A DNA stretch of 37,748 nucleotides, taken from assembly GCA_028293645.1 (NCBI GenBank), contig JAQGOK010000019.1:1-37748 (forward strand), read 5' to 3'. Position 1 is the stretch's first letter, and every line of letters starts with the position of its first letter. The notes under the pieces are model-generated. The model was given only the letters and a program-made list of their open reading frames with translations, was not told the DNA's origin and did not search any database. The stretch comes from Chthoniobacter sp. (lineage in GTDB: Bacteria > Verrucomicrobiota > Verrucomicrobiia > Chthoniobacterales > Chthoniobacteraceae). Of the stretch, positions 1-37,748 are shown one piece after another. The position numbers and the translations under genes were made by a program.

Positions 1-99
1 CCCGCTGATCGGGCGCAACCCAGTGAAGGCGAGCGGGTTTTAGATCCGCTCGCGACTGCAGTCCAGAGCTCGGATTACGTCGGCTAAGCCGGGCGAACC

Positions 100-1209
100 T
101 TAGCCCACCGATCCGGCCTGCTGATCCGCCACCTCGCGGAGCTTGAGGCTGGCAATCGCTTTCCGCACTTCGTTCCGCAGTTCGGCGACCATCTCCCGCG
201 ACACTTCCATCTGCGCAGACTTGAGCTGCGCCCACTGGTTCGCCGTCGCCTGGAGACGCTCGTAAGCGCTCGTGATGTAAGCCCGCGCCGCCGCTGGCAG
301 ATCCGCAGACTCGAGCCGCGTCGCCATCTGCCGCTGGGCTTCGCCCAACTCCGCGAGCAGAATCTTCTCGGAAGGAACGGTGCGCAGCTTTTCCGCGAGC
401 CCGAGCTTCGAGAGCGTCCAGATGATCCACTTTGTCGGATCAAACTGCCACGGCTTCACGCCGTTCCGATAGTCGTGCTGAAAGTGGTGATGAAAGTTGT
501 GGTAGCCCTCGCCGAAGGTGAACACGGCCATGATCCAGGAATCACGCGCGCTGCAGGTGGAGGAATACGGGCGTTTGCCGATGTAGTGGCAGAGCGAGTT
601 GATGCAGAACGTGCAGTGCTGGAGGAAGACCACGCGCGCCACGCCGGCGATCAGGAACGCTCCCAGAGCAGAGACCCATCCTCCGTAGGCGAATCCGATC
701 GCAGCCGGGAGCACGAAAGCGATGCCCGCTGCAATGTATTGCACATACTCATGCTGCCACATTACGAGGCGGTCCTTCTTCAGGTCGGTGACGTTATCGA
801 AGGGCGGAGGCGGAGAGAGCTTGAAGAGCAGCCAGCCAATATGGGCATGGAAGAGACCCTTATTGATGTCGTATGGATCTTCATCTTCATCCACGTGCTT
901 GTGATGCGTGCGATGTTCGCAGGCCCAGAGCAGGATCGAATTCTCGAATGCCGCCGCGCCGAAGAGCGCAACGAAAAGGCGGACGGTCCAGTGAGCCTGG
1001 AAGGTAAGGTGCGAGAAAAGCCGGTGGTAACCAAGCGTGATGCTGAAGCCGCACGCAGCGAACATCACGAAGAACAAAGCGATCTGGAACCAGTCGATGC
1101 CGAATTTCCAAATGTACAGCGGGACCGCCGTGAGCGAGAGAAAGGCAGTGCCGATGAGGAAACTGCTGGTGACCCAGTTTACTCTTTCGAAGGGGATGTT
1201 TTTGAACAT
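100..1209 (-). CDS. Acyl-CoA/fatty-acid delta-9-type desaturase, membrane di-iron enzyme
   Basis: The 369-residue protein has the three histidine boxes of the stearoyl-CoA desaturase family: HRLFSH at residues 62-67, HRTHH at 99-103 and HNFHH at 237-241. It also has the family's NSLCH motif near 204-208. Hydrophobic segments at about 15-33, 41-60, 75-93 and 157-195 fit the usual four-helix membrane fold. Members insert a double bond into saturated acyl chains using O2, a di-iron centre and an external electron donor. No ferredoxin or reductase partner lies nearby. Residues from about 275 to 369 form a charged, apparently helical tail not needed for the desaturase core. The ATG at 1209 sits just before the first membrane segment; no Shine-Dalgarno is visible. 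Family assignment is secure; acyl substrate and regiospecificity are inferred. Confidence 0.93.
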   Translation of the reverse strand: MFKNIPFERVNWVTSSFLIGTAFLSLTAVPLYIWKFGIDWFQIALFFVMFAACGFSITLGYHRLFSHLTFQAHWTVRLFVALFGAAAFENSILLWACEHRTHHKHVDEDEDPYDINKGLFHAHIGWLLFKLSPPPPFDNVTDLKKDRLVMWQHEYVQYIAAGIAFVLPAAIGFAYGGWVSALGAFLIAGVARVVFLQHCTFCINSLCHYIGKRPYSSTCSARDSWIMAVFTFGEGYHNFHHHFQHDYRNGVKPWQFDPTKWIIWTLSKLGLAEKLRTVPSEKILLAELGEAQRQMATRLESADLPAAARAYITSAYERLQATANQWAQLKSAQMEVSREMVAELRNEVRKAIASLKLREVADQQAGSVG

Positions 1210-1327
1210 TGGAATCTAGATCGCGAGCGAGGCCGTGAGTGGCCGCGGACAGTAGGTGGGAAGCAAGCCGCGCGCAACGCCGAAAACAAAGGTTGTCGCC
1301 CCGCTTGCCATGTCGGTAGTTTTGCGA

Positions 1328-2548
1328 ATGTCATTTAAAGATTTCGGGCTGCTCGATGAGGTGGTGCAGGGCGTCGAGGCGATGGGTTACACGGACCCGA
1401 CTCCCATCCAGTTGCGCGCTTTTCCAATTATTCTCAGCGGTGGCGATATGATGGGCTCCGCGCAGACCGGGACCGGCAAAACCGCGGCCTTCGCCCTCCC
1501 CATCCTTACGAAGCTGAAAAGTCGCGGAGCGACCCGCTGCCTCGTTTTGGAACCGACGCGCGAACTCGCCGCACAGGTGGAGACGGCGTTCCGTGATTAC
1601 GCGCGTTTCATGGATGTGACGGTCGGCCTGGTGCATGGCGGCGTTGGCTTCGGCAAACAACGTGAGCTGCTCACCGAAGGCGTTGATGTGCTCGTTGCCA
1701 CACCGGGACGGCTTCTCGACTTCCTGGGGGACGGCACGGCCAGGCTCGGGGACATCGAGTTCCTGGTCTTGGACGAAGTCGATCGCATGCTCGACATGGG
1801 TTTCCTCCCGCAAGTGCGGCGGATCGTGGATTCCGTGCCGAAGAAGCGGCAGACGATGTTCTTCTCGGCGACGCTGCCACCGGAGCTGGAGACGATGACC
1901 AAGTGGCTGCTGAAGAACCCCGAAGCGGTGGAGATCGGCGCCCAGCGCATGCCGGCCGACACGGTGACCCATGCGCTCTATCCCGTGGCGAAGGACCAGA
2001 AATTCGACCTGCTGGTGGCAATGCTCGAGCGCACGAAGTTCGACAGCGCGATCATTTTCACCAGCACCAAGATCATGGCGGACAAGGTCGCGCATCGGCT
2101 CAAGGACCTGAAGCACTCGGTCGCCGTGCTGCATTCCAACCGGACCCAGCGTGAACGCGAAGACGCGCTCGCCGGGTTCAAGAGCGGCAAATACGAAGTG
2201 ATGGTCGCCACGGACATTGCGGCGCGGGGCCTCGACATCGCCGGCGTCAGTCACGTCATCAACTACGACGTGCCGCAGCATCCGGAGGACTACGTGCATC
2301 GGATCGGCCGCACCGGTCGGGCACTCAACGTCGGGGATGCCTTCACCATATTCACGGCGGAGGAGATGGATCACGTTCGCTCGATCGAGCGGTTCATCGG
2401 CACGAGCATCACGCGCCAAAAGCTCGAAGGCTTCGAATACCTCTACACCACGCTTTTCAACGAATCGTCGATTCCCGCAGGCGGCTTCGGCAAAGGGGTG
2501 CGCACGTTGAGTGGCTACTCGTTTGGCGCGCGGCGGAAACGCCGCTGA
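1328..2548 (+). CDS. DEAD-box ATP-dependent RNA helicase (RhlE-like)
   Basis: This 406-residue protein carries the helicase motifs in order: Q motif near the N-terminus (PTPIQ), motif I AQTGTGKT, PTRELA, TPGR, motif II, SAT (FSATLP), then in the second RecA domain ATDIAARGLD and HRIGRTGR. It is a typical minimal two-RecA-domain helicase of the RhlE/CsdA type with a short basic tail ending in RRKRR, probably for RNA binding. Such enzymes unwind structured RNA during ribosome assembly, cold adaptation or RNA decay. Motif II reads DEVD rather than DEAD. I chose the ATG at 1328 because MSFKDFG matches the normal family start. An ATG at 1310 adds six residues and a GTG at 1256 also stays open. It diverges from the desaturase gene. 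Confidence 0.95.
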   Translation: MSFKDFGLLDEVVQGVEAMGYTDPTPIQLRAFPIILSGGDMMGSAQTGTGKTAAFALPILTKLKSRGATRCLVLEPTRELAAQVETAFRDYARFMDVTVGLVHGGVGFGKQRELLTEGVDVLVATPGRLLDFLGDGTARLGDIEFLVLDEVDRMLDMGFLPQVRRIVDSVPKKRQTMFFSATLPPELETMTKWLLKNPEAVEIGAQRMPADTVTHALYPVAKDQKFDLLVAMLERTKFDSAIIFTSTKIMADKVAHRLKDLKHSVAVLHSNRTQREREDALAGFKSGKYEVMVATDIAARGLDIAGVSHVINYDVPQHPEDYVHRIGRTGRALNVGDAFTIFTAEEMDHVRSIERFIGTSITRQKLEGFEYLYTTLFNESSIPAGGFGKGVRTLSGYSFGARRKRR

Positions 2549-2559
2549 CGGAAAGCAGG

Positions 2560-3153
2560 CTACCGCTGCGGACCGGGATCGATCTGATCCGCCGGCGTGC
2601 TGCGTTCCACGAGCCGTCGTTCGATCTCTTTCAAGATCTCTTCCGTCCGCTCCCGCTCGAATTTGTAGTCATCGAGCACGAACTGCCCCTTCCGGCCGGC
2701 GAGTTCGTAGCGAACCGTCGCCAAGCCCTTTGCCTCCCATTTTTTTAGGCCAAGCCCGGTGATCGCGGCGAACGGCACGCGCGTTCCAGCAGGCGTCACG
2801 ACCGCCTCGTCATCCACGGTGATGCGCCGGTTCTTTTGGGTGAGCCAATAGGCCAGCGTCAGCGTTCCCAAAAGGCTGGCGATCGCACCGAAGACGAACT
2901 GCCCCATGATTGCGTCGCGATCGTAGTATTTGTGCGGCGGGACCTCCTTCCAGCCCCGGCTACGCGCATAGCCGGGCCATTCGTCCATGCGCTTCTCCCC
3001 CTTATACCGATCGTGCATCAGCCACCGCTCATTCGAGCGGGGCCAGACCCAATAACCGTCGATAAAGAACCACGCGCCGACCGCCGAAAGAAAGAGCGCC
3101 AGGAAAAGCTTCTGATTCTTCCATCTAGGGGTGACACGAGCTTCGACAGACAT
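2560..3153 (-). CDS. Hypothetical two-helix membrane protein
   Basis: This 197-residue protein is not one I recognise by function. It has a membrane helix at about residues 15-33, a charged Trp/Tyr-rich loop of about 48 residues, a second helix at about 82-104, then a soluble C-terminal region of about 90 residues. That region reads like a small beta-rich PH-like module (alternating strands, then a charged helix with several Glu/Arg). The frame stays open to 3258, but the upstream gene ends at 3203, so the ATG at 3153 is the natural start. It lies 50 bases downstream of queG on the same strand and may be co-transcribed. The two-helix topology is seen directly; the PH-like reading is inferred from pattern only. 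Confidence 0.75.
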   Translation of the reverse strand: MSVEARVTPRWKNQKLFLALFLSAVGAWFFIDGYWVWPRSNERWLMHDRYKGEKRMDEWPGYARSRGWKEVPPHKYYDRDAIMGQFVFGAIASLLGTLTLAYWLTQKNRRITVDDEAVVTPAGTRVPFAAITGLGLKKWEAKGLATVRYELAGRKGQFVLDDYKFERERTEEILKEIERRLVERSTPADQIDPGPQR

Positions 3154-3202
3154 GGCCGGCGAGTCTCGAAGGCTCGTCCGAACGTGGCCAGTCCAAAGTG
3201 CG

Positions 3203-4300
3203 CTACGCCGCAGCGCGCAGGCGAATGCGTTCGATCGCCCAAGTTGCATGCTCCGCAATCAGCGGCTCGGGATCGATTGCCGCGCGTTCCAGCGCCGGCA
3301 GGTCTTCCGGCGTGCCGACGTTTCCCAACGCGACACAAACGTTCCGGAGCAAGCCGCGACGCTTGATTCGTTTGATCGGTGATTTGCGAAAAAGCGTCCG
3401 GAATTCTTCGTCCGTCAGCGCGAGATAATCGCGCAGCGTCATCCCGTGGACGAACGGACGTGCGGCGAACGATGCCTGGTGCGAAGCCTCCGCGAAGCGA
3501 TTCCACGGGCACGCGGTCAGGCAATCGTCGCAGCCGTAAATGCGGTCGCCGAGCAGCGGCCGGAACTCCAGCGGGATGCTCCCTTTCAGCTCAATGGTGA
3601 GATACGAAATGCATCGCCGCGCATCGAGTTGTCGCGGCGCCGTGATCGCGCCGGTCGGACAAGCAACCATGCAGCGCGTACAGCTTCCGCAATGATCGCG
3701 CATCGGCGCGTCCGCTTCGAAGCCGAGCGTGGTCAGAATCTCGGCGAGGAAGAACCACGTGCCGAGCTTCGGGTGGACGAGCATCGTGCTCTTGCCGTGC
3801 CAGCCGGCGCCCGCGACGGCGGCGAAGTCGCGCTCCAGCATCGGCCCGGTATCGACGTAACAACGTTGCCGTCCGCCGCGCGCCTGCAGCCATTCGTCGA
3901 GAGCCTTCAGCTTGTGCTCGATCACCTCGTGATAGTCGTCGCCCCACGCGTATCGGGCGATGCGGCCCGAGGATTTCAGATCGCGGATTTCAGATTTCAG
4001 ATTGGGGTCCGATTCCGCCGGGGTGCCGCTGGTCGATCTGCGATCTGAAATCTGCGATCTGAGATTCCCCTCCCCTGGCCAATAATTCATTCCGAGCACA
4101 ATGACTGACTCCGCACCGGGGAGGACCTGCTGCGGGTCGGTGCGACGATCTTGATTCCGTTCGAGCCAGGTCATCTCGCCGGCCCGACCATCGGCCAGCC
4201 AGGAGCGGAATGCGTCCGCGTGCGGCGGGGTCGCGCAGGCGGCCACGCGGCAAAGGTCGAAGCCGATCGACTCAGCGAGCGCGATGAGCTCCGTTTTCAC
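3203..4300 (-). CDS. queG: Epoxyqueuosine reductase QueG, with an in-frame palindromic insert
   Basis: QueG reduces epoxyqueuosine to queuosine in tRNAs with a GUN anticodon, using cobalamin and two 4Fe-4S clusters. The 365-residue protein shows both ferredoxin-like clusters (CGSCTRCMVACP and CDDCLTACP), the conserved RYAWGDDYH segment, and a C-terminal HEAT-like stretch (LRNVCVALGN onward). The start is a GTG at 4300, overlapping the shikimate kinase stop as GTGA, so translation is probably coupled; an upstream ATG at 4393 lies inside that gene. Residues about 79-111, between the MNYWPGEG and GRIARYAWG blocks, are encoded by a near-palindromic DNA element (3972-4066). They contain two similar octads, LRSQISDR and LKSEIRDL. 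In family members I know, these two blocks are separated by only a few residues, so the element looks like an insertion that kept the frame. The catalytic blocks are intact, so the enzyme is probably active. Confidence 0.95.
   Translation of the reverse strand: MKTELIALAESIGFDLCRVAACATPPHADAFRSWLADGRAGEMTWLERNQDRRTDPQQVLPGAESVIVLGMNYWPGEGNLRSQISDRRSTSGTPAESDPNLKSEIRDLKSSGRIARYAWGDDYHEVIEHKLKALDEWLQARGGRQRCYVDTGPMLERDFAAVAGAGWHGKSTMLVHPKLGTWFFLAEILTTLGFEADAPMRDHCGSCTRCMVACPTGAITAPRQLDARRCISYLTIELKGSIPLEFRPLLGDRIYGCDDCLTACPWNRFAEASHQASFAARPFVHGMTLRDYLALTDEEFRTLFRKSPIKRIKRRGLLRNVCVALGNVGTPEDLPALERAAIDPEPLIAEHATWAIERIRLRAAA
3972..4066. repeat. Imperfect palindromic element inside queG
   Basis: Two 31-base arms (3972-4002 and 4036-4066) are inverted copies matching at 26 of 31 positions, with a 33-base spacer. 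Each arm is itself built from short units of the type gatttcag / gatcgcag. The element lies wholly within the queG reading frame and contributes about 32 codons without a stop. It resembles intergenic repeat elements rather than coding sequence. Confidence 0.85.
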
Positions 4301-4839
4301 CGCGCAGATTCGCACGAGAAGAAGCGCCGCGCCTCCGCGATCAACGCCTCCGCTGCCTCCCGGTGCGAAAGGTCGCTCGTATCCAGCATCCATTGCGCCG
4401 CCGCTTCATAGAGTGGAGCGCGCGCCGCGAGCATCTCAGAGATCGTCGCGCGCGGATTTGCGGTTTGAAGAAGCGGACGTTTCGAGTTCCGCGAAACGCG
4501 CTCGAAGATCACGTCCTCCGTTGCCGTGAGCAGAACGACAAACCCGAGCCGGCGCAGCAAAGCGTGATTCCGCTCACGCACCACGATGCCGCCGCCCGTC
4601 GCGATCACGCAGTGTGCTTCACCCGCGAGCGACTCCAGCGCAGCGGTCTCGAGATCGCGAAAGTGCGCCTCGCCGTGCGTCGCGAAGATATCCACGATTT
4701 CCTGGCCAGCACGTCGCACGACCAGCGCGTCCGTGTCCACAAATCGGTAGCCCAGCCGCCCCGCGATCAGGCGGCCGATCGACGATTTCCCGCTGCCCAT
4801 GAAACCGATGAGCACAAAGTTGGGGAGCGGAGGATTCAC
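4297..4839 (-). CDS. aroK: Shikimate kinase
   Basis: This enzyme phosphorylates shikimate at the 3-hydroxyl, the fifth step of the chorismate pathway. Using the GTG at 4839 the protein has 180 residues, the usual family length. It has the P-loop GFMGSGKSS at about residues 12-20, the substrate-binding DTD motif (FVDTDALV), the FRDLE segment, the GGG loop (IATGGGIV) and the lid arginine region (RNSKRPLL). Upstream in-frame starts exist (ATG at 4920, another at 4974) but would add a Cys/Arg-rich leader with no family counterpart. The gene diverges from purE across about 146 bases and overlaps queG by four bases. The chorismate synthase gene aroC lies about 28 kb away in the same window. Confidence 0.92.
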   Translation of the reverse strand: MNPPLPNFVLIGFMGSGKSSIGRLIAGRLGYRFVDTDALVVRRAGQEIVDIFATHGEAHFRDLETAALESLAGEAHCVIATGGGIVVRERNHALLRRLGFVVLLTATEDVIFERVSRNSKRPLLQTANPRATISEMLAARAPLYEAAAQWMLDTSDLSHREAAEALIAEARRFFSCESAR

Positions 4840-4985
4840 GGCGGGCGTGGATTTGAGAACGGCCAAACGGCCCGCGCATTCCGCCAGCGCAAGCCATTGC
4901 CGACAATCCGATTCGTGCATCCTTGCCCGCCGCAGGCCGGAATCGGTTTGCGTTCCCCTTCCCCGCCCCACCAAATACGCGCCTC

Positions 4986-5480
4986 ATGCCCGCCGCCCAG
5001 AATCCGCTCGTCGCTGTCATCATGGGCAGCAAATCCGATTGGGAGACGATGCGACACGCGGTGGAGCTGCTGGAGCGCTTCGGCATTCCGCACGAGCGGC
5101 GGGTGGTCTCGGCGCATCGCACGCCAGAGCTGATGGCCCAGTTCGCGCAGGAAGCCGCGGGGCGCGGTTTGAAAGTAATCATCGCCGGTGCCGGCGGCGC
5201 GGCGCATCTGCCCGGCATGGTTGCGGCACACACGATTTTGCCGGTACTCGGTGTGCCGGTGGAAAGCCGGGTGCTCCGCGGGGTCGATTCGCTTCTTTCC
5301 ATCGTGCAAATGCCGGCGGGCATTCCCGTCGCGACGCTCGCCATCGGTGCGGCGGGCGCAAAGAATGCGGCCCTGCTCGCCATCAGCATCCTCGCGCTGC
5401 AACACGAAGACTTCCGGCTCGCGCTGCTCGAGTATCGGAAGACGCAGACTGCGGAAGTCCTCGCCGCGGAGCTTTCGTGA
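4986..5480 (+). CDS. purE: N5-carboxyaminoimidazole ribonucleotide mutase (PurE class I)
   Basis: PurE moves the carboxyl group of N5-CAIR to C4 to give CAIR in purine synthesis. The 164-residue protein has the signature GSKSDWETM at about residues 14-22, SAHRTPE with catalytic His44, the [11 protein letters not shown] loop at about 68-78, and [10 protein letters not shown] near 112-121. Class I identity, meaning the mutase rather than the direct carboxylase, is supported by the adjacent purK, which makes its substrate. The ATG at 4986 starts the usual short N-terminus; an in-frame start at 4923 would only add a leader. The stop overlaps the purK GTG, so the two are probably translationally coupled. 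Confidence 0.97.
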
Positions 5481-6628
5481 GCGCCGATTCGCAGCGCGTC
5501 TTTCCGCCGGGCGCAACCATCGGCGTGATGGGCGGAGGCCAGCTCGGCCGGATGTTCGCGATTGCCGCGCGTCGGATGGGCTACCGTGTGCATACCTTTT
5601 CGCCGGACGAAGACACGCCGACCGGCCAGCTTGCCGATCGCGAGGTCGCTGCAAGCTACGAGGATGAAGCGGCGGTTCGCGAGTTCGCGCGAGGCGTGGA
5701 TGTGCTGACCTTCGAGTTCGAAAACATCCCGGTACAATGCATCGCATGGGCGGCCGATCATTGCGTCACCCGACCTGCGGGCCGCGTGCTGCACATCTGC
5801 CAGCATCGCCTGCGCGAGAAGGAGTTCCTCGACCAGGCAGGCCTGCCGCTCGCGCCATTCATCCACGTCTCGACCGCCGGCGAACTGGCGGCGGCCGTTC
5901 CGGAGATCGGCCTGCCTGCGGTCCTCAAGACAGCCTCCTTCGGCTACGACGGCAAAGGCCAGCGCAAGCTGCAGCCAGGCGATAATCTCGTCGCGGCGTG
6001 GGCACCATTCGCTGGCAAAGGCGCGGTGCTCGAAGGCTTCGTGCCGTTCGAGTGCGAGCTCTCGGTCCTCGTCGCGCGCGGGATCGATGGCGCGCTGCGC
6101 ACCTTTCCAATCACCCGCAACGCCCACGCCAATCACATCCTGGACGTGACCGTCGCGCCGTTCGGTGACGAGCAAATCGAAGCCGCCGCACGCGAGCTCG
6201 CCTGCGCAGTCGCCGAAGCGCTCGACCTGGTCGGCTTGCTGGCAGTGGAGATGTTTCTACGCCCAGACGGCTCGCTGCTCATCAATGAGCTGGCGCCGCG
6301 CCCCCACAACAGCGGCCACTGGAGTTTCGATGCCGCGGTTACGAGCCAGTTTGAGCAACAACTGCGCGCGGTCTGCGGGCTGCCGCTCGGCGCCACCGAC
6401 CTCCTGCGGCCCGCCGCCATGGCGAATCTGCTGGGCGATCTTTGGACGAATGGCGAACCGAACTGGGCAGCCGCTGCGGCGTTCCCCGAGGTGAAGATTC
6501 ACCTCTACGGAAAAGCCGAGCCGCGCCCCGGCCGCAAAATGGGCCACCTCGTGGCATTCGGCGATACGCCGGACGAAGCCGAAACCCGCGTCCGCGCCGC
6601 ACGCGCCGCACTCACCGGCCTTGCGTAA
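5477..6628 (+). CDS. purK: N5-carboxyaminoimidazole ribonucleotide synthase (ATP-grasp)
   Basis: PurK carboxylates AIR with bicarbonate and ATP to give N5-CAIR for PurE. The 383-residue protein begins its fold with [11 protein letters not shown] (nucleotide-fold glycine loop). It continues with TFEFENIP, the ATP-grasp lysine segment [12 protein letters not shown], the Mg-binding VEMF and [14 protein letters not shown] segments, and a C-terminal subdomain ([16 protein letters not shown]). The frame stays open far upstream, but the GTG at 5477 overlaps the purE stop as GTGA and places the first strand at the expected distance. Length and motifs are normal. It ends before an intergenic hairpin-rich repeat that separates it from the next gene. 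Confidence 0.97.
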
Positions 6629-6663
6629 GCTTTCAAAGCACGCGGTCCGGAATGCCGGGGAGC

Positions 6664-6802
6664 ACACGCGTCCCGCGTGTTGGTCGCGGCGTCCCGCCGC
6701 GACGCACTTCCAGCGGCGTTTCACCGGGGGTTGTGCGCCCGCACGACTCTGCGCCTCGTGGGAAATCCGCGAAGGCGGGACGCCTGCACTCGGGACGAGT
6801 GC
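6664..6802. repeat. Mosaic hairpin (REP-like) intergenic element
   Basis: Four short hairpins occupy the gap between purK and sua5. They are 6664-6680 (7-bp stem), 6683-6703 (9-bp stem), 6773-6785 (5-bp stem) and 6786-6802 (7-bp stem). All have three-base loops: TCC in the first two and GGA in the last two. Each core therefore reads CGTCCCG on the left half and CGGGACG on the right half, making the whole element a larger inverted repeat centred near 6733. It ends about 50 bases before sua5. No long T tract follows, so it does not look like a simple intrinsic terminator. Confidence 0.8.
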
Positions 6803-6852
6803 ACTCCACCGAACGCACCTCGCGCCGTCCGTGAATCGTCAAAGCAGCCACT

Positions 6853-7881
6853 TTGGAAACGCGCCTTCTTCCCACCGATCGAGCTGAGTCGCTAGGCACC
6901 GCGGTGTCCGAAGCGGTGCGGACGCTTCGCGGCGGCGAACCGGTCGCGCTGCCCACCGAAACCGTTTACGGCCTCGCCGCAGACGCGCTCCGCCCGGACG
7001 CAGTGCTCAAGATCTTTGAGGCGAAAGAACGGCCGCATTTCGATCCGCTGATCGTCCACTTGCCCGATCGCGAATGGCTCGAACGCGTCGCGACAGTCCC
7101 GGATGAAAGTCGCGCGCTGGTCGAAACGTTGATCGGCCGGTTCTGGCCGGGACCGCTCACGCTGGTCCTGCCACGCCGGAGCATCGTGCCGGACCTGGTC
7201 ACCTCCGGGCTGGAAACTGTCGCGGTGCGGATGAGCGCGCATCCGGTGTTTCGCGCGGTCATCGAGCAGTTCGCTTCACCCCTCGCGGCCCCGAGCGCGA
7301 ACCGTTTCGGACGCATCAGCCCGACGACCGCCGCACACGTGCGCACGGAGCTGGACGGCCGTATTCCGCTCATCCTGGACGGCGGTCCGACGGAGCATGG
7401 TCTGGAATCCACGATCGTGCAGGTGGACGGTCCGGTGTTGCGGATTCTCCGAGCGGGACCGGTAACCGCGGAAATGCTCACGGGGTGCGATCCCCTCGTT
7501 CGGCGAGCGCTGGAGCAGAGCGGAAGCCCGCTGGCGACTTCCGATCGACCGCAAGCGCCGGGGCAACTCAAGAGCCATTACGCGCCGCGAACGCCCATGC
7601 GCTTGCTCGAAGATGAAGTCGGCGAAACGCTGCCGGTGTCAGGGCGCGTCGGCCTGCTCGGCTGGGCGCCGAGCTGCGGAGAACGCTCGGAGGTTACGCA
7701 GGTGGAATGGCTCAGCGAGACCGGTGATTTACGCGAGGCGGCGGCGACGCTTTTTGCCAAGCTCCGCCGGCTGGATGAAGCGGGTCTGGATCTCATTGTC
7801 GCTGAGCCCGTCCCGGAACACGGACTCGGCATTGCCATCATGGATCGTCTTCGCAAGGCTGCCGCCGAGCATGTCCACTGA
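6853..7881 (+). CDS. L-threonylcarbamoyladenylate synthase, two-domain Sua5 type
   Basis: This enzyme makes threonylcarbamoyl-AMP from threonine, bicarbonate and ATP, the first step of t6A37 formation on ANN-decoding tRNAs. The 342-residue protein has a YrdC domain over roughly residues 15-200, with PTETVYGLAADA, the KERP segment, PSANRFGRISPT and the GLESTIV region. A linker with APGQLKSHYAPRTP leads into a C-terminal Sua5 domain. This is the longer Sua5 architecture rather than the TsaC short form. The predicted start is a TTG at 6853; I see no in-frame ATG before the YrdC domain and no strong ribosome-binding site. Its 3' end overlaps the murJ start by 11 bases. The other t6A genes (tsaB, tsaD, tsaE) are not in the window. 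Confidence 0.93.
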   Translation: METRLLPTDRAESLGTAVSEAVRTLRGGEPVALPTETVYGLAADALRPDAVLKIFEAKERPHFDPLIVHLPDREWLERVATVPDESRALVETLIGRFWPGPLTLVLPRRSIVPDLVTSGLETVAVRMSAHPVFRAVIEQFASPLAAPSANRFGRISPTTAAHVRTELDGRIPLILDGGPTEHGLESTIVQVDGPVLRILRAGPVTAEMLTGCDPLVRRALEQSGSPLATSDRPQAPGQLKSHYAPRTPMRLLEDEVGETLPVSGRVGLLGWAPSCGERSEVTQVEWLSETGDLREAAATLFAKLRRLDEAGLDLIVAEPVPEHGLGIAIMDRLRKAAAEHVH

Positions 7882-9550
7882 ACCCGCCGGCAGCGCACCA
7901 CTGCCCCCTCCGACGGCGAATCCGACCGCGTCAACCGTGCCACGGGCTGCCGAGGCACAGTCGAACAAGGTAAACACCAAGGCCGCCGGCATCGTCGGCC
8001 TGGCGGTGATGTGCAGCCGGGTGCTCGGGCTGGTTCGGGAGCAGGTCTTTGCGGCGCTCTTCGGCGGCGGGCGCGCGATGGACGCCTTCACCATTGCGTT
8101 TCGCACGCCCAATCTGCTGCGCGATCTTTTCGCCGAAGGCGCGCTCTCCACCGCGTTTGTCACCACCTTCTCGAAGACAATCGCCACCGACGGCGATGGC
8201 GCGGCGTGGCGGCTCGCCAACAAAGTTGCAACGCTCACCGCCGTCTTCCTCAGCCTCGTCTGCGTTCTCGGAATTGCCATCGCGCCTCAGCTCGTGGCGT
8301 TCTTCGCGCCGGGCTTCGACGCGGAGAAAGTGGCGCTGACTGCTCAGCTCGCGCGGATCATGTATCCGTTCATCCTGCTCGTCTCGCTGGCCGCGCTGGT
8401 GATGGGAATGCTGAACGCGAAGAACGTCTTCGGGATGCCCGCCATGGCTTCCAGCTTCTTTAATCTCGGTTCCATCGTCGGCGGAGTCGGGGTCGGCTAT
8501 TGGATCGATCCCCACTTCGGCCAGAAGGCGCTCGTCGGGCTTGCGATCGGCACGCTGATCGGCGGCGCGCTGCAGTTCGCGGTGCAGATTCCCTCACTCT
8601 GGAAGGTCGGCTACCACTTCCGGCCGGACTTCGACTGGAAGGACGCGGGCGTGCGGAAGATCCTGCAACTAATGGGGCCGGCGGTGATCGCGGCGAGCTC
8701 GGTACAGCTCAACGTCATGATCAACTCGATGTTCGCATCAAACCTCGGTGACGGGCCGATCTTCTGGCTCGCGATCGCCTTCCGCCTCATGCAGCTCCCG
8801 CTCGGAATCTTCGGCGTGGCGATTGGCACGGTTACGCTGCCGGTGCTTTCGCGCAGCATCGCGGAGAAGAACACCGCCGACTTCCGCAGTGTACTCGCGC
8901 GCGGGATGCGGCTGGCGCTGGTGCTCACGGTGCCGTCCACGATCGGTCTCATGCTGCTCGCAGAGCCGATCATCAGCGTCCTCTACCAACACGGGAAGTT
9001 TGGCGCTTACGAAACGGCGCAAGCGGCCGGCGCACTCCGCTTTTACGCCATCGGACTCTGCGCCTACTCAGCGATGAAGGTGCTCGTCCCCGCCTTCTAC
9101 GCGCTGGATAAGCGCAAAACGCCAATGATGGTCAGCTTCCTCGCGGTCGGCATCAACCTGCTGCTCAACTGGTTCTTCACCTTCCACCTGCGCTGGGGTC
9201 ACATCGGCCTCGCCCTCTCCACCGGCTGCGTGGCGCTCACGAACTTCCTGATCCTCTACGCGCTGATGCGGCGCGAAGTGCAATCCCTCGAGACGCGCAC
9301 GATGCTCATCACCTTGATGAAGGTGCTCATCGCCGGGGCCCTGCTCGCCGCGGTGTGTGTGGCGGGAAATCGCTGGCTGCTCGCCGATTGGGCAACGCAG
9401 CGGGTGCTGCTGAAGATCATCTATCTCGCCGGCACGATCGCCGTCGCGGGGCTGGCGTTCTTTGGCACCGCCTTGGCACTGCGCCTCGGCGAGCTCGACG
9501 AAGTGACGGCGCTGGTGAAACGCAAGCTGGGGCGATTTACGAAGCGCTAA
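7871..9550 (+). CDS. murJ: Lipid II flippase MurJ
   Basis: MurJ flips lipid II across the cytoplasmic membrane for peptidoglycan synthesis. The 559-residue protein opens with a Pro/Ala-rich, presumably disordered tail of about 35 residues. The family signature follows: GLAVMCSRVLGLVREQ, the FGGGRAMDAFTIAFRTPNL region with its conserved arginines, and RDLFAEGALSTAFV. About 14 hydrophobic segments are visible through the rest. The ATG at 7871 is the only start that places the tail and first helix sensibly; it overlaps the end of sua5. The proximity to the t6A gene suggests shared transcription. No sign of truncation. Confidence 0.96.
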   Translation: MSTEPAGSAPLPPPTANPTASTVPRAAEAQSNKVNTKAAGIVGLAVMCSRVLGLVREQVFAALFGGGRAMDAFTIAFRTPNLLRDLFAEGALSTAFVTTFSKTIATDGDGAAWRLANKVATLTAVFLSLVCVLGIAIAPQLVAFFAPGFDAEKVALTAQLARIMYPFILLVSLAALVMGMLNAKNVFGMPAMASSFFNLGSIVGGVGVGYWIDPHFGQKALVGLAIGTLIGGALQFAVQIPSLWKVGYHFRPDFDWKDAGVRKILQLMGPAVIAASSVQLNVMINSMFASNLGDGPIFWLAIAFRLMQLPLGIFGVAIGTVTLPVLSRSIAEKNTADFRSVLARGMRLALVLTVPSTIGLMLLAEPIISVLYQHGKFGAYETAQAAGALRFYAIGLCAYSAMKVLVPAFYALDKRKTPMMVSFLAVGINLLLNWFFTFHLRWGHIGLALSTGCVALTNFLILYALMRREVQSLETRTMLITLMKVLIAGALLAAVCVAGNRWLLADWATQRVLLKIIYLAGTIAVAGLAFFGTALALRLGELDEVTALVKRKLGRFTKR

Positions 9551-9672
9551 GCGCTCGGACAAACTCAGGTCAGTTCCCCCGAAGGAGAGCGTTCAGTGCC
9601 CGTTGCTCATTCGCCTCTCGCGATGTAACGCTCCTCTTTCGCCGACCGTCTTCCCGGCGCGCTCTCCACTCG

Positions 9673-10224
9673 ATGTCCTCTCCCTGGTTTAAAGCTGCTC
9701 TGATTCTCTCCGCCGTCTGGCTGGTCGCTGGCGGAGCCATTTTCTGGGCGCGCAGCGTCAAGGTCACACCCGCCTCAGTGACTCGGTTTCTCGACACGCA
9801 ATCCGTCGCGGACAAATCCGCCAGCGAACGCAGCAAACTCATCGAGAAGCTCGCGCGGCAGATGAACGCACTCGATTACCAGCAACGCCGCGAGGTGCGG
9901 ATGAGCAGGAAGCTCGACCGCTTCTTCCGCAGCCTGTCGCCCGACGAACAGGGCCGCTTCCTCGATCTGACGCTGCCGACCGGCTTCAAGCAGATGATGG
10001 AGTCGCTCAACAAAATGGAGCCGGCGAAGCGCAAAGAAGTCGTCACCCGTGCGTTACGCGACATGGAGAAAGACGAGAACTCCGCTGAAGAACTCGACGC
10101 GAACGCGCGCAAGATGATCGATCAGGGTTTCAAGAGCTTCTACAGCGATGCGAGCGCGGAGACGAAGATGGACGTGGCCCCATTGATCGAGCAGTTGCAA
10201 AAGAACCTTCAGCGGCTGCGCTGA
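9673..10224 (+). CDS. Hypothetical membrane-anchored helical protein
   Basis: The function of this 183-residue protein is unknown to me. A single hydrophobic segment at about residues 8-27 (AALILSAVWLVAGGAIFWA) would anchor it in the inner membrane or act as an uncleaved signal. The remaining 155 residues are strongly charged, rich in Lys, Arg, Asp and Glu, and look almost entirely helical, with no Cys and no recognised catalytic motif. The ATG at 9673 directly precedes the membrane segment; the frame is open upstream but shows no leader features. It lies 122 bases after murJ and ends nine bases before the pseudopilin gene, so a common transcript is likely. Confidence 0.8.
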   Translation: MSSPWFKAALILSAVWLVAGGAIFWARSVKVTPASVTRFLDTQSVADKSASERSKLIEKLARQMNALDYQQRREVRMSRKLDRFFRSLSPDEQGRFLDLTLPTGFKQMMESLNKMEPAKRKEVVTRALRDMEKDENSAEELDANARKMIDQGFKSFYSDASAETKMDVAPLIEQLQKNLQRLR

Positions 10225-10233
10225 TCCAGAGGG

Positions 10234-10773
10234 ATGACGATCGACCTTTCAGGCGGGCGGCGAAAGGCGTTTACCCTGATCGAGCTGCTCGTCGTCATCG
10301 CGATTATCGGTTTGCTCGCGGCGTTGCTGGTGCCGGTGTTTCAACGCGTGAAGGCCGCGGGGCAGGCGACGGCCTGCGTGTCGGGTTTGCGTCAGATCGG
10401 AGTGGGGCTCCAAGGTTACCTCGCGGAGCACGACAACCTGATGCCGAGGTTGAAAGCCGGTCGCGAGAAGCTCACCGATGAAGGCCCGGTGCTCGATGAA
10501 GTCCTCGAGAGATACGTGCAGGAAAAGAAAGTCTTCGCGTGCCCGGCGGACACGCGCTGCGCCGCGGAATCAGGCACGAGCTACATCTGGAACGTCGCGA
10601 TCAGTGGGCAGAAGCTGAGCAACCTCAACTTCCTCGGGGTGATCGACCAACACAGCCGGATTCCTCTCATCGGCGACAAGGAGGGTTTCCACTCGTACAC
10701 CGACACGAAAGTGAACATCCTCTACGCGGACGGCCACGCGACCCAGGACGTGAAGTTCTTCGCCGGCGAATAG
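10234..10773 (+). CDS. Prepilin-type protein with DUF1559-like H-X9-DG tail
   Basis: The 179-residue protein has a short basic leader followed by FTLIELLVVIAIIGLLAALL at about residues 13-32, the classic class III signal cleaved by a prepilin peptidase before the phenylalanine. The conserved Glu at position +5 is present. The C-terminal part contains NILYADGHA, resembling the H-X9-DG box of pseudopilin-like proteins abundant in Planctomycetes and Verrucomicrobia. Two cysteines (in ACVSG and FACPAD) could form a disulfide in the periplasm. Its role may be type II secretion or pilus-like surface assembly, but no secretion machinery genes are nearby, so it is an orphan. The ATG at 10234 follows a purine stretch (cagaggg) that lies closer than usual to the start. 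Confidence 0.88.
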   Translation: MTIDLSGGRRKAFTLIELLVVIAIIGLLAALLVPVFQRVKAAGQATACVSGLRQIGVGLQGYLAEHDNLMPRLKAGREKLTDEGPVLDEVLERYVQEKKVFACPADTRCAAESGTSYIWNVAISGQKLSNLNFLGVIDQHSRIPLIGDKEGFHSYTDTKVNILYADGHATQDVKFFAGE

Positions 10774-10776
10774 CCG

Positions 10777-11556
10777 CTACCGACCCGCCGGCGCCTGCGA
10801 ACGGGCGTAATCGACCCGCAGCACGCGCAGCAACTCTTCGTAGCGCATCCGCTGACGCTCGTAGGCCGCAACCGCTGCCGCGTCGCCCGGCGGAAGCGTA
10901 CGCTGGCGAGCCTGAAGCTGCTCGAAGACGGCCCGCAAATTAGCCTGACGCTCCGAAATCGGTTTCTGGCGCTCTGCTGGCTCGGAAAGCCGCTCCAGTT
11001 TCGCCTCCAGCCCCAGCCGGTTCCCGCCGGTCACGTTTGAATGCAGGAAACCAAAAGCGGCGCTCCAGTCCCTCAGCGGTTCGCGGCCCAAACTGCGATC
11101 CAAGCCAGTCTGCGCGGCAACCATCAAGATCAGCGCGATGGGCCAAAATCCGAGTGCCCGCAGCGGACTCATCTCCAGGACTTTCACCGGCAAGGCGAAC
11201 ATCAGCACGAGGCCGAGGAACAATGCCCCGATCAGGACCATCACCACCCCCAACGGGTTCCCACTTAGCACCGCAATCGGAACCGCAATCCCGCAGGTGA
11301 TCCCCACCACAATCCCGACGACGAGGGAGAGCGCCCAGATCTTCAAGGCGTTCTTGAACGTGGCCTCTTCGTCCGAGGCCATGATTTTCGCAGCGATCCA
11401 ATATGCGATCACCGCCAACACAGCTCCCGCCGCGAGGACCGCGAGATCTGTCCAATCGAACCGATCGCGGACGGCGAGAAGCTGATCCATCGAGAGTTGG
11501 GACTTCTGGGGGGCTTGAGCCAGCGGCAGCAACACCGTGCGCGAGAAAACATCCAT
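10777..11556 (-). CDS. Hypothetical integral membrane protein with helical cytoplasmic tail
   Basis: This 259-residue protein does not match a family I can name. From the ATG at 11556 there are four clear hydrophobic helices in the N-terminal half: AVLAAGAVLAVIAYWIAA, LSLVVGIVVGITCGIAV, VVMVLIGALFLGLVLMF and PIALILMVAA. A charged helical tail of about 90 residues, rich in Glu, Arg and Gln, follows and may form a coiled coil. An ATG 22 codons later also fits the first helix. It is convergent with the pseudopilin gene, with only three bases between the two stops. Nothing in the sequence indicates transport or enzymatic function. Confidence 0.75.
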   Translation of the reverse strand: MDVFSRTVLLPLAQAPQKSQLSMDQLLAVRDRFDWTDLAVLAAGAVLAVIAYWIAAKIMASDEEATFKNALKIWALSLVVGIVVGITCGIAVPIAVLSGNPLGVVMVLIGALFLGLVLMFALPVKVLEMSPLRALGFWPIALILMVAAQTGLDRSLGREPLRDWSAAFGFLHSNVTGGNRLGLEAKLERLSEPAERQKPISERQANLRAVFEQLQARQRTLPPGDAAAVAAYERQRMRYEELLRVLRVDYARSQAPAGR

Positions 11557-11639
11557 GCGGCGGCAGGCTACAGAATCCCGGTCTGCCTGCAACGTCCGCC
11601 ACCGGCAAGGGGCGTTGAGCCAGGCAAACCGTGATCGCT

Positions 11640-12369
11640 TCAGTAGGCGACGGTGAACGGAACGGCGACGATCTTTACCTGTGCCGCGCGAGCGAGTGTG
11701 CCTTCACTTTGCTCAAGCGAACTCACGAGACCGTCGTTAAACGCGATGCTGAGCTTGCCCGCGGGCACCTTCACATAAACGACGTTCTTGACGATCCGCC
11801 CATAACGATCGTAGCCGGCGACTTCCTGCGGGACGCGCTCAAAGCGCACGAATTCCCAAAGCTCTTCGCGCCCACCCGCATCCAGCCGCGATGTGGTCTT
11901 CGCCGGTTTTCCGAGCGCGCGGGTCACTTCGTCCGGCGTCATATTGATCGCGACTTCGTTGCGGGCGATCATCGCTTCCACTTCCGTCTGCCGCGGCGTT
12001 TTGCTTGAGGTTCGCGAGGAATTCCGGCCGCAGCGGCGTGAGGTAACGCGGCTCGACCCAGCCCGACACCTGCCCTTGTTTGGCGAGGCCACGGACGCGG
12101 TAGGCGCCATCACTGACGGCTTGAATCTCCACGAGCTGGCCGCGCTTCAGCGTTCCCAAATAGCGCGCGCAATCGATTTTGAAGTAGATCGGCGCGTCCT
12201 GGAGCGTCGCCAGCTTCACCGGTTTGCGCAGCAGATCTTCCAGGTAAATACCGCCCTCCTCGCGAATCACCGCACCGGCAAGGCCGAGCCGCGCTGTGAG
12301 GCAAAGGAGCAGCAGAAAGGCAATCTGGAGGGCTTTCACGAGGTGAAGGGTAGCCCGCTGCCGGGGCAT
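11640..12369 (-). pseudogene. Exported SH3-like/SmpA-like protein gene with a one-base frameshift
   Basis: Two overlapping minus-strand frames read as one protein. The 5' part starts at ATG 12369, has a signal peptide ([22 protein letters not shown]), then a small beta-rich SH3-like region ending [21 protein letters not shown]. After an A4 run (T4 at 11999-12002 on the plus strand) the sense moves to the other frame. That frame continues with [21 protein letters not shown], then ALGKP and REELWEF, a pattern like the SmpA/OmlA (BamE-like) beta domain, to the stop at 11640. Each part alone looks truncated, and the text after the break in the first frame is low-complexity and lacks homologous features. 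The gene needs one base fewer to be continuous. This could be a true pseudogene, a phase-variable homopolymer or a sequencing error. The exported location is inferred from the signal peptide. Confidence 0.75.
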
Positions 12370-12498
12370 GAGCAAAGGCGGGAAAGAACGGTCAGGAGCC
12401 ATGATGAAAACGAGCGGCGGGCGCTTCGACGGACACGCACCCTTTTCGCTTCAAGTTTCTCCGACCCGCCGCCAACTTCGCTGCTTTCAGAATCTCTC

Positions 12499-13782
12499 AT
12501 GGCGCCGCAAACCCGCTCCCAAGCTCTCTTCGCCGAAGCGCGCCGCTACATCCCCGGCGGCGTCAACTCGCCGGTCCGTGCGTTTCGTTCCGTCGGCGGC
12601 GAACCGTTCTTCGTCGAGCGCGCGGCGGGCAGCCGCATCTGGGATGCGGATGGCCGCGAGTTGATCGACTACGTCGGCACCTGGGGGCCCGCGATCCTCG
12701 GCCATTCGCCCAAAGTGGTCCTCGAAGCGATCGCCGAAACGGCACGCAACGGCGTTTCTTTCGGCATTCCGAACCCGTTGGAGGTGGAGATGGCGCGGAC
12801 CCTTTGCACCTGGATTCCGAGTCTCGAAAAGGTGCGCATGGTGAACAGCGGCACCGAAGCGACGATGTCGTGTTTGCGCCTCGCACGCGGTTTTACCGGG
12901 CGCGATCGCGTGGTGAAATTCGAGGGCTGCTACCATGGGCACGTCGATGCCTTGCTCGTCAAAGCGGGCAGCGGTGCGCTCACGCATGGGCAGCCGGACT
13001 CCGCGGGCGTGCCCGCAGCGTTTGCGGATCTCACGACGACGCTCCCTTTCAATGATGTCGCAGCGCTGGAGGCGCTCTTTCAACGGGACGGCCGGGAGAT
13101 CGCGGCGGTGATCGTCGAGCCGGTGCCTGCCAACGCCGGCCTCTATTTGCCCAGACCGGGTTACCTCGAGCGAATGCGCGAACTCTGCACCGAGCACGGG
13201 ACCGTGCTGATCTTCGACGAAGTCATGACGGGATTTCGGCTCGCGCGCGGCGGCTATCAGGAACGCTGTGGGATCGCGCCCGATCTGACGGCGCTCGGCA
13301 AAGTGATTGGAGGAGGCCTCCCGGTCGGAGCCTTCGGCGGTCGCGCGGAAATCATGGACCGGCTTTCGCCCGACGGCCCGGTTTACCAGGCCGGAACCTT
13401 GAGCGGCAATCCGCTCGCCATGGCTGCAGGACTCGCGCAGTTGCGAGAACTCGAGCGACTGGATGGCTGGACTGAGCTGGAAGCGAAAGGAGCGGCCTTT
13501 GAGGAGGCGACGCGCGCGGCGTTACGCCGCAGCGGACGCGACTACTGTTTTCAGCGGATCGGCAGCATGTTCTGCCTCTACTTCACACCGGGCCCGGTGT
13601 GGAATCTCGCCGATGCGCAGCGTTCGGATCGGGCTGCTTTCAATGCGTTTTTCCATCGCTGCCTGACCGCGGGCGTTTACTTCGCTCCTTCGCAGTTTGA
13701 AGCCGGCTTCCTCTCACTCGCACATACCGAGGCCGACCTCGAACAAACCGCGGACGTCGTTGCTGGGGCGCTTGCCGCCTGA
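12499..13782 (+). CDS. hemL: Glutamate-1-semialdehyde 2,1-aminomutase
   Basis: HemL converts glutamate-1-semialdehyde to 5-aminolevulinate with PLP, so this organism makes tetrapyrroles by the C5 (glutamyl-tRNA) route. The 427-residue protein has the family's [11 protein letters not shown] at residues 19-29, NSGTEATM at 116-123, the substrate loop FEGCYHGH near 141-148, [10 protein letters not shown] at about 238-247, and the PLP lysine in [16 protein letters not shown] (Lys268). It also has the [15 protein letters not shown] signature. The ATG at 12499 is the standard start; the longer upstream frame crosses the exported-protein gene on the other strand and lacks family similarity. Its heme-pathway partners are not present in the window. 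Confidence 0.97.
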
Positions 13783-13789
13783 GGTCCGC

Positions 13790-14188
13790 TCAATAGTAGG
13801 GCGACCAAAAGGAGGAAGGAGCCACGTCGGAGAGTGCCGCGAACGCCACGGCTGAAACCTTCGGGTTTTCATCGACCACCAGCGATCCGATCTCCTGGCC
13901 GAAAAGGTCTCTTCCGGTCGTGGCGATCACTGATGATTCCTTAAAGAACGGCTTCAAGTCCTCGAACGTCGCGACGTCCCCCTTGCCTTTGTTTTTCTCG
14001 ATCGCCCAGCGGTCGAGCGCGTAGTCGAGCACGCGCAAATCGTTGAGCATACGGGTCGCTTGGGAACGTTTCCGCGCCCGCAAAATGTTGGGAACGGCAA
14101 TGGCCGCGAGCATCGCGATGATCGCGATCACGATCATGATCTCCACAAGAGTGAACGCGAATGGACTGCGACGAATGGAAGAAAACAT
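13790..14188 (-). CDS. Prepilin-type (type II secretion/pilin-like) small protein
   Basis: The 132-residue protein begins with a short basic leader and FTLVEIMIVIAIIAMLAAIAV at about residues 12-32, a textbook type IV prepilin/pseudopilin N-terminus with the cleavage site before Phe and Glu at +5. The next segment, VPNILRARKRSQ, is typical of the helix that packs against neighbouring pilin subunits. The remaining 85 residues are soluble and unique to this protein. It is distinct from the other prepilin-type gene about 3 kb to the left and is too short for a DUF1559 protein. It is convergent with hemL, with seven bases between them. No assembly ATPase, secretin or peptidase gene lies nearby. 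Confidence 0.88.
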   Translation of the reverse strand: MFSSIRRSPFAFTLVEIMIVIAIIAMLAAIAVPNILRARKRSQATRMLNDLRVLDYALDRWAIEKNKGKGDVATFEDLKPFFKESSVIATTGRDLFGQEIGSLVVDENPKVSAVAFAALSDVAPSSFWSPYY

Positions 14189-14394
14189 AGTTTGAGAAAG
14201 GTTGCTCGAATGGCGTTTAAGCAGGAGCCGGACCGCGTGAGGGTTCCGAGGCAGGAAATGAAGACGCCGGGCCGCGCGGCGACTCTGGAACGTGACCGCG
14301 CGGAACTCTGACGCGCCGCATTCGCATTGCGCCGCGGTGGGAATGTTGCAGGAATGCGACCGTTTCTTCCCACGATGCTACGCCCGCCCGATTC

Positions 14395-15237
14395 ATGAAG
14401 ATCACCCGGACCATTTCCGGGGCGCGGCGACTTTGCAAAGCAACGGCCGGTCCAATCGTCCTGGTCCCGACCATGGGCGCTCTGCACGCCGGGCACGAAG
14501 CGCTCTGCCGGCAGGCGCGTCGCATCGCCGGCCCCAATGGATTCGTCGTGGTCAGCATTTTTGTGAATCCAACGCAGTTCGGCCCAAACGAGGACCTCGC
14601 AAAGTATCCGCGCACCTTCGATGCGGATCGTGCCCGCTGTGCAGCGGCGGGAGTCGATCTGATCTTTCACCCGAGCGCCGCCGAAATGTATCCGGCGGAC
14701 TTCTCGACGTTCGTGGACGAAACCGCCGTCTCAAGTCTGCTCTGCGGAGCCTCGCGACCGGGTCACTTCCGAGGAGTCTGCACGGTCGTGCTGAAGCTGT
14801 TCTCAATCATCGCTCCGGACGTGGCCGTGTTCGGCGAGAAGGATTTCCAACAATGTGCCGTGATCGGACGGATGGTTCGCGACCTGGACCTGCCGATTCG
14901 GCTTCGCACAATTCCGACGGTCCGTGAATCCGATGGGCTCGCTCTGAGTTCCCGCAACCGCTACCTCACCCCCGAGGAGCGCGCTCAGGCGCCGACGCTG
15001 CGACGCGCTTTGCTCGAAGCGAAGGCCGCTTTCCGAGCTGGGGAAACCCGCGCGGCACAGCTGCGGAAGCGGATTCTCAAGATCGTCTCGACCGCACCCC
15101 TCGCACGGATTGACTATGTGGAAGTGGCACACTCTCAAAGTCTTCAGCCCGTGCGCCTGGCCGATCGGGCGACCGTGATCGCGTTGGCCGTCTTCTTTGG
15201 AAAGACCCGGCTCATCGACAACATCCTGCTGAAATGA
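14395..15237 (+). CDS. panC: Pantothenate synthetase
   Basis: PanC joins pantoate and beta-alanine using ATP (adenylate-forming) to give pantothenate, the coenzyme A precursor. The 280-residue protein has the HIGH-like motif HAGH in VPTMGALHAGHEAL, the NPTQFGPNEDLAKYPR pantoate-binding segment, the FGEKDFQQ motif, the KMSKS-equivalent SSRNRYL (after ESDGLAL), and a C-terminal domain ending with the ALAVFFGKTRLIDN core. Length is normal. The ATG at 14395 fits the family start (MKITRTISGAR). The gene lies about 50 bases upstream of nadB and on the same strand, so these two cofactor genes may be co-transcribed. panB and panD are not in the window. Confidence 0.97.
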   Translation: MKITRTISGARRLCKATAGPIVLVPTMGALHAGHEALCRQARRIAGPNGFVVVSIFVNPTQFGPNEDLAKYPRTFDADRARCAAAGVDLIFHPSAAEMYPADFSTFVDETAVSSLLCGASRPGHFRGVCTVVLKLFSIIAPDVAVFGEKDFQQCAVIGRMVRDLDLPIRLRTIPTVRESDGLALSSRNRYLTPEERAQAPTLRRALLEAKAAFRAGETRAAQLRKRILKIVSTAPLARIDYVEVAHSQSLQPVRLADRATVIALAVFFGKTRLIDNILLK

Positions 15238-15286
15238 CGACGCGGACGTCGCATCAATCGCGGGCTGGCGGCTCCTCTGTTCACCA

Positions 15287-16891
15287 GTGAAGGAGTTCGA
15301 TTTCGTTGTGATCGGCTCCGGGATTGCCGGGCTGAGTTTCGCGCTGGAAGCGGCCGCACTGGGTCGTGTGGCGATCATCACGAAACGTGCGCGCGGCGAG
15401 TCCAACACAGCCTGGGCGCAGGGCGGAATCGCGAGTGTGACGAGCACTGAAGACTCCTTCGAACTGCACGTGCAGGACACGCTGGAAGCGGGCGACGGCC
15501 TTTGCGACGAACGCGTCGTCCGGACGATTGTGAACGAAGGTCCGGCGCGCATCCGCGAGCTGATTGAGTTCGGTGTGCAGTTTGACGAACGCGAGCTTCC
15601 CGACGGCTCGTCCGAACTGGATCTCGGGCGCGAAGGCGGGCACTCGAAGCGCCGCATCCTGCACGCCCGCGATGTCACCGGTCGCGAGATCGAACGGGCA
15701 CTGCTCGCCGCAGTGGCCGCCCATCCGGAGATCACCGTTTTCGAGAATCACATGGCGGTCGATCTGATCACGCTGGGGAAGCTGGGTCTCGCTTCCGATG
15801 ATCGGGTCGTCGGCGTTTACGTGCTCGATGAGGCGACGCGTGAGGTCATGACGATCCGGACCGATAGGCTCGTTCTGGCGACCGGCGGCTGCGGGAAAGT
15901 TTACCTTTATACGACCAATCCAAGCATCGCGACTGGCGACGGCGTGGCCATGGCCTGGCGTGCGGGGGCGAAGATCGCGAACATGGAGTTCATCCAGTTT
16001 CACCCGACTTGCCTCTACCATCCGGATGCGCGCAGCTTCCTGATCTCGGAAGCGGTGCGCGGCGAGGGCGCTCGACTCGTTGACGAGCAAGGCGCGGAAT
16101 TCATGTCGCGTTACGATCCGCGTGAAGCACTCGCTTCACGGGACATCGTTGCCCGCGCGATCGATGCGGAGATGAAACGCACCGGCGCACGTTGTGTGTA
16201 TCTCGACATCACCCATCAGCCTGCGGATTTCGTGAAGGATCGCTTCCCGAACATTTACGAGAGGTGCCTGAGCTTCGGCCTGGACATCACCAGGCAGCCG
16301 ATCCCGGTCGTGCCGGCAGCGCACTACCAATGTGGTGGCGTGCTGACGAACGAGAACGGCAAAGCCACTCTGCGCGGCCTTTATGCGGTCGGCGAAGTCG
16401 CCTGCACCGGGCTGCACGGAGCGAATCGGCTCGCGAGCAATTCGCTGCTGGAGGCCTGCGTCCTCGCCCACCGATGCGTGGCGGGGATCCGGGCGGAGCC
16501 ACGCTTCGCGAGCCGCACGGAAGTCGAAGCACTCGATCTTCCCGAATGGGTAAGCGGCGACGCGCACGACGTGGACGAACTGGTGGTGATCTACCACAAC
16601 TGGGATGAAATCCGGCGCTTGATGTGGGATTACGTCGGCATCGTTCGGTCCGACAAACGCCTGCAACGCGCGGCCACCCGGCTGCGCAATCTCGAGCGGG
16701 AGATCCAGGAGTTTTACTGGAACTTCAAGATCACGACCGACCTGCTCGAACTCCGCAACCTCGCGACCGTGGCCGCGTTGATCGTCGATTGCGCGCTCCT
16801 TCGCCGGGAGAGCCGCGGCCTGCACTACACCCTCGATCACCCAAATCGGGACGATCGCTTCCGCCGCAACACAGTCCTAAGCCGGAGTTAA
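15287..16891 (+). CDS. nadB: L-aspartate oxidase
   Basis: NadB oxidises L-aspartate to iminoaspartate with FAD, the first step of de novo NAD synthesis. The 534-residue protein starts with the FAD-binding loop VIGSGIAGLSFALEAA (residues about 8-23). It then shows SNTAWAQGGIAS, the substrate-binding and active-site region IQFHPTCLY, RGEGARLVDEQG, the capping-domain segment SRDIVARAID, and GLYAVGEVACTGLHGANRLASNSLLE. The C-terminal helical domain (RLMWDYVGIVRSDKRL) is typical. The start is a GTG at 15287, consistent with the fold beginning immediately; no clear Shine-Dalgarno is seen. Its TAA stop overlaps the stop of the convergent transglutaminase gene within one TTAA. Confidence 0.97.
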   Translation: MKEFDFVVIGSGIAGLSFALEAAALGRVAIITKRARGESNTAWAQGGIASVTSTEDSFELHVQDTLEAGDGLCDERVVRTIVNEGPARIRELIEFGVQFDERELPDGSSELDLGREGGHSKRRILHARDVTGREIERALLAAVAAHPEITVFENHMAVDLITLGKLGLASDDRVVGVYVLDEATREVMTIRTDRLVLATGGCGKVYLYTTNPSIATGDGVAMAWRAGAKIANMEFIQFHPTCLYHPDARSFLISEAVRGEGARLVDEQGAEFMSRYDPREALASRDIVARAIDAEMKRTGARCVYLDITHQPADFVKDRFPNIYERCLSFGLDITRQPIPVVPAAHYQCGGVLTNENGKATLRGLYAVGEVACTGLHGANRLASNSLLEACVLAHRCVAGIRAEPRFASRTEVEALDLPEWVSGDAHDVDELVVIYHNWDEIRRLMWDYVGIVRSDKRLQRAATRLRNLEREIQEFYWNFKITTDLLELRNLATVAALIVDCALLRRESRGLHYTLDHPNRDDRFRRNTVLSRS

Positions 16892-17844
16892 GGCTGCGTT
16901 TCGACCAGACCGCTGGTCGTCGCGGCGCTTTGCTGGCCTTTGGGAAAACGCAGCGCGCGGGTGCCGCAGAGACGTTTCGATAGATCCACCGGGTCGCCGA
17001 GATTCACCTCGTCCGGATCAACCTGATAGCCCCAAACCTCGAACCTCACGAGGTTCGCAGCGCCATAGAGCGTGGAGAATGCACCATCGACGGCATCGAG
17101 GCCGCAGGCGATGCGAATGCGCCCAATCCGCGGCACGTTGAAACGCGCATCGAAGGTCTGCCAGCGGCCGCCGAGAAAGACCTGGAAGTAGGCATGGAAG
17201 TCCATCGGCGTTCCCGGATCGAGGTAGCCCACATCCGGCACGTAACCGGTGACGTAGCGCGCGGGGAGATTGAAGGTGCGGCAGAGCGCAATGGCGGTGT
17301 GAGCGAAATCGCGGCAAACCCCAAATCGTTGTTTGATGATCTCACTTGCCGACGTGTGGGGGCTGCCCGCGCCCCAGCGGTATTCGATGTTCTGGTGCAC
17401 CCAATCGCAGATCGCCTGCACGCGTTCGAGGCCGTGGGCCACCTGTCCGAATTGCTGAAAGGCGAAGTCCAGCAGCTTGTCCGAATCGCAATAACGGCTG
17501 GGCAGCGTGTAACGAAGCAGCTTTGCCGGCAGCTCGGCGATCGGGATCACGCCGTCCACTGCGCCGTGGTTTTCGGGCACCGCCGGCACCGCGACAAACA
17601 TGTCGTGACGCACCGTCGTCTGCCCGATCGGCAGGACAAAGCGTTGCACGATGTTTCCGTGCTCATCTTCGTACTCCTCCATCGGCACCTGCGGCTCGCA
17701 GCTCAGTTGCTCTTTTTCGATGTGCTGCCAGCGGTCCAACCGCGGTTTGATCAGCAGAATGATCGGCGTCGGCGCGGACGCGTAATAGCTCAGGTCGAGC
17801 CCCGCGCGAATGGTGACAACCAGCGGTGGATCAGCAGGCATCAT
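16888..17844 (-). CDS. Transglutaminase-like cysteine protease/isopeptidase family protein
   Basis: The 318-residue protein has an N-terminal beta-rich region (about residues 8-115) that resembles the module found before bacterial transglutaminase-like domains. A papain-like core follows with the expected triad: Cys177 in FGVCRDFAH, His217 in MDFHAYF and Asp232 in TFDARF. Bacterial relatives act more often as proteases or amidases than as cross-linking enzymes. No signal peptide is visible, so it is probably cytoplasmic. It overlaps the upstream amidotransferase-like gene as ATGA, implying coupled translation and possibly a shared substrate such as a gamma-glutamyl or isopeptide-linked compound. 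The substrate itself is unknown. Confidence 0.88.
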   Translation of the reverse strand: MMPADPPLVVTIRAGLDLSYYASAPTPIILLIKPRLDRWQHIEKEQLSCEPQVPMEEYEDEHGNIVQRFVLPIGQTTVRHDMFVAVPAVPENHGAVDGVIPIAELPAKLLRYTLPSRYCDSDKLLDFAFQQFGQVAHGLERVQAICDWVHQNIEYRWGAGSPHTSASEIIKQRFGVCRDFAHTAIALCRTFNLPARYVTGYVPDVGYLDPGTPMDFHAYFQVFLGGRWQTFDARFNVPRIGRIRIACGLDAVDGAFSTLYGAANLVRFEVWGYQVDPDEVNLGDPVDLSKRLCGTRALRFPKGQQSAATTSGLVETQP

Positions 17845-18464
17845 GATGGAGATTGCGCGAAGAAATCATCGAAGAGCGGAGCGTAAGCCAAATCGCGCTC
17901 AGGGTGGTATTGGACGCCTACGCCCCACGAGTAGTCGCGAAGCCGCACCTGCTCGATCACTCCGTCTTCCGCATGCCATGCCTCCACCTCGAGTGGCTCC
18001 GCGACCCGGTCGAGCGCCTGGTGATGCGAACTGTTGACGTGCGCAAAGCGGTGCCGCGCGGAGGTTTCGTAACGAAGCGGCTGCAGATTTCCGTATTTCA
18101 TCTCCGGGGGCCGATGGCCCGGGATATCGAGGTGCAAGGTGCCGCCCAGGGCGAGGTTCAGCACCTGCAGTCCTTTGCAGACGCACAAAACTGGCAGGCC
18201 CCGTTCGTAAGCAGCTCGCACCGCTCCGAATTCCCACGCGTCTCGAAGCGGTTCGGGTTCCTCGATCAGCGAAGGATCCCGTGGCGGCTCGGGATGAAAC
18301 TCCGCGCTGATATCCGGCCCACCGGTGATCAGCAGGCCGTCCATGTCCGCGAGATCGAACGCATTGATCCGCGCATCAAACACTTGCAATCCCGGGTGCC
18401 GCGCGAAGAACCGACCGAAGTTTTCCCGGTCCGTTTCTCGCAGCCAGGTCGCGAGTCGTTGCAT
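17841..18464 (-). CDS. Class I glutamine amidotransferase-like (PuuD/peptidase C26-type) hydrolase
   Basis: The 207-residue protein has the GATase1 hydrolase fold: LITGGPDIS at about 45-53, the nucleophile elbow VCKGLQVLNLALGG with Cys96, and GVQYHPE with His187 and Glu189, completing the Cys-His-Glu triad. The sequence is closest in pattern to gamma-glutamyl-GABA hydrolases (PuuD-like), although the elbow reads CKG where many have CRG. The N-terminus is shorter than in classical PuuD, starting directly with an ATWLRE strand-helix unit. It is followed by the transglutaminase-like gene with an ATGA overlap. It probably cleaves a gamma-glutamyl amide or related compound, but the physiological substrate is not shown by the sequence. 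Confidence 0.85.
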   Translation of the reverse strand: MQRLATWLRETDRENFGRFFARHPGLQVFDARINAFDLADMDGLLITGGPDISAEFHPEPPRDPSLIEEPEPLRDAWEFGAVRAAYERGLPVLCVCKGLQVLNLALGGTLHLDIPGHRPPEMKYGNLQPLRYETSARHRFAHVNSSHHQALDRVAEPLEVEAWHAEDGVIEQVRLRDYSWGVGVQYHPERDLAYAPLFDDFFAQSPS

Positions 18465-18534
18465 CGCGGGACCTGAGCCGGAGCGACGCTACGGCACAAG
18501 CCGATTCGCCCCCGCCCGCGACCACCAGCGCCAG

Positions 18535-19374
18535 CTATTTCCCGATCAACGGCCCGTCGCCGATGTCCTCGGCCGTCGGATTCTGGAACTCACGGATCCA
18601 CATGTTGCGGAAGCGCATCGGGTTGCCGTGATCCTGCAATTTCAGCGCACCCTTCTCGCCATGCGCCTTGTACGTGCCGACTGTCCGATGACCGGAACTG
18701 CCAATCAACGCCACGTGATTCTGGGTGAGCACGCCGTTGTGCAGGATTGTGGCGTGAGCCGGCTTTTCGAGTTTGCCGTCTTTGAATTTCGGCCCTTCGA
18801 AGATGACGTCGTAGGTCTGCCACTCGCCCGGCTTCCGCGAAGCGTTCACTTGCGGCGGCATGTATCCATACAGCGCGGTCGCCTGTCCGTCGGGGTAAGT
18901 GGGGTTGTTGTAGCTGTCGAGCACCTGGATTTCGTAGCGGCCATAGAGGAAGAGCCCGCTATTGCCGCGCCCCTGCCCGTCGCCAACCGGCGGAGGCGTC
19001 GCGAACTCGATATGGATCTGCACATTCGGCCCGAACTCGTCCTTCGTGAAGATGTCGCCCGTTTTCGGCGCCACCTCGATGTAGCCGTTCTCGACTTTCC
19101 ACGGAGCAGGCTGCCCGTCGCTCTTCTTCCACTTGGAGAGGTCCTTGCCGTCAAAGAGGACGACCGCATCACTCGGCGCGGTGCCAACCTTCTCCTGCGT
19201 GCTGGGTTCGCCGGGCGTGACGACCTTTGGCTGCGGACGATTGCCGTCGTGCACGTGCCATTTGGTCCCGGGAATGAGCGGCGTGTCGGAGTAGCCGAGC
19301 GGTTTGCCGTCGGCCGCGTTGCTGGCGGTGGCGAGACTGGCGGAAGCGATCATGGCAGAGAGGATGATTTTCAT
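18535..19374 (-). CDS. Secreted DUF1080 (3-keto-disaccharide hydrolase-like) protein
   Basis: From the ATG at 19374 the protein has 279 residues and a signal peptide of about 20 residues (MKIILSAMIASASLATASNA) with an A-x-A-like cleavage site. It therefore acts in the periplasm or outside. The body is a single DUF1080 beta-sandwich: VVLFDGKDLSKWK near the start of the domain, then FGPNVQIHIEFATP, GNSGLFLYGRYEIQVLDSY and a C-terminal PMRFRNMWIREF. Related domains have been shown to hydrolyse 3-keto-glycosides, and the family is greatly expanded in Planctomycetes and Verrucomicrobia. The longer frame from 19443 would hide the signal peptide. No sugar dehydrogenase or transporter partner is adjacent. 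Confidence 0.92.
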   Translation of the reverse strand: MKIILSAMIASASLATASNAADGKPLGYSDTPLIPGTKWHVHDGNRPQPKVVTPGEPSTQEKVGTAPSDAVVLFDGKDLSKWKKSDGQPAPWKVENGYIEVAPKTGDIFTKDEFGPNVQIHIEFATPPPVGDGQGRGNSGLFLYGRYEIQVLDSYNNPTYPDGQATALYGYMPPQVNASRKPGEWQTYDVIFEGPKFKDGKLEKPAHATILHNGVLTQNHVALIGSSGHRTVGTYKAHGEKGALKLQDHGNPMRFRNMWIREFQNPTAEDIGDGPLIGK

Positions 19375-19516
19375 GGGAAGGGAGGAGAGCGGGGGTGCCG
19401 CTGGGGTGCTCCTTTCATGATCGAACCACGCCCTCTTTCGCAAACGAAATCAGGCGCAGCGCTGCATCGAAAAACCGGCTGGTCAGTGTTCCCGCAACGG
19501 CGGACGCTCGCGCGCC

Positions 19517-20338
19517 GTGAACCCGCCTGCGCCTCAGCATCCGCCCCTTCTCGCATGGCGCTGGTCGGGCGCTGCGTTTCAACCATGCGAATCTCTGCCG
19601 CTCAGTGACCGCGGCTTTCGCTACGGGATGGCGGTGTTCGAGAGCCTGCGCGTGACCGGAGGCGAGGCGGAGTTCTTCGACAAGCATCTTCAACGGCTCC
19701 TCCAGGCTTGCGCGGAACGAGCGATTCCTTGCGAAGAGAGCGTGCTCGTTGCGGTGGCTGAAGTCTGGCGCGCCAACAGCGCGAACGGCTTCGCCCGAAT
19801 CTATGTCACCGCAGGAGATGGCGGTCCCGCGGATTCCGTAACCGCTGCACGCGTTTACATCCTGCTCGAAGCCCGCACGCCCCCAGATCCGGACAATCCG
19901 TGGGAACTCACACTTTGCGAAGAAACCCACCGGCCGGCGTTCCCGGGATTGAAGACGGCCAATTACTGGTTCCATTGCGCCGCGCTCGCTCACGCCCGGC
20001 AGCGCGGCTTCGACGAATCGTTGCTCTTCAACGAACGCGCCGAGTTGGTCTCCGCGAGCATGGCAAACGTGTTCGTCCTGCGCGACGAGCGCCTTTGCAC
20101 GCCGCCACGCTCCAGCGGCTGCCGGACGGGGGTGATCCGCGAGTGGGTGATCGCCCGACGGAAGGTCGAAGAGCGCCGCCTGTTCCGCGAAGACGTGCTC
20201 CGCGCCGACGAAATTTTCCTGACGAACAGTTGGATCGGCGTGATGCCCGTCGCCACTCTGGAAGGTCGCCCGCTCGGCCCACGCAGCATCGGCCCGCGGC
20301 TGGCGGCAGAGCTGGCAAACCGGCGTAGCGAAGTCTGA
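19517..20338 (+). CDS. Class IV aminotransferase fold protein, likely aminodeoxychorismate lyase-like
   Basis: The 273-residue protein belongs to the fold-type IV PLP family (branched-chain aminotransferase, D-amino acid aminotransferase, 4-amino-4-deoxychorismate lyase). It has the N-terminal DRGFRYGMAVFES, the PLP lysine at about 146 in GLKTANYW, the FNERAELVSASMANVFV motif near 171-187, and LTNSWIGVMPV toward the end. The TNS-x-GV-PV tail pattern is closest to PabC-type lyases, which release p-aminobenzoate for folate synthesis. A branched-chain or D-amino acid aminotransferase role cannot be excluded. The start is a GTG at 19517; the first 15 residues are Pro-rich. No pabA or pabB gene lies nearby. 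Confidence 0.8.
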   Translation: MNPPAPQHPPLLAWRWSGAAFQPCESLPLSDRGFRYGMAVFESLRVTGGEAEFFDKHLQRLLQACAERAIPCEESVLVAVAEVWRANSANGFARIYVTAGDGGPADSVTAARVYILLEARTPPDPDNPWELTLCEETHRPAFPGLKTANYWFHCAALAHARQRGFDESLLFNERAELVSASMANVFVLRDERLCTPPRSSGCRTGVIREWVIARRKVEERRLFREDVLRADEIFLTNSWIGVMPVATLEGRPLGPRSIGPRLAAELANRRSEV

Positions 20339-20400
20339 CTGCGCTGACGCGGCGCCGCCCCAGACGCGCGCCGCTTGCGGGAGCGCGTGGAATAAGCGAC

Positions 20401-20406
20401 AGGAGG
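20401..20406 (+). promoter_or_regulatory. Shine-Dalgarno of mfd
   Basis: A perfect AGGAGG sits eight bases before the mfd ATG (20415). It stands out because nearly every other gene in the window lacks a recognisable Shine-Dalgarno site, and it confirms the chosen start. Confidence 0.8.
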
Positions 20407-20414
20407 CGCCCTTC

Positions 20415-23400
20415 ATGAAGACCGATCTGCTCGATCAGATCGCCGCCACCGCGGCGATGACCGCCAAGCTGGAGCAGGTCCGGGCAGGCGAAGCGGTTTC
20501 GTTCGAGCACGTTTTCCCGTCGGCTCAGCCGTGGCTCGTCGGCGTCCTGGCGCGCCAGGTGAAGCAGCGGATCTGGGTGGTCTGCAGCGATGTGCGCGCG
20601 CAGGAGACGTTTCACAACGAGCTGCTGCAATGGTTTCCCGAGGCGCTGTTTTTCCCGGAGGTCGAACGCGCGCCAGTTGAGGGCGCGTTGCCCGACGCCG
20701 AAGCCACCGCCGAACGGCTCGGGATCGTCCAGAAGCTGACCAGTGGTGCGAAACGGCAAATCGTGGTGCTGACCAAAGCGTGCCTCGAGGATGACGTGCC
20801 GTCGCCTGCGGCGTTGCGGCAGCTCGAAGTGAAGCTGCGCCGTTCCGCGAAGCTCGATCGCGAAGGCTTGATCAAGCAGCTCGCGGCGGCCGGTTACGAG
20901 CACGTGGCCCAAGTCTCGGCCCGTGGGCACTTCGCGGTCCGCGGCGGCATTCTGGATGTGTTCTCTTTTCACCATGCGCTGCCGGTGCGCATCGAGCTAT
21001 TCGATGACGAGATCGAGTCCATCCGCGAGTTCGATCTGGATACGCAGACGAGCGTTCAACGGCTGGACGCCTGCACTTTGCTGCTCGGCGAAGCCGCCGC
21101 GGAGCGCGCGACGGTGAAGCTGCGGGAGTTGATTGCCGCTCGTGATCTGACCGTCGATGCCGACGCCGGCTGGCTGGCGGCGCAGGTGCAGATTCTGGAG
21201 AGCGCGACTGGCGTGGTCGCCGTGGAGGAAGGTGACGGCGAAGAAGTGAAAGCAGCGAAGAGCAAAAGGAAGGACGGGAGATCCGCTGCTTCCTCCGACT
21301 TCGCTGCTTCCGCTGCTTCGCAGTCGATCACCGCAGGCGCGGAAGATTATTCCACCGCGTTCTTTGATCACGGTCTCGGCGAGTTCGAGGCGGGCGATTT
21401 CGTAGTCGATGAGCTGAAGCGCGAGCGGTTCTTCGCGCAGCTTCGCGAATGGCGCACCAGCGGTTGGCGCGTCCACATTTTCTGCAACAACGAAGGTGAG
21501 ATCGAACGCCTCCATGATCTGCTGCCGCCGGTCGAATCCGACGTGATCACCTTTGCGATCGGCACGCTCGCGCGCGGCTTCACCTATCCGGCCGGGAAGC
21601 TTGCCGCGCTCAGCGATGCGGAGCTTTTCGGTCGTTACCGCAACACGCGCGCGCGCCGGCTCGCGTTGCGCCGGGCGCGGGAGCAATCCAGTCGCGTCCA
21701 GATCGATTTCAGTGAGCTGAATGAGGACGATCTCGTCGTTCATCTGGAGCACGGCATCGGCCGCTACGAAGGCATGCGCTCCATCCCGAGCGCCGACGGC
21801 AAAGCCGAGGAAGTGCTGGTGATCGCCTTCGCCGAGGACTCCCGGCTTTACGTTCCGCTCGAGCAGTCGTTCCTCATCGCGCGCTACGTCGGCGTCGGGA
21901 AACGCAACCCGCCACTCTCGGTGCTCGGTGACGGCAAGTGGGCCAAGGCGAAGAAGAACGCGGAGAAAGCAGTCTTCGATTACGCCGGCAAACTCCTGCA
22001 GCTCCACGCCGAGCGCGAGACGGCGAAGGGCTTCGCCTTTCCGCCGGACAACAAGTGGCAGCGCGAATTCGAGTCGTCGTTCCTCTTCAAAGAAACACCC
22101 GATCAGCTCACCGCGATCGCCGCCGCGAAAGAGGACATGGAATCCGAGCGACCGATGGATCGGTTGATCTGTGGCGACGTCGGTTTCGGCAAAACCGAGG
22201 TCGCGATCCGCGCTGCATTCAAGGCGGTCATGGGCGGCAAACAGGTCGCCATCCTTGTGCCAACCACGGTTCTTGCCGAGCAGCACTACCGGAACTTCCG
22301 CGAGCGGATGAGTGATTACCCGATCACGGTCGAATTGCTCAGCCGCTTCCGCACCCATGCCGAGCAGCGCAAGACGGTCGAGGGTTTGAAGGACGGTCGC
22401 GTGGACATCGTGGTCGGCACGCACCGGCTCATTTCCAAGGACATCGTCTTCAAGAATCTCGGCCTCGTCGTGATTGATGAAGAGCAGCGTTTTGGTGTGC
22501 TCCACAAAGAGAAGTTCAAGGAGATGTTCCAGCTCGTGGACATGCTCACGCTGAGCGCCACACCCATCCCGCGCACCCTCTATCTGTCTCTCATGGGCGC
22601 GAAAGACATGAGCACGATCGAGACGGCGCCGCTCAACCGCATCCCGACCGAAACGCTGATCTGCCCCTACGATGAGCGGGTGATCCGCGACGCGATCAAC
22701 CGCGAACTACACCGGCAGGGGCAGGTTTACTTCCTCCACAACCGGGTCGAATCGATTCAAAAAATGCGCGACAAGATCGCGCTGCTTTGCCCGAAGGCAA
22801 AGCTCGTGATCGGTCACGGGCAGATGGACGAGCACGAGCTCGAAGAGGTGATGCAGAAATTCGTGAGCGGCGCCGCCGACGTGCTCATCTCGACGACGAT
22901 CATCGAGAGCGGCCTCGATATTCCCAACGCGAACACGATCATCATCGATCGCGCGGATCGGTTTGGGCTGGCCGATCTTTACCAACTCCGCGGCCGCGTC
23001 GGCCGCGCGCAACACAAGGCTTACGCGTACCTCATGCTGCCGCGCGAGATGCTCACGCTGGGCGAAGCGCGCCGCCGGATTAACGCGATCAAACAGTACA
23101 GCTCGCTCGGCGCCGGCTTCAAAATCGCCATGCGCGACCTCGAGATCCGTGGCGCCGGAAACATCCTCGGGACGCAGCAGAGCGGTCACATCGTCAACAT
23201 TGGCTTCGACCTCTATTGCGCGTTGCTCAAGCAGGCCATTTCCAAGATGAAAGGGGAGAAAGTGCGCCCGCGGCTGGAGGTGGTTCTGCGCACTGACTTC
23301 GTAGCGACGCGCGAAGCGGAGTTCCTCAAAAACGGCGCTCAACAACTGCCAGCCTTCCTTCCCGCGGGTTACATCAGCGAAGCGCAGCCGCGCATTCAGG

Positions 23401-23693
23401 CGTATCGGCGACTCGCGGAAGTGAACACGCAAGAGCAGCTCGAAGCATTGCGCAAAACCTGGCGTGACCGCTTCGGAGCGCTGCCGGAAGCCGCCGAGAA
23501 CCTCCTGCTTCTCACCGAAATCAAACTCGCCGCCGCCGCCCGCAAGATGTCGATGGTCGAGGTCCGCGAGGACAAAGCGATGCTCACCCGCAACGGCGCG
23601 CTCATCCAGATCGGCGGCAAGTTCCCGCGCCTCGTCTCGAACAATCGCGTCGAGCGCCTGCACGAATTGCTCAAGCTGGTGCGCGCCTTCTAA
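20415..23693 (+). CDS. mfd: Transcription-repair coupling factor Mfd, with an in-frame repeat insert
   Basis: Mfd releases RNA polymerase stalled at DNA damage and recruits UvrA for nucleotide excision repair. The 1092-residue protein has an N-terminal UvrB-like module (FFPEVERAP, RGGILDVFSF). The RNA polymerase-interacting domain follows (DLVVHLEHGIGRYEGM), then the RecG-like ATPase with CGDVGFGKTEVA (Walker A), DEEQRFGV (Walker B), TLSATPIPRTLY, STTIIESGLDIPNANT and LRGRVGR. A C-terminal TRCF domain completes it. A perfect AGGAGG precedes the ATG. Residues about 278-303 (VKAAKSKRKDGRSAASSD and onward) are low-complexity and encoded by a palindromic DNA stretch, in the linker before the DYSTAFFDHG block. 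This looks like an insertion that kept the frame. All motor motifs are intact. Confidence 0.97.
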   Translation: MKTDLLDQIAATAAMTAKLEQVRAGEAVSFEHVFPSAQPWLVGVLARQVKQRIWVVCSDVRAQETFHNELLQWFPEALFFPEVERAPVEGALPDAEATAERLGIVQKLTSGAKRQIVVLTKACLEDDVPSPAALRQLEVKLRRSAKLDREGLIKQLAAAGYEHVAQVSARGHFAVRGGILDVFSFHHALPVRIELFDDEIESIREFDLDTQTSVQRLDACTLLLGEAAAERATVKLRELIAARDLTVDADAGWLAAQVQILESATGVVAVEEGDGEEVKAAKSKRKDGRSAASSDFAASAASQSITAGAEDYSTAFFDHGLGEFEAGDFVVDELKRERFFAQLREWRTSGWRVHIFCNNEGEIERLHDLLPPVESDVITFAIGTLARGFTYPAGKLAALSDAELFGRYRNTRARRLALRRAREQSSRVQIDFSELNEDDLVVHLEHGIGRYEGMRSIPSADGKAEEVLVIAFAEDSRLYVPLEQSFLIARYVGVGKRNPPLSVLGDGKWAKAKKNAEKAVFDYAGKLLQLHAERETAKGFAFPPDNKWQREFESSFLFKETPDQLTAIAAAKEDMESERPMDRLICGDVGFGKTEVAIRAAFKAVMGGKQVAILVPTTVLAEQHYRNFRERMSDYPITVELLSRFRTHAEQRKTVEGLKDGRVDIVVGTHRLISKDIVFKNLGLVVIDEEQRFGVLHKEKFKEMFQLVDMLTLSATPIPRTLYLSLMGAKDMSTIETAPLNRIPTETLICPYDERVIRDAINRELHRQGQVYFLHNRVESIQKMRDKIALLCPKAKLVIGHGQMDEHELEEVMQKFVSGAADVLISTTIIESGLDIPNANTIIIDRADRFGLADLYQLRGRVGRAQHKAYAYLMLPREMLTLGEARRRINAIKQYSSLGAGFKIAMRDLEIRGAGNILGTQQSGHIVNIGFDLYCALLKQAISKMKGEKVRPRLEVVLRTDFVATREAEFLKNGAQQLPAFLPAGYISEAQPRIQAYRRLAEVNTQEQLEALRKTWRDRFGALPEAAENLLLLTEIKLAAAARKMSMVEVREDKAMLTRNGALIQIGGKFPRLVSNNRVERLHELLKLVRAF
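21248..21320. repeat. Palindromic element inside mfd
   Basis: Inverted arms 21248-21260 and 21299-21311 match at 12 of 13 bases. An inner pair, 21267-21272 and 21289-21294, matches perfectly. The nonamer CGCTGCTTC occurs three times in the right half (21284, 21302, 21311). The element lies in frame in the UvrB-like part of mfd and codes for a Lys/Ser/Ala-rich stretch. Its sequence is unrelated to the element in queG. Confidence 0.75.
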
Positions 23694-23728
23694 ACGACGC
23701 GCCGCGCAAGCTCCGACCTCGTCCGACG

Positions 23729-25507
23729 CTACAAGCCTCCGCGTGTCGAAGGCGACGAGAGCTTCTTCCCCTCGTCGTCGAAAGCCTTGTAGAGCTTGTC
23801 GCGCACCTCGCGCTCCTTGCGTAGTTCTTCTCGAAAGTACGAATACCGGAGCTGCGTCTCGGCGCTTGCCACGTCACCGCGGACCAGCCAACGCAAGGAG
23901 CTTAGAAACGTCTGCGTCGCCTGGAGTCGATCGGCCTCACTCAGTCGGCCTCCACTCACCGACGTCATCCACTGGCTCGCGGGCCGCCGCAATGCCTCGG
24001 TGGCAAACTGGGGCGTCTCCTTCTTTCGCAAGGCATTCAGAAAATCGAAAACATCCTCGGTGACTTCAGAGACTCGCTGGATGCGATCCGCTTCCGCCTG
24101 GAAAACGCCCCAGTTCACCGGTTCCCAGCGCGTGACGCTATCGAGTCGATATCCGAAGCGGCGGATCACCAGCGCAGGTGATCTGGAGGTGCGTGGAGAT
24201 TGAGCGGCTGTGCTGAATTCGTCGTAGCGGCGCATGAGATAAGTCGCGATGCCGATCACTTTGCCGGTCGGCACGTGAATGATCGGGCTGCCGCTGTTCC
24301 CCGGAATAAACTCGGCCGACACTTCCACGCGGTCCGGTCCGATTCCGACGAGTTTGCCTCCGAGTTTCGTCACCACTCCACCCCCGCCGCTGTTTCCCAG
24401 AACCACAATCGGATCACCGATCTTCACGGTCGCCTCCAGGTTCGCAAGCATCTCCAGAACCACCGCAGGCGGCGTGGCCAGCTCGAAGCGCATCACATCG
24501 TGGCCCGCCGCAGCCTCCCCGGCGCCTGCAGCGATTTTGGCGCCGCTCAGCGCCGTGAATTGCGGCTGCTTCATCCCGGCGACCACGTGAATGTTCGTGA
24601 AGAGCCGCGGCTGTCCCCAGGCTTTGCAGACGAATCCGCTGCCAGCTCCAGCGCCTTCTTTCACCAGCACCAACGCGCTGTGATACCGCTGAACCAGGTC
24701 CGTACCTTCGGGGACGGACGCCGGTTCCGGGATGGGCGGAAGAGTTGGCGTCGGGGGTGGAAGCGGCGGGAAATTCTGTTGCGCAGGGGGTGAGCTTGGG
24801 GTCGCCGCGGCAATGACGGGCGTCAGCGCCGGAACCCCGCTCGGTGCGGCTGGTGGAGGCGGAGCAACTTTTTCCACACTCACCACGGGCACGGGCGTGG
24901 CCTTCGCCGACTCGCGTGATGGGACGGGAGCCTCCGAAACAGAAGGGATCGGCGGCGGCAGCGCTTCGGTTTGGACTTCAGTCGTGTCTGGCTGGACTGC
25001 AGCGACCTTCGAAGCGGAATCCTGGTCCCGCGTGATGAGCGCATAGATCACGGGCACGACCGCGACTGCAACGAGCGGAAGCAGACCCGAAAGCGTGCGT
25101 CCGCTCCGCAGTGCGAGCACGCCGATGGCTACGGCCACCGCGAACCATGGCAGCCACAACGCGGCCGGCCAGTGCGAGAGGATCACAACCAACCCACCGA
25201 TCGCCGCACAAACCAGCCCGACCATCGCATGGCCAGCGAGCACATCGTGCTGGAGCCGCAACGCGGCCCATTTCCCGAGCGATTTCCAATCGGGCGCGAT
25301 CGCACCGCCAGCCTCGGGGTCTTTGGTGAGCCACCGAGACAGCGGTTGCCAGACGGCGACACCTCCGGACTGCACGAAGTCCTCCAATTGGAAATCGCCG
25401 CTATCGACCTTCTCGCGAACTGCAGTGGCGGTGAACGGCCCGAGGATTTCGCCTCTTTTTAGGATGTAAAATTCATCCAGTTCCACGGTCGGGGAGGCAC
25501 TTTCCAT
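23729..25507 (-). CDS. GYF_2 domain-membrane-proline-rich-trypsin-like serine protease fusion
   Basis: The 592-residue protein combines four parts. Residues about 12-60 form a GYF_2 (DUF4339) domain with FYILKRGEILGPF and a VWQPL end. Residues about 93-158 hold three hydrophobic helices. Residues about 180-265 are a Pro/Ala/Val linker. Residues about 270-425 form a trypsin-like protease with His307 (TNIHVVAGM), Asp337 (GHDVMRFEL) and Ser405 (GNSGSP), and this order matches a complete catalytic triad. The C-terminal 165 residues are helical and charged. GYF_2 domains are thought to bind proline-rich peptides, so the protein's own linker could be a ligand. The protease side may be periplasmic, with the GYF_2 domain cytoplasmic, if the helix count is three. 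Substrate unknown. Confidence 0.85.
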   Translation of the reverse strand: MESASPTVELDEFYILKRGEILGPFTATAVREKVDSGDFQLEDFVQSGGVAVWQPLSRWLTKDPEAGGAIAPDWKSLGKWAALRLQHDVLAGHAMVGLVCAAIGGLVVILSHWPAALWLPWFAVAVAIGVLALRSGRTLSGLLPLVAVAVVPVIYALITRDQDSASKVAAVQPDTTEVQTEALPPPIPSVSEAPVPSRESAKATPVPVVSVEKVAPPPPAAPSGVPALTPVIAAATPSSPPAQQNFPPLPPPTPTLPPIPEPASVPEGTDLVQRYHSALVLVKEGAGAGSGFVCKAWGQPRLFTNIHVVAGMKQPQFTALSGAKIAAGAGEAAAGHDVMRFELATPPAVVLEMLANLEATVKIGDPIVVLGNSGGGGVVTKLGGKLVGIGPDRVEVSAEFIPGNSGSPIIHVPTGKVIGIATYLMRRYDEFSTAAQSPRTSRSPALVIRRFGYRLDSVTRWEPVNWGVFQAEADRIQRVSEVTEDVFDFLNALRKKETPQFATEALRRPASQWMTSVSGGRLSEADRLQATQTFLSSLRWLVRGDVASAETQLRYSYFREELRKEREVRDKLYKAFDDEGKKLSSPSTRGGL

Positions 25508-25584
25508 AAGGTCCGAACATCGGCAGCGGTTCGAGAAAGTCGAGCAGGAGGAACCGCTATCCCGCTCGTTTGGAACACGTCAAC

Positions 25585-26055
25585 TCACTGCTTCGCCCCG
25601 CGCGCCTCACGCAGCGTCGCCAAAAGAAAGAACCCCACCGCGATGCAGATGCACGAATCGGCCACGTTGAACGCCGGCCACGGGTCGGCGGGCCAGACGT
25701 GCAAATCGAACACCAGGAAATCCACGACATGCCCATGGACGAGCCGATCCGTGACATTGCCGAGGATGCCCGCGGTGAGCAGACCGACGCCCCAGCGCGA
25801 GTGACGATCCGGGAACGCGCCGCGCGCGAACGCGATCAGGAGCGCGATGAGCGTCACCACGGAAAGGACGATGAAGAAGAAATTGTTGCCGCTGAACATG
25901 CTGAAGGCGGCGCCCGTATTCCCGAGATGCACGAGGTCAAAGAATCCGAGAATGATCGTTCGTTCACCGCCGAACTCGAGGTTACGCACCACCCACCATT
26001 TGGTGACCTGATCGAGCGCGTAAAGCGGGAGGGCCACAGCGGCGAGGAACTTCAT
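25585..26055 (-). CDS. lspA: Lipoprotein signal peptidase (signal peptidase II)
   Basis: LspA cleaves the signal peptide of prolipoproteins after diacylglyceryl modification in the inner membrane. The 156-residue protein has four hydrophobic helices and the family motifs: DQVTKWWV near the N-terminus, NTGAAFSMF, and the two catalytic aspartates in GNVTDRL and FNVADS. The true start is the ATG at 26055, just before the first helix. The same frame is open for a further 1.1 kb upstream but that part is only the shadow of the transporter gene. It diverges from the MATE gene across 129 bases that hold a short inverted repeat. Confidence 0.96.
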   Translation of the reverse strand: MKFLAAVALPLYALDQVTKWWVVRNLEFGGERTIILGFFDLVHLGNTGAAFSMFSGNNFFFIVLSVVTLIALLIAFARGAFPDRHSRWGVGLLTAGILGNVTDRLVHGHVVDFLVFDLHVWPADPWPAFNVADSCICIAVGFFLLATLREARGAKQ

Positions 26056-26082
26056 TTGCGCGCAGCCTAAAGCGAAGGCGCG

Positions 26083-26113
26083 ACGTTGGAGCAAGCGGCA
26101 ACTGCTCCGACGT
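26083..26113. repeat. Inverted repeat between lspA and the MATE transporter gene
   Basis: Arms 26083-26093 and 26103-26113 (11 bases) match at 10 of 11 positions around a nine-base loop. The site lies in the 129-base region between two divergent genes, 28 bases upstream of the lspA start and 72 upstream of the MATE start. It could be an operator, a REP-like unit or an RNA hairpin in a leader. There is no T tract to make it a terminator for either gene. Confidence 0.6.
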
Positions 26114-26184
26114 TCGAAGGTGGTGAGGTGGAACGGCGTGGGGTTTGACCCGCTGCGGTCGCCCCGGCATCTTCGCCGCCCCTT

Positions 26185-27615
26185 ATGTCCGATCCTGGTC
26201 AGCCCGAGGCACCTTCGGCGCTGCCTGCGCCCAGCTCGTTCTGGCGCGGAGTAGCGCAGGCACTGCGTGGCGAGCAGCACGACTACACCACCGTCCCGCT
26301 CAATCGCGCGGTGCTCCTGCTCTCGGTGCCGATGGTGCTCGAGATGGTGATGGAGTCGCTCTTCGCGATCACGGATGTGTTCTGGGTTTCGCGACTCGGC
26401 AAGGACGCGATCGCCGTGATCGGCATCACCGAGTCGATCATGACGCTGATTTACGCGGTCGCCATCGGCATCTCCTTCGCCGCCACCGCGATCGTTGCGC
26501 GGCGGATTGGTGAGAAGGATCCGGAACGCGCGGCCCAAGCTGCGGGCCAGATCGTTCTGCTCGGGCTGGTCGTCTCCGCGGGCCTCGGCGTCGTGCTCGG
26601 CTGGCTCGCACCTCACCTCTTGCGAGCGATGGGCGCGGGCGAGCCGATTGTCGCGCTCGGGACCGATTTCGCGCGGGTGATGCTCGGCGGAAACTTCACC
26701 GTTTTCCTGATCTTCCTCATCAACGCGATCTTCCGCGGCGCAGGCGACGCGGTGATCGCGATGCGGACGCTCTGGCTTGCGAACGGGCTGAACATTGTCC
26801 TCGGCCCGTGCTTCATTTTCGGCTGGGGACCCTTTCCGGAAATGGGTGTGACCGGTGCCGCAGTCGCCACCAACATCGGTCGCGGAGTCGGCGTGCTGTA
26901 TCAGCTCTGGTGCCTGAACGGTCACACGAGCCGCGTCCGCGTGCGGCTGCATCACCTCCGTCCGGACTTCGACACCCTCGGCGCGCTGGTCCGCACGGCG
27001 GGCAATGGCGTAGCGCAACTCCTGATCAGCACCACGAGCTGGGTCGGCCTGTTCAAGATCCTCGCGCTTTTCGGCAGCGGCGCGCTTGCCGGTTACACCA
27101 TAGCGATGCGGATCGTGATCTTCGGGCTCATGCCGGCCTGGGGTTTGGCCAATGCGGGCGCGACCCTCGTGGGACAGAATCTTGGAGCGCAACAGCCGCA
27201 ACGCGCCTCCGACGCGGTGTGGATCGCCACGCGTTTCAACACGTTGTTCCTCGGTTTGATCGGGCTCGTCTTCATCGTGTTCGCCGGTCCGCTCGTCGGC
27301 TTTTTCACCACCGATCCGGAAGTCTTCGCCTACGCCACGCAGGCGCTCTGGATCGTCAGCATCGCCTTCCCGCTTTACGCCGCCGGCATGTGTCTCGAGG
27401 GCGCGTTCAATGGCGCGGGTGATACCTGGACACCGACGCGCCTGAACTTCTTTTGCTTTTGGGTCGGCCAGGTCCCACTCGCCTACCTCCTCGCCAGGCC
27501 GCTCGGCCTCGGTCCGACGGGCGTTTTCATCGCCGTTCCGATTTCGTTTTCACTGCTCACGATCTGGAGCGCAGTTCTGTTTCGGCAGGGAAGCTGGAAG
27601 CTTAAACGCGTTTAA
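26185..27615 (+). CDS. MATE family multidrug/toxin efflux transporter
   Basis: This 476-residue membrane protein exports cationic or hydrophobic compounds, coupled to H+ or Na+ entry. About 12 hydrophobic helices are visible, and the two halves are related as in all MATE proteins: the first half has [24 protein letters not shown] and the second has [25 protein letters not shown] and [12 protein letters not shown] are the matching repeated segments of the two halves, typical of the NorM/DinF-like group. The ATG at 26185 starts a soluble N-terminus of about 40 residues before helix one. Substrate cannot be told from the sequence. It is divergent from lspA. Confidence 0.93.
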
Positions 27616-27703
27616 CTGCCGAGCACTGTCTCTGGGCGGCCGGCACATCGACGCCTTGCGATCCCGAGGGAGTGCACCAGCTTCCATGCGCGCACGCACC
27701 ACG

Positions 27704-28735
27704 ATGCTCTACTCCATCCTCGACCTCTCACCCATCGTGCAAGGCGGCACCGCTGCGCAGGCGCTCCGCAATTCGCTCGATCTTGCGCAGCACGCCGAGC
27801 GCTGGGCTTACCATCGTTACTGGGTCGCTGAGCATCACAACATGCCGGGCATTGCGAGCGCGGCGACGTCCGTGGTGATCCAACACATCGCGGCGGGCAC
27901 GTCGCGCATCCGCGTCGGAGCCGGCGGCATCATGCTGCCCAATCACGCGCCGCTCGCGATTGCGGAGCAATTCGGCACGCTCGAATCGCTGCATCCCGGC
28001 CGCATCGATCTGGGACTCGGCCGCGCACCCGGCAGTGATCAACTCACCGCTCGCGCGTTGCGCCGCAATCTGGGCAGCAGCGGTGATTCCTTTCCGCAGG
28101 ACCTTTTGGAGTTGCAGGCTTTCTTTCGGCCGGTCGCACCCGATCAGACGCTGCGCGCTGTCCCCGGCGCCGGTCTAAACATCCCGATCTACCTTCTCGG
28201 TTCGAGCGATTTCAGCGCGCGGCTCGCCGCCGAACTCGGCCTGCCGTTCGCGTTCGCCTCACACTTCGCGCCGGATTACATCCAGGTCGCGCTCCAGCTC
28301 TATCGGGAAAACTTCAAGCCTTCGGAAGCACTGGCCAAGCCGCACGTCATGATCGGCCTGAATGTATTCGCCGCGGATACGGACGCAGCGGCTCGCCGTC
28401 TCTTCTCCTCCATGCAGCAGCAGTTCCTCAACCTCATCCGCGGCAAGCCAGGCGAGTTGCAACCGCCCGTGGACGATGTGGATGAACTCTGGAACCCCGC
28501 GGAAGCCGCCTATGTGCAACGCATGCTGCACTTCTCTGCCGTTGGTGAGCCAGCGACCATTCGGCGCGAACTCGAGACGTTCATCGAGCAGACTCACCCC
28601 GACGAAATCATCGCCACCGGGCACATCTACGATCACGACGCTCGGTTGCGCTCCTTCGAGCTCGCCGCCTCGGTTTTCGCTCAGATTGAAGCAACGCGGA
28701 ACGAGGCAGGCGGGACGGTCAGCCAGCGCGTCTGA
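27704..28735 (+). CDS. LLM-class flavin-dependent oxidoreductase (MsnO8-like)
   Basis: The 343-residue protein belongs to the bacterial luciferase-like monooxygenase superfamily (TIM barrel, FMN or F420). Visible signatures are LSILDLSPI-type first strand ([13 protein letters not shown]), [11 protein letters not shown] at about residues 40-50, [37 protein letters not shown] and [18 protein letters not shown]. These match the MsnO8-like LLM group often annotated as luciferase-like monooxygenases of unknown substrate. I chose the ATG at 27704 because [10 protein letters not shown] fits the family start; ATG 27686 and TTG 27656 are possible earlier starts. It follows the MATE gene by about 90 bases on the same strand. 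Confidence 0.9.
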
Positions 28736-28745
28736 ATCGCAGAGT

Positions 28746-29681
28746 TCAGGCGGTCGCCAGAACGCGCGACCTCGAGACGAGATCCTGAGCTCCCGCAGCC
28801 CAATCCGCGAACTCGAACGCAAACCCTGCGTCCTGCAGACGACCCGGCACCACGCGGCGGCTCTTCAACGGCAGCTCCGTCTCTGTCCGCAGGAAGAACG
28901 CGCCGATCTCCAGCATCCAACGCGTTGCCGGCAGGCCGATCGGCATTCCACAAGCCTGCCGCAGCACGCGCATGAACTCGGCATTCGGCAGCGGATTCGG
29001 CGCAGCGATGTTCACCACGCCCGACACAGATTCATTCCCGATGAGCCATTCGACCGCGCGGCAGAAATCCCGATCGTGAACCCACGAGACGAACTGGTCG
29101 CCCGAGCCCATCCGTCCACCGAGGCCGCATCGCGCCAGCATTCGGAAGACGATAAATGGCCCGCCCGGCTGCGGCCCCATCACCATCGCGCTGCGCAGAG
29201 CGACTCGCCGCGTCTGCGGAGTCAGCGCTTCGAAGAACGCACGTTCCCAAGCCTGCGCGATTCCCACCGAGAAGCCGGTTCCAATTTCGCCGCTCGCCTC
29301 ATCCATTGGCCGATCGAGCGCGTGCCGGTAAATCGTCGCCGTGCTGGAGTTGAGCCACACGCGCGGCGGCCGCGCACATTGCGCGATCGCCTTGCCGAGC
29401 ACCTCCGTCGAGCGCACGCGTGAATCCAGGATCTCAGCGCGATTGTGAGCGTTGTAGCGGCAGTTCACCGAGCGGCCCGCCAGGTTGATTACCGCATGCG
29501 CGCCTTCCAACTCGGCCGCCCACGGTCCGAGCGTCACGCCATCCCACAGCACGGTGCGCGCGGTGGCGGTGCGCCCTGCTGTGCGCCGGGACAAGAGCAC
29601 AACTTCGAAGCCGCGGTCGGTGAACCACCGTGCGAGGCAGCCGCCGAGAAATCCGCAGCCGCCTGGGATGACAATTTTCAT
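28746..29681 (-). CDS. TIGR01777 family NAD(P)-binding epimerase
   Basis: This is a short-chain dehydrogenase/reductase-like (extended) protein of 311 residues. It has the nucleotide loop GGCGFLGG at residues 7-14, INLAGRSVNCRY, LNSSTATIY near 111-119 and a DUF1731-like C-terminal segment (LPATRWMLEIGAFFLRTETELPLKSRRVVPGRL). These are the hallmarks of the TIGR01777 (YfcH/SulA-related) family, whose substrate is not known. The gene is convergent with the LLM oxidoreductase, with 10 bases between the two stops. It lies 47 bases downstream of ileS on the same strand and may be read from the same transcript. Confidence 0.92.
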   Translation of the reverse strand: MKIVIPGGCGFLGGCLARWFTDRGFEVVLLSRRTAGRTATARTVLWDGVTLGPWAAELEGAHAVINLAGRSVNCRYNAHNRAEILDSRVRSTEVLGKAIAQCARPPRVWLNSSTATIYRHALDRPMDEASGEIGTGFSVGIAQAWERAFFEALTPQTRRVALRSAMVMGPQPGGPFIVFRMLARCGLGGRMGSGDQFVSWVHDRDFCRAVEWLIGNESVSGVVNIAAPNPLPNAEFMRVLRQACGMPIGLPATRWMLEIGAFFLRTETELPLKSRRVVPGRLQDAGFAFEFADWAAGAQDLVSRSRVLATA

Positions 29682-29728
29682 GAGGCTCGCGACGCTTGGC
29701 TAATCGTGCGCGAACCTCATCGCGCCAA

Positions 29729-32653
<2,925 letters not shown>

Positions 32654-32719
32654 CGGCGGGCGGCGAAGCTAGTCGCTCGCTCCCGGAGGGTCAATCGGCG
32701 TGCCGCGCGGGCGTTCTGC

Positions 32720-32824
32720 TTTACCGCGGAGGGCGCCAGGACGCCGGGGGGCCGCAGAGGCAAGGCAGGATGCTCCTATTCTTTCTCCCGCGCGCCTCTG
32801 CGCCTTTGCGCCCTCTGGGGTAAA
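32720..32824. repeat. 105-bp imperfect intergenic palindrome
   Basis: The element has a single dyad centre at 32772. Around it tttacc (32720-32725) pairs with ggtaaa (32819-32824), gagggcgc (32729-32736) pairs with gcgccctc (32808-32815), and the central agga (32767-32770) pairs with tcct (32774-32777). All pairs are in exact register. Intervening bases match moderately. It occupies most of the 206-base gap between aroC and ileS, both on the minus strand, so it lies in the ileS leader region. No T tract adjoins it. Confidence 0.8.
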
Positions 32825-32859
32825 TTCTGGCGCCGCTCGCCGCGGAACGGCGCAACGTT

Positions 32860-33954
32860 CTATCCCTGAAGTGCGCCGACCTGCCCGCGCTGGCGTAGCG
32901 CGTGATCGCAGATCACCAGCAGCGCCATCGCTTCCACCATCGGAACGGCGCGTGGCAGGACGCACGGATCGTGGCGGCCGCGGGCGCGCAGTTCCGTTTC
33001 TTCGCCGTCGGTCGTGACGGTCTGTTGCGCCTTGAAAATGGTCGCGGTCGGTTTGAACGCGACGCGCAGAAAGATGGCCTCGCCGTTGCTGATGCCGCCC
33101 TGGATTCCGCCGGAGCGATTCGTCGCCGTCCGCACGCGGTCGCCTTCCATGACGAACGCGTCGTTGTGTTCTGAGCCGCGCAATTTAGCGCCCGCGAATC
33201 CCGAGCCGACTTCGAAACCTTTGGTAGCCGGCAGGCTCATCATCGCTTTCGCGAGTTCGGCTTCGAGCTTGTCGAAAACTGGCTCACCCAATCCAGCCGG
33301 CATGCCGCGGATCACGCATTCGACGGTACCGCCCACGCTGTCTCCTTCGCTCCGCATTCCTTTGATCAACTCGATCATCCGCACCGCCATCGGCGCGTCG
33401 GGACAACGCACGATATTCGCCTCAACGTCCTCGAAGCGCACCGTCTCGGGATCGATGTCGGCGGTCAACTCGTGGATCGTTTTCACGTAAGCGATGACTT
33501 CGAGGCTGGGCAGCAGCGCTCGCAACACCTGCTTCGCGACCGCAGCGGCGGCGACGCGGCCGATCGTCTCGCGGGCCGAGGCGCGTCCGCCGCCCTGCCA
33601 GTTGCGAATCCCGAACTTCGCCTGGTAAGTGTAGTCCGCGTGCGAAGGCCGGAATGCCTGCTCCATCTCGCGATAGGCGTCGGGCCGCGCGTCCTTGTTC
33701 AAGACGGAGATCGCGATCGGCGTGCCCAACGTTTTCCCCTCAAAGACGCCTGACAAAATGCGGCACTGATCCGCTTCGTCGCGCGGCGTCACGATTTCGC
33801 TTTGCCCCGGCCGGCGGCGATCGAGATCGCGTTGAACATCCGCTTCGCTCAGCTCGATGAGCGGCGGGCAGCCATCGATCACCACGCCGACGCCGCCGCC
33901 ATGGGATTCGCCCCAGGTGGCGATGCGGAAGGCGTGACCAAAGTGACTGGACAT
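32860..33954 (-). CDS. aroC: Chorismate synthase
   Basis: AroC removes phosphate from EPSP to give chorismate, using reduced FMN. The 364-residue protein shows all three signatures: [14 protein letters not shown] near residue 15-28, [21 protein letters not shown] around 120-140, and a C-terminal [13 protein letters not shown] and [13 protein letters not shown] block. The conserved histidines (GESHG, RGSEHND) and arginines are present. The ATG at 33954 gives the usual [19 protein letters not shown] start; a TTG at 33993 would only add a leader. With the shikimate kinase gene 28 kb away, the aromatic pathway genes are scattered rather than clustered. It lies downstream of the aldehyde dehydrogenase gene on the same strand. 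Confidence 0.98.
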
Positions 33955-34005
33955 AGGGCCGGTGATACAAATGCGCGGCCTCTGCCGCGCCAAGGCTTTT
34001 CCCGC

Positions 34006-35601
34006 CTACCGGACGATTGGCTCGCGCGTGAGCTGGCCGTTGACGAGCCGCATCAAGCCGCGCGGATTCTCATCCTGGAGCTCGGGCGGGAGCGCCTGCG
34101 CGGGGAATCCTTGAAAGCACACCGGACGCGCAAACCGCAGGATCGCCGCGGTGCCGACACTCGTGAAGCGCGCATCCGTCGTCGCGGGATAGGGGCCGCC
34201 GTGGTGCATGGCGGGCGAGACTTCGACGCCGGTGGGGAAGCCGTTGAAAAGCAGCCGCCCGGCTTTGCGCTCCAGCACCGCAATGAGTTCGCCGGCCGCA
34301 GCGAGATCCTCGGGAGTGCCGTGGATGGTCGCGGTGAGTTGCCCAGTCATCTGGCGCGCCACGTCCGCCAGTGCCGCGGCGGAGGGCGCGTTCACGATCA
34401 GCGTGAATGGACCGAAGAGTTCGTCGTGCAGCTCGCGCCGTTGCACGAAGTTTTCTGCGTCGGTCACGAACGCCGCGGCGCCGCCTTGCGTTCGCTCCGC
34501 GTCCGGCTCCGCTCCCGAAGTGGCGAGGGCGACAACGCCAGGCACCTTCGCGATGGAGTCGAGGCCCTTCTCAAATGCATCGCGGATGCCGGCGTGCAAC
34601 ATCGTCGCGGGCGCTGCGCTTTCGATCAGCCGTGCAAGCGCCGCAGCGAAGGTCTGCATCTCCGGTCCGCCGAGGCCGAAGACCAGGCCGGGCTTGGTGC
34701 AGAACTGGCCGACCCCGAGCGTGACGGAATTCTTCAAGCCTTCGGCGATCGCTGCACCGCGCTCCCGCAGTGCATTGGGCAGGATGAACACGGGATTCAA
34801 GCTGCTCATTTCGGCGAAGACCGGGATCGGTTCCGCACGTTGCGCTGCCGTGTCGAACAGCGCGCGACCCGCGCGGTGCGATCCGGTGAAACCGACCGCT
34901 CGCGTGAGCGGATGCCGCACGAGCTGATGCGCCAATTCCGCTCCGCCGTGCAGCATCGAGAACGTGCCTGACGGAAGGCCACATGCCGTGACCGCGGCGG
35001 CGATCGCGCCCGCGACGAGTTCGGACGTGCCGGGATGCGCCGGATGCGCCTTCACGATGACCGGACAACCGGCCGCGAGCGCGCTCGCCGTGTCACCACC
35101 CGCGACCGAAAACGCCAATGGAAAGTTGCTCGAGCCGAAAACCACCACCGGCCCGAGCGGCACCAGCACGCGCCGCAGATCCGGCCGGGGCAACGGCTGC
35201 CGATCCGGCAACGCCGTATCGATCCGCGCGTCGCACCAGGAGCCCTCGCGCACCACACCCGCGAAGAGCCGCAGCTGCCCGACCGTGCGCCCGCGTTCAC
35301 CGGTCAGCCGATCGAGGGGAAGACCCGTTTCACGATGCGCCCTCTCGAGCAGCTTGTCGCCGAGCCCAAGGATTTCCTCAGCGACGCGCTCGATGAACAA
35401 GGCGCGCTCTTCCGCTCCGAGTTGTCGCAGCTCGGTGAATGCGGCATCCGCCAGCTCCAGCGCGGCCTCCACATCTTCCGCGGCGGCTTCACAGAATTCC
35501 GTCTCGAGCTGCGCTCCGTCGAGCGGACTGGTCGCGTGAAATTGACGCCCTCCCGATGCGCAAAGCACACCGCCGACAAAGCTTTTTCCGTGAAGGTCCA
35601 T
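34006..35601 (-). CDS. Alpha-ketoglutarate semialdehyde (2,5-dioxovalerate) dehydrogenase-like
   Basis: This is a member of the aldehyde dehydrogenase superfamily with 531 residues. The catalytic Cys301 (VGQFCTKPG), the general base Glu264 (VFAEMSSLNPVF), Asn159 (GSSNFPLAF) and Lys184 (VIVKAHPAHP) are present. The sequence pattern (FAEMSSLNPVFI and GQFCTKPG in particular) matches the NADP+-preferring KGSADH type, which oxidises 2,5-dioxovalerate to 2-oxoglutarate. Its start is two bases from the stop of the FAH-family gene upstream, so they are almost surely one transcript, and together they match the last two reactions of an oxidative pentose or aldarate pathway. The exact sugar source is not visible. 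Confidence 0.9.
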   Translation of the reverse strand: MDLHGKSFVGGVLCASGGRQFHATSPLDGAQLETEFCEAAAEDVEAALELADAAFTELRQLGAEERALFIERVAEEILGLGDKLLERAHRETGLPLDRLTGERGRTVGQLRLFAGVVREGSWCDARIDTALPDRQPLPRPDLRRVLVPLGPVVVFGSSNFPLAFSVAGGDTASALAAGCPVIVKAHPAHPGTSELVAGAIAAAVTACGLPSGTFSMLHGGAELAHQLVRHPLTRAVGFTGSHRAGRALFDTAAQRAEPIPVFAEMSSLNPVFILPNALRERGAAIAEGLKNSVTLGVGQFCTKPGLVFGLGGPEMQTFAAALARLIESAAPATMLHAGIRDAFEKGLDSIAKVPGVVALATSGAEPDAERTQGGAAAFVTDAENFVQRRELHDELFGPFTLIVNAPSAAALADVARQMTGQLTATIHGTPEDLAAAGELIAVLERKAGRLLFNGFPTGVEVSPAMHHGGPYPATTDARFTSVGTAAILRFARPVCFQGFPAQALPPELQDENPRGLMRLVNGQLTREPIVR

Positions 35602-35602
35602 A

Positions 35603-36436
35603 TCAAGCGATCGTGTTCACGAGCGTGCCGATGCCGTCGATGGAAATCCGCACCTCGTCGCCACTCGCGAGCGTGAAGTCGTTCGGCGGCACGACGCCCG
35701 TGCCAGTGAGCAGATAGCACCCGGCCGGGAAGTGATCTTCGCGGCAGAGCCAATCCGCCAGCTCGGGCAGCGTCCGCTTCATTTGCGAAAGCGAGGTCCC
35801 GCCACGCACCGCCACTTCGCCGCCGCGATGAATGCGCAACTGGATGGTGGCTCCCGGCGCGAGCGGTTCACGGACGACGAGGCCGGGGCCGAGCGCGCAG
35901 CATTGGCTCCAGACTTTCGCCTGCGGCAAATAAAGCGGGTTCTCACCCTCGATGTCCCGCGAACTCAAGTCGTTGCCGACGGTGTAGCCGAAGATCGCGC
36001 CGCGAGCATTGATCGCGAGCGCCAGCTCTGGCTCGGGCACGTTCCACCGCGAATCGCGGCGCAAGCGCATCGACCCGCCCGGCGCGACCACTCGATGGGG
36101 CGTCGCCTTGAAGAAAATTTCCGGGCGCTCCGCGTCGTAAACCCGGTCGTAGAAAGAACCGCCACCGGCCACCTGCGACTCTTCGATTCGCGCATCGCGG
36201 CTGCGCAGATACGTCACGCCGGCGGCCCAGACTTCCTGGCTCTGCAAGGGCGCGAGCAACTCCGTCGGTCGCAGAACCGGCTCGGCGCGGGCGAGTTGAT
36301 CCTGCAGCCAGCCGGCCGCGTCCGGCGTAGTGAAGAGCGCGTCGATGTTCGTCTCAACCAATCGGAAGCAATCCTCCCCGCGTTGCGCAATGAGTGCAGT
36401 GTCGGTGCGATAGACGGTGGTCGGCGGGAACATCAT
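35603..36436 (-). CDS. Fumarylacetoacetate hydrolase (FAH) family protein, probable 2-keto-3-deoxypentonate dehydratase
   Basis: The 277-residue protein has the FAH fold. A central Glu-rich segment [10 protein letters not shown] supplies metal-binding Glu residues, and the [17 protein letters not shown] block contains the conserved Asp. The [15 protein letters not shown] and [13 protein letters not shown] strands follow, typical of the C-terminal barrel. FAH-family enzymes include C-C hydrolases, decarboxylases and dehydratases. The adjacent 2,5-dioxovalerate dehydrogenase, one base downstream, points to dehydration of a 2-keto-3-deoxypentonate, as known for KdaD and XylX-type enzymes. The ATG at 36436 (or 36433) starts MMFPPTT; an earlier TTG at 36487 adds a short leader. 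Alternative: a generic acylpyruvate hydrolase. Confidence 0.85.
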
Positions 36437-36488
36437 TGGCGCAGAATGGAAGTGCGGAGTTCCAGCGGCAAGCCGCGGCCGATTCAAC

Positions 36489-37604
36489 TCAGAGCCCTGA
36501 GCGGCTCTTTATCCGCTGCAAGCTATCGCTCGCAAACTCCCGCTGATCTGCCGGCAAAGTGGGATCCGTCAGCACCTGTCGAAAAGCTTCGATCGCGGGC
36601 TGCGCCTGACCCGCGGAAGTGTAGGCCTGCGCAAGGTAGAGCCGGTAGCCGGTCGTCGGACGCTCGTTCTTCTCCGCGAGCGCGATCAGCTTCCGCAGCA
36701 CCTCGATCTCGGCTTTGTAGGCATGCGCTTCATGAGCGATCTGCGCGTGCTTGAAGAGGATGTTCGGATCATCCGGCAGCCGCGCCAGGAGCTGCTGCGA
36801 AAGCGCATAGGCTTCGTTGAAACGCTTCGTCGCGTAAAAGATTTGAGTCTTCACCGACAACGCGCCGAGGTGCGCTTTTTCCAGTGACAGCGCACGATCG
36901 GCACTCGCCAAAGCGGGCGCCCATTCCCCTCGTTCCATGTGATACAAAGCGCGTCCGCTCCATGCCTCCGGAATCCGCGGATCGAGCGCGACCGCTTCAT
37001 CGAGCAAAGCATTCCCCTCCGTCGCGCGACGGATCGCCAGCAGCTTGGCCCCGGTGAGCGCGAGAAACGTCGCCACGTCGCGGCGCGGTGCACCCGTCAG
37101 ACGCGTTCGGATGGATTGCAGGGCCGCCGGGGTCCAGGGCTCCGTCGCACCTCGCGCGAAGACGAAACTCGTATGATCCACGTAGCGGAGGGTGAAGTCC
37201 TTCGTCTCCATCAGATGATCAAGCAGCGCCCGATATTGCGTCGGATCGCCAACCAGCAGCAGCACATCAAACCTCAGTTGCCGATCCAGTTGGCGGAAGA
37301 GCTTTGGATTCACCACTGCCTGCCCAAATGCGCGCAGCCTCTCCTCATCCCCTGCGCGATCCGCTGCCGCCAGGAGATCCGGCCGCTGGCGCAAGAGCCA
37401 CTCCCGCGCGACTCCATTGTAGTACAGGCTGTTCGCCGCAAGACCTTCCAACGCCAGCACCGGCGTAGTGATCAGAGGATTTTGCGACTGGGCGAATCGC
37501 GGCCGGGACCAGAGCGCGAGACCTCCGAGGAGCAGCGCACCCGTGACGATCAAGAGAACGAGACGGCGCGGACCGCGCAGGGACGAAGGCCAGTATTTGC
37601 GCAT
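36489..37604 (-). CDS. Membrane-anchored tetratricopeptide repeat (TPR) protein
   Basis: From the ATG at 37604 the protein has 371 residues. It has an N-terminal basic stretch ([14 protein letters not shown]) and one membrane segment ([18 protein letters not shown]) at about residues 15-32, so it is anchored with its bulk probably outside the cytoplasm. The C-terminal half contains several degenerate TPR units: [19 protein letters not shown], then a unit around [24 protein letters not shown] and AIEAFRQVL. The region before the TPRs is helical and unassigned. The family mediates protein-protein contacts; the partner is unknown. An in-frame start at 37715 would overlap the tRNA gene on the other strand. 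It precedes the FAH gene on the same strand with a 52-base gap. Confidence 0.83.
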
Positions 37605-37700
37605 ACAAAGCGGGCACGGTAGCCCGAAAAATCCTTGCGTCACTCTTCGGGGTGAATTATCCATCCGCCCGCTTTCCTCGGCAGCCGCCGTGTTCGCGAC

Positions 37701-37748
37701 GGGTTGGTAGCTCAATGGTAGAGCAGCGCCCTTTTAAGGCGTTGGTTG
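37701..37748 (+). tRNA. tRNA-Lys (anticodon TTT), 5' part only
   Basis: The 48 bases fold as the 5' two thirds of a tRNA: acceptor strand GGGTTGG, TA, D-stem GCTC with loop AATGGTA and GAGC, then anticodon stem GCGCC, loop CTTTTAA and GGCGT. The loop places TTT at positions 34-36, so the tRNA reads AAA/AAG. The variable loop, T arm and 3' acceptor strand lie beyond the window edge. Confidence 0.88.

Follow-up and report, generated by a model that had tools for sequence, protein, structure and literature searches.

How does a palindromic stretch of DNA come to be read inside a conserved enzyme? The question was raised by queG, the gene for tRNA epoxyqueuosine reductase, on a 37,748-nt stretch of a Chthoniobacter sp. 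genome (the window). A preliminary description had noted that a palindrome lies in frame in this gene and had compared it to the palindromic elements of Rickettsia. The element most probably belongs to a dispersed, mostly intergenic Chthoniobacterales repeat, a heptad-armed palindrome that now occupies a permissive surface loop encoded by queG, where it would be translated and tolerated.

The queG palindrome and its reading frame

The queG gene occupies positions 3203 to 4393 on the minus strand. Its identity was established by the profile match of this open reading frame (ORF) to TIGR00276 (382 bits, cut-off 200), by alignment with relatives and by the QueG fold of the predicted protein. Counted from the ATG at 4393, the ORF encodes 396 aa. 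This start is doubted because a GTG at 4298-4300 overlaps the stop of an aroK-like ORF (4297-4974) in the tetranucleotide GTGA (window 4297-4300), and from the sequence the GTG is probably the real start; the QueG proteins of 12 relatives align with a start at the same VK. The host genome is a single metagenome-assembled genome in 225 contigs, 79.6% complete. Its de novo repeat survey sampled 689 kb (about one fifth), and the remainder was covered by pattern and BLAST searches only.

The palindrome consists of two 30-nt arms and a spacer, none of which is assigned a strand. The first arm (3973-4002) is a run of tandem heptads, GATTTCA-GATCGCG-GATTTCA-GATTTCA. It is followed by a 33-nt spacer (4003-4035) that is in frame in queG. 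The second arm (4036-4065) carries the heptads inverted, as the inverse of GATCTCA-GATCGCA-GATTTCA-GATCGCA, with one variant heptad that reads CCGCGAT for CTGAAAT on the coding strand. Each arm can thus be described as about four degenerate 7-nt repeats (GATTTCA / GATCGCR), and the element has the build of a heptad-armed palindrome, defined as inverted arms of about four 7-nt units around a spacer of 20-80 nt. The arms are complementary at 26 of 30 positions (87%), or 26 of 31 when the outer pair 3972/4066 is counted. That the arms are tandem heptads, and that they are A+T-rich, had escaped the preliminary description; the GC content is 40% in the arms, 76% in the spacer and 65% in the remaining queG.

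That the arms, given there as 31 bases long, exceed chance was borne out. The top inverted repeat in queG scored 20 (+1/-1.5), and the maximum was 12 both in 40 Markov-3 shuffles and in 40 codon shuffles. When the same peptide was recoded synonymously with the codon usage of the window (n = 2000), the scores averaged 12 and reached at most 31, compared to 35 for the observed sequence. As the recodings stayed below the observed value, it is the DNA rather than the peptide that accounts for the pairing. The coding-strand RNA was predicted to fold with -48.1 kcal/mol (z -4.4), and none of 200 shuffles reached as low an energy. No target-site duplication was seen at the edges of the element, no GTAG, the foot of GTAG REP/REPIN elements, was found beside either arm (3960-4075), and a search of Rfam gave no match for the palindrome.

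Read in frame, the extra coding segment (3971-4066, minus strand) contributes some 30 of the 38 residues in the loop that separates NYW from RIARYAWG. Its translation is NLRSQISDRRSTSGTPAESDPNLKSEIRDLK, with no stop, in agreement with the open reading through two similar octads (LRSQISDR and LKSEIRDL) that had been pointed out before; the predicted peptides include SEIR and STSGTPAESDPNLK. Two of the six frames are open across the segment and queG reads one of these. Whenever the GATTTCA heptad is paired with its inverse, one of the two arms is oriented as CTGAAAT, and three such units suffice to bring a TGA into every frame. The unit that would put it in frame on the coding strand, the third of those possible, is CCGCGAT in place of CTGAAAT, and the queG frame therefore stays open. 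The same variant heptad is present in a related, non-coding copy on contig C20 (see below), and its origin therefore does not have to be tied to keeping the frame open.

The enzyme around the segment appears undamaged, as had been claimed: the conserved QueG blocks are intact on either side in the alignment with the 12 relatives. The protein was modeled with AlphaFold2 on an alignment of 57 sequences (mean pLDDT 83.9), and 337 of 365 residues of the model superposed on a solved QueG (5d0a, Z 35.5). The pLDDT was 47-61 in the insert blocks, above 90 in the flanking core strands and mostly above 85-90 in the core. The modeled insert is a low-confidence loop on the QueG fold, which fits an added flexible surface segment.

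Repeats in the QueG loop of relatives

The preliminary description had proposed an alignment with relatives as a check, and this showed that the segment is not common to them, being absent or different in the orthologues. When queG was searched against 57 related genomes with tblastn, the match broke at the segment in most. The loop comprised 6-17 residues in 65 of 93 QueG relatives from the order and beyond, as opposed to 38 here, and it had 14 residues in Chthoniobacter flavus Ellin428 (G004). The nearest relative's QueG was 79% identical, and the genomes compared offered no exactly empty site from a very close relative.

Long loops were frequently repetitive. A heptad array or palindrome (p ≤ 0.005) was found in 13 of the 28 loops of at least 18 aa, compared to 5 of the 65 shorter ones. 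Within the smallest clade, comprising the present genome, G004, G010, G001 and G002, four of five loops held four different repeats: the GATTTCA heptad palindrome described above, an AGCAGGG heptad palindrome in G010 (L044), a GGAGCGC heptad array in G001, and, in G002, a long REP dimer of the GTAG type whose arms match almost perfectly; the start of this dimer was also found in G003 (both congeners). The REP in G002 reads GGTAGGGACGGC...GCCATCCCTACC, and REP-like palindromes were likewise found in the loops of L058, L092 and L094. Other loops contained ATTCAAA heptads (G035), CGCACTC heptads (G027) or AAGGCAG heptads (L060), and those of soil relatives contained CTACAG, GGCATCGG and CATTCC palindromes. 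In several loops a simple heptad array stood alone, with no second arm. When repeats were mapped on a maximum-likelihood tree of 92 QueG sequences, their presence required at least 11 changes, with gains and losses not told apart, and their type 14.

The earlier reading of the segment as an insertion therefore stands, although a single insertion is too narrow a description, as different repeats have filled the loop many times. Repetitive DNA seems to supply new peptide repeatedly to a single site of a conserved enzyme, where it is tolerated. That different repeats, palindromes as well as heptad arrays, have refilled the loop in this family is probably due to its tolerance of length change rather than to targeting by a single element.

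Related elements and the origin of the palindrome

A search of the genome for the arm, suggested in the preliminary description, retrieved a related copy at C20:5505-5597 (82% identity over 45 nt, E 5e-6) and dozens more matches in sister genomes. The C20 match spans one arm and the first ~15 bases of the spacer, and the two queG arms resemble each other (87%) more closely than they do this copy (82%). By the conditions set in the preliminary description, then, neither this search nor the comparison of loops refuted an insertion. A first-pass scan with a strict heptad pattern matched the queG locus alone. Copy number in the genome was low, with this one further, partial copy and one heptad-armed palindrome in the 689 kb sampled, and the many copies of one consensus that characterize GTAG REP/REPINs were not found.

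The heptads are widespread in the lineage. GATTTCA arrays were present in 11 of 40 family genomes and a reversed control pattern in none of the 40. In 1.24 Mb of Chthoniobacterales DNA, 32 arrays had a period of 7 nt, compared to six at period 8, seven at period 14 and 0-1 at periods 4, 5, 10, 11 and 13; Markov simulations gave none. Heptad-armed palindromes of like build with other units were found at unlinked sites in G001, G010, C. flavus and other Chthoniobacterales, most of them in stop-to-start intergenic space. The unit varies between elements but both arms of one element use the same unit. GATTTCA, GATCGCR and GATTGCR heptads recurred at unrelated sites in several genera. The intergenic site of divergent glycosyltransferase genes holds the other GATTTCA element of the present genome, and the orthologous site (L347-L351) holds an ATTTAGG heptad palindrome in G001, units of about nine bases in G002 and another palindrome in G014. 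A heptad palindrome elsewhere in G001 (L231:12254-12408) has perfect 37-nt arms (37/37) and is possibly recent. In the window itself, the ileS/aroC intergenic region contains a palindrome at 32720-32824 (GGAGGGCGC...CGCAGAGGC / GCGCCTCTGCGCC...) that looks like another dispersed repeat. One clear gene for an IS200/REP-type transposase (Y1_Tnp) and two weak ones were detected in the genome; as a candidate mover Y1_Tnp was set aside, as nothing connects it with the heptad elements.

The proposed origin starts from what was observed, namely the palindrome, its heptads, the open frame, the absence from relatives and the recurrence of repeats in the QueG loop. A dispersed palindrome with tandem-heptad arms would have entered queG at a surface loop that is permissive. 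Its length, a multiple of three, its phase and one variant heptad would together avoid the TGA of CTGAAAT, so that it could be read as about 30 extra residues, presumably translated into protein, neutral and tolerated, and insertions that broke the frame would have been removed by selection.

The strongest competitor, itself rather unlikely, is growth in place: slippage would have built the heptads from the DNA of the loop, and template switching at the hairpin would have copied one arm onto the other. This is suggested by arms that share their unit while the units differ between sites. It is also consistent with the several QueG loops in which a simple heptad array has no second arm, with the lack of a target duplication seen at the queG element, and with the predominance, among the long simple repeats of many genomes, of heptads, for which slippage has been proposed (as cited in PMC4679880). 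Arms closer to each other than to the C20 copy would be expected from such growth as well. Against it, the heptad lexicon is shared between unrelated sites in several genera, the C20 copy includes part of the queG spacer, and the REP dimers found in this loop represent a type regarded as mobile. A dispersed element that was copied in is therefore favored over local growth with arm-to-arm correction, on the strength of the shared lexicon and of the C20 match to both arm and spacer.

It is improbable that the palindrome is a functional site, kept by selection because it binds a nucleoid or regulatory protein or because its mRNA hairpin regulates an aroK-queG operon. Its architecture is that of the paired heptad sites of Geobacter metallireducens, which are putative global-regulator sites (PMC2700814), the predicted hairpin is stable (z -4.4), and the glycosyltransferase intergenic site holds palindromes of different sequence in four genomes. 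However, the sequence at the queG site is not conserved, most relatives have nothing there, and Rfam held no match. An assembly artefact or a decaying pseudogene might be suspected in a fragmented, incomplete genome, yet it is very improbable given the open frame, the intact conserved columns and the recurrence of repeats in the same QueG loop of other assemblies. Chance self-complementarity of codons in a repetitive peptide, which the two octads invite and which a few recodings approach with scores of 31, was refuted at the level tested and is hardly credible, as all 2000 recodings and all shuffles fell short and the same heptads exist as non-coding DNA.

Among known systems, the closest in architecture are the paired tandem-repeat sites of G. 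metallireducens, in which octamer, 9-mer and heptamer units (classes 1-3) pair on opposite strands; the class 3 heptads are MTYCTGA, and a single-array heptad family, GGACCGG, also occurs within genes (PMC2700814). These sites were interpreted as binding sites of regulators (IHF/HU) (PMC2700814). They share with the present elements the inverted pairs of short tandem arrays around a spacer, but each family there has one unit whereas here the unit changes between elements, and the queG element sits in the reading frame of a housekeeping enzyme. The heptamer repeats of Xanthomonas and Nostoc (GGGNATC; PMC4692102) and of Beggiatoaceae (TAACTGA; PMC4679880) are likewise dispersed, mostly intergenic 7-nt tandem arrays, often of four units. 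Those are single direct arrays of one unit and under-represented in coding DNA; inverted heptamer pairs are rare, with one in a Beggiatoaceae genome (PMC4679880).

With regard to in-frame elements, the preliminary description knew of no such case in this lineage, but intragenic GTAG/CGTC REPs had been reported from Opitutus terrae, also of the Verrucomicrobia, where they lie in frame in conserved genes and their dimers encode 20-30 residues (PMC3733652). The queG element resembles these as an in-frame palindrome in a conserved gene of the same phylum, but it lacks a GTAG end and is built with heptad arrays as arms. Rickettsia palindromic elements (RPE), as quoted in PMC3733652, are palindromes that are still translated in essential-looking genes, where they add a surface segment. 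The suggested analogy holds for the mode, a palindrome in a conserved gene with the frame and the conserved residues kept. Nothing points to kinship: by description, RPE families have many copies of conserved sequence, and the unit, the tandem-heptad arms and the host differ here. The queG element is a heptad-armed palindrome and probably not a Rickettsia RPE. For heptad palindromes in Verrucomicrobia or Planctomycetes, the literature searched yielded no paper, although such an absence is no proof.

In-frame repeats in other genes

The ORF at 20415-23693 (plus strand), which from the reading of its sequence we take to be mfd, the gene for the transcription-repair coupling factor, and which was also compared with relatives, contains a second in-frame palindrome (21234-21325, no strand assigned). 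It has 27-nt arms (23/27) built of units of about nine bases, GAAGCAGCG, and a 38-nt spacer; no further copy was found in the genome except its own inverted match. The Mfd loop has 53 residues here and 16 in C. flavus, a clean 36-residue excess whose flanking matches are adjacent in C. flavus. The Mfd of G009, G033, G060 and G027 also held palindromic inserts, whose sequences differ from this one.

In a loop of CysS, GATTTCA heptads are in frame in G001 and G002 (DFRFQISD), and other heptads occupy the same loop in G010 (KSEVRNQKSEI); the in-frame loci are L254, L255 and L278. No clear array was found in this loop in 26 relatives. The CysS inserts of G009, G027 and G033, considered as further cases, are long yet neither heptad nor clearly palindromic. 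Two further ORFs of G001 hold AAGGATG heptad palindromes (KDEGGRMKDE...LIPHPSSF).

In-frame palindromes were known before, usually as isolated examples that each belong to one element family; in the present case, the loop of QueG took in several unrelated repeat types within one bacterial family. It can therefore be traced on a tree, over many independent events, how a translated insert is born, changes and is lost. This offers a tractable system for how repetitive DNA lengthens proteins and for the question of whether hairpins with repeat arms move or arise by themselves. As a tentative generalization, which we hold to be possible but doubtful, palindromes with tandem arms of 7-, 8- or 9-nt units may replace one another at tolerant sites of Chthoniobacterales, both intergenic and in the loops of QueG, Mfd and CysS, so that the hairpin structure would persist while its sequence turns over and peptide would be fed steadily into conserved proteins.

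Additional cases were sought with a tally of intragenic and intergenic palindromes, which relied on a crude gene caller, included weak palindromes and served only to find cases. In the present genome, long imperfect palindromes were located at L164:5990-6173 and L176:6802-7833, in ORFs of 1173 and 980 aa, respectively, the second of which holds two; these are probably further translated repeats.
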